This document shows, in pieces, positions 1-64,000 of a stretch of 64,000 nt of DNA. Positions within the stretch are counted from its first letter, which is position 1; each line of letters opens with the position of its first letter. The position numbers and the translations under genes were made by a program. The stretch covers positions 310,001-374,000 of the forward strand of contig NZ_FWFY01000003.1 of NCBI RefSeq assembly GCF_900172345.1. Direction: 5' to 3'. The stretch is from Limimaricola soesokkakensis (GTDB taxonomy: Bacteria > Pseudomonadota > Alphaproteobacteria > Rhodobacterales > Rhodobacteraceae). Under the pieces are notes generated by a model that was not told the DNA's origin, searched no databases, and worked only from the letters and a program-made list of their open reading frames with translations.

Positions 1-150
1 CGCGCCTTCTGGCTGGTGCGCCATGCCGCCGACCGCCGCTCGGCGCGGCTCACCCGTTTCGCGGCGCTGCTCGCGGCGGCACTTCGGGCGGAGGTGGCGC
101 GGCTCGAGGCGGAATGCTTGACAGGAACGAGCGCCGGGCGCGACGGTTGA
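1..150 (+). CDS. C-terminal end of a probable LysR-family regulator (5' truncated)
   Basis: The first 49 codons are open in frame 1 and end in TGA at 148-150. The translation, beginning RAFWLVRHAADRR and continuing with an Arg/Ala/Leu-rich helix, resembles the C-terminal tail of LysR-type regulators in Rhodobacterales, where an RxF(W/H)L segment precedes a last helix. The DNA-binding domain lies outside the window, so family membership is an inference from a short tail and target genes cannot be named. The gene is followed by a 43-base gap and a same-strand CBS-domain gene. Confidence 0.5.
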   Translation, partial: RAFWLVRHAADRRSARLTRFAALLAAALRAEVARLEAECLTGTSAGRDG

Positions 151-193
151 TCCATGGCTCCCAACTCAGGGGGCGCTTGAAGAGGAGTGCGCC

Positions 194-628
194 ATGCTCG
201 TGCAACAGATCCTGAAATCCAAGGCCAATGACACCGTCGCCACCGTCGCGCCCGACATCACGGTGGCCGAGGCCGCGCGGCAGCTCTCCGAGAAGCGCAT
301 CGGTGCCCTCGTGGTCTCTCAGGACGGCAAGCGGGCGCTGGGCATCATTTCGGAACGCGACATCGTGCGCGAGATCGGCCAGCGCGGCCCGGACTGCCTG
401 TCCGAGAAGGTCGAGGAAATGATGACCCGCGATCCGGTCACCTGCCACCGCGACGAGGTGGCCGATGCGGTGCTGGCCCGGATGACCGAGGGGCGGTTTC
501 GCCACATCCCGGTGGTCGAAGGCGAGGAAATGGTCGGGCTGATCTCGATCGGCGACGTGGTCAAGGCGCGGCTGTCCGAGCTGGCGATGGAGAAGGATGC
601 GCTCGAAGGGATGATCATGGGCCACTGA
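194..628 (+). CDS. CBS-domain pair protein
   Basis: A 144-residue cytosolic protein made almost only of two CBS domains, at about residues 8-60 and 74-130. Each shows the usual pattern of a hydrophobic strand followed by GIISERDIVR or GLISIGDVVK. CBS pairs (Bateman modules) bind adenosyl ligands such as AMP, ATP or NAD and normally regulate a partner; free-standing ones like this are common in alphaproteobacteria and mostly uncharacterised. The ATG at 194 has an AAGAGGAG Shine-Dalgarno a few bases upstream. No catalytic domain is attached, so a regulatory or ligand-sensing role is inferred. Confidence 0.85.
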   Translation: MLVQQILKSKANDTVATVAPDITVAEAARQLSEKRIGALVVSQDGKRALGIISERDIVREIGQRGPDCLSEKVEEMMTRDPVTCHRDEVADAVLARMTEGRFRHIPVVEGEEMVGLISIGDVVKARLSELAMEKDALEGMIMGH

Positions 629-652
629 CGACGCCGCGCGCGGCTCCACGCG

Positions 653-679
653 CGGGCCGGGGCCTTGCATCCCGGCCCG
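653..679 (+). terminator. GC-rich hairpin between the CBS gene and coaD
   Basis: The arms CGGGCCGGG (653-661) and CCCGGCCCG (671-679) form a perfect 9-bp stem with a 9-base loop. No T-run follows, so this may be a weak terminator or a processing hairpin. It lies 25 bases after the CBS stop codon and 43 bases before coaD. Confidence 0.35.
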
Positions 680-722
680 CCTTGGTGTCGTGTGCGCGCG
701 CAACATGCGGCGGGGAGGCGTC

Positions 723-1217
723 ATGCGCATCGGTCTTTATCCCGGAACTTTCGATCCGGTCACGCTGGGCCATACGGACATCATCCGCCGGGCCTGCACG
801 CTGGTCGACAGGCTGGTGATCGGCGTGGCGATCAATCGCGACAAGGGACCCTTGTTTTCGCTCGACGAGCGGGTCGCGATGATCGAGGCCGAGACCGCGC
901 CGATCGCCGCTGCCTGCGGCTCGGAGATCGTGGTGCACCCCTTCGAGAACCTGCTGATCGACGCCGCGAACGATGTCGGCGCGCAGATGATCATCCGCGG
1001 CCTGCGGGCGGTGGCGGATTTCGAATACGAGTACCAGATGGTCGGCATGAACCGGATGCTCGACAAGTCGGTCGAGACCGTGTTCCTCATGGCCGAGGCC
1101 CGTCATCAGGCCATCGCCTCCAAGCTGGTCAAGGAAATCGCCCGGCTCGGCGGCGATGTCTCGTCCTTTGTGCCGCCGGGGGTCGAGGCGGCGCTGAAGG
1201 TGCGGCTCGACCTCTGA
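723..1217 (+). CDS. coaD: Phosphopantetheine adenylyltransferase CoaD
   Basis: A 164-residue enzyme transferring AMP from ATP to 4'-phosphopantetheine to give dephospho-CoA, the fourth step of CoA synthesis. The N-terminus carries the nucleotidyltransferase signature GTFDPVTLGH (residues 8-17), with the T/HxGH histidine at 17, and the body (IIRGLRAVADFEYEYQM) is typical CoaD. Length matches the family (about 160). The ATG at 723 is preferred over the in-frame ATG at 690 because GGGGAGG lies about 5 bases before it and residue 1 then sits directly on the first beta-strand. The next gene on the same strand starts 61 bases after its stop. Confidence 0.96.
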   Translation: MRIGLYPGTFDPVTLGHTDIIRRACTLVDRLVIGVAINRDKGPLFSLDERVAMIEAETAPIAAACGSEIVVHPFENLLIDAANDVGAQMIIRGLRAVADFEYEYQMVGMNRMLDKSVETVFLMAEARHQAIASKLVKEIARLGGDVSSFVPPGVEAALKVRLDL

Positions 1218-1278
1218 TCGAGGGACCTCGGGGCCGCCGCGCGGCGTTGTGCCGGACAGCTGTCCGGAGGAGCGCCAG

Positions 1279-2637
1279 ATGACCCCAACCCCGATCCGCC
1301 TTTCCCTGTCCATCCTTGCTCTCGCGGCCAGCGGCGCCGTCGCGCAGCAGGCGACGCAAAGCGGGGCGGACATCGCCGCCGAGACCCGCAAGGTTCTCGA
1401 AGGAACGGCCGGGCAGGACACGCAAGGTCAGGCGACCCAGCCCGCCCCCTCCGAAAGCCAGCCCCAGCAGCAGCCCCCGGCGCAACAGGATGCGCAAGGC
1501 GGGGCAGGGGCGGAGGCCCCACCCGCTACCGTCACCGCCCCCGGCGGCACCGCCGCGCAGCCCGAGACGCTGCGCATGCTGCAGCAAGGCGGCGCACAGC
1601 CGGTCGAGGCGCAGCAGGGAACCCCGGACAGCTCCGGGGCATCGGCGAGTTCGGGAGCTTCGGACGCCAGCGGCACCGCCGCCGCCCCGAGCGACACCTC
1701 CTCCACGGAGCCGATGCAGGCGCAGACCCCAAAGGTGCCGCCCACCCCCGAGGAGATCGAGGCCGCCAGCTACCAGGGCGGGCCGCTGCCGGACGGGCAG
1801 TCGGCGATTACCGTCAAGACGCAGATCCTGCTCGACCGCGCCGGGATTTCGCCGGGCATCATCGACGGCTGGAAGGGCGGCATGAGCGAGAGCGCCATCG
1901 CCGCCTTCGAGACGCGCGAGGGCTTCACGGCGGATGGGCAGCTCGACAGCCAGGTCTGGGACGCGCTCACCGCGACCCAGCCCGCGCCGATGCTGCAAAG
2001 TTACACCATCACCGAGGAGGACGTGAACGGGCTCAGCGATCCGCTGCCCGAGGATTATGCCGAGCTCGCCGAACTCGACCAGCTCGGCTACACCAGCGTC
2101 GCCGAAAAGCTGGCCGAGCGGTTTCACATGGATCAGGGCTTCCTCGAGAACCTGAACCCCGGCACCGGCTGGCGGCAGGGCGAGGCCATCACCGTGGTCG
2201 ATCCCGGCCCGGCGCTCGAGACCAAGGTGGCCCGCATCGAGGTGCGCAAGGGCACGAGCCGGCTCGCGGGCTTCGACGAGAGCGGCCGGATGATCCTGAA
2301 CTACCCCGTCACGGTCGGCTCGGCCCAGACCCCGTCACCCTCGGGCACGGTCGAGGTGGTCGCCGTGGCGATGGATCCGACCTACACCTACAACCCGGAC
2401 GTCAATTTTCAGCAGGGCGACAATGACGAGGTGCTGATCCTGCCGCCCGGCCCGAACGGGCCGGTGGGGTCGGTCTGGATCGACCTGTCGAAGCCGACCT
2501 ACGGGCTGCACGGCACCTCGGAGCCGGACTCGTTGTTCCAGGCGGCCAGCCATGGCTGCGTGCGGATGACCAACTGGGACGCCGAGGAGCTGGCGCTGCT
2601 GGTGTCCGAGGGCGTCGTCGTGGAGTTCGTCGAATGA
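1279..2637 (+). CDS. Periplasmic L,D-transpeptidase (YkuD family)
   Basis: A 452-residue secreted protein predicted to make 3-3 crosslinks in peptidoglycan or attach proteins to it. It has a signal peptide (residues 1-21, ending around AVAQQ), a Gln/Pro/Ala/Ser-rich linker of about 130 residues, a peptidoglycan-binding helical module (about 165-220) and a C-terminal YkuD domain from about 325. The domain holds the catalytic signature SHGCVRM near residue 425, with HG about 15 residues earlier. The ATG at 1279 has GGAGG 8 bases upstream and gives a clean signal peptide, unlike the in-frame ATG at 1249. Its last four bases overlap the start of the extensin-like gene, so the two are probably translated together. 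Confidence 0.9.
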   Translation: MTPTPIRLSLSILALAASGAVAQQATQSGADIAAETRKVLEGTAGQDTQGQATQPAPSESQPQQQPPAQQDAQGGAGAEAPPATVTAPGGTAAQPETLRMLQQGGAQPVEAQQGTPDSSGASASSGASDASGTAAAPSDTSSTEPMQAQTPKVPPTPEEIEAASYQGGPLPDGQSAITVKTQILLDRAGISPGIIDGWKGGMSESAIAAFETREGFTADGQLDSQVWDALTATQPAPMLQSYTITEEDVNGLSDPLPEDYAELAELDQLGYTSVAEKLAERFHMDQGFLENLNPGTGWRQGEAITVVDPGPALETKVARIEVRKGTSRLAGFDESGRMILNYPVTVGSAQTPSPSGTVEVVAVAMDPTYTYNPDVNFQQGDNDEVLILPPGPNGPVGSVWIDLSKPTYGLHGTSEPDSLFQAASHGCVRMTNWDAEELALLVSEGVVVEFVE

Positions 2638-3683
2638 TCCGGCTGGCGGCAGGGGCGCTGCTGGGCCTGCTGGCCGCACCGCTCGCGGCGCAGGAGGCGC
2701 CGCCCGAGACCGCCCCCCTGCCGCCCATGCGACCCGCCGATCTGACGGAGGGCGCACAGGCGCCCTCTGTGCCGGATGAGGCAGAGGGCTCCGACATGGC
2801 GCCACAGGAGGTGCCGATGCCGGAGGCCCGGCCCGAACCGCTTGATCCGGAGGATCGGGGCGAGGCCGAAGGAACTGCGGAGGAGGATGCCGACACGCTG
2901 AGTGACGAGGTCGATTCCGAGACCGGATCCGAGCTTGACGCCGGGACTGACGGCGGTACCGAAGCCGAAGCCGAAGCCGAAGCCGAAGCCGAAGCCGAAG
3001 CCGAAGCCGAAGCCGAAGCCGAAGCCGAAGCCGAAGCCGGAACGGGCGAGGACACCGATGACGCGCCCGATGCCGGCGGCACGGCGCGCGAGAGCGTCCC
3101 GGCGATGCCGGACCGGCTCGCCGCCTCGACAGTGGCCCGCGAGACCTGCCGCGCCGAACTGGAGGCGCTGGGCGCGGTGTTCGACACGCAGCCGCCGGTC
3201 GATGATACGGACATCGCCGATTGCGGCATCGCGCATCCCGTGATGCTGTCGGAAATCGCGCCGGGCGTGGCGCTCGCGCCGCCCGCGCGGATGCGTTGCG
3301 AGACCGCGCTGGCACTGGCGCGCTGGGTGGAGGGTTTCGCCAAGCCCGCCGCCGAGCGGCTCGGGCGCGGCGCTCTGACCGAGATCCGGCAGGGCACGGT
3401 CTACAACTGCCGCAGCCGCAGTTCCGATGCCGACACGCTGTCCGAGCACGCCTTCGGCAACGCGGTCGACATCATGTCCTTCGGTTTCGCCGAGGGGCCG
3501 GAGGTCAAGGTGCAGCCGCGCGAGCGCGAGGGCTCGATGGCCGAGGCGTTCCAGGACGCGGTGCGCGCCACCGCCTGTCTCGAATTCACGACCGTGCTGG
3601 GGCCGGGCTCGGATGCCGCCCATGCCGACCACCTGCATCTCGACGTGAAGTCGCGGCGCGGCGATTTCCGGCTCTGCCAGTGA
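2634..3683 (+). CDS. Extensin-like family protein with an (EA)13 acidic linker
   Basis: A 349-residue protein with a signal peptide (residues 1-20, ending AAPLAAQE) and a Pro/Glu-rich stalk that includes 13 consecutive Glu-Ala pairs (residues 110-135). A C-terminal extensin-like domain follows from about residue 165. It contains four or more cysteines and the motifs SEHAFGNAVDI and ADHLHLD, which recall the zinc-binding positions of LAS/M15-type peptidoglycan peptidases. An envelope-remodelling role is inferred from those motifs and from the four-base overlap with the L,D-transpeptidase gene. The length of the acidic stalk could vary between strains because it is encoded by a perfect hexanucleotide repeat. 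Confidence 0.82.
   Translation: MIRLAAGALLGLLAAPLAAQEAPPETAPLPPMRPADLTEGAQAPSVPDEAEGSDMAPQEVPMPEARPEPLDPEDRGEAEGTAEEDADTLSDEVDSETGSELDAGTDGGTEAEAEAEAEAEAEAEAEAEAEAEAEAGTGEDTDDAPDAGGTARESVPAMPDRLAASTVARETCRAELEALGAVFDTQPPVDDTDIADCGIAHPVMLSEIAPGVALAPPARMRCETALALARWVEGFAKPAAERLGRGALTEIRQGTVYNCRSRSSDADTLSEHAFGNAVDIMSFGFAEGPEVKVQPREREGSMAEAFQDAVRATACLEFTTVLGPGSDAAHADHLHLDVKSRRGDFRLCQ
2961..3038 (+). repeat. Tandem hexanucleotide repeat, 13 x GAAGCC
   Basis: Thirteen identical GAAGCC units run without interruption and in frame inside the extensin-like gene, encoding Glu-Ala pairs. The unit is a multiple of three, so slippage would change the length of the acidic linker without shifting frame. Confidence 0.98.
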
Positions 3684-3726
3684 ACGCGACCAGTGAACGT
3701 ACCGGTGACCGCGACGCAGAATCGAA

Positions 3727-3752
3727 AAAGGCCGCCCCGAGGGGCGGCCTTT
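3727..3752. terminator. Bidirectional terminator between extensin-like gene and gap
   Basis: A perfect 12-bp inverted repeat, AAAGGCCGCCCC (3727-3738) and GGGGCGGCCTTT (3741-3752), separated by GA. The A/T ends give a short T-run on both strands, which suits its place between the convergent 3' ends of the extensin-like gene and gap. Confidence 0.85.
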
Positions 3753-3776
3753 CGCATTGTCAGGGAACTCGAGCGA

Positions 3777-4778
<1,002 letters not shown>

Positions 4779-4884
4779 GGGGGTCTCCTCGGGAATTGCC
4801 GGGCTTGGGTTCGGCGCCAAGATCGGCATTTGTGGCGCGGCGTCAACCGAAGATCGCCCCGCGGCGCCCCTGTGAGCGCTGCCG

Positions 4885-5028
4885 TTAGCGCCAGAGGGCG
4901 AGCCAGTGGACCAGATCGAGCCCGGCGCGCGCCAGCACCAGCGCCGCGCGCCCGTCGAGCCAGTAGTGATCCGCCGCCAGCGCCGCTAGGATCAGGCCGA
5001 ACAGGGAGAGGGCGAAGGAGGTGCTCAT
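4885..5028 (-). CDS. Small single-pass membrane protein upstream of gap
   Basis: A 47-residue ORF, below usual size cut-offs. It begins MSTSFALSLFGLILAALAAD, a hydrophobic N-terminal helix, and continues with an amphipathic stretch ending HWLALWR. Small proteins of this shape are, as I recall, frequently annotated just upstream of gap in Rhodobacterales; function is unknown. Its stop lies 106 bases before the gap start. Its ATG (5028-5026) and the ATG of the divergent DoxX gene (5027-5029) share the sequence CATG, so the two start codons overlap head to head. Evidence is the open frame, composition and context only. Confidence 0.6.
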   Translation of the reverse strand: MSTSFALSLFGLILAALAADHYWLDGRAALVLARAGLDLVHWLALWR

Positions 5029-5455
5029 GCGCGCAAGTCTAGACCGCGAAGCAGGGGAGGCGCAGCGGACCGCGTCGCCGTCATTGCGGCTGGACGACTG
5101 GCTGTTGCTGATCGGCCGCCTGCTGCTGGCGGTTCTGTTTCTCGGCGGCGCGGCGCAGAAGGCCTTCGACCCCGGCGAGGTGATCGGGCTGCTGGTGGGT
5201 TGGCACCTGCCGAGCCTGCTGGTCTGGCCGGCGCTGGCCTACAACGCCGCCGCCGGGCTGGCGCTGGTCTTCGGCGTGGCGGTACGGCCGGTGGCGTTGT
5301 CGCTCGGGCTCTATTGCGGGCTGACCTCGGCGTTCCACTTCCTGCCCGACGACCCGTGGCAGATGACGATCTTCGTCAAGAACTGGGCGATCGCGGGCGG
5401 CTGTCTGGCGCTGGCGGTCGCCGGGGCCGGGCGGATCGCGGTGCGGCTCGACTGA
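5027..5455 (+). CDS. DoxX-family membrane protein
   Basis: A 142-residue protein with four predicted transmembrane helices. Helix 1 contains IGRLLLAVLFLGGAAQKAF, the typical DoxX start in which a small-residue helix is followed by a K..F motif, and later segments match the DoxX/SURF4 fold. DoxX proteins are poorly understood and have been linked to redox and thiosulfate metabolism; no substrate can be read here. The ATG at 5027 has AAGGAGG directly upstream. It is divergent from, and overlaps the start codon of, the small membrane-protein gene before gap. Confidence 0.8.
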   Translation: MRASLDREAGEAQRTASPSLRLDDWLLLIGRLLLAVLFLGGAAQKAFDPGEVIGLLVGWHLPSLLVWPALAYNAAAGLALVFGVAVRPVALSLGLYCGLTSAFHFLPDDPWQMTIFVKNWAIAGGCLALAVAGAGRIAVRLD

Positions 5456-5476
5456 ACGCCGCCTGCCAAAGGCGAA

Positions 5477-5496
5477 GGGCGGCCCGAAGGCCGCCC
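5477..5496. terminator. Hairpin between DoxX gene and tkt 3' end
   Basis: The arms GGGCGGCC (5477-5484) and GGCCGCCC (5489-5496) flank a CGAA tetraloop, between the convergent 3' ends of the DoxX gene and tkt. No strong T-run follows on either strand, so termination strength is uncertain. Confidence 0.6.
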
Positions 5497-5524
5497 CCAT
5501 GTTTCGTGCCATACCGTGTCGGCG

Positions 5525-7540
5525 TCAGAGCAGCGCCTTGACCCTCTCGGCCACGGCCTGCGCCGTGATGCCGAACTTCTCGTAGAGAGTCTCGGCCGGG
5601 GCGGAGGCGCCGAAGCCCTCCATGCCGACGAAGCCCGCCTTGGCCTCGCGGCCGCGCTCGCCCAGAAGCCAGCGGTCCCAGCTCTGGCGCACGCCCGCCT
5701 CAATGGCGACGCGCACCGGGCCCGCGGGCAGCACGCGCTTGCGATAGGCCTCGTCCTGCGCCGCGAACAGCTCCATGCAGGGCACGGAGACCACGCGGGT
5801 GCCGATGCCCTCGGCCTCGAGGATGTCGCGCGCCGCAACCGCGATCTCGACCTCGGAGCCCGAGGCCATGATGATCGCACGGCGCTTCTCGCCAGCCTCG
5901 CGCAGCACGTAGGCGCCTTGCTCGGTCAGGTTCTTGGTCTTGTGCTCGTTGCGCACCGGGGCGAGGTTCTGACGGCTCAGCGCCAGCACCGAGGGGCGGT
6001 CGGAGGTCGACAGCGCGATCTCCCAGGCCTCGGCGGTCTCGATCGTGTCGGCGGGGCGGAACACGTAGGTGTTCGGCGTCGCGCGTAGCATCGACAGGTG
6101 CTCGACCGGCTGGTGGGTCGGGCCGTCCTCGCCCAGACCGATGCTGTCATGGGTCATCACGTAGACCACCGGCTGGTGCATCAGCGCCGAGAGGCGCATC
6201 GCGCCGCGCGCGTAGTCGGTGAAGGCCATGAAGGTGCCGCCATAGGGGCGCAGGCCGCCATGCAGCGCGATGCCGTTCATCGCCGCCGCCATGCCATGCT
6301 CGCGGATGCCGTAATGGATATAGCGGCCCGAGCGGTTCTCCGGCGAGAACACTTCCATATCGCCCGAACGGGTGTTGTTCGAGCCGGTCAGGTCGGCCGA
6401 GCCGCCCACCGTCTCGGTCATCACGCCGTTGACGACGTTGAGCACCATCTCCGACGACTTGCGCGAGGCGACCGGCTTGGCGTTCTCCAGCGCGTCCTTC
6501 TTGAAGGCGCGGATCTTGGCGGACAGCGCCTTGGGGGCCTCGGCGGCGAAGGCGCGCTCGAACTCGATGCGCTTGCGCTCGGACAGCGCGTCGAAGCGCT
6601 CGCGCCATTCCTCATGGGCCTTGGCGCCGCGCGCGCCCATCGCTTCCCATTGCGCCTTGACATCGGCGGGGATCTCGAAGGGCCCGTGCTCCCAGCCATA
6701 GGCGGCCTTGGTGTCGGCGATCAGCTTCTCGTCGGTCAGCGCGCCATGGCCCTTGGCCGTGTCCTGCGCCGAGGAGCCCAGAGCGATATGCGTCTTGCAG
6801 GCGATCATCGAGGGGCGCGGATCGGCCTTGGCGGCCTCGATCGCGGCGTCGATCGCCTCAGGGTCGTGCCCGTCGATCGACTGCACGTGCCAGCCCGAGG
6901 CCTCGAAGCGCTTGGCCTGGTCGGTGACGTCGGCGAGCGAGACCTTGCCGTCGATGGTGATGCCGTTGTCGTCGAAGAACACGACGAGCTTCGACAGCTT
7001 CTGCATGCCTGCGAGCGCGATCGCCTCCTGGCTCACGCCCTCCATCAGGCAGCCGTCGCCGGCCATCACCCAGGTGTAGTGATCGACGATCTTCGGGCCG
7101 TACTTGGCGCGCAGCATCTCCTCGGCGATGGCGAAGCCCACCGAGTTGGCGATGCCCTGGCCGAGCGGGCCGGTGGTGGTCTCGACCGCGTCGAGATACT
7201 CGCTCTCGGGGTGACCGGCGGTCTTCGAGCCCCACTGGCGGAAATTCTTGATCTCCTCGAGCGGTACTTCCTCGTAGCCGGTCAGGTGCAGCACCGAGTA
7301 GAGGAGCATCGAGCCGTGGCCCACCGACAGGATGAAGCGGTCGCGATCGGCCCATTTCGGCGCCTTGGGATCGAACTTCAGGTGCTTCTCGAACAGCACC
7401 GTCGCGACGTCGGCCATGCCCATCGGCATGCCGGAATGGCCCGAATTGGCCGCAGCCACGGCGTCGAGGGTCAGCGTACGGATGGCCGCAGCCTTCCTCC
7501 AATGCTCGGGATGCTTGTCGCGCAGGGCGGCGATGTCCAT
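5525..7540 (-). CDS. tkt: Transketolase
   Basis: A 671-residue thiamine-diphosphate enzyme of the non-oxidative pentose phosphate pathway (and the Calvin cycle where present), moving two-carbon ketol units between sugar phosphates. Visible landmarks are [15 protein letters not shown] near the N-terminus (substrate and TPP contacts), the TPP motif starting GDGCLMEG near residue 155, and the pyrimidine domain with [10 protein letters not shown]. The ATG at 7540 is preceded by CCGGAGGA; the longer frame to 7624 adds a non-homologous tail. It is convergent with the DoxX gene and divergent from the coiled-coil/zapA pair. Confidence 0.97.
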
Positions 7541-7765
7541 GGGTGTCCTCCGGTTGGTCGAGGCAGCCGCGGCGCGGCCCCCCTTGTCGCGCACGGTATT
7601 GACAGGCGGCGCGGGCGAGTTCAAGCGGACGGGCGGCGCCTTGCGGCCCGCCGCCGGCGTTTGCGGGGGGCGGGAGCGTGGTCTAGGTTTTTCCGAAGCC
7701 CCGTGCGATTCGGACCGCGTTCGCGGCGACCGATACGGGACCGGGGCAGGGCAGGCAGGGGCACG

Positions 7766-8230
7766 ATGACCGACATCACCGAATTGGAGAGCCGCCTCTC
7801 GGCGGCGCTGGACCGGATCGGCCAGGGGCTCGACCGTATCGAGAGCGGGCCGCGCGGCGACGATGAGGGCCTTGGCGCCGAACTCAGCGCCCAGCAGCAG
7901 GCCAATGCCGAGCTCGAGGGCCGGTTGAAGGCGCTGCGCGAGGAGCAGGATGGCCGGCTCGCGGCCTTCGAGGCGCGGATCGAGGCGCAGAACGCCCAGA
8001 TGGCCGATCTCGACGGGCAGCTTCAGGCGCTGCGCCGCTCCAACGCCGAACTGCGCGAGGTGGCGGGCGAGCTGCGCGAGGCGATGGAGGCCGAGCTGGC
8101 CGATCCCGAGCTGATCGACCGCGCCATGGCCGCCGAACTGGGCGCGCTGCGGGCCGAGCGCGACGCCGAAGTGGCAGAGCTCGACGCGGTGCTGTCCGAA
8201 CTGAAACCGCTGGTCGAGGAGCGCGACTGA
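7766..8230 (+). CDS. Coiled-coil protein encoded upstream of zapA
   Basis: A 154-residue, almost wholly alpha-helical, acidic protein rich in Glu, Ala, Leu and Arg with clear heptads (for example [20 protein letters not shown]). There is no signal peptide or membrane helix. Its TGA overlaps the zapA ATG by one base, so it is translationally coupled to zapA and probably works with it in cell division; this is inference from context. I do not recognise a named family beyond its usual position before zapA in Rhodobacterales. Confidence 0.75.
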
Positions 8231-8637
8231 TGCCGCAGGTCGAAATCACCATCGGCGGGCGCGAATTCGTCGTCGCCTGCCAGTCGGGCGAGGAGCCCTA
8301 TCTGCAGGCCGCCGCGCGGCTTCTGGACGAGGAGGCCTCGGGCCTCGCCCAGCAGTCCGGGCGGATGCCCGAGAGCAAGATGCTGCTGATGGCCGGGCTG
8401 ATGCTCGCCGACCGGGCCGCGGGGCTCGAGGACCGGCTGCGCCAGACCGAAAGCTATGCAGGTCAGGTCGAGAAGCGGCTGAGCCAGACCGAGGCGGCGC
8501 TGAACAAGGCGCGCACCGATCCCCAGAAGGTTGAGGTTGAGGTGCCGGTGATCCCGCATGGCCTGATCGAGATGCTGGCCGAGATGACGGCGCGCGCCGA
8601 GGCGCTGGCAGAGCGGGTCGAGAAGGCGGGCGTCTGA
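8230..8637 (+). CDS. zapA: Cell division protein ZapA
   Basis: A 135-residue protein that binds FtsZ and promotes Z-ring bundling at midcell. The N-terminal globular part ([22 protein letters not shown], shown here as [13 protein letters not shown] then VVACQSGEE) matches the ZapA beta-hairpin domain, followed by [14 protein letters not shown] and a long C-terminal coiled coil typical of the dimerisation domain. Its ATG overlaps the stop of the coiled-coil gene upstream, and an acetyltransferase starts four bases after its own stop. Confidence 0.88.
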
Positions 8638-8641
8638 GGCC

Positions 8642-9088
8642 ATGCGCCTCAGGCTAGCCCGCGCGGCGGACCGGGATCGGATCGATGAGATCGTCACATC
8701 CGCTTACGCTCCCTATATCCCGCTGATCGGTCATGCGCCCGCGCCGATGCACGCCGATTACGGTGCGCTGATCGCGGCGGGGGTGGTGCATTTGCCGGAC
8801 GAGTCAGGTCCGAGCGCGGCGCTGATGGTGCTGCTGCCGCAGCCCGATCACCTTCTGCTCGACAACATAGCCGTGCATGCAGACGCACAGGGGCGCGGGC
8901 TGGGCCGGGCGTTGCTCGGCGCCGCCGAGAACATGGCACGGCAGGCCGGGCTGCCAGAGATCCGGCTCTATACCAACGCGGCGATGCAACGAAACCTGCG
9001 GATCTATGCCATGGCCGGATACAAAGAGACCCGGCGGGCCCATGAGCAGGGCTTCCACCGGGTCTTCATGTCAAAGCGCTTGTCTTAA
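8642..9088 (+). CDS. GNAT-family N-acetyltransferase
   Basis: A 148-residue acetyl-CoA-dependent transferase. The acetyl-CoA pyrophosphate-binding motif is visible as ADAQGRGLGRALL near residue 80, after the strand LLLDNIAVHA, and a late GNAT motif (YTNAAMQRNLRIYAMAGY) follows. The substrate cannot be told from the sequence. It starts 4 bases after the zapA stop, so it is likely the last gene of that operon, and it is convergent with grxD. Confidence 0.85.
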   Translation: MRLRLARAADRDRIDEIVTSAYAPYIPLIGHAPAPMHADYGALIAAGVVHLPDESGPSAALMVLLPQPDHLLLDNIAVHADAQGRGLGRALLGAAENMARQAGLPEIRLYTNAAMQRNLRIYAMAGYKETRRAHEQGFHRVFMSKRLS

Positions 9089-9099
9089 GCGCCCTTGGC

Positions 9100-9483
9100 T
9101 CAGCCCTTGTTGGCTTCGCGGATCTTCTCGGCGGCGTCGCGGTCGAAGGCTACGCCGTTCTTCTCGAACAGCTGGTCCAGCTCGCCCGAGAGCGTCATCT
9201 CGGTGATGATGTCGCAGCCGCCGATGAATTCGCCCTTCACGTAGAGCTGCGGGATCGTCGGCCAGTCGGAGTAATCCTTGACGCCCTGACGGATGTCGTT
9301 GTCCTCGAGCACATTCACATCGCGAAACTCGAGGTTCATGAAGTTCAGTACCCCGGCGACGCGGCTGGAGAAGCCGCATTGCGGCATGGTCTTGGTGCCC
9401 TTCATGAAGAGCACCACGTCGTTCGATTTGACGATCTCGTCGATGCGGGCCTTGGCGTCGGTCGCGTTGTCCTGCGCGGTCAT
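9100..9483 (-). CDS. grxD: Monothiol glutaredoxin (CGFS type)
   Basis: A 127-residue monothiol glutaredoxin of the Grx4/Grx5 family, which carries and delivers [2Fe-2S] clusters. The CGFS active site is at residues 36-39 ([10 protein letters not shown]), followed by [19 protein letters not shown], the glutathione-binding stretch. It lies 26 bases downstream of bolA on the same strand. CGFS glutaredoxins and BolA proteins form heterocomplexes that share an Fe-S cluster, so co-transcription fits their known partnership. Confidence 0.95.
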
Positions 9484-9509
9484 ATGCGTGTCCTTTGCGG
9501 GAATGGGGG

Positions 9510-9752
9510 TCAGTCGGGCGCCTTGGTGGTCAGCGCCAGCGCGTGCAGATCGCCCGCAGGCCCGTCCATCCGGCCCTTGAGCGCGGCGTAGACGGCGCGC
9601 TGCTGCTGCACCCGGTTCAGGCCGCGGAAGCTCTCGTCGATCACCTCGGCGGCGTAATGATTGCCGTCTCCGGCGAGGTCGGTGATGGAGATCTTCGCCT
9701 CGGGAAAGGTCTCTCGCAGGAGATCCTCGATTTCCTGTGCGCTCATCGCCAT
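9510..9752 (-). CDS. bolA: BolA-family protein
   Basis: An 80-residue BolA-like protein. It contains the class II KH-like BolA fold, with the helix [13 protein letters not shown], the strand [18 protein letters not shown] and the signature [21 protein letters not shown]. BolA proteins partner CGFS glutaredoxins in Fe-S trafficking and some also act on transcription; here grxD is next downstream. I chose the ATG at 9752, which is preceded by GAGGAAG; an in-frame ATG at 9746 is also possible. Confidence 0.9.
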
Positions 9753-9844
9753 ATCTGTCTTCCTCGCCTGTTCATGTCGCTTCAGATGTAGGCGGCGCTC
9801 CGGCAGCACGCAAGGCCGCCGCCGGGGCAGGGGGAGGCCGCGCC

Positions 9845-12034
9845 TCAGACCGCCAGCTCGGCCTCGGCCGCCGGAATGTGCAGCGCGGTCTCGAACGCGG
9901 TGCGGTAGAGCGTCGAGAGCTCCGACAGCGGCGCGGTGGCACCGCCGAGGCTCACCGTCGTACCGCCGAAGCGGCCGACCCGCGCCAGCGCGATCCCGGC
10001 GGAGCCGGCGGCGGCCTCCAGCGCCGCGGCGCTGTCCTCGTCGGCGGCGATCAAGTAGCGGCCCTGATCCTCGCCGAACAGCGCCGCCGTGCCGGTGACG
10101 CCGATCTCGACACCCAGGCCCGCGCCCTCGGCCATCTCGAAGGCAGCCAGCGCCAGCCCGCCATCCGAAAGGTCGGTGCAGGCGCGAATGAGCGCGTGGT
10201 TGTCGCGCACGAAGAGGCCATGCGCCTTCTCGGTCGCCAGATCGACATGCGGCGCATCGCCCTCGTCGCGGCCCAGCATCTCCCACAGCAGCGCCGAGCG
10301 GCCGAGATGCCCCTCGGTGGTGCCCAGAACCAGCGCCACGTCGCCCTCGCGCGGCTGCGTGCCGATGGCGCGGTCGGCGGTCTCGATCAGCCCGACGCCG
10401 CCGATGGTCGGCGTCGGCAGGATGCCGGTGCCGTCGGTTTCGTTATAGAGCGAGACGTTGCCTGACACGATCGGGAAGTCGAGCGCTTCGCAGGCCTCGC
10501 CGATGCCCTTGATGGCGCCGACGAGCTGGCCCATGATCTCGGGCTTTTCGGGGTTGCCGAAGTTGAGGTTGTCGGTCGCGGCGAGCGGCTTGGCGCCGGT
10601 GGCGATCAGGTTGCGCCATGCCTCGGCCACCGCCTGCTTGCCGCCTTGATAGGGGTTCGCCTTGACGTAGCGCGGCGTCACGTCGGAGGTGAAGGCCAGC
10701 GTCTTGTCGGTGCCATGCACCCGCACGAGGCCCGAGCCCGCGCCCGGCGCGCGCGCCGTGTCACCCATCACCATGTGGTCGTATTGCTCCCAGACCCAAG
10801 CCTTGTGCGCGTGGTTCGGCGAGCCGATCAACGCGCGCAGCCCCTCGATCGCATTGACCTCATCGACCAGCGGCAGCGGCGCGGGCGCGGGCGTCTCGAC
10901 CCACGGGCGATCATATTCCGGCGCGGTGCCCGAGAGCGCCTTGAGCGGCAGGTCGGCCTTGGTCTCGCCCTCGTGGATGATCAGGAAGCGGTCCTCGGGG
11001 ATCGTCTCGCCGACGATGGCGAAGTCGAGGTCCCACTTGTCGAAGATCGCGCGGGCCACGGTCTCCTTCTCGGGGCGCAGCACCATGAGCATCCGCTCCT
11101 GGCTCTCCGAGAGCATCATCTCGTAGGCGGTCATCGCCTTTTCGCGGCAGGGCACGCGGTCGAGGTCGAGCCGGATCCCGAGATTGCCCTTGTCGCCCAT
11201 CTCCACGGCCGAGCAGGTGAGACCGGCCGCGCCCATATCCTGGATCGAGATCACCGCGCCCGAGGCCATCAGTTCGAGGCAGGCCTCCATCAGGCGCTTT
11301 TCGGTGAAGGGATCGCCGACCTGCACGGTCGGGCGCTTGTCCTCGATCGTGTCGTCGAACTCGGCCGAGGCCATGGTCGCGCCGCCGACGCCGTCGCGGC
11401 CCGTCTTCGCGCCGAGATAGACCACCGGCATGCCGACGCCCGAGGCCGCCGAGTAGAAGATCGCGTCCGCATCGGCGAGGCCGGCGGCGAAGGCGTTGAC
11501 GAGGCAGTTGCCGTTGTAGCTGGGGTGGAACCGCACCTCGCCGCCGACATTGGGCACGCCGAAGCAGTTGCCGTAGCCGCCGACGCCCGACACCACGCCC
11601 GAGACGAGGCGGCGGGTCTTGGGGTGCTCGATCTCGCCGAAGCTGAGCGCGTTCATCGCGGCGATCGGGCGTGCGCCCATGGTGAAGACGTCGCGCAGGA
11701 TGCCGCCGACGCCGGTCGCGGCCCCTTGGTAGGGCTCGATATAGGAGGGATGGTTGTGGCTCTCCATCTTGAAGACCACCGCCTGGCCGTCGCCGATATC
11801 CACGACGCCCGCATTCTCGCCGGGACCGCAGATCACCTGCGGACCCTCGGTCGGCAGCGTCCGCAGCCATTTCTTCGAGGATTTGTAGGAGCAGTGCTCG
11901 TTCCACATGGCCGAGAAGATGCCGAGCTCGGTGAAGCTCGGCTCGCGGCCGATGATCTCGAGGATGCGCGCGTATTCGTCGGGCTTGAGCCCGTGCGCGG
12001 CGATGAGGTCGTCGGTGATCTGGGGGTCGGACAT
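9845..12034 (-). CDS. purL: Phosphoribosylformylglycinamidine synthase subunit PurL
   Basis: A 729-residue small-type PurL, the synthetase subunit that converts FGAR to FGAM with ATP and ammonia from PurQ, the fourth step of de novo purine synthesis. Landmarks are [15 protein letters not shown] near the N-terminus and the loop [16 protein letters not shown] with the conserved histidines. Two tandem AIRS-like halves follow, and length matches PurL of the PurLQS type. The ATG at 12034 gives the usual start MSDPQIT. bolA and grxD follow on the same strand after a 92-base gap. Confidence 0.96.
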
Positions 12035-12112
12035 GCGGGCGCTCTCCTGCTGGTCGCGCGCGTCATACAATCGGGACGCCGCAGGGGAAAGCGGGTTTCG
12101 ACGACTGGGAAT

Positions 12113-12253
12113 TCAGGCGGCAGAGGTCGCACCGGCCCGCCCCGCGGTCCATTCGCGCGCGAGGAACATGTCGACCAGGACGCCGTCGACATTCGGCCGC
12201 AAGGTGGCAATGGGTGGCCCATAGGCCGAAGTGCAGCAGATTTCTTCCACCAT
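12113..12253 (-). CDS. Possible small protein with a Cys-Cys pair
   Basis: A 46-codon open frame starting MVEEICCTSAYGPPIA and ending REWTAGRAGATSAA. It fills the 296-base gap between the VOC gene and purL. It looks protein-like (mixed hydrophobic and polar, a CC pair, a GVLVDMFLARE helix), but no Shine-Dalgarno is evident before its ATG and the frame runs on upstream without a stop, so it may be chance in GC-rich DNA. No family recognised. Confidence 0.3.
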   Translation of the reverse strand: MVEEICCTSAYGPPIATLRPNVDGVLVDMFLAREWTAGRAGATSAA

Positions 12254-12330
12254 GGGACAGGTCGCCGGGCCAGTCGACGCCTCCGGGGCAGGCTGGTGCA
12301 GCGCGGTGGGAGAGTTGAGTGCGGGCTGGC

Positions 12331-12720
12331 TCAGCGCTCTTCGCAAAAGCGCAGACGGTTCGAGAAGGGGTCGATCACGATCATCTCGTCGCCCCATGGC
12401 CGCGTCTCGATCTCCGGGCGGGCGTTGGGGTGCCGCTTGGCATGCAGGCTGTCCCTGAAGGCGCTCAGTCCCTCGACCGGTAGGTAGGCCGCGGCGCCGG
12501 GGCTGGCATCGCCATGATGACCGCTCAGATGCAACACCGCCCCGCCGCGCGCGATCTCGGCATAAAGCGGTTTGTTCGGGGCGAAGCGATGCTCCCACTT
12601 CACGCGAAATCCGAGGAAGTCGATGTAGAAGCTGCGGGCCAGCGCCTCGTCGAAGATTCGGAAGATCGGCACCGGCATCGCAAATTTTGGCGGCTGGGAA
12701 AGGGGATCGAAGCTTCGCAT
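12331..12720 (-). CDS. VOC (glyoxalase/bleomycin-resistance fold) protein
   Basis: A 129-residue cytosolic protein with two beta-alpha-beta-beta-beta halves typical of the vicinal oxygen chelate superfamily. The first half has FRIFDEALARSFYIDFLGF and the second ends MIVIDPFSNRLRFCEE, the standard DPxxNxLxF close of this fold. Its closest type is the bleomycin-binding class, but activity cannot be assigned. The ATG at 12720 is preceded by GGAGGG. A candidate sRNA with its own terminator ends about 70 bases upstream on the same strand, so expression may depend on an internal promoter or on read-through. Confidence 0.85.
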   Translation of the reverse strand: MRSFDPLSQPPKFAMPVPIFRIFDEALARSFYIDFLGFRVKWEHRFAPNKPLYAEIARGGAVLHLSGHHGDASPGAAAYLPVEGLSAFRDSLHAKRHPNARPEIETRPWGDEMIVIDPFSNRLRFCEER

Positions 12721-12789
12721 CCTGCCACCCTCCGGCTGTGACGCCGACAGGGTGCCCCCGCCTCCTGCCGCGAACAAGACAAAAGAGGC

Positions 12790-12874
12790 AAAAAAAAGCC
12801 GGGCACTCAGGCCCGGCAAGTCCAACAGGGAGGTATGAAGCGATGCGCCGCAAAGCAGCATCGGCTTCGAAAGC
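12790..12874 (-). ncRNA. Candidate trans-acting sRNA with a CCUCCC (anti-Shine-Dalgarno) motif
   Basis: On the minus strand three elements follow one another in about 85 bases. First is a hairpin with arms CGATGC/GCATCG (12863-12841). A single-stranded stretch containing CCTCCC (12833-12828) and CTGTTGGACTT comes next. Last is a perfect 7-bp stem GCCGGGC/GCCCGGC (12817-12798), followed by eight T (12797-12790), a textbook intrinsic terminator. A -35/-10 pair is placed correctly upstream. The layout resembles the CcsR/cuckoo sRNAs of alphaproteobacteria, which expose an anti-SD motif and respond to stress. The transcription start is estimated from the -10 box; family assignment is inference from architecture. 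Confidence 0.6.
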
Positions 12875-12880
12875 TGAAAT

Positions 12881-12905
12881 ATATAGCGGTTAGTGAACGA
12901 TCAAG
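12881..12905 (-). promoter_or_regulatory. RpoH-like promoter for the candidate sRNA
   Basis: On the minus strand CTTGAT (12905-12900) is followed after 13 bases by CTATAT (12886-12881). CTTG-type -35 boxes with CTATNT-type -10 boxes are what heat-shock sigma factors (RpoH) use in Rhodobacter, and the predicted start falls just before the sRNA hairpin. Confidence 0.5.
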
Positions 12906-12984
12906 TTCAAAACCCCTGCCATAGCGGCAAGGCCGTCATGCGCCCAGCGCATGACTATCTATTGGGCAGTCGCGGTGGAAATGC

Positions 12985-13890
12985 CTAATCGCCGAGCTGT
13001 TCGCGAAGTTTGCGGCGATGCGCCTGCACCTCTTCCTGCACGAAATCGCGGAAGGCGGCGACGCGCTTGGACTGCCGCAGCTCCTCCGGATAGGCGAGGA
13101 AGACCGGCACCTCGCCGGACTCCAGATCGGGCAGCACCCGCTGCAGCGACGGGAAATGCTGCGGCAGGTAGTCGGGCAGCACGCCGACACCGAGATCGTT
13201 GAGCACCGCTTGTAGCACGCCGAAGTAATTGTTCACCGTCAGCAGCGAGGGGATATTGTAGCTCAGCAGATCCTGCACCATCGCCGCCCCGGCCGAAACC
13301 TGCGCCGAGCTGGGGTTCTGGCAGATCAGGCGGTGGTTCTCGAAATCCTCGAGCTTTTCCAGCGGACCGGCGCGGTCGAGATAGCTCTGCGTCGCGTAGA
13401 GCCGCATCTTCACGTTCATCAGCCGCTTGCGGATCAGGTCGGCCTGGCTCGGCTCCTTCATCCGGATCGCCACATCGGCCTCGCGCATCGGCAGGTCGAG
13501 CACGCGTTCCTCGAGGATCAGGTCGATCTTGAGGTTGGGATAGGCCTCGTAGAGCTTGCGCATCCGGGGCGCCAGCCACAGCGTGCCGAAGCCGATCGGT
13601 GTGGTCACCCGCAGCTCGCCGAACACCTCCTCCTCGCTGTCGCGAATCCGCGCCGAGGCGGCCTCGAGCCGCTTGTTCATGGCGCGGGTCGCGTCGAACA
13701 GCAGCTCGCCCTGCTCGGTGAGGATCAGCCCGCGCGCGTGGCGGTGGAACAGCGTCGTATTGAGCTGCTCCTCCAGCGCCCGGATTTGCCGGCTCACCGC
13801 CGACTGGCTCAGATGCAGCGAATCGCCGGCGTGGGTGAGGCTCCCCGCATCCGCCACCGCATGGAATATCCGCAGCTTGTCCCAGTCCAT
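12985..13890 (-). CDS. LysR-family transcriptional regulator
   Basis: A 301-residue LTTR. The winged helix-turn-helix occupies residues 1-60 (MDWDKLRIFHAVADAGS, LSQSAVSRQIRALEEQL) and the periplasmic-binding-protein-like effector domain runs from about residue 90 to 290. Length is typical. The ligand and target are unknown. LTTRs often control a divergent neighbour; here the divergent gene is the acyltransferase, with about 250 bases between the starts, so regulation of that gene is possible but unproven. Confidence 0.92.
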   Translation of the reverse strand: MDWDKLRIFHAVADAGSLTHAGDSLHLSQSAVSRQIRALEEQLNTTLFHRHARGLILTEQGELLFDATRAMNKRLEAASARIRDSEEEVFGELRVTTPIGFGTLWLAPRMRKLYEAYPNLKIDLILEERVLDLPMREADVAIRMKEPSQADLIRKRLMNVKMRLYATQSYLDRAGPLEKLEDFENHRLICQNPSSAQVSAGAAMVQDLLSYNIPSLLTVNNYFGVLQAVLNDLGVGVLPDYLPQHFPSLQRVLPDLESGEVPVFLAYPEELRQSKRVAAFRDFVQEEVQAHRRKLREQLGD

Positions 13891-14143
13891 CGCCTATCCG
13901 TCCTGCCGTGTTCGTTGCGCCCGGCCATCTATGGCGCGGCGCGGTTCCTGCAAAGCGCCTGCGCGAAAATTCGCGCCGATGCGAGCGGAACCGGGCGCAG
14001 CATAGCGGGGAATTGAAAGATTTGTTGAATTTCTGGGCCCGAATGCCGGAACGTCGCAGTCCGCTGCCGCAATTCCTTGTGTCATCTGCCCGTCATGCAC
14101 CGCTGCGACCCTTCCTGCGCCAAGGCGCGGAAAGGATTTGGCC

Positions 14144-15043
14144 ATGCGACATGACCTGCTGGCCCGGGAGATCAGCTATGCCGGCAGCGCGCGCAGCCGC
14201 GGGGGGCGAGCCCTGATCCGCGTGATGGAAGCGGCCTCCGGCCGCCACAGGCTGATCCGCCGGGCGCGCGGCTACGAAGCCGATCTCGCCGCCGGAGAGG
14301 ACGTCTGGAGCGTCATGGCGCGCCGCTACGGGCTGGCGCTTGAGGTAACCCGGGGCGCGCTCGAAACGATCCCGGCGCAGGGTCCGGTGATCGTGGTGGC
14401 GAACCATCCCTATGGCATTCTCGACGGTCTGATGCTGGGCCACCTGATGTCGCAGCGACGCGGCGCGGAGTTCAGGATTCTCGCGCACAAGGTCTTCGGG
14501 GCCGCGCCCGAGATCGCTCGTGTCGTGCTGCCCGTCAATTTCGACGACAGTCGCACAGCGGCGCAGAAGAACCTCGCCACGCGAACGCTGGCGCTGGTGC
14601 ATCTGGGCGAGAACGGCGCGGTCGGCATCTTTCCGGGCGGCACCGTCTCGACCGCGGCGAAACCCTTCGGCATCCCCGGCGACCCGGTCTGGCGCAGCTT
14701 CACCGCCAAGATGGTCGCGCGCTCCGACGCCGCAGTGGTGCCGGTGTATTTCGAGGGCGCCAACTCGCGGCTGTTCTAGGTGGCGAGCCACCTGCATTAC
14801 ACGCTGCGCATGGGGCTGATGCTGCGCGAATTCGGGGCGCGCACCGATACGCCGGTGCGCGTGGCGATCGGCGATCCGGTGCCGCGCGCGGCGCTCGCCT
14901 CGCGCCGCGACGACCCCAAAGCATTGATGGATTTCCTCCGCAAAGCCACGTATGAGCTGTCTCCGACGCCCCGATCCATGGTGATGGGGCACGAATTCGA
15001 GAGCAGATACAGGGTGCGCGATGGCGGTCGGGATTTTCGATAG
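14144..15043 (+). pseudogene. PlsC-like acyltransferase interrupted by an in-frame TAG
   Basis: The frame encodes a lysophospholipid-acyltransferase-like protein of about 299 codons with an acceptor-binding HP..ILDG motif (ANHPYGILDGLMLG) and the downstream FPGGTVST and PVYFEGANSRLF blocks. Directly after LF there is TAG at 14777-14779, after which the same frame continues VASHLHYTLRMGLMLREF to a stop at 15043. Relatives, as I recall them, have a glutamine here, so CAG to TAG is a single change. Both halves keep GC-rich codon use. The enzyme would acylate lysophospholipids at the inner membrane. It could be a recent pseudogene, a suppressed codon or a sequencing error. ATG at 14144 follows AAAGGA. 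Confidence 0.75.
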
Positions 15044-15833
15044 TGGCTTGGGCGGGCTCACGGTACTGGACGCCATCGAACGGCGGCTGCCCGATCTGCC
15101 GCTCGTCTATTTCGGCGACAACGCCCATGCGCCCTACGGCGTGCGCACCGCCGACGATATCTACGAGCTGACGACGCAGGCGACCGAACGGCTGTTCGAT
15201 GCGGGCTGCGATCTCGTCATCCTCGCCTGCAACACCGCCTCGGCCGCAGCGCTCCGGCGCATGCAGGAGGGCTGGGTGCCCCGGGACAAGCGGGTGCTCG
15301 GCGTCTTCGTGCCGCTGATCGAGGCGCTGACCGAGCGGCATTGGGGCGACAACTCGCCGCCCCGGGAAGTCGGCGTGAAGCATGTCGCGCTCTTCGCCAC
15401 CCCCGCCACGGTGAGAAGCCGCGCCTTCCAGCGCGAGCTGGCCTTCCGCGCCATCGGCGTCGATGTCGAGGCGCAGGCCTGCGGCGGCGTGGTCGACGCG
15501 ATCGAGGAGGGCGACATGATCCTCGCCGAGGCGCTGGTGCGCTCCCATGTCGACGCGCTCAAGCGCAAGATGCCCGAGCCCGACGCCGCCGTTCTCGGCT
15601 GCACCCATTACCCGTTGATGGAAGAGGTGTTCCAGGACGCGCTGGGTCCGCAGGTCAAGGTGTTCAGCCAGGCCAACCTCGTGGCCGAAAGCCTTGCCGA
15701 CTATCTGCAGCGTCGTCCCGAGATGAAGGGCCCGGGCACCGAGAGCCTGTTCCTGACCACCGGCAGCCCGAAGAACGTGTCGAACCGCGCCACGCAGTTC
15801 CTGCGCCGCAAGATCGAGTTCATCCCGGCCTGA
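15021..15833 (+). CDS. murI: Glutamate racemase
   Basis: A 270-residue cofactor-independent racemase making D-glutamate for peptidoglycan. It starts [16 protein letters not shown], has the substrate loop [10 protein letters not shown], and both catalytic cysteines are visible in LACNTASA and GCTHYPLM. Its start overlaps the end of the interrupted acyltransferase frame by 23 bases, so in intact relatives the two are likely co-translated; premature termination upstream could reduce murI expression. Confidence 0.95.
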
Positions 15834-15886
15834 TCGTTGTCCCAGGCGCGCCGCGCCCCTACCTGTCTTTCGACGAGGACCAACCC

Positions 15887-16915
15887 ATGACCCATTCCGC
15901 CGCCATTCTCGGAGCCTCCGGATATACGGGGGCCGAGCTTGTCCGACTGATCGCCACCCATCCGGGGATCGAGATCGCAGCGCTGTCGGGCGACCGCAAG
16001 GCCGGCATGGCGATGGGCGAGGTGTTCCCGCATTTGGGGCATCTGGAGCTGCCGAAGCTCTGCACCATCGACGAGATCGATTTCTCGGCCATCGACATCG
16101 CCTTCTGCGCGCTGCCGCATGCGATGAGCCAGGCGGTGATCGCGGATCTGCCCAAGGATCTGAAGATCGTCGACCTCTCGGCCGATTTCCGTCTCAGGAA
16201 CGATGGCGAATACGAGAAGTGGTACGGCAAGCCGCATGCCGCGATGGAGCTGCAGGCCGAGGCCGTCTATGGTCTGACCGAGTTCTACCGTGAGGAGATC
16301 CGCACGGCGCGGCTCGTCGCCGGGACGGGGTGCAACGCCGCCACCGTGCAGTTCGCTCTGCGGCCGTTGATCGAGAAGGGTCTGATCGATCTCGACGACA
16401 TCGTCTGCGACCTGAAGAACGGCGTCTCGGGCGCCGGCCGCTCGCTCAAGGAGAACATGCTCTTCGCGGAACGCTCCGAGGACGTGCTGGCCTATTCCGC
16501 CGGTGGCACGCATCGGCATCTGGGCGAGTTCGACCAGGAGTTCTCCCAAATCGCCGGGCGCGAGGTACGCATCCTCTTCACCCCACATCTGGTCCCCGTG
16601 AACCGCGGCATCCTCGCCTCGTGCTACGTGAAGGGCGACCCGCAAGCGGTCCACGAGGCGCTGCGATCGCGCTACGCCAACGAGCCGTTCCTGCGGGTGC
16701 TGCCCTTCGGCAAGCTGCCGGGGATGAGCCATGTGCAGGGTTCGAACTTCTGCCATCTGGGCGTGGCGGGCGACCGGGTGTCGGGCCGTGCGCTGGTGGT
16801 CTCGACCCTCGACAATCTGTGCAAGGGGTCTTCGGGCCAGGCGTTGCAGAACGCCAACCTGATGCTGGGCCTGCCCGAAACGGAGGGGCTGATGCTGGCC
16901 CCGGTCTTTCCCTGA
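15887..16915 (+). CDS. argC: N-acetyl-gamma-glutamyl-phosphate reductase
   Basis: A 342-residue NADPH-dependent reductase of the third arginine-synthesis step. The Rossmann motif [10 protein letters not shown] is at the N-terminus and the catalytic cysteine lies in [12 protein letters not shown]; HxGE-type residues follow in GTHRHLGEF. It belongs to the short bacterial ArgC type. The ATG at 15887 is the first codon that gives the standard start MTHSAAILG. Its TGA overlaps the ccmE ATG by one base, an odd pairing of arginine and cytochrome c genes that probably reflects operon packing. Confidence 0.95.
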
Positions 16916-17373
16916 TGCGCGGGCTCAAGAAAACCCGGAGGATTCAGGTCCTCATCCTCGCGGCAGTGGCGCTGGCGCTGGCCACCGGCATCATCGGTTA
17001 CGCGATGCGCGACGGGATCAGCTTCTTCCGTTCGCCCGCGCAGGTGCTGGCCGAGCCGCCCTCGCCGAACGAGGTGTTCCGCCTCGGCGGTCTGGTCGAA
17101 GAGGGCACGCTCTCGCGCGGTCAGGGCGAGACGGTGACCTTCTCGGTGACCGATGGCGCGGCCTCGGTGCCGGTCGCCTATACCGGCATCCTGCCGGACC
17201 TGTTCGAAGAGGGGCAGGGCATGGTCGGGCAGGGCCGCTGGACCGGTGAGCACTTCGAGGCGATCGAGATCCTCGCCAAGCATGACGAGAGCTACATGCC
17301 CAAGGAAGTGATCGACGCGCTGGAGGAGCAGGGCGTCTACAAGGCACCGAACGCCGCGTCGCCGTCGAATTAA
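16915..17373 (+). CDS. ccmE: Cytochrome c maturation heme chaperone CcmE
   Basis: A 152-residue membrane-anchored periplasmic protein that carries heme covalently from CcmC to CcmF. One transmembrane helix spans residues 10-30, followed by an OB-fold domain. The heme-binding histidine is H123 in AKHDESYMPKE, with the conserved Tyr at 127. It is coupled to argC by a one-base overlap. The muramidase/holin pair is inserted between ccmE and ccmF. Confidence 0.95.
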   Translation: MRGLKKTRRIQVLILAAVALALATGIIGYAMRDGISFFRSPAQVLAEPPSPNEVFRLGGLVEEGTLSRGQGETVTFSVTDGAASVPVAYTGILPDLFEEGQGMVGQGRWTGEHFEAIEILAKHDESYMPKEVIDALEEQGVYKAPNAASPSN

Positions 17374-17418
17374 CGAAGCGGCGGCATTCTCCCATCCGGG
17401 GTCACGGAGGGGTGCGGA

Positions 17419-18030
17419 ATGAAGAGCGTGGAACAGATCGCGGCGGAGATCGTCGCGCGGGAAGGCGGCTATGTCGACGACCCGGACGATCCGGGTGGTG
17501 CGACGAATTACGGCGTCACTATCGGCACGCTGCGCAGGCTCGGCCGCGATCTCGATGGCGACGGCGTGGTCACCAAGGCCGATCTGAAGCGGCTCACCGC
17601 CGGGCAGGCGGCCGAAATCTTCATCGAGCATTACTTCAGGCGACCGCGCATCGACGCGCTGCCCGAGAGCCTGCACGCTTCGGTCTTCGACATGTATGTC
17701 AATTCGGGCGCCAATGCGGTGAAGATCCTGCAGCGCCTGCTGGTGGCGATGCGTATCCCCGTCGCCATCGACGGCATCATCGGCCCGCAGACCATCGCCG
17801 CCGCGGGCCGGGCGCAGGCGGCCGCGCCCGATCATCTCGCCGACGCCTATGGCATCGCCCGGCGCAACTACTACTACGCATTGGCGGATCGTCGTCCGGC
17901 GAGCCGCAAATACGCGCGCCGCCGCGATGGCGGCAAGGGCGGCTGGATCCGCCGCGCCGAGGAGTTCATTTCGCCGCGCTATCACCTGAGCGAGGCGCAA
18001 CATCGCGAAAGGGTGGCAACATGGGGCTGA
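17419..18030 (+). CDS. GH108-type N-acetylmuramidase (holin-associated)
   Basis: A 203-residue predicted peptidoglycan hydrolase. The N-terminal signature is EGGYVDDPDDPGGATNYGVT (residues 15-34), with the catalytic Glu and substrate loop of the GH108 family. A peptidoglycan-binding-like region around IDGIIGPQTI follows. There is no signal peptide, as in phage endolysins that need a holin. The holin-like gene downstream overlaps its 3' end by 10 bases. Placement inside the ccm cluster suggests a domesticated lysis module; its cellular role (secretion, gene-transfer-agent release, envelope turnover) is not known. Confidence 0.88.
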   Translation: MKSVEQIAAEIVAREGGYVDDPDDPGGATNYGVTIGTLRRLGRDLDGDGVVTKADLKRLTAGQAAEIFIEHYFRRPRIDALPESLHASVFDMYVNSGANAVKILQRLLVAMRIPVAIDGIIGPQTIAAAGRAQAAAPDHLADAYGIARRNYYYALADRRPASRKYARRRDGGKGGWIRRAEEFISPRYHLSEAQHRERVATWG

Positions 18031-18578
18031 TCGGTGGGTTGCTGACGACGCTGTTCGGCGCGCGCCGCAACGTCGTGGTCGAGACGGTCGAGGCGTTTCG
18101 CGAGAATGCCGAGGCCGGGGCCGGGCGCGCCTCGGACCACCGCGCGGCGGTGCTGGCGCAGTTCGCTGCCGAGATGGCGCGAGAGCGGCGCGGCGGCTGG
18201 GATCGCTTCATCGACGGTCTGAACCGGCTGCCGCGCCCGGCCATGGCCTTCGGCACGCTGGGCCTCATCGGGGCCGCCATGGCCGACCCGGTCTGGTTCA
18301 TGGCGCGAATGGAAGGGCTGGCGCTGGTGCCCGAGCCGCTGTGGTGGCTGATGGGGGCGATCGTCAGCTTCTATTTCGGGGCACGGATGCAGGCGCATGG
18401 CCAGAGCTTCGAGCGCGAGATGGTCGAGGCGCTCGGGCGGATGCGCGCCCACCGGTCCGGCTCGATCCCGGGGCCCGCGCCCGCGCCGGCAGCCTTGCCA
18501 TCGCCGCGCGCGACCGGCCCGGATGCCCCTTGGGCGCCGAACGCGGCGCTCGACGACTGGATGCGCACGCAGCCGTGA
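18021..18578 (+). CDS. Holin-like membrane protein
   Basis: A 185-residue protein with an amphipathic, charged N-terminal third, two hydrophobic helices (about residues 75-90 and 100-118, the second being LWWLMGAIVSFYFGARMQ) and a Pro/Ala-rich charged tail. It resembles the three-helix holin-type proteins encoded next to GH108 muramidases. Its ATG lies inside the muramidase 3' end, so the two are translationally coupled. Holin function (pore for enzyme export) is inferred from the pairing, not from a strong motif. Confidence 0.75.
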   Translation: MGLIGGLLTTLFGARRNVVVETVEAFRENAEAGAGRASDHRAAVLAQFAAEMARERRGGWDRFIDGLNRLPRPAMAFGTLGLIGAAMADPVWFMARMEGLALVPEPLWWLMGAIVSFYFGARMQAHGQSFEREMVEALGRMRAHRSGSIPGPAPAPAALPSPRATGPDAPWAPNAALDDWMRTQP

Positions 18579-18657
18579 CCGGCTTTCCCGCGGGGGAGCG
18601 ACGATCCGTCCCGCCCCCGAGATAGCGCCGGAAGGGCGGATCGGGTAGAACCGAAGC

Positions 18658-20631
18658 ATGCTGATCGAACTCGGACATTTCGCCCTGATTCTGGCCTTTG
18701 CCACCGCCATCGTGCAGATGGTGGTGCCGCTGGTCGGCGCGCAGAAGGGCTGGCGCGGCTGGATGGGCGTGGCCGAGCCCGCCGCCACCGCGCAATTCGC
18801 GCTCACCGCCTTCGCCTTCGGGGCACTGACGGTGGCTTTCGTCACCTCGGATTTCTCGGTGGCCTTGGTCGTCGCCAACTCGCATTCATTGAAGCCGATG
18901 ATCTACAAGATCAGCGGCGTCTGGGGCAATCACGAGGGGTCGCTGCTGCTGTGGCTGCTGATCCTGTCGGGATTCGGCGCCTGCGCGGCGTGGTTCGGCG
19001 GCAACCTGCCCGAGACGCTGCGCGCCCGGGTGCTGGCGGTGCAGGCCTCGATCGGCGTCGCCTTCGGCGCCTTCCTGCTGTTCACCTCGAACCCGTTCCT
19101 GCGGATGGCGGTCCCGCCCTTCGACGGGCAGGATCTGAACCCGCTGCTGCAGGACCCCGGCCTCGCCTTCCACCCGCCGTTTCTCTATCTCGGCTATGTC
19201 GGCCTCTCGATGTCGTTCTCGTTCGCCGTCGCGGCGCTGATCGAGGGACGGGTCGACGCCGCATGGGCGCGCTGGGTCCGGCCCTGGACACTGGCGGCCT
19301 GGCTGTTCCTGACCATCGGCATCGCGCTGGGCTCTTGGTGGGCCTATTACGAACTGGGCTGGGGCGGCTTCTGGTTCTGGGACCCGGTCGAGAACGCGTC
19401 CTTCATGCCGTGGCTCTTCGCCGCCGCGCTGCTGCATTCGGCCATCGTCACCGAGAAGCGCGAGGCGCTGAAGAGCTGGACCGTGCTGCTCGCGATCCTC
19501 GCCTTCAGCTTCTCGCTCCTTGGCACCTTCATCGTCCGGTCGGGCGTGCTGACGAGCGTCCACGCCTTCGCCAATGACCCCGAGCGCGGCGTCTTCATCT
19601 TGATGATCCTCGGCGTCTTTACCGGCGGCGCGCTGACGCTCTACGCGGCGCGGGCGCATGCGATGGAGGCCAAGGGCGTGTTCGGGCTGGTGAGCCGCGA
19701 GAGCGCGCTGGTGGCCAACAACGTGCTGCTCGCGGTGGCGGCGATGGTGGTCTTCGTCGGCACGCTCTGGCCGCTGATTGCCGAGATGGCGTTCGGGCGC
19801 GTGCTGTCGGTCGGCCCGCCCTTTTTCGACGCGGCCTTCACGCCGTTCTTCGTAGCGCTGGCGCTGCTGCTGCCGCCCGGCACGCTGTTCGCGTGGAAGC
19901 GCGCGCAGGGCGCGCGCGTGCTGCGGCAACTCTGGCCCGCGCTGACGCTGGCGAGCGCGCTGCTGCTTCTGGGCTATGCGCTGGGCTCGGGGCGCTCGGC
20001 ACTGGGGCCGCTCGGTCTGGCGTTGGGCGGCTGGGTGGTCGGCGGCGCAGGCGTCGATCTCTGGGCGCGTTCGGGTCGCGGTTCGGTCGCCGCACGGCTC
20101 CACCGCCTGCGCCGCCTGCCGCGCGCCGATTGGGGTCGCGGGCTGGCGCATGCGGGCCTGGGCGTCACCATCATCGGCATCGCCGGGCTTCTGGCGTGGG
20201 AGCGCGAGGATATCCGCGTCGCCCAGATCGGCGAAAGCTGGAGCCTGGGGCGCTACGAGATCACGCTCGACGCGGTGCGCGAGGCCGAGGGGCCGAACTA
20301 TCTCACCACCATCGGCGAGATGTCAGTGCGCGCAGATGGGCGCCAGATCGCGACCCTGCTGCCCGAGAAGCGGTTCTACCCGGTGGCCGGGATGCCCACC
20401 ACCGAGGCCGGGATCGATGGCGGGATCTGGCGCGACCTCTATCTCGTGATCGGCGATCCGCAGGATGGCGGCGGCTGGGCCGTGCGCAGCCATATCAAGC
20501 CGATGGCGGCATGGATCTGGGGCGGCGCGATCCTGATGGCGCTTGGCGGGGTGGTCTCGCTCACCGACCGGCGAATGCGGGTGGCGGCAGGGGCGCGGCG
20601 CGCGCCCGTGGCCACGGTGGCGGCGGAATGA
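18658..20631 (+). CDS. ccmF: Heme lyase component CcmF
   Basis: A 657-residue polytopic inner-membrane protein of system I cytochrome c maturation; with CcmH it ligates heme to apocytochrome CXXCH motifs. The tryptophan-rich WWD motif is readable in WAYYELGWGGFWFWDPVENA, preceded by FLTIGIALGSWW, with conserved histidines on periplasmic loops (NSHSLKPMIYKISGVWGNHE, given here as NSHSLKP and GVWGNHEGS). Length matches the family (about 650). It overlaps ccmH by four bases. Confidence 0.96.
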   Translation: MLIELGHFALILAFATAIVQMVVPLVGAQKGWRGWMGVAEPAATAQFALTAFAFGALTVAFVTSDFSVALVVANSHSLKPMIYKISGVWGNHEGSLLLWLLILSGFGACAAWFGGNLPETLRARVLAVQASIGVAFGAFLLFTSNPFLRMAVPPFDGQDLNPLLQDPGLAFHPPFLYLGYVGLSMSFSFAVAALIEGRVDAAWARWVRPWTLAAWLFLTIGIALGSWWAYYELGWGGFWFWDPVENASFMPWLFAAALLHSAIVTEKREALKSWTVLLAILAFSFSLLGTFIVRSGVLTSVHAFANDPERGVFILMILGVFTGGALTLYAARAHAMEAKGVFGLVSRESALVANNVLLAVAAMVVFVGTLWPLIAEMAFGRVLSVGPPFFDAAFTPFFVALALLLPPGTLFAWKRAQGARVLRQLWPALTLASALLLLGYALGSGRSALGPLGLALGGWVVGGAGVDLWARSGRGSVAARLHRLRRLPRADWGRGLAHAGLGVTIIGIAGLLAWEREDIRVAQIGESWSLGRYEITLDAVREAEGPNYLTTIGEMSVRADGRQIATLLPEKRFYPVAGMPTTEAGIDGGIWRDLYLVIGDPQDGGGWAVRSHIKPMAAWIWGGAILMALGGVVSLTDRRMRVAAGARRAPVATVAAE

Positions 20632-21071
20632 AACGGCTCGCGCTCATCCTCGCGCTGGTCGCGGCGCCCGCCTTCGCGGTCGAACCCGACGAGGTGCTCG
20701 ACGACCCGGCGCTCGAGGCGCGTGCCCGCGAGATCAGCGCCGGGCTGCGATGCCCGGTCTGCCGCAACGAGAGCATCGACGAGAGCAACGCCGGCGTCAG
20801 CCGCGACCTGCGGCTGATGGTGCGTGAGCGGCTGGTCGCGGGCGACAGCGACGCCGAGGTCGTACGTGCCGTGGTTGATCGCTACGGCGAGTTCGTGCTG
20901 CTCAGGCCCGATGCCAGCGGTGCCAATCTCGTGCTCTGGCTCGCCGCGCCGGGGCTCCTGCTGCTGGCGGGAGGTGTCGCCTTCGTCTCGATCCGCCGCC
21001 GCGCCTCGGGGCCGGAGGACCGGTTGACCGAGGAGGAGGAGACGCGGCTCAAGGACATCCTGAAGCCCTGA
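20628..21071 (+). CDS. ccmH: Cytochrome c maturation thiol protein CcmH
   Basis: A 147-residue membrane-anchored periplasmic thiol-disulfide protein (CcmH/CycL type). It has a signal peptide (residues 1-17), the redox motif LRCPVCRNESI with Cys42 and Cys45, a C-terminal transmembrane helix (LWLAAPGLLLLAGGVAFV) and a cytoplasmic tail. It keeps apocytochrome thiols reduced for heme attachment. The TPR protein CcmI/CycH is not found next to it in this window, so it must lie elsewhere or be absent. Confidence 0.94.
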   Translation: MKRLALILALVAAPAFAVEPDEVLDDPALEARAREISAGLRCPVCRNESIDESNAGVSRDLRLMVRERLVAGDSDAEVVRAVVDRYGEFVLLRPDASGANLVLWLAAPGLLLLAGGVAFVSIRRRASGPEDRLTEEEETRLKDILKP

Positions 21072-21138
21072 CGCGCGGTTGCCCCTTTATCGCGTCGCGC
21101 GCGGCTGTAGGCTCGCGCGCAACAAGGGGAGAGCTTGC

Positions 21139-21915
21139 ATGGACTACCAGACGATCAGCCTCGCGATCGATGACGGCGTGGCGCTGCTCACGCTCGACCG
21201 GCCGGCGGTGATGAACGCGCTCAACACGCAGATGCGCGCCGAGATCACCCATGCGCTGCGCCATCTCGACGAGAGCGCGCGGGTGCTGGTGATGACCGGG
21301 GCGGGGCGGGCCTTCTGCTCGGGCCAGGATCTGGGCGACACCGGCAACGCCAATGTCACCGATCTCGAGCGGGTGCTGCGCGACGAGTACGTGCCGATGC
21401 TGCTGGCGCTGCGCGACCTGCGAGTGCCGAGCATCGCGGCGGTGAACGGCGCGGCGGCCGGGGCCGGGGCCAATCTGGCGCTGGCCTGCGACGTGGTAAT
21501 TGCCTCCGAGGCGGCGCATTTCACCCAGGCCTTCACCCGGATCGGCCTGATCCCCGATGCGGGCGGCACTTGGACCCTGCCGCGGCAGATAGGCACGGCA
21601 CGGGCGATGGGGGCGATGCTCTTCGCCGACCGGATCCCGGCGCGGCAGGCGGCGGATTGGGGGATGATCTACGAGGCGGCGCCGGAGGTCGATTTCGAGG
21701 AGCGCTGGCGCGCCCGCGCGGCGCAGCTGGCGCAGGGTCCGACCGAGGCCTACCGGCAGCTGCGCGAGGCGATGCGCTCCAGCCCTGAGGCGAGTTTCGA
21801 GGAACAGCTCGCGATCGAGGCGCGCCACCAGGGCGCCTGCGGCCGCAGCCGCGACTTCAAGGAAGGGGTCGTGGCCTTCGTCGAGAAACGCGCGCCCCAC
21901 TTCGAAGGGCGCTGA
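21139..21915 (+). CDS. Enoyl-CoA hydratase/isomerase family protein
   Basis: A 258-residue crotonase-fold enzyme. It shows the oxyanion-hole segments AGRAFCSGQDLGD and NGAAAGAGANLALACD and the typical RIGLIPDAGGTW block. The second acidic catalytic residue falls in PDAGG rather than the Glu of classical hydratases, which fits PaaG-like isomerases and similar subfamilies. The exact CoA substrate cannot be assigned. The ATG at 21139 follows AAGGGGAGAG. Its 3' end meets the opposite-strand unknown gene with four bases between. Confidence 0.85.
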   Translation: MDYQTISLAIDDGVALLTLDRPAVMNALNTQMRAEITHALRHLDESARVLVMTGAGRAFCSGQDLGDTGNANVTDLERVLRDEYVPMLLALRDLRVPSIAAVNGAAAGAGANLALACDVVIASEAAHFTQAFTRIGLIPDAGGTWTLPRQIGTARAMGAMLFADRIPARQAADWGMIYEAAPEVDFEERWRARAAQLAQGPTEAYRQLREAMRSSPEASFEEQLAIEARHQGACGRSRDFKEGVVAFVEKRAPHFEGR

Positions 21916-21919
21916 AGGC

Positions 21920-22528
21920 TCAGGCGGCGCTGCCCAGCTGCTGCGCGCGGGGCGACATCATCGGCATGATCTCGTCGAGCAGCCCGCCGAAGACCGAGCC
22001 GTCGGTCGAGGCCGTCTTGCGGGTCGGCGCCGCCGGACGCGCCGGCAGCCGGCCCTCGATCACGAAGCCCGCGCAGGCGGCGTGGTTCGCCGCCGTCGGC
22101 ACCAGCTGCAGCGAAAAGGCGCGGCCCGCGAGGTCGTCGAGCGTGATGCACAGCCGGTCATGCGCCAGATGCGCGGCGGCGCTGCGCGGCGCCGGGCCGT
22201 TCTGCCGCTGGGCCCGGCCGAAATTGGCGCCGCAATCATGGCCGCGCCCGGTGTCGCCTGCGGCGCAGACCCGACCGGCCGAGAAGTGCTGGCCGCGCAG
22301 CTTGTCGCCGGTCAGGCTGAGCCCGCCCAAGAGGTCGTGATCGGCGAAGTCGAACACCAGCGTGCCGAGCCCCAGCCCGTGACCGTCCTCGTCCTGCATC
22401 TTCAGGTCGATCGTGATGCCGCCATCGGCCGTCTCGTGCAGCGCGATGCGAACCCGGACGTCCTGGCCGAATGTGGCATGGGTGCTCTCGGGGGTGGCGG
22501 TGAACTGCATCGCGATATGGGCCGACAT
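21920..22528 (-). CDS. Unknown 202-residue protein
   Basis: No named family recognised. The protein is rich in predicted beta-strands and begins MSAHIAMQFTATPE without a signal peptide. The stretch LGTLVFDFADHDLLGGLSL followed by TGDKLRG resembles a beta-domain repeated in large surface or calcium-binding proteins of roseobacters, where a 'DLxG(L/I)FFDLxDxxLLxGLxVxGxDV' pattern recurs; this is inference from memory. The ATG at 22528 has AAAGGA upstream. It stands alone as a transcription unit behind an unusual 430-base leader region with overlapping hairpins. Confidence 0.7.
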   Translation of the reverse strand: MSAHIAMQFTATPESTHATFGQDVRVRIALHETADGGITIDLKMQDEDGHGLGLGTLVFDFADHDLLGGLSLTGDKLRGQHFSAGRVCAAGDTGRGHDCGANFGRAQRQNGPAPRSAAAHLAHDRLCITLDDLAGRAFSLQLVPTAANHAACAGFVIEGRLPARPAAPTRKTASTDGSVFGGLLDEIMPMMSPRAQQLGSAA

Positions 22529-22666
22529 GGGAGTATCCTTTCGCTCGATCCTGAAAACTTGAACTCGTTGAAGTGAACGCATTCTGTATCGCAACGGATT
22601 GCGGCATTGGGGTGGCACGGCTCCCGGCGTCGGGGATTTTGCCCTTTTTTTCCAATGACTTATCCC

Positions 22667-22749
22667 TTCGGATAGGCGCCCAACGTATAGGGGTCCTATC
22701 CGAAAGAGTCTGCATATCCGGTTTCCTCAGGAAACGGATATCTCTTTCG
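22667..22749. promoter_or_regulatory. Two overlapping, mutually exclusive hairpins
   Basis: TTCGGATAGG (22667-22676) and CCTATCCGAA (22695-22704) are a perfect 10-bp inverted repeat. CGAAAGAG (22701-22708) pairs with CTCTTTCG (22742-22749), enclosing further stems ATATCC/GGATAT (22714-22719 and 22736-22741) and GTTTCC/GGAAAC (22721-22726 and 22730-22735) with a TCA loop. The bases CGAA are needed by both, so only one hairpin can form at a time. Either a riboregulator in the leader of the 202-residue gene (minus strand) or a protein-binding array is possible. Confidence 0.6.
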
Positions 22750-22913
22750 AGGGGGTTATTTTGGGAGGCTTGCTCGAAAGTATAGGCGTGGATCGGGACA
22801 ATTCCGGGGCGCCATGAGGATTGGTTCCGGTGTCGCAATGGCGGCGACGAGCGGACCGAAGCGCCGCCGAAACATGGCGGAATCATGGCGCACATCTAGG
22901 ATCCAAAACGAAA

Positions 22914-22941
22914 ACGGGCCCGGCGATTCCGCCGGGCCCGT
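22914..22941 (-). terminator. gltA intrinsic terminator
   Basis: A 12-bp inverted repeat with arms ACGGGCCCGGCG and CGCCGGGCCCGT around ATTC. On the minus strand it lies 25 bases after the gltA stop and is followed by TTTTCGTTTT. Confidence 0.88.
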
Positions 22942-22966
22942 CCATTTAGCAGCCGAGAGCCGGGTA

Positions 22967-24262
22967 TCAGCGCTGTTCGATATCCACGTAGTCGCGCTGC
23001 GCGGCGCCGAGATAGAGCTGGCGCGGGCGGCCGATCTTGAGCTGCGGATCGGCGAGCTGCTCTTTCCACTGCGACACCCAGCCGACGGTGCGCGCCAGCG
23101 CGAAGATCGGCGTGAACATCGAGGTCGGGAAGCCCATCGCGTCGAGGATGATGCCCGAGTAGAAATCAACGTTCGGGTAGAGCTTCTTCTCGGCGAAGTA
23201 GGGATCCTCCAGCGCCACGCGCTCGAGTTCCTTGGCGACCTGCAGCGTCGGGTTGTTCTCGATGCCCAGAAGCTCCAGCACCTCGTCGGCGCTTTCCTTC
23301 ATCACCTTCGCGCGCGGGTCGAAGTTCTTGTAGACCCGGTGGCCGAAGCCCATCAGGCGGAACGGATCGTTCTTGTCCTTGGCGCGCTCGATGAACTCGG
23401 GGATGCGGTCCGGGGTGCCGATCTCGCGCAGCATCTCGAGGCAGGCCTGGTTGGCGCCGCCATGGGCGGGGCCCCAGAGGCAGGCGATGCCGGCGGCGAT
23501 GCAAGCAAACGGGTTGGCGCCCGAGGAGGAGGCGAGGCGCACGGTCGAGGTCGAGGCGTTCTGCTCGTGATCGGCGTGCAGCGTGAAGATCCGGTCCATC
23601 GCGCGGGCGAGGATCGGGTTCACCTCGTATTCCTCGGCAGGGACCGAGAAGCACATGCGCAGGAAGTTCGAGGCGTAGTCGAGATCGTTGCGCGGATACA
23701 CGAAGGGCTGGCCGATCGAGTACTTGTAGGCCATCGCCGCGATGGTCGGCATCTTGGCGATCAGGCGGATCGAGGCGACCTCGCGCTGATGCTCGTCATT
23801 GATGTCGGTGCTGTCGTGGTAGAAGGCCGACATCGCGCCGACCACGCCGACCATGGTGGCCATCGGATGCGCGTCGCGGCGGAAGCCGCGGAAGAAGTTG
23901 TGCATCTGCTCGTGGATCATCGTGTGACGCGTCACCAGCGTCTCGAACTCCTCGAGCTGCGCGGCCGAGGGCAGCTCGCCATAGAGCAGCAGGTAGCAGA
24001 CCTCGAGATAGTGCGATTCCTTCGCCAGCTGCCCGATCGGGTAGCCGCGATGCAGCAGCACGCCCGCCTCGCCATCGATATAGGTGATGGTCGAGTCGCA
24101 GGACGCGGTCGAGGTGAAGCCCGGATCGTAGGTGAAGACGCCCGCCTGCGCATAGAGCTTGCGAATGTCGATGACCTCGGGCCCTTCGGTGGGGGCGTAC
24201 ATCGCCAGATCGTAGCTCTCGCCGTCGATCGTCAGCTTGGCGGTCTTAGTGGTTTCGGCCAT
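22967..24262 (-). CDS. gltA: Citrate synthase (type II, hexameric)
   Basis: A 431-residue enzyme condensing oxaloacetate and acetyl-CoA at the entry of the TCA cycle. Active-site blocks are [16 protein letters not shown] (His), [15 protein letters not shown] (His, Arg) and the aspartate in VDFYSGI. The N-terminal domain (residues 1-60, [12 protein letters not shown]) is the one found in Gram-negative, NADH-sensitive type II enzymes. It is the standard partner of gltX in Rhodobacterales, which lies 102 bases upstream on the same strand. Confidence 0.97.
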
Positions 24263-24364
24263 TCAGGTCCCCTTCATGTTCCCGCCGCCGCCAGGGCGGC
24301 GCGCGACTCTGATCTCTCGATGCCGCGCTGCAACATAGCACCGGCCCTATGGCGGGCCAGTTAC

Positions 24365-25768
24365 TCAGGCCGCCGCATCCCCGATCCGTGCGACGCTTTC
24401 GTCGCGGCCGAGCACAAGCATCATGTCGAATACGCTGGGGCTGACCATGCGCCCCGCCAGCGCCGCGCGAAGCGGCCCTGCCACCTTACCCAGACCAAGA
24501 CCATGCGTCTCGGCCAAAGCTGTCACGACCCCCTCCAGCGCGTCACGCTCCCAGCTAGCAGTTTGCAGCTGCGGCGTCAATTCTGCCAGTATACCACGGG
24601 ATACATCGTCGAGCGCCCTCGCTGATTTCTCGTCCGGCTCAATCGGTCGCTCTGTCAGGACGAAGTGAGCCTTTTCAATAAGTTCCGGGAGAATCTTGGC
24701 CCGATCCTTGAGATGCGGCATGGCACGCAAAATGCCGTCCCGCTGGAATTCCGTGAGGGGAAGCTGCCCGGTCGCGGCAAGGAAAGCCTCCAATTCATGC
24801 AGCAGTGCGGCATCGTCGGCGACGGCGATATGCTGGCGGCACAGGTTCTCGAGCTTCTTGGTGTCGAAGCGGGCCGGCGACTTGCCGATGCCCTTCAGGT
24901 CGAACCACTCGCGTGCCTCGGCATCCGAGAAGAACTCGGCGTCGCCATGGCTCCAGCCGAGACGGGTCAGGTAGTTGCGCATCCCCGCCGCCGGGTAGCC
25001 CATCTGCTGGTATTCGGCGGCGCCGGTGGCGCCGTGCCGCTTCGACAGCTTCTTGCCGTCGGGGCCGAAGATCAGCGGCACGTGGGCGAAGACCGGCAGG
25101 TCCCAGCCCATGGCGCGGTAGATCATCGCCTGGCGATGCGCGTTGGTCATGTGGTCGTCGCCGCGGATCACGTGGGTCACGCCCATGTCGTGATCATCGA
25201 CCACCACGGCCAGCATGTAGACCGGCGAGCCGTCGGAGCGCAGCAGCACCATGTCGTCGAGCTGGTCGTTGCCGATGGTGATCTCGCCCTGCACCTCGTC
25301 GCGGATCGTGCTCGTGCCCTCGCGCGGGGCCTTGATCCGGATCACGAAGGGCGCGTCGGGATGTTCGGCCTCCGGCACGTCTCGCCAAGGCGAGCGGAAC
25401 AGCGTCGAGCCACCCTCGGCGCGGGCCTGTTCACGGAACGCCTCGATCTCCTCCTGGGTGGAGAAGCACTTGTAGGCCGTGCCCTCGGCCAGCATCTGGC
25501 GGGCCACCTCGGCGTGACGCTCGGCGCCCTCGGCCTGGCTGATCGGCTCGCCGTCCCAGTCGAGACCGAGCCAGCGCAGCCCGTCGAGGATCGCCTGGGT
25601 GTTCTCGGCCGTGGAACGGGCGCGGTCGGTATCCTCGATCCGCAGCAGGAACTTGCCGCCGCGGCCGCGGGCATAGAGCCAGTTGAACAGCGCCGTGCGG
25701 GCACCGCCGATATGCAGCGCGCCGGTGGGCGAGGGGGCGAAGCGGGTGACGACCGGGGTCTGGGACAT
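24365..25768 (-). CDS. gltX: Glutamyl-tRNA synthetase
   Basis: A 467-residue class I aminoacyl-tRNA synthetase charging tRNA-Glu (and in many alphaproteobacteria tRNA-Gln, corrected later by GatCAB). HIGH-type motif [19 protein letters not shown] lies near residue 12 and KMSKS-type KKLSKRHG near residue 240. The ATG at 25768 gives the normal start [16 protein letters not shown]; the frame runs further upstream but with no homology. The 3' quarter (about 24470-24830) uses AT-richer codons such as ATA, TCA and TTG than the rest, suggesting a recombined segment. Confidence 0.95.
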
Positions 25769-25818
25769 GTCGGGGATTCTTAACCTTTCGCTAAGCATGC
25801 GGCGCGCAGCCTTGTTGC

Positions 25819-27909
25819 ATGGGGGATACTCAGGTCGGGGCACGGAAACAAGCATGGCCCAAGCGGGCGGCCCCGGACCCGCTGGCCGGCTTCGAAGGAG
25901 TGCTGGCGCGGCAGCGCGGCCATCTCGCCTGCTGGGCGCCGGTCTGCCTCGGCCTCGGCATCGGCATCTGGTTCGCGCTGACCGAGGAGCCGGGGGCGGG
26001 CTTCTACGGTACCGTGGCCGGGACCGCCGGCCTGTGCGTGGCGGCATGGGGTCTGCTGCGGCACTCCATGTTCCGGGTTCTGGCGGCAGCCGGTCTCTTG
26101 GTCTGCGGCGGTCTGCTGCTGGCCGGCGCACGGGCGCACGGCCTGTCCGCTCCGGTGCTCGGCTTTCGCTATTACGGGCCGATCGAGGGGCGGATCGTCG
26201 ATATCGACCGCTCGCAGAGCGACCGGCTGCGGATCACGCTCGACCGGGTGCGGCTCGACGACGTCAGGCGGCGACCCGCGCGGGTGCGGCTGTCGCTGCA
26301 TGGCGAATTCGACACGCCGCTGGCGCCGGGGGCGCGGGTGATGACCACCGGGCATCTGTCGCCGCCGCCGGGACCGGCCGAGCCGGGCGGCTTCGATTTC
26401 CGCCGCCATGCCTGGTTCGCGCGGCTCGGCGCGGTGGGCTACAGCCGGGTGCCGGTGCTTCTCGGCTCCGAGGCGGGGGCCGAAGGCGCGTGGCTGGCAC
26501 GGCTGCGTGTCCGGCTCAGCGCCGCTATGCGGGCGCGCGTCGCGGGCGAGGCGGGGGGATTTGCCGCCGCCGTGACGACCGGCGACCGCTCCGGGCTGGG
26601 TCGCGCCGCGAATGATGCGATGCGCGAGGCCAATCTCTATCACCTCGTCTCGATCTCGGGGATGCACATGGCGATGCTGGCGGGCTTCGTGTTCTGGCTG
26701 GTGCGCACGGTGATCGCCGCGGTGCCGCCGCTGGCGCTCCGGCTCGACGCGCGCAAGATCGCCGCCGCCGCGGCGCTGCCCGCCTCCGCTTTCTATCTGG
26801 CGCTGGCCGGGCGTGACGTGGCGACCGAACGGGCCTTCGTGATGGTGGCGGTGAGCCTCGGGGCGGTGCTGCTCGACCGGCGGGCGCTGAGCCTGCGGGG
26901 GTTGGCGATCGCAGCCCTGATCGTGCTGGGGCTCAGGCCAGAGACGCTGCTCAACCCCGGCTTCCAGATGTCATTCGCCGCCGTGCTGGCGCTGGTCGCG
27001 GTGATGGGGCGCCTGCCGCCGGGCTGGCACCGGCCGCGCGGGCTGGCGAGGTTGTGGATGCCGGTGGCGCTGCTGTCGCTGACCTCTCTGGTCGCCGGGT
27101 CGGCAACCGCGCCCTTTGCGGCGGCGCATTTCAACCGTGTGGCGCATTACGGGTTGCTGGCCAATCTGCTCGCTGTGCCGGCCATGGGCGGGCTGGTGAT
27201 GCCCGGCGCGGTGATCCTCGCGGTGACCGGCCCGCTCGGTCTCGACCAGCCCGCGACATGGATGATCGATTACGGGTCTCGCTGGATCCTGTTCGTGTCC
27301 GAGCGCATCGCCGCGCTGGACGGCGCCAGCTCGGCGGTGATCGCACCGCCCGGCGCGGTGGTGCCGCTGGTGGCGTTGGGCGGGTTGTGGATGGTGCTGT
27401 GGCGTGGGCGGGGCCGGGTGGCGGCGATGCTGCCGCTGGCGCTGGCGGCGGGGCTCTGGGCGCGAGCCGAGCGGCCGGACCTGCTGGTGAGCGACAGCGG
27501 CGCGCTCTTGGGCCTGATGACGCCTGAGGGGCGGGCCCTGTCGAAGCCCAACGGAGACGGTTTCGCCGCATCCGCCTGGCTCGAGAATGACGGGGACGGG
27601 CGCGATCAGCAGACGGCGCATGACCCGACGGTCCTGCCCCGGACCGACAGGGTGCTGCGTCTCGACCTGGGAGGCACGCGGATCGTCCAGGTCACGGGAA
27701 AGACCGCGCTGGCCGCACTGCAGGGCTGCGATGGCGCGGACATCCTGATCGCCAACCAGCGTGATACGGAGCCGCGCCCCTGCCTGCGCTACGACGCGCG
27801 GCGGCTGCGCGACACAGGTGCGCTCGCGATCCGGAATGGTCCCGGCGGCCTTCGGATCGAGACGGTGGCCGAGCGCGCCGGCCGCCGTCTCTGGACGAGG
27901 GCTCAGTAG
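25819..27909 (+). CDS. comEC: ComEC/Rec2-family DNA-uptake channel protein
   Basis: A 696-residue polytopic membrane protein related to the channel that passes single-stranded DNA across the inner membrane in natural transformation. The N-terminal OB-like region ([20 protein letters not shown]) is followed by the competence domain, with [16 protein letters not shown] and [20 protein letters not shown]. The last 200 residues do not show the HxHxDH metallo-beta-lactamase motif of ComEC from competent bacteria, so DNA degradation or uptake activity is uncertain. It is divergent from gltX and convergent with lexA (7-base overlap of 3' ends). Confidence 0.9.
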
Positions 27910-28583
27910 CTGCGGATCAGCCCGACGAGGCGGCCCTGCACGCGGACCTGGTCGTCGCTGTAGATCCGGGTCTCATAGGCCGGGTTCGCCGCCTCGAGCG
28001 CGATGCGCTTGCCGTTGCGGCGGAACCGCTTGAGCGTGGCCTCTTGCTCCTCGATCAGCGCCACGACGATGTCGCCATTGTCGGCGGTGCCGGTTTCGCG
28101 GATCACCACCACGTCGCCATCGTTGATCCCGGCTTGGATCATCGAGTCACCGCGCACTTCGAGCGCGTAGTGGCTGCCTTGGCCGAGCATCGAGCCGGGC
28201 ACCGCGATCTCGTGGCTGATCTCGCTGATCGCGGAGATCGGCACACCGGCGGCGATGCGGCCCATCACCGGCAGGTTCATCGCCAGCGCCGCGATCTCGG
28301 GCGGCATGTCGGAGGGCTTGGGATCCGCCTCCGGCGCCGCACCTTCGGCGGCGAAACGCGCTTCCATCGCCTCGGGCAGCTTGAGGATCTCGAGCGCCCG
28401 GGCCCGGTGCGCGAGGCGGCCGATGAAGCCACGCTCCTCGAGCGCGGTGATCAGCCGGTGAATGCCGGATTTCGACCGCAGGTCGAGCGCGTCCTTCATC
28501 TCGTCGAAGGAGGGCGGAACGCCGTCGGCCTTGATCCGCCGGTGGATGAATTCCAGCAGGTCGGATTGTTTGCGGGTCAGCAT
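27903..28583 (-). CDS. lexA: SOS repressor LexA
   Basis: A 226-residue repressor of the DNA-damage response. An N-terminal winged helix-turn-helix (residues 1-65) is followed by the autoproteolysis domain. The cleavage site is Ala112-Gly113 in RIAAGVP, the nucleophile is Ser147 in RGDSMIQAG and the general base is Lys185 in ATLKRF. RecA filaments trigger self-cleavage. An SOS box lies 37 bases upstream of the start, so autoregulation is expected. Confidence 0.97.
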
Positions 28584-28619
28584 GGTTGCCCCTTTATGCG
28601 CGCAGACGGTTGGGGCTCC

Positions 28620-28634
28620 GTTCTACGCACGTTC
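28620..28634 (-). promoter_or_regulatory. LexA (SOS) box upstream of lexA
   Basis: GTTC TACGCAC GTTC on the plus strand is an exact match to the alphaproteobacterial direct-repeat SOS box GTTC-N7-GTTC. It lies between the lexA start and the moeA 3' end, in the position expected for autoregulation. Confidence 0.85.
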
Positions 28635-28661
28635 CCGTTTTGTGTCAAGGGGTGGCTGAAA

Positions 28662-29834
28662 TCACAGCGAGATGATTTCGACCATCTCTCCCGCATCGCG
28701 GGCAGGGTCGTGCGGCGGCTGCACGATCAGGCAATCGGCGTCGGAGAGCACCGAGAGCAGCGAGCTGTCCTGTTTGGAAAAGGCGGTGACGCCGTCCGGG
28801 CCGCTGGCGGCGCGCAGGTAGTGTTCGCGGGGCCCGTTCGCGGCCAAGGGCGCCGCGAGACGCGCGCGCCGACGCGGCGCGGCGGCGGGCGGCAGCCCGG
28901 AAAGCGCCCGGATCAGCGGCACCAGAAAGACATGGGCGCAGACCATCGACGAGACCGGATTGCCCGGCAGGCCCAAGAGCAGCGCCTCGCCGAAGCGGCC
29001 CGCCATCAGAGGCTTGCCAGGGCGCAGCGCCACCTTCCAGAAGGCGCGCTCCATCCCGGCCTCGGCCGCGGCGGCCCCGACGAGATCGTGGTCGCCCACC
29101 GAAGCACCGCCAATGGTCAGAACGATGTCGGCGCCGCGCGCCAGATCGAAGGCCTGGCGCAGCGCGGCCATGCTGTCGCCGGCGATCGGCAGCAGCCGTG
29201 GCGTGCCGCCCGCCTGCGCGACGATGCCGTGCAGCCCGTAGGCGTTCGAGGCGATGATCTGGTCCGGGCGCGGATCGCCACCCGGCGCGACGAGCTCGTC
29301 GCCGGTGGCGATGATCGCGACCTCGGGGCGGCGCGACACGGTGAGCCGGTCGGCGTTCATCGCCGCCGCCAGCGCGAGATCGGCCGGGCGCAGGAGGCGC
29401 GGCGCGGCAAGCGCGTCGCCCACCCGGAAATCCGCGCCCTGGGGGCGGATGTTGCGGTTGTCCGAGATGCCGGGGCCGAGGATCACCGTGTCGCCGTCGC
29501 GGGTCGTATCCTCCTGGATCACCACGCGGTCGGTGCCTTCGGGCACCGGCGCACCGGTAAAGATGCGCACCGCTTCACCGGGACCCACGATACCGGAGAA
29601 GGCGTGCCCGGCCGCGGCCTCGCCGATTATTGAGAGCCGCGTGCCTTGCGCGCAATCGGCGTCCCGGATCGCGTATCCGTCCATGGCCGAGGCCGAAAAC
29701 GGCGGCTGATTGCGCCGCGCCGTCACCGGCACGCGCAGCACCCGGCCCAGTCCGGCAGTTAGCCCGACCTCTTCGACGGGCAGGGGGGCGACCAGCGCGA
29801 ACAGCCGGTCCAGCGCCTCGGAAACCGGGATCAC
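28662..29834 (-). CDS. moeA: Molybdopterin molybdenumtransferase MoeA
   Basis: A 390-residue enzyme inserting molybdate into adenylated molybdopterin. It starts with the MoeA N-terminal motif ([15 protein letters not shown]) and contains [13 protein letters not shown] and the MPT-binding fold with [10 protein letters not shown]. Its ATG overlaps the moaC stop by four bases. It is the last gene of the trpG-to-moeA operon, convergent with nothing, and lexA follows on the same strand behind its own SOS-controlled promoter. Confidence 0.95.
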
Positions 29835-30301
29835 GCCTCCCAGCGCCCCGACTTGCCGCCCTCTTTCAGGGCGAGGCGGATGCCGCCGATCTCCATCCCC
29901 TTTTCGGCCGCCTTGAGCATGTCGTAGATCGTCAGCGAAGCGACCGACACCGCGGTCAGCGCCTCCATCTCGACGCCGGTGCGCCCGGTGGTGCGCACGG
30001 TGGCGGTGATCCGCACGCCCGGCAGATCCTCGTCCGGCTCCAGATCGATCGTCACCTTGGAGAGCGGTAGCGGGTGGCAGAGCGGGATCAGGTCGGCGGT
30101 CTTCTTGGCCGCCATGATCCCCGCGAGCCGCGCGGTGCCTAGCACGTCGCCCTTGTCGGCGCGGCCCTCGCGCACCAGTGCCAGCGTCTCGAGTGTCATC
30201 CGCACATGGCCCTCGGCCACCGCCAGCCGGTCGGTCACCTGCTTGTCGGTGACATCGACCATCTGGGCGCGGCCCGCGGCGTCGAAATGCGTCAGCGGCA
30301 T
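29831..30301 (-). CDS. moaC: Cyclic pyranopterin monophosphate synthase MoaC
   Basis: A 156-residue enzyme that converts the 3',8-cyclo-GTP product of MoaA to cPMP, the first stable molybdopterin intermediate. Signatures are [24 protein letters not shown] and the conserved [12 protein letters not shown]. It overlaps trpC by one base upstream and moeA by four bases downstream. MoaA is not in the window. Confidence 0.96.
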
Positions 30302-31110
30302 CAGGCGCCGCCCGGCGCGGTCAGCGGGTTGGCGAGGATCGCCCGGGTCGCCGCCGTCACGTCCTCGTGCCGCATCAGGCTTTCGCCGATCAGGAAGCTG
30401 CGGGCGCCATAGCGGGCGATCTCGGCGAGATCGGCGGGCGTCGAAAGGCCGCTCTCGGCGACGATCATCCGGTCCACCGGCACGTGCTTGGCCAGCATGC
30501 GGGTCACGTCGAGCGAGGTCTCGAAGGTCTGCAGGTTGCGGTTGTTGATGCCGATCATCTTCGAGTTCAGCCCGGCGGCGCGGTCGAGCTCGGCCCGGTC
30601 ATGCACCTCGATCAGCGCGTCCATGCCCCAGCGCGTTGCTGCGTCCTCGAGTTCGCGCGCCTGCGCGTCCGAGACGCTGGCCATGATGATCAGGATGCAG
30701 TCGGCCCCGAGCGCCCGGCTTTCGGCCACCTGCCACGGATCGTAGAGGAAATCCTTGCGCAGCACCGGCAGCGACGAGGCCTCGCGCGCCTGCACGAGAT
30801 ATTCGTCCGCGCCTTGGAACGAGGGCCCGTCGGTCAGCACCGACAGGCAGGCGGCGCCGCCCTCCTCATAGGCGCGGGCCAGCGCCGGCGGATCGAAATC
30901 GGCGCGGATCAGCCCCTTGGAAGGGCTCGCCTTCTTGATCTCGGCGATCAGGCCGTAGCCTTCGCGCGCGGCCTCGGTCAGGCGGTCCGCGAAACCGCGC
31001 GGGGCGGGGGCCTGCGCGGCGCGCGCCTCGATATCCGAAAGCGGCAGCTCCGCCTTGCGGGCCGCGACGTCTTCGAGCTTGTAGGCCTTGATCTTGTCGA
31101 GAATATCCAT
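30301..31110 (-). CDS. trpC: Indole-3-glycerol phosphate synthase
   Basis: A 269-residue TIM-barrel enzyme of tryptophan synthesis. Readable active-site segments are [44 protein letters not shown] and VAESGLS. It is monofunctional, with no PRAI (TrpF) fusion. It follows ung after 39 bases and is joined to moaC by a one-base overlap. Confidence 0.97.
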
Positions 31111-31149
31111 GTCGTCGTTCTACCGGGCAAAATGGGGCTTGGAAAGCGT

Positions 31150-31797
31150 TCAGGCGGAACCGCACCAGTCGATCGCGGCCTCGCCGCGCGCCTCGAGCCA
31201 GGCGTTGATGCGGCCGAAGGGGCGCGACCCGAAGAAACCGCGCCGCGCCGAGAGCGGCGAGGGATGCGCGGTCTCGATCGCCAGATGGTCGGGGCCAAGA
31301 TAGGGTGCTGCGATCTTCTGGGCGTGGTTGCCCCAGAGCAGGAAGGCGCACGGCCGCGCCGACGCGCGCGCGAGCACCTGGCCCACTAGCCGGTCCCAGC
31401 CCCAGCGCGCATGGCCGCCCGCCGCGCCCGGCTCGACCGAAAGCGCGGTATTGAGAAGCAGCACGCCCTGCCGGGCCCAGTGGTTCAGATCTCCGGTGGC
31501 CGGGGCGCAGCCGATATCGTCGCGCATCTCGCGCTGGATGTTGCGCAGCGAAGGCGGCAGCTTCGCGAGGTCCGGCGGCACCGAGAAGGCAAGGCCGGTG
31601 GCGTGGCCCGGGGTCGGGTAGGGGTCCTGGCCCAGGATCACCACGCGCACCGCCTCGGGCGGCGTCAGTTCCAGCGCCCGGAACCGCAGTCCCGGCGATG
31701 GCAGCACGGCGGGCAGGGCGGCGAGGCGGTCGCGTAGCGCCGGCCAGTCCGCCTCGAAAAACGGCAGATCGGCCCAGCCCTGCGGCAGTTCGTTCAC
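31150..31797 (-). CDS. ung: Family 1 uracil-DNA glycosylase
   Basis: A 215-residue repair enzyme that removes uracil from DNA. The catalytic motif [18 protein letters not shown] (Asp in the water-activating loop) and the late [17 protein letters not shown] motif (His and DNA-intercalating loop) are both intact. Translation starts at GTG 31797, which overlaps the trpD stop by four bases, so it is coupled to trpD. Its place inside the trp operon has no obvious metabolic reason and is probably a stable rearrangement. Confidence 0.93.
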
Positions 31798-32813
31798 GCT
31801 GTGCCGGATGTGATCGCGGCGAGACGCTCGATGGCGCGGCGCGCGGCGCCCGAATCGATGCTCTGCGCCGCGAGATCGGCGCCCGCGCGCAGGTCTTCGA
31901 CCCGGCCCGCGACCAGCAGGGCGGCGGCGGCGTTGAGCCGCACCGCGTCGCGGTAGGCGCCCGGCGCGCCGTCGAGCAGCGCCGCCAGGGCCCGGCCGTT
32001 CTCTTCCGGGGTGCCGCCGATGATCGCTTCGAACGGGTGTTCGGGCAGCCCGGCATCGGACGGGCTGATCTCGAAGCGCTCGACCCGGCCGTTCTCGAGC
32101 GCGGCCACGGCCGAGGGGCCGCAGATCGACAGCTCATCGGTGCCGTCGCCACCATGCACCAACCAAGCCCGCTCGGAGCCCAGCCGCCCCAGCACCTCGG
32201 CCATCGGCGCGATCAGCGCCGGGTCATAGGCGCCGGTGAGCTGGCGCTTCACCCCGGCCGGGTTGGTCAGGGGGCCGAGGATGTTGAACAGCGTCCGGAT
32301 GCCGATCTCGGCCCGGACCGGACCCACATGCTTCATCGCCGGGTGATGCATCGGCGCCATCATGAAGCCGATCCCGGCCTCGCGGAGGGCGCGCTCGACC
32401 ACCTCGGAGCCGACCATCACCTGCACGCCCATCTGGCCCAGCGCGTCGGCGGTACCGGATTTCGAGCTGAGATTGCGGTTGCCGTGCTTGGCCACCGGCA
32501 CGCCGGCGCCCGCCACGACGAAGGCGGTCGCGGTCGAGATGTTGAGCGTGTTCTTCCCGTCGCCCCCGGTGCCCACGATGTCGATCGCGCCCTCGGGCGC
32601 CGCGACCTTCAGGCAGCGCGCGCGCATCACATGCGCGGCGGCGGCGATCTCGGCCACGGTTTCGCCGCGCATCCTGAGCGTCACCAGAAAGGCCGCCATC
32701 TGCGCCGGCGTGGCGTCGCCGTCGAACAGGATGCCGAAGGCGGATTCCGCCTCCTCGCGCGAGAGCGGTCCTGCCAGTGCCGCCGCGATCAGCGGCTTCA
32801 ACCGGTCGCTCAT
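31794..32813 (-). CDS. trpD: Anthranilate phosphoribosyltransferase
   Basis: A 339-residue enzyme joining anthranilate to PRPP. Signatures are [17 protein letters not shown] (PRPP loop), [19 protein letters not shown] and the [14 protein letters not shown] segment. Overlaps with trpG (4 bases) and ung (4 bases) make it part of a tightly coupled operon. Confidence 0.97.
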
Positions 32814-33412
32814 GCCGCCACCGGGGTGCCGGGCGCGTGGCCGGGCAGCCGGTCGAGGAAGTTCTTCAGCATCTGGTGGCCATGCTCGGAGGCGATGCTC
32901 TCGGGGTGGAACTGCACCCCTTCGATTGGCAGTTCGCGATGCATCAGCCCCATGATCGTGCCATCGGCCAGCGTCGCCGTCACCTCAAGGCTGTCGGGCA
33001 GGCTCTCGCGCTCGACCACCAGCGAGTGGTAGCGCGTCGCCTTGAAGGGCGAGGGCAGCCCGGCGAAGACGCCCTTGCCCTCATGCAGCATATCGGCGGT
33101 CTTGCCATGCACGATCTCGTGGCAGCGCACCACGCGGCCGCCGAAGGCCTGGCCGATGGTCTGGTGCCCGAGGCAGACCCCGAACAGCGGCGTCCGGGTC
33201 TCGGCGGCGGCGCGGGTCAGGTCGAGACAGATCCCGGCGCGGTCGGGATCGCAGGGGCCGGGCGAGAGCACGATGCCCTCGGGCGCCATCGCCATGGCGG
33301 CCTGCGTGTCGATCTCGTCGTTGCGTTTGACCACGACCTCCGCGCCCAGCTCGCCCAGGTAGTGCACGAGGTTCCAGGTAAAGCTGTCGTAATTGTCGAT
33401 CAGGAGAAGCAT
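32810..33412 (-). CDS. trpG: Anthranilate synthase glutamine amidotransferase subunit
   Basis: A 200-residue class I amidotransferase that supplies ammonia to TrpE. The start [15 protein letters not shown] is canonical. The nucleophile is in [18 protein letters not shown] and the catalytic His/Glu in [13 protein letters not shown]. The ATG at 33412 has GGAGGG upstream. It heads the operon trpG-trpD-ung-trpC-moaC-moeA; trpE lies 3.5 kb further upstream, in a separate unit after ppiD. Confidence 0.96.
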
Positions 33413-33570
33413 GGTCCCTCCGGGCGGCGCACGCGGCCGTTGCAATTCGGGGCTACCGTTCGGCGGTGGTCCCTTGGTAAGGTCGGGGCATAAATGGGAC
33501 CGGGAGGCGGGAAACGTCAAGGTCCGGGACTGGGCGACGCCGTGACGAACGGCGCAGCGGGGCAGGAAAA

Positions 33571-35412
33571 GTGGGATCTGGGTTCATCATAGGCGGGCTC
33601 TGGGGTCTGCTCGTGTCGGCGGGGGCATTGGCCGTGGCCTCGCTCATCGGCGACCCGCCGGCCCGTGACGGTACGGCGGAGATCGGGCTGCGGGAGGTGG
33701 TGCCCGGGCCGGAGACGGAAACCGGGGTGACGCCGGAGGTCGGGACGGCGCCCGATGCGACCCCCGATACCGGGCGCGAGCCGGCCGATGCGCCGGAGAT
33801 GCCGTCCGAAGAGGGATATCCGGCGCGCGAGGCCGAGGCGGAGCGCGCCGAGGCGGATATCGTGGTGTCGGGCCGTGCCACCGTCGAGACGCTGCCCGAC
33901 GCGCCGAGCAGCCCGCCGGTCTTGTCTTCGACGCCTTTGCCCGAGGTGCCGCAGGAGCCCGAAGCGGTCGAGGCCTTCGACATGCCGGACACGGGGCCGG
34001 GCGGCGACGCCCCGCTCGAGATCGCCGGGATGGCGCCGCCGGTCGAGGCCGAAGCACCCTCCGAGCCGGTGCTGTCGCCACCCCAGACCGAGGCACCGCA
34101 GGTGCCGAGCGGCAGCGCGCCGCAGGATCCCCTGCCGACGACGCCGCGCGCCGACGTGCCCGCGGGGCGCGGCGCCGCCCCCTCGGCCGATACCGCACCC
34201 GAGAGCCGGCCCGAGGCCGGAGACGCGGTCTCGGCGCCGGAGACGCTGCCCGAAACCGCCGCCGGGCCCTCCGTCGCGCCGGGCTCGGAAGAACCGGTGC
34301 TGCCGGGGCCACCGTCGCGAGTGATCGAGGTGCCGGCGGGCGAGGCCGACATCACCGTGGCCACGGACCCGCCGCCGCCGCCCTCGCAGGCGCCGCGCGA
34401 GGTGATCGACGAGGAGCCGGAAACGCCGGAGCCCGACGCGGCGGACGAGGTCGAAACCGCAGGCCTGCCGCAGACCGCCGCGCCCGCGCCCGGGTCCAGC
34501 GGCCTGCCCGAGCCGCCCGCACCGCCCGAAGCCCCCGCCGCCGCCGGCGAGGCGCCGGCCGGGATCGCGCTGGAGCCGGGCACGATCACCGTGCTGCCGG
34601 TGCCCGAGCTCGGTGAGCGCAGCCTGCCGGGCCGGGCGGCCGGTCTCAATGGCGGCGACGCGGTGCCGGTGCGCCGCCCCGGGACGGAGGAGGAGGCCGA
34701 GCCGGCGCCGATCGCCGAGGATGCGCCCGCCATTCTGCGCTTCGCTGCGCCCGATACCGCCGATGCCGGCGCGCCGCGACTCTCGGTGGTGATGCTCGAC
34801 ATGGGCCTGCTCGACGATCCGGTGAGCGCGGTCTCGAGCATTCCCTTTCCGGTCACCATCGGCATCGATCCCGAGGCGCCTAACGCCGCCGCGCGCGCCG
34901 CGCGCTGGCGCGATGCTGGCTACGAGGTCGCGGCGATGGTGCGGCTGCCGGCGGGGGCGCGGCCCTCGGATGTCGAAGTCACCTACGAAGCCGCCTTCGC
35001 CGCGCTGCCCGAAGCGGTGGCGCTGCTCGATGCGGGCGGGGCCGGGCTCAACGCCGATGGCGACGTGACCGCGCAGGCGCTCGACCACCTGGCGAAGGAT
35101 GGGCGCGGGCTGGTGGCGCTGCCGCATGGGCTCGCGACGCCGCTGCGACAGGCGCGCGACCGGGGCGTGCCGGCGGTCGAGATCTACCGCGATCTCGGCG
35201 AGGTCGGCCAAGACGACCGGGTGATCCGGCGCTTTCTCGACCAGGCGGCTTTCCGGGCGCGGCAGCAGGGACAGGTGACGCTTCTGGCCGAGCTAAACCC
35301 CGAAACCATCACCGCGCTGACGCTGTGGGGCAACCGGGCCGGGCGCGAGGGCGTGTCGCCGGCGCCGGTCAGCGCGCTGTTGCGGCTGCAATCGGTGGGC
35401 CCGGGCAAGTAA
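33571..35412 (+). CDS. Divergent polysaccharide deacetylase-family protein with a long Pro/Glu-rich linker
   Basis: A 613-residue protein with an N-terminal membrane anchor ([21 protein letters not shown]), about 370 residues of low-complexity Pro/Ala/Glu-rich sequence and a C-terminal domain from about residue 405. The domain starts [14 protein letters not shown] and matches the YibQ-like divergent polysaccharide deacetylases (NodB-like fold without the full metal site). A periplasmic role in the cell wall is inferred. The start is a GTG at 33571 after GGCAGGAAAA. It is divergent from trpG. Confidence 0.8.
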
Positions 35413-35541
35413 GATGGTTGAGTAGGGCCGGGCAGGTCGGCGGGGCGGCATCTGCGTATTGGCGCACAGGGTCGGTGATTTGACCGCCGTCCCGGCGCGG
35501 ATCACTGGTGGCGCGTCATCACATCATCGAATGGATCGCCC

Positions 35542-35946
35542 ATGACCTCCGCCCCCTCCCAGACCGGCCTCGCCGCCCGAGCGCCCGAAATGCTCAGCGT
35601 GCTGCGCATCGTCAGCGCGCTGATCTTCACGCTGCATGGCAGCCAGAAGATCTTCGCCTTTCCGCCGAGCGAACAGACGCCGCCGCTGGCCTCGCTGATG
35701 GGCGTGGGCGGTCTGCTCGAACTGGTGGGCGGCCTGCTGCTGCTGGTGGGGCTGTTCACCCGCCCGGTGGCTTTCGTGCTCTCCGGCATGATGGCGGTCG
35801 CCTACTGGGCGTTCCACGCGCCGGGCAACCTGTTCCCGACGCTGAACGGCGGCGACGCGGCGATCCTCTACTGCTTCGTCTTCCTTTACATCTTCGTCGC
35901 GGGTCCGGGGCCATGGAGCCTCGACGCGCTGATGCGCCGCCGCTGA
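35542..35946 (+). CDS. DoxX-family membrane protein
   Basis: A 134-residue, four-helix protein of the DoxX family. Typical landmarks are ISALIFTLHGSQKIFAF-like sequence (here RIVSALIFTLHGSQKIF), the GLLELVGGLLLLVGLFTRPVA helix pair and GNLFPTLNGGDAAILYCFVF. A separate gene from the DoxX protein at 5.0 kb and only distantly similar to it. Function unknown. A strong hairpin lies 20 bases after the stop. Confidence 0.88.
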   Translation: MTSAPSQTGLAARAPEMLSVLRIVSALIFTLHGSQKIFAFPPSEQTPPLASLMGVGGLLELVGGLLLLVGLFTRPVAFVLSGMMAVAYWAFHAPGNLFPTLNGGDAAILYCFVFLYIFVAGPGPWSLDALMRRR

Positions 35947-35965
35947 ACGCGGCGCGGTGACGAAC

Positions 35966-35996
35966 GCAATGGGCCGGGTGATCCCCGGCCCATTGC
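35966..35996. terminator. Hairpin downstream of the DoxX gene
   Basis: The arms GCAATGGGCCGGG and CCCGGCCCATTGC (35966-35978 and 35984-35996) form a 13-bp stem with a 5-base loop. There is no long T-run, but stem strength and position after the stop codon support termination. Confidence 0.65.
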
Positions 35997-36006
35997 AGTA
36001 AAGGCA

Positions 36007-36030
36007 CAGCCGCCGGGACTTCGGCGGCTG
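36007..36030. terminator. Second hairpin, at the 3' side of the minus-strand acetyltransferase
   Basis: The arms CAGCCGCCG (36007-36015) and CGGCGGCTG (36022-36030) form a perfect 9-bp stem with a 6-base loop. On the minus strand it follows the acetyltransferase stop by 38 bases; the flanking bases there are TGCCTTTA. Confidence 0.55.
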
Positions 36031-36067
36031 CATTGCTACAGAGGCATCATAAGCCGCCGTTTCGATT

Positions 36068-36568
36068 TCAGAGAGGCTTCACGAGGCGATGAAGCACATG
36101 GTCGAGGCCATGCGTGTTGTCCACCTTGCTGATCCCGGTCGCACGGAACCCTTCACGCTCCCAAAACGCGCGCCCACGCGGGTTCGCCTCCAAGACGCCC
36201 ACATACAGCTTCGTCGCCCCATCCGAGCGCGCGAGTTCTTCAATCCTCGACAAGAACGCGGCCCCGCGCCCGCCTCCCTGGACCCAAGGCCCGAGGATCA
36301 TCAGGCCGAGATAGGCATCGCGATCCGTGGGAAAGCCGTAATGGAGCTCGGCCAGCCCGGAAAGCTGGCTGTTCGAGAACAGCCCCAGAAACCGGGAGCG
36401 ATCGAGGTCGCACCCCGGCGCGCCAGCGGCAAAGAACTCCACCGCCTTTACGTAGGCGTCCGGATGGCTCCCTTCCGCCAGGACCCAGTAGTCGGGCGCC
36501 TCAGTATAGAAGCCCGCCACCAGATCCAGATGGGCAGCGATATTCAGCGCCGTGATGCGATCAGCCAA
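36068..36568 (-). CDS. GNAT-family N-acetyltransferase
   Basis: A 166-residue GNAT protein. The acetyl-CoA-binding region is MILGPWVQGGGRGAAFLSRIEELARSDG (cited here as GPWVQGGGRGAAFL), and the late motif is VLEANPRGRAFWEREGFRATG. Substrate unknown. Base composition is less GC-rich than its neighbours and the gene lies with a 360-base featureless gap next to it, so it may have been acquired separately. Confidence 0.8.
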   Translation of the reverse strand: MADRITALNIAAHLDLVAGFYTEAPDYWVLAEGSHPDAYVKAVEFFAAGAPGCDLDRSRFLGLFSNSQLSGLAELHYGFPTDRDAYLGLMILGPWVQGGGRGAAFLSRIEELARSDGATKLYVGVLEANPRGRAFWEREGFRATGISKVDNTHGLDHVLHRLVKPL

Positions 36569-36932
36569 GCCTTGGTCCTCTATTGCGCGAAGACCTCATT
36601 CACGCGCATCTTGCCGCGAGAAAGGTCGAGTATCGTCGCGGGGGGCCTTCGTGTTCGAAGATTCCATCCAGATATGGATGAAACGGGAGTTCTCGATGCC
36701 CCCTCAATCATGGTCTCAGGCCCATGGAGGTCGTGTCGATCCTGTAGCTCGTGAACGGCAACATGCACCGAAGGGCCGGCGAAGAAGTCTTCGCGATGGC
36801 GTTCGTGTAACTTCCTGCCATGACCGCCGCATCTCGCGGCGATCAAGGGAATGGTCGGGCAAGATCCGGCCAGCCTAGGTTCGCGTGCAGCATTTACCGC
36901 GAAGGGGGGGGTGATCCCCGCCCATTCTCCTT
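36569..36932. other. 364-base gap without a recognisable gene
   Basis: Several short frames exist but none has a Shine-Dalgarno, a family motif or biased codon use. Composition is lower in GC than the surrounding operons. It could hold the promoter of the acetyltransferase gene and decayed coding sequence; I see nothing that can be named. Confidence 0.7.
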
Positions 36933-38441
36933 TCAGCCATTGCCCTCCGGGCGGAACATGGCGGCGTCCGCCGCCGCGCGCCTGAGCGCGTTCGACTTGT
37001 GCACCGTCTCCATGTACTCGGCTTCGGGGTCGCTGTCATGGACCACGCCGCCGCCGGCCTGGATGTAGAGCTTGCCGTCCTGCACCACGGCCGTGCGCAG
37101 CGCGATGCACATGTCCATGTCGCCACCAGCGCTGAAATAGCCCAGGCCCCCGCCATAGACGCCGCGCTTCTCGGGTTCGAGCTCGTCGATGATCTCCATC
37201 GCCCGCACCTTGGGCGCGCCCGAGACCGTACCCGCCGGCAGCCCCGCCAGGAGCGCCGAGAGCGCGTCCTGATCGTCGCGCAGTTCGCCCACCACGTTCG
37301 ACACGATGTGCATGACGTGGGAATAGCGCTCGATGATGAAGCGCTCGGTCGGGCGCACGGTGCCGGGCTTGGCCACTCGGCCCACGTCGTTGCGCCCCAG
37401 ATCCAGCAGCATCAGGTGCTCGGACAGCTCCTTGGCATCGGCCAAAAGGCTCTCCTCGTTCGCCCGATCCTGCTCGGGCGTCGCGCCGCGGGGCCGCGTG
37501 CCCGCGATCGGGCGGATCGTCACCTCGCCGCCCATCACCCGCACGAGGATCTCGGGAGAGGCGCCGACCAGCTGGTAGCCGCCGAAGTTGAAGTAGAACA
37601 TGAAGGGCGAGGGGTTGGTGCGCCGCAGGCTCCGGTAGAGCGCGAAGGGCGGCTCGGCGAAATCCTGGGTCCAGCGCTGCGCCGGCACCACCTGGAAGAT
37701 GTCGCCCGCGCGGATGTACTCCTTGGCCTTCTCCACGGCGGCGAGATAGCCCTCATGGGTGAAGTTCGACACCGGCTCCGAGAGCGGCGCCGGTGCCTGA
37801 AGTGCCCGTGCCTCCTGCGGCACCGGCCGGTCGAGCGCGCGCATCGCCTCGGTGACGCGCTCGGCGGCCTGGGCGAAGGCGGCGCGGGCCGACTGGCCCT
37901 GGCCGCACCAGGCGGGCGCTACCAGGATCACCTCGCCCTTCACCCCGTCGAGCACCGCCACCACGGTGGGGCGCATCATCACCGCGTCGGGCAGGCCGAG
38001 CGGGTCGGGGTTCACGTCGGGCAGCCGCTCCACCAGACGGATCATGTCATAGCCCAGATAGCCGAACAGCCCGGCCGAGGCGGCGGGCAGGTCCTCGGGC
38101 AGGTCGATCCGGCTCTCGGCGAGGAGCGCGCGCAACGTGTCGAGCGGGTGGCCGTCGAGATCCTCGAAGGCGTCGTCGTCATAGCGCGCGGCGCGGTTCA
38201 CCCGGCTTTGCGTGCCGCGGCAATCCCAGACCAGATCGGGGTTCATGCCGATGATCGAGTAGCGGCCGCGCGCCTCGCCCCCAGTCACGCTCTCCAGGAT
38301 GAAGGCGTGCTTGCCGGCATTGGCGAGCTTCAGCATCAGCGAGACCGGCGTGTCGAGATCAGCGGCGAGCCGGGTCCAGACGATCTGGTTCGCGCCTGTC
38401 TCGTAGCCTTGGCGGAACGTCTCAAAATCGGGGCTGAGCAT
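36933..38441 (-). CDS. trpE: Anthranilate synthase component I
   Basis: A 502-residue chorismate-using enzyme, partner of TrpG. The feedback-inhibition motif appears as LESVTGGEARGRYSIIG (the LLES-type tryptophan-binding element). The catalytic domain has TRPRGATPEQDRANEESLLADAKE (cited here as GTRPRGATPEQD), LDLGRNDVGRVAKPGTV and the final GAPKVRAMEIIDELE and GGGLGYFSAGGDMDMCIALRT segments. It begins 7 bases after the ppiD stop, so it is co-transcribed with ppiD instead of with trpGDC. No leader peptide is seen. Confidence 0.96.
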   Translation of the reverse strand: MLSPDFETFRQGYETGANQIVWTRLAADLDTPVSLMLKLANAGKHAFILESVTGGEARGRYSIIGMNPDLVWDCRGTQSRVNRAARYDDDAFEDLDGHPLDTLRALLAESRIDLPEDLPAASAGLFGYLGYDMIRLVERLPDVNPDPLGLPDAVMMRPTVVAVLDGVKGEVILVAPAWCGQGQSARAAFAQAAERVTEAMRALDRPVPQEARALQAPAPLSEPVSNFTHEGYLAAVEKAKEYIRAGDIFQVVPAQRWTQDFAEPPFALYRSLRRTNPSPFMFYFNFGGYQLVGASPEILVRVMGGEVTIRPIAGTRPRGATPEQDRANEESLLADAKELSEHLMLLDLGRNDVGRVAKPGTVRPTERFIIERYSHVMHIVSNVVGELRDDQDALSALLAGLPAGTVSGAPKVRAMEIIDELEPEKRGVYGGGLGYFSAGGDMDMCIALRTAVVQDGKLYIQAGGGVVHDSDPEAEYMETVHKSNALRRAAADAAMFRPEGNG

Positions 38442-38448
38442 GGGCGTC

Positions 38449-40347
38449 TTACCTGAAGGAGGAATGGACCGCCTGGACGGCGGTGTCGTCGATGCGGATC
38501 TCGGTACGGGCCTGCACGGCGCTGGCATAGGCGGCGTAGATGTCCTGCGCGATGCCGGTGCCGAGCCGCTCCTCGATCGCCTGACGCTCGGCCACGACGC
38601 CGGCATCGTCCTCGGCGGGCGGCGCCACGGCATCGAGCCTAACAACGGCGGCGAAGCCGTCGCCGGTGATCGCGCGGGTCTCGCCTTCCTCCATCTCGAA
38701 GATCTCGCGGATGAAGCCGGGGAAGGTGCCCTCGACGAAGGCGCGGCGGGTGAGGTTCTGTGCCTGCTGCGGGGCGAGGCCCGCCGCGGCGAAGCTCGCG
38801 CCGCCGGCGATCTCGGCCGCCAGCGCCTCGGCCCGCTCGCTGCGCAGCCGCGCCCGGGTTTCGGCCTCGACATCGGCGATCACCTGCGCGCGCACTTCGT
38901 CGAGCGGGCGCAGCTGAGGCGGCGTCACGCCGTCGAGACGCAGCGCGAAGACGCCGCCATCCTCGAAGCCCAGAAGCTCCGGGAAACCGCCCTCTTGCGC
39001 GGTGGCGGCCGCCTCGCGGAACGGCGCATAGGCGGCGATACCGTCGGAGACCTCCTCGGACCATTCGATCGTGCCCAGCTCCATGTCGGCGCGCTCGGCC
39101 AGATCCTCGAGCGCGGCGCCACCCGCGAGCAGGTCGGTGATCTCCTGGCTGCGGCGCTCGATCTCGCGGCGGGCGCGGGCCTGGGCCAGCTCGGCGCGCA
39201 AATCGTCCTCGACCGCCTCGAAGGGCACCTCCTCGGCGGCGAGCACGGCGTTGACGCGGAACAGCGCCGGGCCGAGATCGGTTTCGACCGGGCCCACCAC
39301 GTCGCCGGCCTCGGCGGCGAAGACCGTCTCGGCGGCGCCGTCCAGATCGGCCTCGGCCACGTCGCCCAGATCCACCGCCTCTAGGCTCAGCCCACGCGCC
39401 TCGACCAGATCTTCGAAGCTGGCCTCGCCCGCCTCGAGCCGGGCCAGCGCCGTCTCGGCGGCCTCGGCGTTGGGATAGACCAGACGCTCGACCAGCCGGC
39501 GCTCCTCCTGCACGTATTCGGAGATGCGCTGCTCGTAGAGTTCGCGCACCTGCGCGTCGTCGATCTCGATCTCCTCGGCCACGTCCTCGGGGCGCAGCCA
39601 GACATAGCTGATCTGCCGGATCTCGGGCGCGGTATAGGCCTCGGGCGCGGCGGCGTAGCGGGCTTCGATCTCGGCCTCGGTGGGGGCGGGGATCTCGGCG
39701 TCGAGCAGGATTTCGGGCAGGATCACCCGCGGGCGGCCGTCATCGGCGGCAGGCATGCGCGCGGCGCCGAGCGTCACCGGCGCCCAGGTGATGTCGCGCC
39801 GGGACATCAAGAACTCGACCAGCGCCTCGACATGGGCATCGGGCGCCGCGACGCCGCCGACCACTGCCGTCTGCAACAGGGCGCGGGCCTCGCCCTCACG
39901 CAAGCTCTCCTCGAACTCGGCCACGCTGAGGCCGTTGCGGGACAGCGCGTCGCGATAGGCGTCGCGGTCAAAGCTGCCGTTCAGCCCCTGGAAGGCCGGG
40001 ATCGCCAGCACCTGGTCGCGCACCCGGGCGTCGCCCACCGAAAGGCCCAGCGCCTCGGCTTCGGCATCGAGCACCCGTTCGGTGACGAGCTGGCCCAGCA
40101 CTGCCCGGTCGAGGCCGAACTGCTGCGCCTGCGCAAAACTCACCGCCGAGCCGGTCTGGCTTTCGAGCGCGCGGATGCGGCTTTGCAGCGCGTTGGCGTA
40201 GCTCTGGATTTCCAGTTCCTTGTCGCCGACCGTGCCGAGCCGGGTCGCGTTGCCCGTGAGCCCTGTGGCTCCGAAGCCGATCAGGCCCACGAAGAGCAGG
40301 ATCAGGATGATCCAGACGAATACGCGGTTGCCCTTGCTCGATGCCAT
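38449..40347 (-). CDS. ppiD: PpiD-like peptidyl-prolyl isomerase/periplasmic chaperone
   Basis: A 632-residue protein anchored by one N-terminal helix (about residues 9-29, VFVWIILILLFVGLIGFGATG). A SurA_N-like chaperone region (residues 35-180) and a parvulin (rotamase) region follow, with long acidic helices. PpiD works at the Sec translocon on secreted proteins as they emerge. The ATG at 40347 follows AGGGAG. trpE follows 7 bases downstream. Parvulin catalytic residues are not clear by eye, so chaperone function is more certain than isomerase activity. Confidence 0.85.
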   Translation of the reverse strand: MASSKGNRVFVWIILILLFVGLIGFGATGLTGNATRLGTVGDKELEIQSYANALQSRIRALESQTGSAVSFAQAQQFGLDRAVLGQLVTERVLDAEAEALGLSVGDARVRDQVLAIPAFQGLNGSFDRDAYRDALSRNGLSVAEFEESLREGEARALLQTAVVGGVAAPDAHVEALVEFLMSRRDITWAPVTLGAARMPAADDGRPRVILPEILLDAEIPAPTEAEIEARYAAAPEAYTAPEIRQISYVWLRPEDVAEEIEIDDAQVRELYEQRISEYVQEERRLVERLVYPNAEAAETALARLEAGEASFEDLVEARGLSLEAVDLGDVAEADLDGAAETVFAAEAGDVVGPVETDLGPALFRVNAVLAAEEVPFEAVEDDLRAELAQARARREIERRSQEITDLLAGGAALEDLAERADMELGTIEWSEEVSDGIAAYAPFREAAATAQEGGFPELLGFEDGGVFALRLDGVTPPQLRPLDEVRAQVIADVEAETRARLRSERAEALAAEIAGGASFAAAGLAPQQAQNLTRRAFVEGTFPGFIREIFEMEEGETRAITGDGFAAVVRLDAVAPPAEDDAGVVAERQAIEERLGTGIAQDIYAAYASAVQARTEIRIDDTAVQAVHSSFR

Positions 40348-40413
40348 TGCGGTCTCCCTGTCGCGCCCCTTCGGCGTGAGCCGTTGAATAGGCAAGCGGG
40401 CGGGGCCGTGCAA

Positions 40414-40438
40414 GCGGATGGGGTCGGGCCCCGTCCGC
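40414..40438. terminator. Hairpin between the aminotransferase and ppiD
   Basis: GCGGATGGGG (40414-40423) and CCCCGTCCGC (40429-40438) pair over 10 positions with one G-U or C-A mismatch depending on strand. It is nested in further GC-rich arms (GGGCGGGGCC and GGCCCCGCCC). It lies in the 118-base gap after the aminotransferase stop (minus strand). No T-run, so function is uncertain. Confidence 0.4.
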
Positions 40439-40464
40439 GGCGAGGGCCCCGCCCGGGGTCGTGG

Positions 40465-41643
40465 TCAGCGCGCGGGCAGCGCCGCGAGCCGGGTTTCCAG
40501 CTCGGCGATGCCGGTGGCGTCGACATTGGCGAAGGCGATACGCAGTTGCCGCCGGCCCGCCTCGGAGCCCTCCGGCGTGAACATCGTGCCGGGCAGCAGC
40601 AGCACGCCCGCCTCGTGCACAAGCCGCTGCGCCAGCGCGTCGGAGGGCTCGGCATGGGGATGCTCGATCCAGCCGAAATAGGCGCCACAGCCCATCAGCC
40701 GCCAGCCCTGCGGCTCGAGCCGCGCGAAGCTCTGCTCCATGGCGCGGCGGCGCGAGAGAATCTCGGCGCGTTCGCCTGCCAGCCAGTCGCCCAAGTTGCG
40801 CATGCCCCACAAGGCTGCCTTCTGGCCGAGGCTGGTCGGGCAGATCGTCACCGTGTCGAGGAACCGCTCCATCTGCGCGATCCGCGCAATGCTCGCGGTG
40901 ACGGCGCCGACCCGGTGGCCGGTGAGGCGGTAGGCCTTGGAGAAGGAATAGAGCTGCACCAGAACCTCGGCCCAGTCCGGGTCCGAGAACAGGTCATGCG
41001 CCGGCCCCTCGCGGCTGTCGAAGTCGCGATAGGTCTCGTCGAGGATCAGCGCGAGGCCGCGCGCGCGGCACAGGTCGCGGAAGGCGGCGAGCAGGGCGGC
41101 GGGGTATTCGACGCCGCCGGGGTTGTTGGGGCTCACCAGCACGATGGCGCGGGTCGCGGGCGTGATCAGCGCCGCGGCGGCCTCGGGGTCGGGCAGCAGC
41201 GTCGGGCCGGTCTCGAGCGGCAGGGTCCGCACCCCGGCCATGTCGTTCCACATGCGGTGATTGAAGTACCACGGGCTGGGCAGGATCACCTCGGAGCCTT
41301 CGCCGCACAGCGCCGAGATCGCGGCGCAATAGGCCTGGTTGCAGCCCGAGGTGACCGCCACCTGCTCGGGCACGACGCGGCCGCGATAGGCCTCGCTCCA
41401 GTGTCGCGCGATCTCCTCGCGCAGTTCCGGCAGGCCGAGGACCGGGCCGTAGAGATGGGCGCTGGCATCCTGCATGACGATCTCGGCCATGGCGCGGCGC
41501 AGCGGCTCGGGTGGCGGATCGACCGGCGCCGCCTGGCTGACGTTCAGAAGCGGCCGCTCGGGCGGAAAGCTCACCCCCTCGATCCAGCGGCGGGCCTCCA
41601 TCACGGGCGGTGGAAAGGTCGATGCGGTGCGCGTGCTGCTCAT
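40465..41643 (-). CDS. Class I/II PLP-dependent aminotransferase
   Basis: A 392-residue fold-type I aminotransferase. Landmarks are YGPVLGLPELREEIARHW, VTSGCNQAYCAAISAL, SPNNPGGVEYP, the aspartate in LILDETYRDF and the PLP lysine in SFSKAYRLTGHRVG. The substrate is not evident from sequence; neighbours (DUF2127, gpt, ppiD) do not help. The ATG at 41643 follows GGAGG. Confidence 0.9.
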   Translation of the reverse strand: MSSTRTASTFPPPVMEARRWIEGVSFPPERPLLNVSQAAPVDPPPEPLRRAMAEIVMQDASAHLYGPVLGLPELREEIARHWSEAYRGRVVPEQVAVTSGCNQAYCAAISALCGEGSEVILPSPWYFNHRMWNDMAGVRTLPLETGPTLLPDPEAAAALITPATRAIVLVSPNNPGGVEYPAALLAAFRDLCRARGLALILDETYRDFDSREGPAHDLFSDPDWAEVLVQLYSFSKAYRLTGHRVGAVTASIARIAQMERFLDTVTICPTSLGQKAALWGMRNLGDWLAGERAEILSRRRAMEQSFARLEPQGWRLMGCGAYFGWIEHPHAEPSDALAQRLVHEAGVLLLPGTMFTPEGSEAGRRQLRIAFANVDATGIAELETRLAALPAR

Positions 41644-41671
41644 GGGGCCTCCCTCGGGTTCGGGTGGCACG

Positions 41672-42199
41672 CTAGCCTTGGGTAGGGGGCTGTGCAATCC
41701 GGGCCCGCGCGCCGCGCCACTCGGCATGGACCAGCCAGATCATCGCCACGTCAAACAGGCTTAGCGCCACCAGCGTCGCCGAGGGGGCGAGCACGAACAG
41801 ATGGATCTGGTAGGCAATGAACAGCGCCAGCACCGCCATCGCGACGGGATAGGCCCAGTGCAATCCGCGCGCCAGCAGCAACACCATCGCCAGCTTCACG
41901 CCGCCATGGGTGAGGAGATAGAGCGCGTAGAAATGCTGGGTCTCGATCGACAGCCTCTGGCTCGCGTCGAGCAGGGCGCGCGCCAGCAGGTCGCGCGGGT
42001 CCTGCGCCAGTTCCGGCGCGGTGACCCGGTCGAGCAGCTCCAGAATCGCAGCGCCGGGCGTGACGAGAAGCGTCAGCCCGGCGAGGGTCTCGAAGCCCGC
42101 GAACAGGCCCTTGAACAGGAGGCTCGCCTCGAACAGGCGATGGATCAGACGCCGCCGGGGCGGCGCCTCCTCAGTCCTTGCCGCGATAGGGCTCGACAT
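41672..42199 (-). CDS. DUF2127 membrane protein
   Basis: A 175-residue protein with four predicted helices (for example [20 protein letters not shown] and [19 protein letters not shown]). The [12 protein letters not shown] start and the [13 protein letters not shown] block are characteristic of DUF2127. Function unknown. Its start overlaps the end of gpt by 29 bases, so the two are probably translated together; a shorter start is not obvious. Confidence 0.82.
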
Positions 42200-42677
42200 A
42201 TTGCAGGGCCATGTCCCACGGGAAGAAGATCCAAGTGTCCTGGCTCACCTCGGTGACATAGGTGTCGACCTGGCCGTTGCCCATCGGCTTGGCGTAGACG
42301 GTGGCGAAATGGGCGTTGGGATAAAGCTGGCGCACCAGCTCCAGCGTCCGGCCGGTATCGACGAGATCATCGACCACGAGGATGCCGGTGCCGTCGCCCA
42401 TCATCTCGGCATCGGGGGCCTTCAGCACCTTGGCGCTTGCCTGGTTCTGATGCTCGTAGGACTTGACCGAAATCGTGTCGACGGTGCGGATGCCGAGCTC
42501 GCGGGCGACGATCATCGCCGGCGCCATGCCACCGCGGGTGATCGCGACCACCGCTTTCCAGGCGCCCTCGGCGTCTGGGCCGCGGCCGTCGAGCCGCCAG
42601 GCCAGGGCGCGGCTGTCGCGGTGCAGCTGGTCCCAGGATACGTGGAAGCCCTTTTCATGCGGCAGTCGGTCGGTCAT
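42171..42677 (-). CDS. gpt: Xanthine phosphoribosyltransferase
   Basis: A 168-residue salvage enzyme that makes XMP and GMP from xanthine or guanine and PRPP. The PRPP motif is [18 protein letters not shown] and the N-terminal part ([21 protein letters not shown]) matches E. coli Gpt-type enzymes. Located just downstream of fabI on the same strand (5-base gap) and overlapping the DUF2127 gene. Confidence 0.93.
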
Positions 42678-42682
42678 CGCTC

Positions 42683-43489
42683 TCAGCCTTTCGTGATGTC
42701 GGGCGCGTCGGGGTTCTTCATGCCGATCACGTGGTAGCCCGCATCGACGTGATGGACCTCGCCGGTAACCGCGCTGCCCAGATCCGACAAGAGGTAGAGG
42801 GCGGATTTTCCGACCTCCTCCTGAGTGACCGTGCGGCGCAGTGGCGAATTATACTCGTTCCACTTCATGATGTAACGGAAATCGCCGATGCCGGAGGCGG
42901 CCAGCGTCTTGATCGTGCCGGCCGAGATCGCGTTGACCCGGATCGCGTCGCGGCCCAGATCCTCGGCGAGGTACTGCACGCTCGCCTCCAGAGCCGCCTT
43001 GGCCACGCCCATTACGTTGTAGTGCGGCATCACCTTCTCGGCACCGTAATAGGTCAGCGTCAGGCAGGAGCCGCCCTCGGTCATCATCGGCGCCGCGCGC
43101 TTGACCACAGAGGTGAAGGACCAGACCGAGATGTCCATCGACATCAGGAAGTTCTGCTTCGAGGTGTCGACATAGCGACCGCGCAACTCGGACTTGTCGG
43201 AGAAGCCGATGGCATGGACGATGAAGTCGAGCTTGCCCCATTTCTCCTGCAGCGCGGTGAACAGCGCGTCGATGCTGTCCTCGTCGCCGACGTCGCAGGG
43301 CAGCACGATGTCGGAGCCGACCTCGGCCGCGAGCGGGCCGACCCGCTTTTTCAGCGCCTCACCCTGATAGGAGAAGGCCAGCTCGGCGCCGGCACCGGCG
43401 CAGGCCTTGGCGATGCCCCAGGCGATCGACTTGTCGTTGGCGAGCCCCATGATGAGGCCGCGTTTTCCCGCCATCAACTGCGATGTCAT
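42683..43489 (-). CDS. fabI: Enoyl-[acyl-carrier-protein] reductase (NADH)
   Basis: A 268-residue short-chain dehydrogenase-fold enzyme of fatty-acid elongation, the triclosan target. It starts [27 protein letters not shown] (first part [15 protein letters not shown]), with the divergent nucleotide loop of FabI, and has the catalytic Tyr-x6-Lys arrangement in [15 protein letters not shown] longer frame exists upstream but this ATG gives the standard start. It is divergent from pdxH with about 165 bases between. Confidence 0.95.
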
Positions 43490-43654
43490 GAATGTCCCTC
43501 TTGCCGATCCGGCGCCGTTTCGATCCGGTGTAGGCGATAGGGAGCATGGCATCAAGGCCACGGGCCTACGCGACGTCATGCTTAGAGCGGAAGGAGAGGG
43601 GACTAAACAGTTGAGAATGGAGTATACTGTCGGAATACGAGTGAGTGAGTTTGT

Positions 43655-44263
43655 ATGATGGACCCGCGTGTCGGCATCTTCGCCGGAGATGATCCGCTGG
43701 ATATTGCAAGGCGCTGGCTTGAGGAAGCCGGGCGCCACGAGCCGTCGGATCCGAACGCGATCGCGCTGGCCACGGTTGATTCCGAGGGTCTGCCGGATGT
43801 GAGAATCGTACTGCTCAAAAGCATCGAGAGCGATGCGTTCGTGTTCTACACGAACTACGAAAGCGCCAAGGCGCGCCAGATCGACAGCAATGGCCGCGCC
43901 GCTTTCGCCGTGCACTGGAAGTCGCTGCGCCGACAGATCCGGGTGCGCGGATTGGTAGAGCGCGAGGACGGCCCGATCGCCGACGCGTATTTCAGATCAC
44001 GGCCGCGTGAGAGCAGGGTGGGGGCCTGGGCTTCGCCTCAAAGTCGTGCGATCGCCTCGCGCGCGGCGCTTGAGGCGGAGGTGGCGCGACTCGATGCCGA
44101 ACTCGGCGAGGATCCGCCGCGGCCGGCCTTCTGGGGTGGATATCGGCTCAGACCGCTCGAGATCGAATTTTGGGCAGATGGCGCACATCGGCTTCACGAC
44201 CGGTACAAATGGTCGAGACCGACGCTGAACCATCCGTTCGAAGTGTTACGTTTAGGACCGTGA
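43655..44263 (+). CDS. pdxH: Pyridoxamine 5'-phosphate oxidase
   Basis: A 202-residue FMN enzyme producing pyridoxal 5'-phosphate from PNP or PMP. FMN-binding landmarks are [20 protein letters not shown] (cited as [16 protein letters not shown]), SAKARQID and [13 protein letters not shown], and the C-terminal substrate block is [10 protein letters not shown]...RPTLNHPF. There are two adjacent ATG codons (43655 and 43658); the first is listed. The stretch upstream is A/T-rich and should hold the divergent fabI and pdxH promoters. Confidence 0.95.
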
Positions 44264-44363
44264 TTTCACACGGAATGAAATTCGATGCTTGTAGCCACCC
44301 TCAGACTGTGCTGCACAGACGAAAAAAATCGGACGGGCCGGGACAAGGCTGCTGGAGGCGGAG

Positions 44364-44945
44364 ATGAACGACATGCTGGACAAGCAGACGGAGGACCGCC
44401 TGGAGATCGCGGGACACGTCAAGTGGTTCGATCCGGCTAAGGGATTCGGCTTCATCGTGCCCGACGACGGCGGCTCCGACATCCTGCTGCACGCCAATGT
44501 ACTGCGCAACTATGGCCAGAACTCGGTTGCCGATGGCGCGCGGATTCGCATCCTTGCCCATCGCACCGAGCGCGGCATCCAGGCCGCCGCCATCCTGTCG
44601 CTCGAGGCGCCGGCGACCGCCGCCGCGGTGCCGCTGGCCGATTTTCAGGAGTTCGATCCCGAATATCTCGCGAGCCGTCCGCTCGAGCCGGCGCGGATCA
44701 AGTGGTTCGACAAGGCCAAGGGCTTCGGCTTCGCCAACATCTTCGGCGCCGGTGACGACATATTCCTCCATGTCGAGGTGCTGCGTGCGTCCGGCCTCGC
44801 GGATCTCGAACCCGGCGAGGCGGTGTCGTTGCGGGTGATCCAGGGCAAGCGCGGCCGAATGGCGACGGAAATCCTCACCTGGGACGCGGCGCTGCGCCAG
44901 CCGGGGGCCGCGAAGCCCGAGGATGGGAACGGGGACGAGGAATGA
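44364..44945 (+). CDS. Protein with two cold-shock domains
   Basis: A 193-residue nucleic-acid-binding protein with two CSDs. The first starts GHVKWFDPAKGFGFIVPDDG (residues about 14-80) and the second ARIKWFDKAKGFGFANIFG (about 112-175). Both RNP1 (KGFGFI, KGFGFA) and RNP2-like segments (DILLHANVL, DIFLHVEVL) are present. Double-CSD proteins are known from alphaproteobacteria as RNA chaperones in stress and stationary phase; specific targets unknown. Starts after TGGAGGCGGAG and overlaps the DUF192 gene by 4 bases. Confidence 0.93.
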   Translation: MNDMLDKQTEDRLEIAGHVKWFDPAKGFGFIVPDDGGSDILLHANVLRNYGQNSVADGARIRILAHRTERGIQAAAILSLEAPATAAAVPLADFQEFDPEYLASRPLEPARIKWFDKAKGFGFANIFGAGDDIFLHVEVLRASGLADLEPGEAVSLRVIQGKRGRMATEILTWDAALRQPGAAKPEDGNGDEE

Positions 44946-45415
44946 AGGCACTGCTGCTGGCGGCCTTCGCCATTTCGGCGCCGCTGGCCGCGCAGGCCGC
45001 GACCTGCGCGCCAGACCGGGTGACGGTACGGGGTGATTGGGGGCAGGCGGCCTTCACCGTGGCCGTGGCCGACGATGCCGCCGAGCGGGCGCAGGGGCTG
45101 ATGAACGTGCCCGAAATGCCGCGCATGACAGGCATGCTCTTCGTTTATGAAAATCCGCAGGCCGTGTCCTTCTGGATGCGTAACACGCTCATTCCGCTCG
45201 ACATGATCTTCGCCGGGCCCGACGGGACCGTGCGCAGCATCCACGAGCGCGCGCAGCCTCTCGACGAAACCCCGATCCCGGGCGGCACCGACATCCAGTA
45301 CGTTCTGGAGCTCAATGGGGGCATGGCGGAACGGCTCGGCATCGCGCCCGGCGACACGCTGCGCCACCCTTCGATCGGCAGCGACGAGACGCCGGCAGCC
45401 GATCCCTGCGAATGA
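44942..45415 (+). CDS. Secreted DUF192 protein
   Basis: A 157-residue protein with a signal peptide (residues 1-20, ending AAQAAT) and a DUF192 beta-domain. Typical blocks are [23 protein letters not shown], cited here as [19 protein letters not shown], then [14 protein letters not shown] and [18 protein letters not shown]. Function unknown; the family occurs in bacteria and archaea. Coupled to the cold-shock gene by a 4-base overlap. tRNA-Pro follows 51 bases after the stop. Confidence 0.9.
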
Positions 45416-45466
45416 TCACGGCGGCGCTTGCACCCGGACGCGCGCCAGCCTAGAAGGGCGGCGGTT

Positions 45467-45543
45467 CGGGGCGTAGCGCAGCCTGGTAGCGCATCTGTTT
45501 TGGGAACAGAGGGTCGCAGGTTCGAATCCTGCCGCCCCGACCA
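45467..45543 (+). tRNA. tRNA-Pro (anticodon TGG)
   Basis: A 77-base cloverleaf. The acceptor arms are CGGGGCG and CGCCCCG followed by A and an encoded CCA. The anticodon stem is TCTGT/ACAGA with loop TTTGGGA giving TGG, and the T-arm has GGTTCGAATCC. It reads CCN proline codons. Confidence 0.97.
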
Positions 45544-45754
45544 ATCTCCTCTCATTTCATTCTTCGTGACCTAGAGGGGCCAGTCCCTCTGGTTTCGGAC
45601 CTCGTGGCGAATCCCCCTATCACCGGGTGACGCGGGGTTGCGGCCCGTATCGCTCCATCGATGAGAGCTCTGGCTCAAAACGACCCCAAAAGACCCCTGT
45701 GGCCCCGATGTCACGCCGCGCGGTGGACAAGTTCGAGGCCCGTTTCTCACCCCC

Positions 45755-45763
45755 TGTGGATAA
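45755..45763 (-). promoter_or_regulatory. Consensus DnaA box
   Basis: TGTGGATAA on the plus strand is the exact complement of the DnaA box TTATCCACA. It lies 284 bases before the NrdJ-like ATG. A single 9-mer can occur by chance, but similar sites cluster here. Confidence 0.5.
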
Positions 45764-45864
45764 TTTTCAGGCTGTACTAAGCCGGTGCATATGTCCTCGG
45801 GTAAGGCACCCTCAAAGGCCAACGCAAGTTGGGCATATGGCATTCTTCGTGGAGCTGCGGGGGC

Positions 45865-45873
45865 TGTGGAAAA
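45865..45873 (-). promoter_or_regulatory. Near-consensus DnaA box
   Basis: TGTGGAAAA (TTTTCCACA on the minus strand) differs from the DnaA consensus at one position. A further TGTGGGAGA begins at 45877, four bases on. Confidence 0.35.
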
Positions 45874-46046
45874 CCCTGTGGGAGAGCGGTGAACTGCGGT
45901 GGGCGAATCCAAGGGCGCCGAGGCGGTGTCGCGAGATTCGTTCGCGCCACCCCGGCACCGCGTTGACCGTGCCCGCCGCGCTGCTCAGTTTCGCCGAACC
46001 GGGGGCCTGCGGCCCGCGGCTCACGCGGCGAAACGGGACCACCTGC

Positions 46047-47975
46047 ATGCAGATCGAACGGCGCTATACGATGCCGGAACAGGCCCCGCTTGCCGGGAGG
46101 CCGACCCGCCGCATCCGGCTCGAGGACGGCACCGCGATGCAGGTGCCTGCCGGCTGGACGCTCCGCGCCGCGCGCGCCTTCGCTGCCCAAGTGCCGGGGG
46201 CGCGGGCAGAGACGGGCCTTGCTGATGCCGTCGACGCGCTGGCGGCGCGGCTCGCCTCTGGCGCTAAGGCTTCCGGCCTTCTGACGGACCCCGCCTGCCT
46301 CGACATCTGGGCCGACGAGATGCGCCAGATGGTCATGCACCGCATCGCCGTTATCGATCCCGCACTCTGGAACGGTCGCATACGCGTGTCCGAGCCTGCG
46401 GCCTCGCCGCTGCGGGTGCGAATGGCGCAGACGGATGGCGTGCAGATGACGTGCCTCGCCGAAGCGGTCCGCGACGGCGCGCCGCTTGCTTTCGATTTCG
46501 AGACCGATCCGCGCGCCGCCGCGCCGCGCGTCGTGCTCGACCTGCGCTGCTTCGTCGAGGATGGCGAGGTGGCGGTGGTGGCGCTGGTTCATGCGGTCCG
46601 GCTCTGGACACTGGCTCTCGCCGTGGCTGCCGGGCGCAAGGCCGTGCCGGGTGACCTCGGATTGGCGGGTTTGGGCGGTGCGCTCATGCGGCTTGGCCTG
46701 GGCCATGCGACGCGCGAAGGGCGCATCGCGGCGGCCGCGATGGGGGCTCTGGCCGAGGCGGCACGAGCGGCCGTGGCGGCGGAGCTTGGGCTTGCGCCGG
46801 GGGCGGGCGATGCGCATGCGCGCGCCGGTCTGGCGCGACTCGAGGCCAAGCCGGTGCCGCACGCCGCCCGTGCAGCACTCACACACGCGCGCGCGCTCTG
46901 GGCCGGGATCGATGAGCAGGCCGCCCCCGATGCACCGGCGGCGCCCCGGATCGCGATCGCACCGCTTGGACCGCAGGCGGCGATCCTCGGGCTTGGGGAC
47001 GACCCGCTCGCGCCCTTGGCCGAGCTGTGCATGGAGACGGAGACCGAGCGGGGGCATTGCCGCAAGGCCGCGCCCGAGCTGCGCGCCGGGCTTGCCGCTC
47101 AGGGATACAGCGCCGACCGGGTCGAAGCATTGATCCGTCACGTGGCCGGGTATGGCAGCCTCGCCGCCGCGCAGGGCATCGACCATGCGGCGCTGCGCGC
47201 GCGCGGGCTCGACGCGCAGCAGATCGCCCGGATCGAGGCGGCGCTCCCCGAGGCGCGCGACCTGCGCGCGGCCGTCACGCCCTGGCGGCTGGGCACGGCG
47301 TTCTGCGCCTCGCGGCTCGGCCTCGACGCCGCGGCGATGCCGGGGCAGGGAATGGGGCTGCTGGAGCAGCTCGGCTTCACCGAGGCGCAGATCGAGACGG
47401 CCAATCGCCACGTCTTCGGTACCGGATCCCTGCGCGGCGCCCCGGGGATCGCGCCCCGCGACGCCGCCGCCTTCGATTGCGCGCCCGAAGGGGCGGGCGG
47501 TCCGCAGGATGTCGGTCCGCGTGCACGGCTCGCCATGGCGGCGGCGCTGGCACGGGTGATCGGCGGCCCAGTGGTGGCGCGGATGCCGCTGCCGGATGCG
47601 GCCGATGCCGGAACGGCGCGCGCGGCGATCCGCGCGGCGCGGCGGGCGGGGCTCGCCGGGCTGGCCCTGTCGCGCGATGCCGAGGCGGCGCAGCGCATGA
47701 GCGGCGCGACCGAGGCCTCCGCGGATGCCCTTTCACTGGCGCCGCGCCTGCGCGAGATCCTTGCCATGCTGCCGCCGGGCACCCGCCCCGGCAGCGCGCC
47801 AAGCGAGGTGATCGAGCTGCTTGAAGCGGCGCGTCGCTCGCGCCCCGAGGCGCGGCGTCATGCGCGGGTGCTGCGCGAGCGGCTGCTGGCCGACCCGCTG
47901 CCGCAGGATCGCGGCACGCCGCGCGTCGCCACGCCGCCGGCCGGGCACGACCGGGCGCAGACCAGGCGCGGCTGA
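46047..47975 (+). CDS. Class II ribonucleotide reductase (NrdJ)-derived protein lacking the catalytic core
   Basis: A 642-residue intact frame. It aligns by eye, in order, with alphaproteobacterial B12-dependent ribonucleotide reductase: MQIERRYT at the N-terminus, DEMRQMVMHRIAVIDPALWN (90-109, the 'DELRYML...NSPQWFN' block), RLWTLALAV and GGALMRLGLGHATREGR (185-226), GLAAQGYSADRVEALIRHVAGYGSL (349-372, cited in part), RARGL..IARIEAALP, WRLGTAFC, and HVFGTGSLRGAPG..FDCA (455-479). The finger-loop cysteine region, substrate-binding loops and C-terminal CxxC tail are missing, and the protein is about half the usual 1200 residues. It cannot be an ordinary reductase; a regulatory or structural role is inferred. 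Weak Shine-Dalgarno. Confidence 0.65.
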   Translation: MQIERRYTMPEQAPLAGRPTRRIRLEDGTAMQVPAGWTLRAARAFAAQVPGARAETGLADAVDALAARLASGAKASGLLTDPACLDIWADEMRQMVMHRIAVIDPALWNGRIRVSEPAASPLRVRMAQTDGVQMTCLAEAVRDGAPLAFDFETDPRAAAPRVVLDLRCFVEDGEVAVVALVHAVRLWTLALAVAAGRKAVPGDLGLAGLGGALMRLGLGHATREGRIAAAAMGALAEAARAAVAAELGLAPGAGDAHARAGLARLEAKPVPHAARAALTHARALWAGIDEQAAPDAPAAPRIAIAPLGPQAAILGLGDDPLAPLAELCMETETERGHCRKAAPELRAGLAAQGYSADRVEALIRHVAGYGSLAAAQGIDHAALRARGLDAQQIARIEAALPEARDLRAAVTPWRLGTAFCASRLGLDAAAMPGQGMGLLEQLGFTEAQIETANRHVFGTGSLRGAPGIAPRDAAAFDCAPEGAGGPQDVGPRARLAMAAALARVIGGPVVARMPLPDAADAGTARAAIRAARRAGLAGLALSRDAEAAQRMSGATEASADALSLAPRLREILAMLPPGTRPGSAPSEVIELLEAARRSRPEARRHARVLRERLLADPLPQDRGTPRVATPPAGHDRAQTRRG

Positions 47976-48046
47976 GCCGTTCCGTTCCGGAACGTCTTCG
48001 CGCTCTCCGGGTTGCTGCTCAGAAGCAGCCGAGCTTGGAGAGGCGC

Positions 48047-48637
48047 ATGGGCGAGAGATCGCGCGCGGTCGAGGATGTGCTCGACCGGCTTGAGCAGGAG
48101 GGGCGCGACGACGACCGCGCCACAGTGGGTGATGTGACCTCGGCGCTGGGGGATCGCGGCTTCGGTCCGTTTCTCTTCGTGCCGGCGCTGATCGAGATCT
48201 CTCCCATCGGCGGCGTGCCCGGCGTGCCGACGCTCCTCGCGTTGATCATCACGATCTTCGCGGTGCAGATCGTGATGCAGCGCGACGAGATGTGGCTGCC
48301 GGGGTTCCTCGAACGCCGCTCGGTCTCGGGCGACAAGCTCGCCAAGGCGGCCAACAAGCTGCGCGGTATCGGCCGCTGGCTCGATCGGTGGTTTCACGGG
48401 CGCTTTGAAGCGCTAACCGGGCCCAAAGCGTCGCGTATCGCGGGCATCGCGGTGCTGCTCTTGTGCCTGACCGTGCCGCCCTTGGAACTCGTGCCCTTCG
48501 CTTCGAGCGCGCCGATGGCGGCGATCGCGGCCTTCGGCCTCGCCATGACACTGCGCGACGGGCTGCTGATGGGTCTGGGCTTCGTGTTGAGCATCGTGGC
48601 GGTCGGCGTGAGCTTCGGAATGATCGGCGGCGGCTGA
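48047..48637 (+). CDS. ExoD-family membrane protein
   Basis: A 196-residue protein of the ExoD family (named for exopolysaccharide production and alkali tolerance in Sinorhizobium). It has [20 protein letters not shown], the following [14 protein letters not shown] motif and three to four hydrophobic helices ([30 protein letters not shown], and the C-terminal one). Biochemical role unknown. ATG at 48047 follows TTGGAGAGG. Confidence 0.88.
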
Positions 48638-48720
48638 AGCCCGGGGGAGGGCTGGCTTATCTGCGGGCGACGCGGCATGGTCGGCGCGCCCGAACCGCTG
48701 GAGAAGACGAGGTGACGAAC

Positions 48721-50775
48721 ATGCGCAAGGGGCCAGACGCCTTTCATTCCCTGCACCGGCACGGCTTTGTCCGTGTCGCCACCGCGACGCCGCGTGTGCG
48801 GCCTGCCGACGTGTCGTTCAACCGTGACGCGGTGATCGCCGAGGCGCGGCGCGCGCATGATGCCAAGGCCGATCTCGTGGTGTTCCCCGAGCTTTGCGTC
48901 TCCTCCTACGCGATCGACGACCTGCACATGCAGACCGCGCTTCTCGACGCGGTCGAGGCGGCGGTGACGCGCATCACCGAGGCCTGCGCCAAGCTCGCGC
49001 CGGTGTGGCTGATCGGCGCGCCGCTGCGCCACGAGGGGCGGCTTTACAACTGCGCCGTGGTGATCTCGCGCGGGCGCATTCTCGGCGTGGTGCCCAAGAG
49101 CTTTCTGCCGAATTACCGCGAGTTCTACGAAAAGCGCTGGTTCGCCGAGGGGCGCGGCGTCACGGGCCGCGCGATGCGGCTCGGGGGAGAGGAGGTGCCC
49201 TTCGGCACCGACCTGATCTTCGAGGCCGAGGATCTGCCCGGCCTGATCTTCCACACAGAGATCTGCGAGGATTTCTGGGCCCCCGTGCCGCCGTCGAGCC
49301 AAGCGGCCACCGAGGGCGCGCTGATCCTCACCAACCTCTCTGCCTCCAATATCGTCATCGGCAAGTCCGACGATCGCCACGTGCTATGCCGCAGCCACGG
49401 CATGCGCAGCTTCGCGGCCTATGCCTATTCCGCCGCCGGCCCCGGCGAGAGCACCACCGATCTGAGTTGGGACGGGCAGGGCGCGGTCTACGAGATGGGC
49501 GACCTGTTGGCGCAGTCGGGCCGCTTCGACGTGGAGCCCGAGCTGTGCATGGCCGATGTCGACACGCAGCGGCTTCTGAACGAGCGGATCCGTACCGGCA
49601 CCTTCAACGATGCGGGCAAGGGGCAGGCCCCGGCCTTCCGGCGCATCCGCTTCGCGCATCGGCCGCATTTCGAGGATGCCGGGCTGATTCGGCCGATCCG
49701 TCGCTACCCTTACGTGCCGAACCGCGAGAGCCATCTCGATCTCGACTGCTACGAGGCCTTCAACATCCAAGTCGAAGGGCTGCGCCGCCGGATGGAATCG
49801 ATCGGCAACCCGAAGCTGGTGATCGGCATTTCCGGCGGGCTCGACAGCACCCACGCGCTGATCGTCGCGGCCAAGGCTTGTGACCGGATGGGTCTGCCGC
49901 GCGACACGATCCTCGGCTACACCATGCCAGGCTTCGCGACCGGCGACGCCACCAAGTCGAATGCGTGGAAGCTGATGCGCGCGATGGGCGTGCAGGCGGC
50001 CGAGATCGACATCCGGCCCGCCGCGCGACAGATGCTGAAGGACATGGATCACCCCTTTTCGGGCGGCGATCCGGTCTATGACATCACCTTCGAGAACGTG
50101 CAGGCGGGGCTCCGGACCGATTACCTGTTCCGGCTCGCCAATCAGAATGGCGGCATCGTCGTCGGGACGGGGGATCTGAGCGAGCTGGCGCTGGGCTGGT
50201 GCACCTATGGCGTCGGCGACCAGATGAGCCATTACAACGTCAATTCCGGCGTGCCCAAGACGCTGATCCAGTATCTGATACGCTGGTCGATCCAGTCCGG
50301 GCAGTTCGACGAGGCCGCCACCATCGACGTGCTGCAGGCGATCCTGAATACGGAGATATCGCCCGAGCTGGTACCGCAATCCGAAGAAGAAGAGCTGCAA
50401 TCGACCGAGGACCGGATCGGGCCCTACGCGCTGCACGACTTCTTCCTGTTCCACACCATGCGCTACGGGCTGCCGCCTTCGAAGGTGGCCTTCCTCGCAT
50501 GGCACGCCTGGCACGATGCCGAGAAGGGGCTCTGGCCGATCGGCTTCCCGCAGGAAAAGCGCCGCGCCTACGACCTCGCGGAGATCCGCAAGTGGCTGGA
50601 GGTTTTCGTCTCCCGCTTCTTCGGCTTCGCGCAGTTCAAGCGCTCGGCCATGCCGAACGGGCCCAAGGTCTCGGCTGGCGGCTCGCTGTCGCCGCGCGGC
50701 GACTGGCGCGCGCCGTCGGATGCGAGCGCGGCGGTCTGGCTCGAGGAGCTTCGCGAAAACGTGCCCGAAGGCTGA
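48721..50775 (+). CDS. nadE: Glutamine-dependent NAD+ synthase
   Basis: A 684-residue two-domain enzyme making NAD from deamido-NAD, ATP and glutamine. The N-terminal nitrilase-type glutaminase has its Glu in [15 protein letters not shown], Lys in [17 protein letters not shown] and Cys in [11 protein letters not shown]. The C-terminal synthetase has the P-loop [14 protein letters not shown] near residue 370 and [16 protein letters not shown]. This is the long (about 680-residue) type. ATG at 48721; a longer frame upstream lacks homology. queC follows after 94 bases. Confidence 0.95.
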
Positions 50776-50829
50776 TCTTTCCCGTCCCGCCCGGATGCGC
50801 TAGTGAGGGTCGCCCGGAATGGTCCGGGC

Positions 50830-50861
50830 ACCGGTCGCAGCCTACCCGGTCAAAACAAGGA
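50830..50861 (+). promoter_or_regulatory. preQ1-I riboswitch-like element before queC
   Basis: Stem ACCGG/CCGGU (50830-50834 and 50846-50850) encloses the loop TCGCAGCCTAC and is followed directly by CAAAACAAGGA. The loop start UCGCAG and the A-rich tail CAAAACAAGG match the class I preQ1 aptamer as I recall it from Thermoanaerobacter (stem, UCGCAG loop, AACAAAACAAGG tail). The tail contains the queC Shine-Dalgarno AAGGA 9 bases before the ATG, so ligand binding could block translation. A 7-bp hairpin GCCCGGA/TCCGGGC lies just upstream (50812-50829). Confidence 0.72.
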
Positions 50862-50869
50862 CGGATCTG

Positions 50870-51568
50870 ATGAAAACCTATGTAATCTGCTCTGGCGGGC
50901 TCGATAGCGTGTCGCTCGCCCACAAGGTCGCCGCCGAGAACGAACTGGCCGGCCTCATCTCCTTCGACTACGGCCAGCGCCACTCGAAAGAGCTGGACTT
51001 CGCCCGCGCCGCCGCCGAGCGGCTCGGCGTGCCGTTCCACCTGATCGACATGCGTTCGATCGGCGCGCATCTGTCGGGCTCGGCGCTCACCGACGATGTC
51101 GAGGTGCCCGACGGGCATTATGCCGAGGACACCATGAAGACGACCGTGGTTCCGAACCGCAACGCCATCATGCTGACCGTGGCCTTCGGCTTAGCTGCGG
51201 CGCAGAAGGCGGATGCGGTGGCCACCGCCGTGCATGGCGGCGATCACTTCATCTACCCGGACTGCCGCCCGGCCTTCACCGAGGCCTTCGATGCGATGCA
51301 GCGCCAAGCACTCGACGGCTACGCCGATGTCCGGCTCTACACCCCCTTCGTGCACGAGCCCAAAAGCGCCATCGTGACCGAGGGTGCGAAGCACGGCACG
51401 CCCTTCGCCGAGACCTGGTCCTGCTACAAGGGCGGCGACCTGCATTGCGGCCGCTGCGGCACCTGCGTCGAGCGACGCGAGGCGTTCCACCTCGCGGGCG
51501 TCGCTGACCCGACCGAATATGCCGATCCGGATTTCTGGGTCGAAGCCGTCGCGCGGGGGGCGAAGTGA
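50870..51568 (+). CDS. queC: 7-cyano-7-deazaguanine (preQ0) synthase QueC
   Basis: A 232-residue ATP-dependent enzyme converting CDG to preQ0 in queuosine synthesis. The PP-loop is CSGGLDSVSLAHK and the four zinc cysteines lie in SCYKGGDLHCGRCGTC. ATG at 50870 gives the standard start MKTYVICSGG. Overlaps queD by one base. The upstream riboswitch-like element fits feedback by preQ1. Confidence 0.97.
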   Translation: MKTYVICSGGLDSVSLAHKVAAENELAGLISFDYGQRHSKELDFARAAAERLGVPFHLIDMRSIGAHLSGSALTDDVEVPDGHYAEDTMKTTVVPNRNAIMLTVAFGLAAAQKADAVATAVHGGDHFIYPDCRPAFTEAFDAMQRQALDGYADVRLYTPFVHEPKSAIVTEGAKHGTPFAETWSCYKGGDLHCGRCGTCVERREAFHLAGVADPTEYADPDFWVEAVARGAK

Positions 51569-51945
51569 TGTATACGATCACCAAGGAATTCCACTTCTCC
51601 GCCAGCCACCAGCTCTGCGGCCTGCCGGGCGATCATCCCTGCGCGCGGCTGCACGGGCACAACTACATCGCCGAGGTGGAGCTGCAGTCCGAGGAGCTCG
51701 ACGAGAACGGCTTCGTGCTCGACTACCGGGCGCTCGACCCGCTCAAGCGCTGGATCGACGACCATCTCGACCACCGCCATCTCAACGAGGTGTTCGGCCA
51801 TGACGGCGTGACCTCCGAGGTGCTGGCCTGGGCGATCTACGACTGGGCCGCCGCGCGCTGGGATCAGGTCAGCGCGGTGCGGGTGTCGGAGACGCCGAAG
51901 ACCTGGGCCGAGTACCGGCCCCAGCCTGGACGGCGCGCGGCATGA
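51568..51945 (+). CDS. queD: 6-carboxytetrahydropterin synthase QueD
   Basis: A 125-residue zinc enzyme of the second queuosine step. Zinc ligands are in [11 protein letters not shown] and LHGHNY, and the catalytic cysteine is in [11 protein letters not shown]. Starts at the ATG that overlaps the queC TGA; four-base overlap with queE downstream. Confidence 0.95.
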
Positions 51946-52661
51946 CCACGCTGCGCGTCTCCGAAATCTTCGGGCCGACGATCCAGGGCGAGGGTGCGCT
52001 GATCGGCCAGGCCACGGTCTTCGTGCGGCTGGGCGGCTGCGACTACCGCTGCTCGTGGTGCGACAGTCTGCATGCGGTCGAGAGCGAATACCGCCACACA
52101 TGGGCGGCGATGGAAACCGGTGCGGTCTGGGACCGCATTGTCGAGCTGTCCGGCGGGCGACCCCTGACGGTCACCATCTCGGGCGGCAACCCGGCGATCC
52201 AGGATTGCGGCCCGCTGATCGAGCGGGGGCGCGCCCTGGGCTACCGCTTCGCGCTGGAGACCCAAGGCTCGGTGGCGCGCGACTGGTTTTCGCGGCTGGA
52301 GCCGCTGGTCCTGTCGCCCAAGCCGCCGTCCTCGGGCGAGACGCCGGACTGGGCGCGCTTCGACGAGTGCCTCGCGGCAGCGGGCGACGCCGAGGCGATC
52401 CTGAAGATCGTGGTTTTCGACGAGACGGATTACCTCTGGGCCCGCGACGTGGCTTCGCGCTACCCGCAGCTGCCGGTCTACCTCCAGCCCGGCAACCACA
52501 CGCCGCCGCCGCCCGAGGCCGAGGACGCCGAGATCGACATGGACGGCATCACCGACCGCATGGACTGGCTGGTGAGCCGGACGCTGGCCGATGGCTGGTT
52601 CGAGGCGCGCGTGCTTCCGCAGCTGCACGTGCTGATCTGGGGCAACAAGCGCGGCGTCTGA
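51942..52661 (+). CDS. queE: 7-carboxy-7-deazaguanine synthase QueE
   Basis: A 239-residue radical SAM enzyme forming CDG from carboxytetrahydropterin. The cluster motif CX3CX2C is [12 protein letters not shown] (Cys33, 37, 40), preceded by the substrate motif [21 protein letters not shown] and SPKPPSSGE are further family blocks. Last gene of queCDE; GTP cyclohydrolase FolE is not in the window. Its 3' end meets the opposite-strand membrane protein gene. Confidence 0.96.
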
Positions 52662-52664
52662 AAC

Positions 52665-53354
52665 TCAGGCGGCGCGCAACACGCGCCGCGCCAGAACGAA
52701 GCCCGACAGGAAGGCGGCCTCGGCAAAGAGCTTCGCGCCTTCCTCGAACACCGTCATCACGTCGGTATAAAGAGGTCTTTGCGCCTCGGCCACGTCGAGC
52801 CAGTCGAGCCATTCGTCGCGGTTCGAGATCGCGTCGAGCCCGACTTGCAGCGCTAAAAGCGCGAAGCCGAAGCCAAGCCACGGGAGCAGCTCGCGAAACC
52901 GGCGCAGTTCCGAGCGGCATAGCCACAGCACCGCGAGCCCGACCAGCCCGTAGAACGCGATGATCAGGTCGTCGAGCCGGTCGGTCAGCGCCGTCGACTT
53001 GGCCCCCGCAAGCGTGTGGATCAGCTTGTCGAGATTCTCGTGGATCTGCGCCAGATCGTCGAGCGCGAGAAAGGCGAAGCCCGCGCCGATGGCAATCCAG
53101 ACGGCGCGCGGATCGCGCAGGAGCGGACGGGCGCGGTCGCGCCGAACCTTGCCGATCGCGAAGCTCGTCCACGAGATCAGGCCCAGGAGCAGCACCGAGC
53201 CATAGGTGACGATCCCGCTCTCGCGGAACTGCCAATCGAGTTGGTCGCGCCACAGCCCCAGTGCCACCGCGACGAGCAGCAGCACCGCGACACTTGCGAA
53301 GATGCCGGAAACAGGGAGACGCCCGGGGAGGGGGCTGGAATACGCGTATGTCAT
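52665..53354 (-). CDS. Unknown membrane protein with a D-D...H-E motif
   Basis: A 229-residue protein with five to six predicted helices. One helix end carries FLALDDLAQIHENLDKLIH, an acidic/histidine motif seen in various uncharacterised bacterial membrane proteins. No named family is recognised. It is divergent from the caa3 oxidase operon, with a perfect inverted repeat between the two starts, so co-regulation with the oxidase is possible. ATG at 53354 is the first codon giving a plausible start (MTYAYSS). Confidence 0.7.
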   Translation of the reverse strand: MTYAYSSPLPGRLPVSGIFASVAVLLLVAVALGLWRDQLDWQFRESGIVTYGSVLLLGLISWTSFAIGKVRRDRARPLLRDPRAVWIAIGAGFAFLALDDLAQIHENLDKLIHTLAGAKSTALTDRLDDLIIAFYGLVGLAVLWLCRSELRRFRELLPWLGFGFALLALQVGLDAISNRDEWLDWLDVAEAQRPLYTDVMTVFEEGAKLFAEAAFLSGFVLARRVLRAA

Positions 53355-53371
53355 GGTGCCGTCACATAGCG

Positions 53372-53391
53372 ATTGCGCGACATCGCGCAAT
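53372..53391. promoter_or_regulatory. Perfect inverted repeat between the divergent membrane gene and coxB
   Basis: ATTGCGCGA (53372-53380) and TCGCGCAAT (53383-53391) are separated by CA. It lies 18 bases from the minus-strand start and 105 bases from coxB. It does not match the FnrL consensus TTGAT-N4-ATCAA; the binding protein is unknown. Confidence 0.55.
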
Positions 53392-53496
53392 GCACAGGTC
53401 TCGGTGCGATTTCTTCGACTTGCGACGTTGACCGGAGCGCGGGGCGCGCTCTCATTGTCGTGACCTTGGCGCGAGCGCCGCTGACCCGGACCCTGC

Positions 53497-54507
53497 ATGC
53501 CCCGCGAGACCCGCGCCCGACCCACCTTTCTCTCCGGCCCGTCGCGGCTCGCGCTTCTGTCGTTCCTCCTGCTCGCCGCCTGCGAGGGGCGGCAATCGGC
53601 GCTGGTGCCGGGCGGCGAGGACGCGCGCATCCTGGGCGACCTGTTCTGGGTCATGCTCGCGGGCGCGGTGGTGTTGTGGTTCGGGATGAACGGGCTGTTC
53701 TACTGGGCCACCCGGCGCAGCCCGGCGGCGCATTCGCAGCGGATTGCCAATTGGCTGGTGATCCTAGGTGGCATCGCTTTCCCGACCGTGACGCTGAGCG
53801 CGCTGCTGGTCTATGGGCTGAGCATCATGCCCGACCTGCGCGCCACCGGCGACGGGCCGGTGATCCGGGTGACCGGCGAGCAGTGGTGGTGGCGCGTCGA
53901 ATACGAGCGCGAGGATGGCAGCACCGTCACCACCGCCAACGAGATCCGGCTGCCTGCGGGGGTCCGCTCGACCTTCCTGCTCGACAGCAAGGAGGTGATC
54001 CATTCCTTCTGGGTGCCGTCCCTGGGCGGCAAGATGGACATGTTTCCCGGTCGGGTGAACGAGATGACGCTCGGCCCCGAACGCCCCGGCATCTATCGCG
54101 GCCAATGCGCCGAGTTCTGCGGCGAAAGCCACGCCTGGATGGCCTTCGAGGCCGAGGTGATGGAACCCGACGCTTTCGAGGCGTGGCTCGAGGCCGAGGC
54201 CGCCCCGGCAGTGACGCCCGCGAGCGCCGAGGCGGCCCGGGGTGCGGCGCTGTTCCTGTCGCAGGGCTGCGGCGCCTGCCACGCGGTGCGCGGCACGCCC
54301 GCCGTGGGGCGGGTGGGGCCGGATCTCACCCATGTTGGCTCGCGCCATTCGCTCGCCGCCGGGCGCCTCGGCACCAGCACCGAGGATTTCGCCAAGTGGG
54401 TCGCCAATCCGGGCGCCTGGAAGCCCGGCGCCGAAATGCCCGCCTATGACCACCTTACGGGCGAACAGATCGACGCGATCGCCGCCTATCTCGAGGGCCT
54501 CGAATGA
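53497..54507 (+). CDS. coxB: caa3-type cytochrome c oxidase subunit II with C-terminal cytochrome c
   Basis: A 336-residue lipoprotein-like subunit (lipobox LLAAC, Cys29) with two transmembrane helices and a periplasmic CuA domain. CuA ligands are in VIHSFWVPSL and CAEFCGESHAWM (residues about 208-219), and EQWWWRVEYE is the usual aromatic patch. A class I cytochrome c domain follows from about residue 245 with CGACH and the axial Met in AEMPAYDHL. It passes electrons from soluble carriers to subunit I. Overlaps the subunit I gene by four bases. Confidence 0.95.
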   Translation: MPRETRARPTFLSGPSRLALLSFLLLAACEGRQSALVPGGEDARILGDLFWVMLAGAVVLWFGMNGLFYWATRRSPAAHSQRIANWLVILGGIAFPTVTLSALLVYGLSIMPDLRATGDGPVIRVTGEQWWWRVEYEREDGSTVTTANEIRLPAGVRSTFLLDSKEVIHSFWVPSLGGKMDMFPGRVNEMTLGPERPGIYRGQCAEFCGESHAWMAFEAEVMEPDAFEAWLEAEAAPAVTPASAEAARGAALFLSQGCGACHAVRGTPAVGRVGPDLTHVGSRHSLAAGRLGTSTEDFAKWVANPGAWKPGAEMPAYDHLTGEQIDAIAAYLEGLE

Positions 54508-57074
54508 CCGACCGAAGCATTCCCGCGGGCGACCTCGCGCCACGGGGCATCTATCCCCCGACCGAGAAGATGCTGAACGAGCCGGTGCCGCGCGAGGTCC
54601 GCGAGCGGCAGGAAGAGAATCTGCGTCGCGCCTGGAAGACGCCCGAGGGCTGGCGCTACTGGACCGCCGTCAACAACTCCGAGGTCGGCGTCTGGTACAC
54701 CATGACCGCCTTCGTGTTCATGCTGATCGCGGGCGTCATGGCGCTGCTGATGCGGTTGCAGCTCTGGGTGCCGGAGAACGACCTGATCTCGGCCGACATG
54801 TTCAATCAGCTCTTCACCATGCACGGCTCGGCGATGATGTTCCTCTTCGCGGTGCCGATGTTCGAGGCGATCTCGATCCTGATCCTGCCCGCATTCTTGG
54901 GCGCGCGCGACATGCCGTTCCCGCGGCTCTCGGCCTATGGCTACTGGGCCTTCCTGATCGGCGGGATCTTCGTGATCGGCTCGATCCTGTTCTCGGCGGC
55001 CCCCAAGGCGGGCTGGTTCATGTATCCGCCGCTGGCCACCATCGAGCTTGGCATCGGCTCCGACATCTGGCTTCTGGGTCTCAGCTTTATCGAGGTGGCC
55101 TCGATCGCGGCGGCCGTCGAGCTGATCGTCGGCGCGCTGAAATGCCGCCCCCCCGGCATGCGCGTCAACGTCATGCCGCTCTACGCGTGGTACGTGCTGG
55201 TGGTGGGCGGCATGATCCTCTTCGCCTTTCCGCCGCTGATCGCGGGCGATTTCCTGTTCGAGCTGGAGCGCTCGTTCGACTGGCCCTTCTTCGATCACAC
55301 GCGCGGCGGCGACCCGATGCTGTGGCAGCACCTGTTCTGGATCTTCGGCCATCCGGAGGTCTACATCATCTTCCTGCCTTCGATCGCCATCGCCGCGATG
55401 ATCGTGCCCACGGTCGCACGGCGCCCGATCCTCGGCTATTCCTGGATCGTGCTCTCGGCGGTGGGGACAGGGTTCCTGAGCTTCGGGCTCTGGGTGCACC
55501 ACATGTTCACCACCGGCCTGCCCAACATGTCGCTGGGGTTCTTCTCGGCGGCCTCCGAGGCGGTGGTGATCCCGACCGGCATTCAGCTCTTTGCCTTCGT
55601 CGCGACGCTGATCGCCGGCAAGGTGGTCATGACGCTGCCGATGCTCTGGATCGCGGGCGCTCTGGCGATCTTCACGGCGGGTGGCCTGACCGGCGTCATG
55701 GTCGCGATCGCGCCCTTCGACTGGCAGGTGCACGACACCTATTTCATCGTGGCGCACCTGCATTACACGCTGTTCGGCGGCATGGTGTTCCCGGTGATCG
55801 CGGGGGTCTATTACTTCTTCCCGTTCTTCCGGAAGAAGATGCTGTCCGAGCGGCTGGGCCGCTGGTCCTTCTGGCTGATCTTCACCGGTTTCAACATCAC
55901 CTTCCTGCCGATGCACCTCACCGGCCTCTTGGGCATGCCGCGCCGGGTCTACACCTACCCCGAGGGCTTGGGCATCGACTGGCTCAACCAGATATCGACC
56001 GTGGGCTCGTTCATCGTCGCCGCCGGTTTCGCGGTCTTCGCCTGGGACATCGTGCGCCCCAAGAAGGACCAGCCGCAGATCGAGCGCAATCCGTGGGGCG
56101 CCGGCACGCTGGAATGGAGCCACGAGATCCCCGAGACAAAATGGGGCGTCCGCTCGATCCCGCACATCACCTCGCGCTACCCGCTCTGGGACCAGCCCAA
56201 GCTGGTCGAGCGCATGGATCAGGGGCGCTACTACCTGCCCGATGCCGAGGAGGGGCTGCGCGAGACCATCGTGACCAGCGTGATCGACGCGCGGCCGATC
56301 CAGGTGCAGCGGGTGACCGGCCCGGCCTATATCACCATCTGGGCGGCGGCTTTCACCGGCGGCGCCTTCATCCTGCCGACCTTCCACATCTATGGCCCGG
56401 CCATCGTCTCGGCGGCTTTCGCGGTGGTCTGCATTCTCTACTGGCTCTGGACCTCGACCGCGCGGCCGCCGGAAAAGGACATGAAGGATGTCGGCCTCGG
56501 CCTCAGCCTGCCGACCTACGCCGCCGGGCCGCAGGCGGTGGGCTGGTGGGCGGTCTGGATCACCATGCTGGGCGATGCCACCGCCTTCGCGTCGCTGGTC
56601 TTCGGGGTGTTCTTCTACTGGACCTCGAACACCGCCTTCCCGCCGCCGGGGGCCGAGCATGCGAACGGCTATCTCGTCGCGCTCTCCACCGCCGCCTTCG
56701 CCGCTGCCTGGGCGCTGACGCGCGGCGCGCGCGGGTTGAACCGGGCCGGCCGGGTCGGGTTGGCGCGCGGGGCGCTGGCGCTGGCGCCGCTCCTGACGCT
56801 GGCCGGGATGGGCGGCTTCATCCTGTCGGTCATGGATCTCGACCCGGCCAGCCATGTCTATCCGGCGATGATGTGGGCGCTGATGGTCTGGGTGGTGGCG
56901 CATGGCATCGTTGGCACCATCATGCAGCTCTATTGCCTCGCGGGCAGCCTCTTCGGCAAGCTGACCCCGCGCTATGACGCGGATCTGTGGAACGTCACGT
57001 TGTTTTGGCACTTCCTGGGGCTGACGGCGCTGGTGACCGGCGCGATGATGGGTATCGTGCCCCGGCTGATGTGA
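54504..57074 (+). CDS. Fused cytochrome c oxidase subunits I and III
   Basis: An 856-residue heme-copper oxidase. Subunit I occupies residues 1-about 600 with heme ligand His in FTMHGSAMMF, the Cu-B and cross-linked Tyr segment GHPEVYIIFLP, the pair WVHHMF and heme ligands in AHLHYTLFGGM. Subunit III-like helices follow from about residue 660 (AVGWWAVWITMLGDATAFAS through LFWHFLGL). The fusion is known for some caa3/SoxM-type oxidases. Reduces oxygen to water with proton pumping; overlaps coxB and is followed after 11 bases by a small membrane protein gene. Confidence 0.93.
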   Translation: MTDRSIPAGDLAPRGIYPPTEKMLNEPVPREVRERQEENLRRAWKTPEGWRYWTAVNNSEVGVWYTMTAFVFMLIAGVMALLMRLQLWVPENDLISADMFNQLFTMHGSAMMFLFAVPMFEAISILILPAFLGARDMPFPRLSAYGYWAFLIGGIFVIGSILFSAAPKAGWFMYPPLATIELGIGSDIWLLGLSFIEVASIAAAVELIVGALKCRPPGMRVNVMPLYAWYVLVVGGMILFAFPPLIAGDFLFELERSFDWPFFDHTRGGDPMLWQHLFWIFGHPEVYIIFLPSIAIAAMIVPTVARRPILGYSWIVLSAVGTGFLSFGLWVHHMFTTGLPNMSLGFFSAASEAVVIPTGIQLFAFVATLIAGKVVMTLPMLWIAGALAIFTAGGLTGVMVAIAPFDWQVHDTYFIVAHLHYTLFGGMVFPVIAGVYYFFPFFRKKMLSERLGRWSFWLIFTGFNITFLPMHLTGLLGMPRRVYTYPEGLGIDWLNQISTVGSFIVAAGFAVFAWDIVRPKKDQPQIERNPWGAGTLEWSHEIPETKWGVRSIPHITSRYPLWDQPKLVERMDQGRYYLPDAEEGLRETIVTSVIDARPIQVQRVTGPAYITIWAAAFTGGAFILPTFHIYGPAIVSAAFAVVCILYWLWTSTARPPEKDMKDVGLGLSLPTYAAGPQAVGWWAVWITMLGDATAFASLVFGVFFYWTSNTAFPPPGAEHANGYLVALSTAAFAAAWALTRGARGLNRAGRVGLARGALALAPLLTLAGMGGFILSVMDLDPASHVYPAMMWALMVWVVAHGIVGTIMQLYCLAGSLFGKLTPRYDADLWNVTLFWHFLGLTALVTGAMMGIVPRLM

Positions 57075-57085
57075 GGGAGGGCCGC

Positions 57086-57508
57086 ATGGAGCGCAGCGAT
57101 CAAGACCGGCCCTCGCATCCGCGCGAGGACGAGCACGAATTCGCGGAAGAGCGCGAGAGCCTGTGGCGGATCACGCTCGGGCCGACGATCTGGGCCTTCC
57201 ATTTCCTGATCAGCTACGCGGCGGTCTCGGTCTACTGCTTCAAGTTCGAGCGCATGTTCTCGATGGGCGTACTGCGCATCGCCCTGATCGCGATGACCGT
57301 CGCGATGCTCGCCGCGATCGCCTGGATCGGCTGGCGCGCCTTCCTGCGCTGGGACGTGCGCGACACCGGCGAATTCTCGAACCCCGAGGGCAGCGCCGAG
57401 GATCGGCACCAGTTCCTCGGCCATGCAGGGTTCCTGCTGGCGCTGGTGTCGTTCATCGGCGTGGTCTACGACACGCTGCCCCTGATCATCCTCGGAACCT
57501 GCCGGTGA
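57086..57508 (+). CDS. Small membrane protein of the caa3 operon
   Basis: A 140-residue protein with a charged N-terminal 25 residues and three helices (LGPTIWAFHFLISYAAVSVY, ALIAMTVAMLAAIAWIG, FLLALVSFIGVVYDTLPLII). The FHFLISY motif with histidine and the length are common to an uncharacterised family that sits between subunit I/III and ctaG in such operons. It may be a subunit IV-like or assembly factor. ATG at 57086 has GAGGGAGG upstream. Overlaps ctaG start by four bases. Confidence 0.75.
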   Translation: MERSDQDRPSHPREDEHEFAEERESLWRITLGPTIWAFHFLISYAAVSVYCFKFERMFSMGVLRIALIAMTVAMLAAIAWIGWRAFLRWDVRDTGEFSNPEGSAEDRHQFLGHAGFLLALVSFIGVVYDTLPLIILGTCR

Positions 57509-58098
57509 GGCCCGGCGCGATCAGGCCGGTGCCGATGATCCTCGGGCTCGGGCTTCTGGCCGCGGTCTGGGTCGCGCCGCTCGAGATGTGGCTCGGGTCC
57601 TCCTTCGCGGGGCACATGCTGCGGCACATGACCATCGTGGCGCTCGCCGCGCCGCTTCTGGTGCTGGGCTGGCCCGCTCTGGGCCGGGCCCTGGCACTGG
57701 GCCCGCTGATCGCCGCGGCGCTCGAATTCGCGGTGGTCTGGGCTTGGCACCTGCCGCGCGCCCACGCGCTGGCCTATCGCTCCGAGGCGGGTTTCGCCGC
57801 CGAGCAGGCCAGCTTCCTGCTGGCGGGGCTGCTGGTCTGGGCCGGCTGCCTGCGGGCCGGGCATCCGCTTGCCGGGGCCGGGGGGCTCCTGCTCACATCG
57901 ATGCACATGACGCTGCTGGGCGCGCTGTTGATCCTCGCGCCCCGCGATCTCTATTCCGCCTGGTGCGGGCTGATGCCCGATCTGGGCGGCCAGCAGCTTG
58001 GCGGCATGCTGATGCTCGGGATCGGCACGCCGGTCTATCTCGTGGCGGGGCTGGCGCTCACCGCCCGGGCCGTGAAGGAAAGGGAGGCCGCGGCATGA
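57505..58098 (+). CDS. ctaG: caa3-type CtaG assembly protein
   Basis: A 197-residue polytopic protein of the caa3_CtaG family. Histidine-rich helices are visible (FAGHMLRHMTIVALAAPLL, VVWAWHLPRAHALAYR, TSMHMTLLGALLILAPRDLY). It is needed for insertion of CuB in the oxidase in Bacillus-type systems; it is unrelated to the CtaG/Cox11 of aa3 enzymes. I chose GTG 57505, which overlaps the previous stop; an ATG at 57535 is also possible. Confidence 0.85.
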   Translation: MRPGAIRPVPMILGLGLLAAVWVAPLEMWLGSSFAGHMLRHMTIVALAAPLLVLGWPALGRALALGPLIAAALEFAVVWAWHLPRAHALAYRSEAGFAAEQASFLLAGLLVWAGCLRAGHPLAGAGGLLLTSMHMTLLGALLILAPRDLYSAWCGLMPDLGGQQLGGMLMLGIGTPVYLVAGLALTARAVKEREAAA

Positions 58099-59276
58099 AG
58101 CAGCGGACCAGGACGGTTCTCGTCACGCTCGCCGTGCTGGCGGGGCTGGGCGCGGCGGCGGGCGGCGCCACCATCGCCTTCGGGCTCTACAACGTGTCGG
58201 CGCGCGCGGGCCACCTGCCGCCGACCTACTGGGCGCTGCACACCACCTATCGCAACGCCGTCGATCTCTATTCCGGCCACCCCGAGACGCCGGCCCCCGA
58301 TCTCGACGACCCGGCGCTGATCGAGCTTGGCGCGCGGCATTTCGAGACCGCCTGCGCCATGTGTCATGCCGTGCCCGGGCGCGACCGCACCGCCACCATC
58401 CTCGGCATGAACCCGGTGCCGCCGCACATCACCGAGGCGGTGGGAAGCTGGAGCCCCGAAGAGCTGCACTGGATCCTCTACGAGGGGGTGAAGATGTCGG
58501 GCATGCCGCAATGGCCCTCGCAGCGCGGCGACGACGTCTGGGCCGGGGTCGCCTACCTGCGCGCGATCCAGCGCGGCGAGGTGACGCCCGAGCGGCAGGC
58601 CGAGCTGACCGCGCTAGCCGAGAACGGTGGCCCCGAGGGTGCGGCGTGGTGCGCAAGCTGCCATGGCGGCGTCGCGCGCCACGTGCCGCGGCTCGACATC
58701 TTCGAGGCCGATTACATCGAGGCCGCGCTCTTGGCCTATCGCGAGGGGCGGCGCGAAAGCGGGATTATGCGGCACGCGGCCTCGGAACTGTCCCCCGACC
58801 AGCTGCGCGCGCTTGCCGAATGGTTCGCGGAGGCGGAGGTGCCCCGGGACGAACCGGGCGAGGCCCCGGCGCATGACCCCGAAACGCTGGCGCTGGGCGA
58901 GCGGCTGGCACGGGCGGGCTCCGACGACGTGCCCACCTGCACCGCCTGCCACGGGCCGGGGCCGCGCGACCTCGAAGGGCTGGGCGGCGAGGCGCTGCAG
59001 GGGGATTTCCCGCCGCTCGCCGGGCAGGACGAGGCCTATCTGGTCACCCAGCTCCGGCTGTGGCGCGACGGGGTGCGCGGCGGCACCGAGGCCTACAACC
59101 TGATGCGGGTCGCGGCGCAGGATCTGGAAGAGGCGGATATCGAGGCGCTGGCCGCTTGGTATGCCTCGCTCGAGCCAGGGCGCGGCGGCACGGTCGAGGC
59201 ACCGGACGACGCGTCCGCGCCGGGCGATCATGACGGGCCGGGGCCGAACCCGCTGCGCCGGCCCGCCGATCACTGA
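58095..59276 (+). CDS. Triheme cytochrome c
   Basis: A 393-residue protein with an N-terminal anchor or signal helix and three CXXCH sites: CAMCH (about residue 94), CASCH (about 192) and CTACH (about 283). The second half (heme 2 and 3) resembles diheme cytochromes c4, and the first is a separate c-type domain (like the electron donor to alternative oxidases). Predicted to deliver electrons to the caa3 oxidase encoded just upstream, with which it overlaps by four bases (ctaG). Confidence 0.85.
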   Translation: MKQRTRTVLVTLAVLAGLGAAAGGATIAFGLYNVSARAGHLPPTYWALHTTYRNAVDLYSGHPETPAPDLDDPALIELGARHFETACAMCHAVPGRDRTATILGMNPVPPHITEAVGSWSPEELHWILYEGVKMSGMPQWPSQRGDDVWAGVAYLRAIQRGEVTPERQAELTALAENGGPEGAAWCASCHGGVARHVPRLDIFEADYIEAALLAYREGRRESGIMRHAASELSPDQLRALAEWFAEAEVPRDEPGEAPAHDPETLALGERLARAGSDDVPTCTACHGPGPRDLEGLGGEALQGDFPPLAGQDEAYLVTQLRLWRDGVRGGTEAYNLMRVAAQDLEEADIEALAAWYASLEPGRGGTVEAPDDASAPGDHDGPGPNPLRRPADH

Positions 59277-59398
59277 CCGCCACTTTCATGTTGCAAGCGC
59301 CTGACATTTTGGTGTGTTGCGCCGATATCGCCGCGCAGGCACTACCCTGTGATCGAAGCCGGGCGATGCGATCCGGCGCCATCGACGGGAGGAGCACC

Positions 59399-60616
59399 AT
59401 GAAGCGGATGATGACAGGGATCATTGGGGCGCTGATCCTCGCGGGCGGCGCGGCCCGGGCGCAGGAGGGCGATGCGCTGCTCGAAATGAGCTGGGAGGAG
59501 ATCGTCGAGACGGCGCGCGGCGGTGAGGTCAACGTCTTCATGTGGGGCGGGGCCGACAACATCAACGCCTATGTCTCCGACTATATCGGTGGCCGTCTCG
59601 AAGAGGAGTACGACATCACGCTCAACCGCGTGCCGCTCACCGACACCGCCGAGGCGGTGAACATCGTGCTGGGCGAGGTCGAGGCGGGCGCGACGACGGG
59701 CGCGGTCGACATGATCTGGATCAACGGCGAGAATTTCCGCACGATGAAGCAGGGCGACCTCGCCTGGTGCGGCTATGTCGACAAGCTGCCCAACGCGGAG
59801 CTGGTGAATTTCGACAACCCCGCCATCGCCAATGATTTCGGCACGCCGGTCGAGGGCTGCGAGGTGCCGTGGAGCCGGGTGCAGTTCGCCTTTGCACATG
59901 ACACTGCCCGCACATCCGAGCCGCCGCGCTCGATCTCCGAGCTTCTGGCATGGGTTGAGGCCAATCCGGGCCGGTTCACCTATCCCGCGCCGCCCGATTT
60001 CACCGGCGCCGCCTTCGTGCGCCACGTCTTCACCCATGTCGCGGGCGGGCCGGATGCGCTGCTCGGGCCGTTCGATCAAGCGAAGTTCGACGCGGTGGCC
60101 GAGGAAACCTGGGAGATCCTGAACGGGATCGAGCCGCATCTGTGGCGCGAGGGCGTGACCTACCCGACCTCGATCACGCAGCTGCAACAGATGTTCGCCA
60201 ACCAGGAGGTGGACCTGTTCTTCACCTACGACCCGGCCGAGGTCGGCACGGCGGTGGTCAACGGGATCTTCCCCGAGACAGCGCGCTCCTACGGGTTGAG
60301 CGACGGCACGCTGGCCAACACCAACTACATGGTGATCCCGGTCAACGCCGCGAACAAGGCGGCCGCCATGGTGACCCAGAACCTGTTGCTCTCGGCCGAG
60401 GCGCAGCTCGAAAAGGCGCAGCCGGAGGTCTGGGGCGCGGCCACGGTGATCGAGCCCGACCGCGCCCCGGACGAGGTGCAGGCGGGCTTCGAGGCGCTTG
60501 AGCGGCACCCCTCGGTGGTCTCGATCGAGGAGCTGGGGCAGGCAGCGTTGCCGGAGCTTCAGGCCGACTGGACCTCGGCGATCGAGGATGGCTGGATTCG
60601 CAACGTCGGCAATTGA
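59399..60616 (+). CDS. ABC transporter substrate-binding protein (YnjB-like)
   Basis: A 405-residue periplasmic binding protein with a signal peptide (residues 1-22, ending AARAQEG). It has the type II fold seen in E. coli YnjB: VNVFMWGGADNINAYV near the N-terminus, GAVDMIWINGENFRTMKQGD, and a C-terminal helical region. Substrate unknown (YnjBCD is also unassigned). ATG at 59399 is chosen for the signal peptide, after GGGAGGAGCACC. The permease gene starts 1 base after its stop. Confidence 0.85.
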   Translation: MKRMMTGIIGALILAGGAARAQEGDALLEMSWEEIVETARGGEVNVFMWGGADNINAYVSDYIGGRLEEEYDITLNRVPLTDTAEAVNIVLGEVEAGATTGAVDMIWINGENFRTMKQGDLAWCGYVDKLPNAELVNFDNPAIANDFGTPVEGCEVPWSRVQFAFAHDTARTSEPPRSISELLAWVEANPGRFTYPAPPDFTGAAFVRHVFTHVAGGPDALLGPFDQAKFDAVAEETWEILNGIEPHLWREGVTYPTSITQLQQMFANQEVDLFFTYDPAEVGTAVVNGIFPETARSYGLSDGTLANTNYMVIPVNAANKAAAMVTQNLLLSAEAQLEKAQPEVWGAATVIEPDRAPDEVQAGFEALERHPSVVSIEELGQAALPELQADWTSAIEDGWIRNVGN

Positions 60617-60617
60617 G

Positions 60618-61451
60618 ATGATCGGGCGCGGGCATCCATGGCTGTCGCTCGCGCCCGCGCTCGGCGTGATCGCGGTGCTGTTCGGAGGCGGCCTCGCGCT
60701 GGGGCTCGCGGGCTCCTTCGGCATGGGTCGCGGCGGCGCCAGCGGTGACGCATGGATCGCGGTGCTGTCCGAGGGCCGGGTCTGGCGTTCGCTCGGCCTG
60801 TCGCTCTGGATCGCCTTCGCCTCGACCGCGCTTTCCTGCCTGATCGGCCTCGGCGCGGCGCTGCTGCTGCGGCGCCGGTTTCCGGGGCAGGGGCTGGCGC
60901 GGCTGCTATTCCAGATCAACCTCACCATCCCGCACGCGGTGGGTGCGCTGGGCATCCTGTGGCTCCTGTCGCAATCGGGCTTCGTCGCGCGGCTCTCGGC
61001 GGGCGCCGGGCTGATCGACGGTCCCGCAGGCTTTCCCGCGCTGACGCAGGACCGCTTCGCCATCGGCATCATCGCCCATTACGTCTGGAAGGAGGTGCCC
61101 TTCATCGGGCTGATCCTCCTCGCGAACATGCAAAGCTTGGGCGACGACCCCGAAAGCGCCGCGCGCTCGCTCGGGGCTTCGCCCTTCGCGGCGATGCGGC
61201 TGGTGCTGCTGCCGCTGCTGATGCCGGCGCTGATCCGCGCCGGCGCCATCGTCTTCGCCTTCTCCTTCGGCGCTTGGGAGGTGCCCGTGCTTCTGGGGCA
61301 GAGCGCGCCCACGGCGTTGCCGGTGCTGGCCTGGCAGCGCTTCACCGACCCCGATCTTGCGGCAAGACCCGAGGCGATGGCGTTGGCGATGCTGATCGCA
61401 CTGGTCTCGGCGGTGCTGATCCGCGCCGCCTTCGCGGGGCGGAACCGATGA
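60618..61451 (+). CDS. ABC transporter permease (YnjC-like, first half)
   Basis: A 277-residue permease with six predicted helices and the EAA loop visible in DPESAARSLGASPFAAMRLVLLP. It forms the transmembrane channel with the permease that follows. In E. coli YnjC both halves are in one protein; here they are separate genes. Overlaps the second permease gene by four bases. Confidence 0.86.
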   Translation: MIGRGHPWLSLAPALGVIAVLFGGGLALGLAGSFGMGRGGASGDAWIAVLSEGRVWRSLGLSLWIAFASTALSCLIGLGAALLLRRRFPGQGLARLLFQINLTIPHAVGALGILWLLSQSGFVARLSAGAGLIDGPAGFPALTQDRFAIGIIAHYVWKEVPFIGLILLANMQSLGDDPESAARSLGASPFAAMRLVLLPLLMPALIRAGAIVFAFSFGAWEVPVLLGQSAPTALPVLAWQRFTDPDLAARPEAMALAMLIALVSAVLIRAAFAGRNR

Positions 61452-62245
61452 GCCCGCGGCTGCGCATCCTGCTGGGGCTGGTGCTGATCGCGGCACTCAT
61501 CGCGCCGCTCTTGCCGCTGGCGCTGTGGTCGGTGGCGCGCGGCTGGTTCTTTCCGCAGATCCTGCCCGCCAACTGGACCATCGAGCCCTGGATGCAGGCC
61601 TTCGCGCCGCGCTCGGAGATCCCCAGCGCGCTTGCCACCACGACGCTGATCGCCCTTGCCGCCGCAGCGCTGGCGCTGGCGCTCGGCATTCCGGCGGGCC
61701 GGGCGCTCGGGCTCTACCGGTTTCGCGGCAAGGCGCTGGTCGAGTTGGCGCTGCTGGCTCCGGTGATCGTGCCGGGCATCGCGGTGGGTCTGGGTATCCA
61801 CGGCGTGTTCCTGAGGCTCGGGCTGACCAACTCGGTGCCGGGCGTCGTGCTGGTGCATCTGGTGCCGACGCTGCCCTACGTGATCTTCGTGATGTCGGGC
61901 GTTTTCGCCAATTACGACGCCGAGGCCGAGGCGCAGGCGCGCAGCTTGGGCGCGCGGCCGTTGCAGGTGCTGTGGCACGTGATGCTGCCCGCCATCGCGC
62001 CCGGTATCGTCGTGGCCGGGCTCTTCGCCTTCCTCGTGTCGTGGTCGCAATACATCCTGACGCTGACCATCGGCGGCGGCCGGGTGGTGACGCTGCCCTT
62101 GCTGCTCTATGCGCAGGCGGGCGCGGGGCGCAACGATCAGGCCGGGGTGCTGGCGATGCTGAGCCTCGGCCCGGGCCTCGTGATCCTTGCCCTCGTGGCG
62201 CGGCAGCTGACGGGGCGCGGCATGGCCATCGGAGGGACGCGGTGA
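61448..62245 (+). CDS. ABC transporter permease (YnjC-like, second half)
   Basis: A 265-residue permease with about six helices and EAA loop AEAEAQARSLGARPLQVLW. Helices such as IVPGIAVGLGIHGVFLRLGL are typical of this importer class. Overlaps the neighbouring permease and ATPase genes by four bases each. Confidence 0.88.
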   Translation: MSPRLRILLGLVLIAALIAPLLPLALWSVARGWFFPQILPANWTIEPWMQAFAPRSEIPSALATTTLIALAAAALALALGIPAGRALGLYRFRGKALVELALLAPVIVPGIAVGLGIHGVFLRLGLTNSVPGVVLVHLVPTLPYVIFVMSGVFANYDAEAEAQARSLGARPLQVLWHVMLPAIAPGIVVAGLFAFLVSWSQYILTLTIGGGRVVTLPLLLYAQAGAGRNDQAGVLAMLSLGPGLVILALVARQLTGRGMAIGGTR

Positions 62246-63279
62246 CGCGACTGACGCTCAACGACCTGCATCTGCGCCATCCGGGCGCGGAGCGCCCGGC
62301 GCTCGACGCGCTCTCGCTCGAGGTGGGGAACGGCGAGATGCTGGCCCTGCTCGGCCCCTCGGGCTGCGGCAAGACCACGGCGCTGCGCGTCGTCGCCGGT
62401 CTGATCGCGCCGGATGCGGGCGAGGTCCGCTTCGACGGGGTCTCGGTCGGGCATCTGCCGCCCGAGCGGCGCGAGGCGGTGCTGGTGTTCCAGTCGGGGC
62501 AGCTCTTCGCGCATATGGACGTGGCCGCCAATGTCGGCTTCGGCCTCAGGATGCAGCGACGCCCGAAGCGAGAGATCGCTCGGCGCGTGGCCGAGGGGCT
62601 GGAACAGGTCCAGCTCGGCGATCTCGGCCATCGCCGCCCGCACGAGCTGTCGGGCGGGCAGCGGCAGCGGGTGGCGCTGGCCCGCGCGCTGGTCCTCAAG
62701 CCCGGCCTGCTGCTGCTCGACGAGCCGCTGTCGTCGCTCGACGCGCATCTGCGCACCGAGATGCGGGCGCTGATCCGGCGGCTGCAGCGCGAGACCGGAA
62801 TCACCACGCTGGTCGTCACCCATGATCAGGAGGAGGCGGCGGTGCTGGGCGACCGGGTCGCCTTGATGCTGGGTGGCCGCATCCACCAGATCGGTGCGGG
62901 GGCGACGCTGTGGAACCGGCCCGCCGATCTCGAGGTGGCGCGGTTCTTTGGCGGCTGCAACTTCATCCCCGGCCGTTCCTCGGGCGGCGCGTTCGATTGC
63001 GCGCTGGGGCAGCTGGCGCTGCCCCATGCCGCGCCCGCGGGGGCGGGCTGCCTGACGCTGCGCCCCGAGGCAATCGAGACCGGCGAGGGCGAGAACGCGG
63101 TGACCCTGCGGGTGATCGAAACCCGCTTCGAGGGGCTGCTCACCCGGATTACCGCCGAGGTCGCGGGGCTCAGGCTCGAGGCGCTGATGCGGGCGGGCGC
63201 CGCGCGCGGCGCCACGCCGGGGCAGGACATCCGCTGGCGGCTCCCGCGCGAGGCGCTGTGGGTGCTGCCCGGCGTCTGA
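62242..63279 (+). CDS. ABC transporter ATP-binding protein (YnjD-like)
   Basis: A 345-residue ATPase. Walker A is GPSGCGKTTALR, the Q-loop VFQSGQLFAH, the signature ELSGGQRQRVALARAL, Walker B LLLLDEPLSSLDAH and the switch histidine in VVTHDQEEA. A C-terminal TOBE-like regulatory domain follows from about residue 245, longer than E. coli YnjD. Start is GTG 62242, overlapping the permease stop. It powers import of the substrate bound by the YnjB-like protein. Confidence 0.92.
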   Translation: MTRLTLNDLHLRHPGAERPALDALSLEVGNGEMLALLGPSGCGKTTALRVVAGLIAPDAGEVRFDGVSVGHLPPERREAVLVFQSGQLFAHMDVAANVGFGLRMQRRPKREIARRVAEGLEQVQLGDLGHRRPHELSGGQRQRVALARALVLKPGLLLLDEPLSSLDAHLRTEMRALIRRLQRETGITTLVVTHDQEEAAVLGDRVALMLGGRIHQIGAGATLWNRPADLEVARFFGGCNFIPGRSSGGAFDCALGQLALPHAAPAGAGCLTLRPEAIETGEGENAVTLRVIETRFEGLLTRITAEVAGLRLEALMRAGAARGATPGQDIRWRLPREALWVLPGV

Positions 63280-63387
63280 GCCTTCCCGCGCGGGACAGAC
63301 ACATTGCCGCACGACCAAGTGAGAGCCGGGCTGGTGACGCCCCGGGCGGCGGCTGATAGCCTCGCCGGACCAAAGGAGTTTTTTTCC

Positions 63388-64000
63388 ATGTTCTCAGCCG
63401 AGATGATCCTCGACGCGACGCTTCTCCCCGCGATGATGATCGCGCTGACGGCGGGGCTCCTGTCCTTCCTCAGCCCCTGCGTGCTGCCGATCGTTCCGCC
63501 CTATCTGGCCTATATGGGCGGGGTGTCGGTGACCGATCTCGCCGCTCCCGCGCGCGAGCGGCGCCGGGTGATGACGGCGGCGCTGTTCTTCGTGCTGGGG
63601 CTGTCGACGGTCTTCCTGCTGCTGGGGGTCGCATTCTCGGCGCTGGGACGCATGTTCCTGCAGTTCCAGGACTGGTTCAACATCATTGCCGGCATCACCA
63701 TCATGGTCTTCGGCGCGCATTTCACCGGCGTGATCCGCATTCCCTTCCTCGACCGCGAGGCGCGGATCTCGGGCGGCGACAGGGGCGGCTCGGCCTTCGG
63801 CGCCTATGTGCTTGGGCTCGCCTTCGCCTTTGGCTGGACGCCCTGCCTCGGCCCGATCCTCGGCACCATCCTCGGGCTGGCCGCGACCGAGGCCGAGGTG
63901 ACGCGCGGCGCGGCGCTGCTCGCGGTCTATGCCGCCGGGCTGGGCATCCCGTTCCTTCTGGTTGCGGCATTCTTTCCCAAGCTGACCGGCGCGATGTCGT
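63388..64000 (+). CDS. ccdA: Cytochrome c biogenesis protein CcdA (3' truncated by window)
   Basis: The first 204 residues of a six-helix membrane protein transferring reducing power from thioredoxin to periplasmic thiols (system I/II cytochrome c maturation). The two redox cysteines are in LSFLSPCVLPIVPPYLAYMG (helix 1) and GWTPCLGPILGTILG (helix 4). ATG at 63388 is preceded by AAAGGAG. It continues past the end of the window. Functionally it links to the ccm genes at 17-21 kb and to the cytochromes encoded upstream here. Confidence 0.94.
   Translation, partial: MFSAEMILDATLLPAMMIALTAGLLSFLSPCVLPIVPPYLAYMGGVSVTDLAAPARERRRVMTAALFFVLGLSTVFLLLGVAFSALGRMFLQFQDWFNIIAGITIMVFGAHFTGVIRIPFLDREARISGGDRGGSAFGAYVLGLAFAFGWTPCLGPILGTILGLAATEAEVTRGAALLAVYAAGLGIPFLLVAAFFPKLTGAMS

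Follow-up and report, generated by a model that had tools for sequence, protein, structure and literature searches.

Why would a marine bacterium keep a ribonucleotide reductase (RNR) from which the catalytic parts have gone? We asked this of an open frame at 46047-47975 on the forward strand (stop codon 47973-47975) in the window, by which we mean the whole 64-kb stretch of Limimaricola soesokkakensis DNA that was analysed. Translation confirmed the frame as the original prediction had given it, with a 642-residue product beginning MQIERRYT. Because the DNA is GC-rich and a 544-residue antisense open reading frame overlaps the gene, its openness is weak evidence of coding; coding status is better backed by dN/dS values below those of neutral simulations and by retention of the frame across the genus, both described below. 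A tRNA-Pro, which the prediction had placed nearby, lies upstream at 45467-45543 on the same strand (annotated with anticodon TGG) and serves as a syntenic marker. Elsewhere in the window, the tRNA-like element that ARAGORN called at 54358-54452 on the reverse strand, its anticodon of four bases (ccag), is probably a false call.

We compared the product with known RNRs. It matched the NrdJ model NF005736 with E = 1.9e-37 and 128.4 bits, short of that model's cut-off of 1737, and PDB chain 7b9p, a class II RNR from Rhodobacter sphaeroides, with E = 1.8e-40. No Pfam RNR domain was found in the 642-residue protein, even with E values up to 10; PF08471 was detected in the stripped proteins of two other genomes (G005 and G374, introduced below) and not in that of the window. 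An AF2 model had a mean pLDDT of 81.3 and a pTM of 0.84 and matched the RNR fold, its input alignment holding three full-length NrdJ rows that push the model towards this fold. The stripped protein shares ancestry and fold with class II RNR (NrdJ), and its derivation from a long class II NrdJ, as originally proposed, is backed by both matches, by alignment and by the fold.

Alignment to full-length relatives confirmed that NrdJ segments are retained in order. The full-length set had 53 rows, including up to eight second copies from identical genomes; locus L009 was omitted for want of an ATG match to the pattern, and 8 of 39 later loci failed the filter. The gene, all on the forward strand, begins with a remnant of the N-terminal domain (46047-46376, about residues 1-110) that reaches as far as the NSPQW-equivalent region. 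Alignments and column counts place the main loss in the junction and short stretch that follow (46377-46526, about residues 111-160), where the first half-barrel with its NPCSE finger loop (full-length residues ~161-445) is mostly missing; AF2 pLDDT is below 50 at residues 113-119. Next come a remnant of the second half-barrel (46527-47069, about residues 161-341), recognized by alignment, the fold match and low pN at residues 201-240, and the insert of alphaproteobacterial NrdJ (47010-47492, about residues 322-482), of which residues 361-480 are among the most constrained. In the region of the last barrel hairpin (47493-47681, about residues 483-545) the alignment gives a degenerate equivalent of SGAISKTINMP. 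The conserved C-terminal helices (47730-47891, residues 562-615), identified by alignment, by low pN at residues 561-600 and as helices in the AF2 model, are possibly the linker before a lost TSCPD/IscU-like domain. Residues 201-240, 361-480 and 561-600 are the least changing of the protein. The insert matched no solved structure whose fold is clearly distinct from RNR, and Pfam matches to it in the window protein fell under their cut-offs.

The catalytic parts are lost, as the original prediction had claimed. The NPCSE finger loop, which we take to be the site of the thiyl-radical cysteine, has been deleted from, or replaced in, all five of the stripped proteins aligned (G000, G003, G004 and G005 of Limimaricola, and G374 of another genus). 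ACFIQ and DTACN presumably carry the redox cysteine pair of the NrdJ barrel; the ACFIQ segment is absent from all five, and the DTACN position lacks its cysteine in the Limimaricola proteins but retains it in G374. The C-terminal CxxC or Zn-finger tail is absent in Limimaricola, the G374 protein ending in a cysteine-rich relic with CxxC. Across full-length residues ~161-419, a segment whose limits we set and which holds loop 1 and the dimer helices, 15 of 159 conserved columns were aligned and four are kept in the window protein. The phosphate-binding motifs are altered: the window protein has DPALW and APLGP where full-length NrdJ has PNSPQW and APTGT. PMC8365446 describes a phosphate motif of the form P-N-S-P.

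We found the gene, or its pieces or ends where the assembly breaks, in all eight Limimaricola genomes. The frame is complete in G000, G007, G003, G004 and G005. In G002 it lies in two pieces in different frames, compact nrdJ and the NAD synthase gene being likewise broken in that assembly, and it spans contig ends in G001 (C67/C277) and G006 (C39/C6). Since these last two assemblies break within the gene, draft genomes may hide it. Among same-family genomes of other genera, 79 of 82 were matched, with frames of 872-1,526 residues, and completeness of the three without a match is 82-86%. When 394 Rhodobacteraceae genomes were scanned with the stripped alignment, 384 matched and 10 did not (the match in G005 extends beyond that gene's stop codon); one further stripped form, G374, was among the matches listed. 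The G374 protein has 738 residues and keeps full-length residues about 1-160 and 445-910; its gene occupies the corresponding position, following tRNA-Pro. G374 came out as sister to Limimaricola with UFBoot 100 in a tree built from five flanking genes (1295 columns; 33 taxa, of which L049 and L152 are one genome), and a NrdJ tree over 498 shared columns grouped the six stripped proteins with a support of 1.0 on long branches. Eight residues are fixed in all six against the residue of at least 95% of the 53 full-length rows (for example C817F), two of them (Q139R and A941P) in poorly aligned ends.

PdxH, Csp, DUF192 and tRNA-Pro precede full-length nrdJ in L049 and L050, as they do the stripped gene, and at least three of the five upstream neighbours stand beside full-length nrdJ in 22 of the 39 relatives sampled. 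Because these neighbours are common with full-length nrdJ, we conclude that the stripped gene is the old nrdJ in its original place. A separate, apparent disruption was seen in G449, from another genus: at L118:5249-8524 (reverse strand), sequence that looks phage tail-like by eye continues without a frame break into the second half of nrdJ, represented by full-length residues ~657-1228. A prophage or rearrangement may split the gene there.

We estimated dN/dS across orthologs, a further check proposed at the outset. For G000-G007 the Nei-Gojobori value was 0.30, against a mean of 1.10 and a minimum of 0.60 in 1000 neutral simulations. The pairs G000-G003, G000-G004, G003-G004 and G000-G005 gave 0.43, 0.48, 0.54 and 0.69, each lower than the minimum of its 200 simulations (0.95, 0.86, 0.88 and 0.89 in the same order), and 2.3-4.8 stops were expected in these simulations where none is seen. 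The simulations covered five of 10 genome pairs; dN/dS in the other five was 0.44-0.76. Across all 10, pairs with G005 range up to 0.69-0.76. Eight comparisons with the gene pieces of G006 and G002 gave 0.40-0.61, these genomes entering as pieces only and G001 by gene ends only. The estimates are drawn from Limimaricola, G374 being a single genome of its genus. We conclude that the stripped protein is maintained by purifying selection, and the earlier statement that it is not a decayed copy holds in the sense that it has not simply decayed. Constraint is partial, since the gene evolves faster than its neighbours, which gave 0 to 0.12 for G000-G007, where it gave 0.30; the highest neighbour value was 0.39, for an ExoD-like gene in G000-G005.

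This partial constraint bears on the main rival to reading the product as a binding protein, namely slow decay. The gene would then be a relic that is translated and mildly constrained, for example against misfolding or toxicity, has no function that matters and will be lost. We judge this unlikely, though a serious contender. It would account for a dN/dS at least 2.5-fold over that of the neighbours in G000-G007 and for the different deletions carried by G005, G374 and other species, and three near-complete relatives (G213, G372 and G430) do without the protein. No match to the stripped alignment was found in these three, and distant matches only to compact NrdJ; both class II enzymes have apparently disappeared from some lineages of Rhodobacteraceae. 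Decay sits poorly, however, with five tested pairs that lie under every neutral simulation, with a stripped form that persists in two genera, and with eight shared derived residues and a retained upstream site. The original prediction had named orthologs full of frameshifts as evidence against itself; the five complete frames contain no stops. By eye, loci in G213, G372 and G430 resemble class I subunits.

The upstream site consists of DnaA-box-like sequences. TTWTCCACA occurs twice in the whole window, against a chance mean of 0.10, and both sites, found by motif scan on the reverse strand, are upstream of the gene: TTATCCACA at 45755-45763 and TTTTCCACA at 45865-45873. The footprint of the latter is conserved at nine of nine stripped loci, where CTGTGGA[AT]AA lies 175-218 bases ahead of the start. 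A TTGACC element at 45963-45968 on the forward strand, also present at all nine, is a possible -35 of a putative promoter; no sigma-70 consensus pair was found upstream of the gene. TTWTCCACA falls within 600 bases upstream of full-length nrdJ at nine of 41 loci (10 boxes) and is missing there from the other 32; the 10 upstream boxes compare with four in the rest of the 41 loci (binomial p 2e-10, the related genomes not being independent). In E. coli, nrdAB is under DnaA control, and the RNR genes of B. subtilis and Caulobacter have been proposed to be so too (PMC8203912, excerpts). To judge from its motifs, the cluster at 45750-45885 is possibly a DnaA-regulated or DnaA-titrating site; a role for the predicted boxes unrelated to the stripped gene is also possible. 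Given that the old upstream region is retained with these sites, the protein is probably still made and linked to replication control.

We asked which RNR serves the host. Compact NrdJ is present in all eight Limimaricola genomes (in two pieces in G002), and neither NrdB (class I small subunit) nor NrdD (class III RNR) was matched in any of the eight. In the source genome no intact long NrdJ was found, and no RNR other than compact NrdJ; the NrdJ model search matched the stripped gene and a complete compact NrdJ only, with no second gene for the missing half. The search for compact NrdJ came up empty in G374, which has class I NrdAB: both subunits are encoded, and the barrel domain of the large one is complete. 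Two types of RNR thus accompany the stripped protein.

This distribution weakens a proposal that we consider improbable, namely that the protein binds compact NrdJ and, as a regulator or dominant-negative partner of the active enzyme, adjusts dNTP synthesis. The retained RNR fold, the status of compact NrdJ as the only RNR detected in Limimaricola and the DnaA-box-like sites, given DnaA control of nrd genes elsewhere (PMC8203912, excerpts), would all suit such a role. The class II dimer interface is formed by helices and loop 1 (PMC9669993, excerpts), however, and these fall within the deleted half; moreover, same-family genera with a full-length match carry a compact NrdJ, 66-86% identical, beside an intact long NrdJ and without a stripped form. 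With the interface deleted and no compact NrdJ found in G374, the protein is unlikely to be dedicated to partnering compact NrdJ, and dominance over the 'real NrdJ', as first suggested, is unsupported, the source genome being without an intact long NrdJ. Least probable is a nucleotide or cobalamin sensor that keeps a barrel ligand site and signals through the insert: the second half-barrel is retained, but the phosphate-binding motifs are altered and the first half-barrel is mostly missing.

We therefore favour, as probable although not secure, the reading that this is a dead NrdJ remnant at its original place, under selection and most likely a non-catalytic binding protein, with the insert and C-terminal helices as contact surface. 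dNTP synthesis would have passed to another RNR, which is compact NrdJ in Limimaricola and class I NrdAB in G374. In-frame losses, in part through deletions that differ between lineages, as the alignment suggests, would have removed the catalytic half-barrel and redox tail. Selection has retained the second half-barrel, the insert and the N-terminal remnant, as dN/dS, the kept frames and the shared derived residues show. The half-barrel may act as the scaffold that displays the contact surface of insert and C-terminal helices, with production from the old nrdJ promoter presumably still tied to replication control. The evidence suggests that the leftover shell has gained a second, non-enzymatic job, and supports the reuse of the NrdJ fold that the original prediction had listed among its alternatives. 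We suggest more tentatively that this bacterial RNR pseudoenzyme has a new role in coupling nucleotide supply or replication control, the old locus and its DnaA-box-like sites having outlived the enzyme, and that it is a scaffold or regulator built on the insert that works in Limimaricola and its sister genus with either RNR type. If the half-barrel and insert were selected after catalytic loss, the alphaproteobacterial NrdJ insert would serve a function distinct from ribonucleotide reduction; excerpts of the cited literature describe no role for it.

Long NrdJ (NF005736/PRK07562; 7b9p and 7b9q, Rhodobacter sphaeroides) is a full enzyme, whereas the stripped protein lacks most of the first half-barrel, the radical cysteine, the specificity and dimer elements, the TSCPD/IscU-like domain and the Zn-finger CxxC tail. 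It also differs from the compact class II NrdJ of the source genome (758 residues), a distant paralogue with a complete barrel domain, a TSCPD domain and a CxxC-rich tail. Like the split class II NrdJa/NrdJb (PMC9669993 and PMC4520616, excerpts), the stripped gene does not encode one complete chain, but NrdJa/NrdJb has a second gene and the missing half of stripped NrdJ was not found elsewhere in the source genome, so no NrdJab-like two-chain enzyme can form. By model match and alignment, the stripped protein is an RNR alpha homologue without catalytic residues, that is, a pseudoenzyme; a full-text literature search gave no report of a bacterial RNR pseudoenzyme among the matches listed. The inactive R1 proteins of betaherpesviruses (HCMV UL45 and MCMV M45), which we take to be class I-derived, likewise descend from RNR alpha and lack most catalytic residues. 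Excerpts of PMC5469499 and PMC11772975 propose that these homologues are kept for protein binding. They are viral, whereas the stripped protein is chromosomal, bacterial and class II-derived, with about half of the barrel deleted. The RNR pseudoenzymes documented in herpesviruses are a precedent, of which this bacterial, class II-derived case is a variant.
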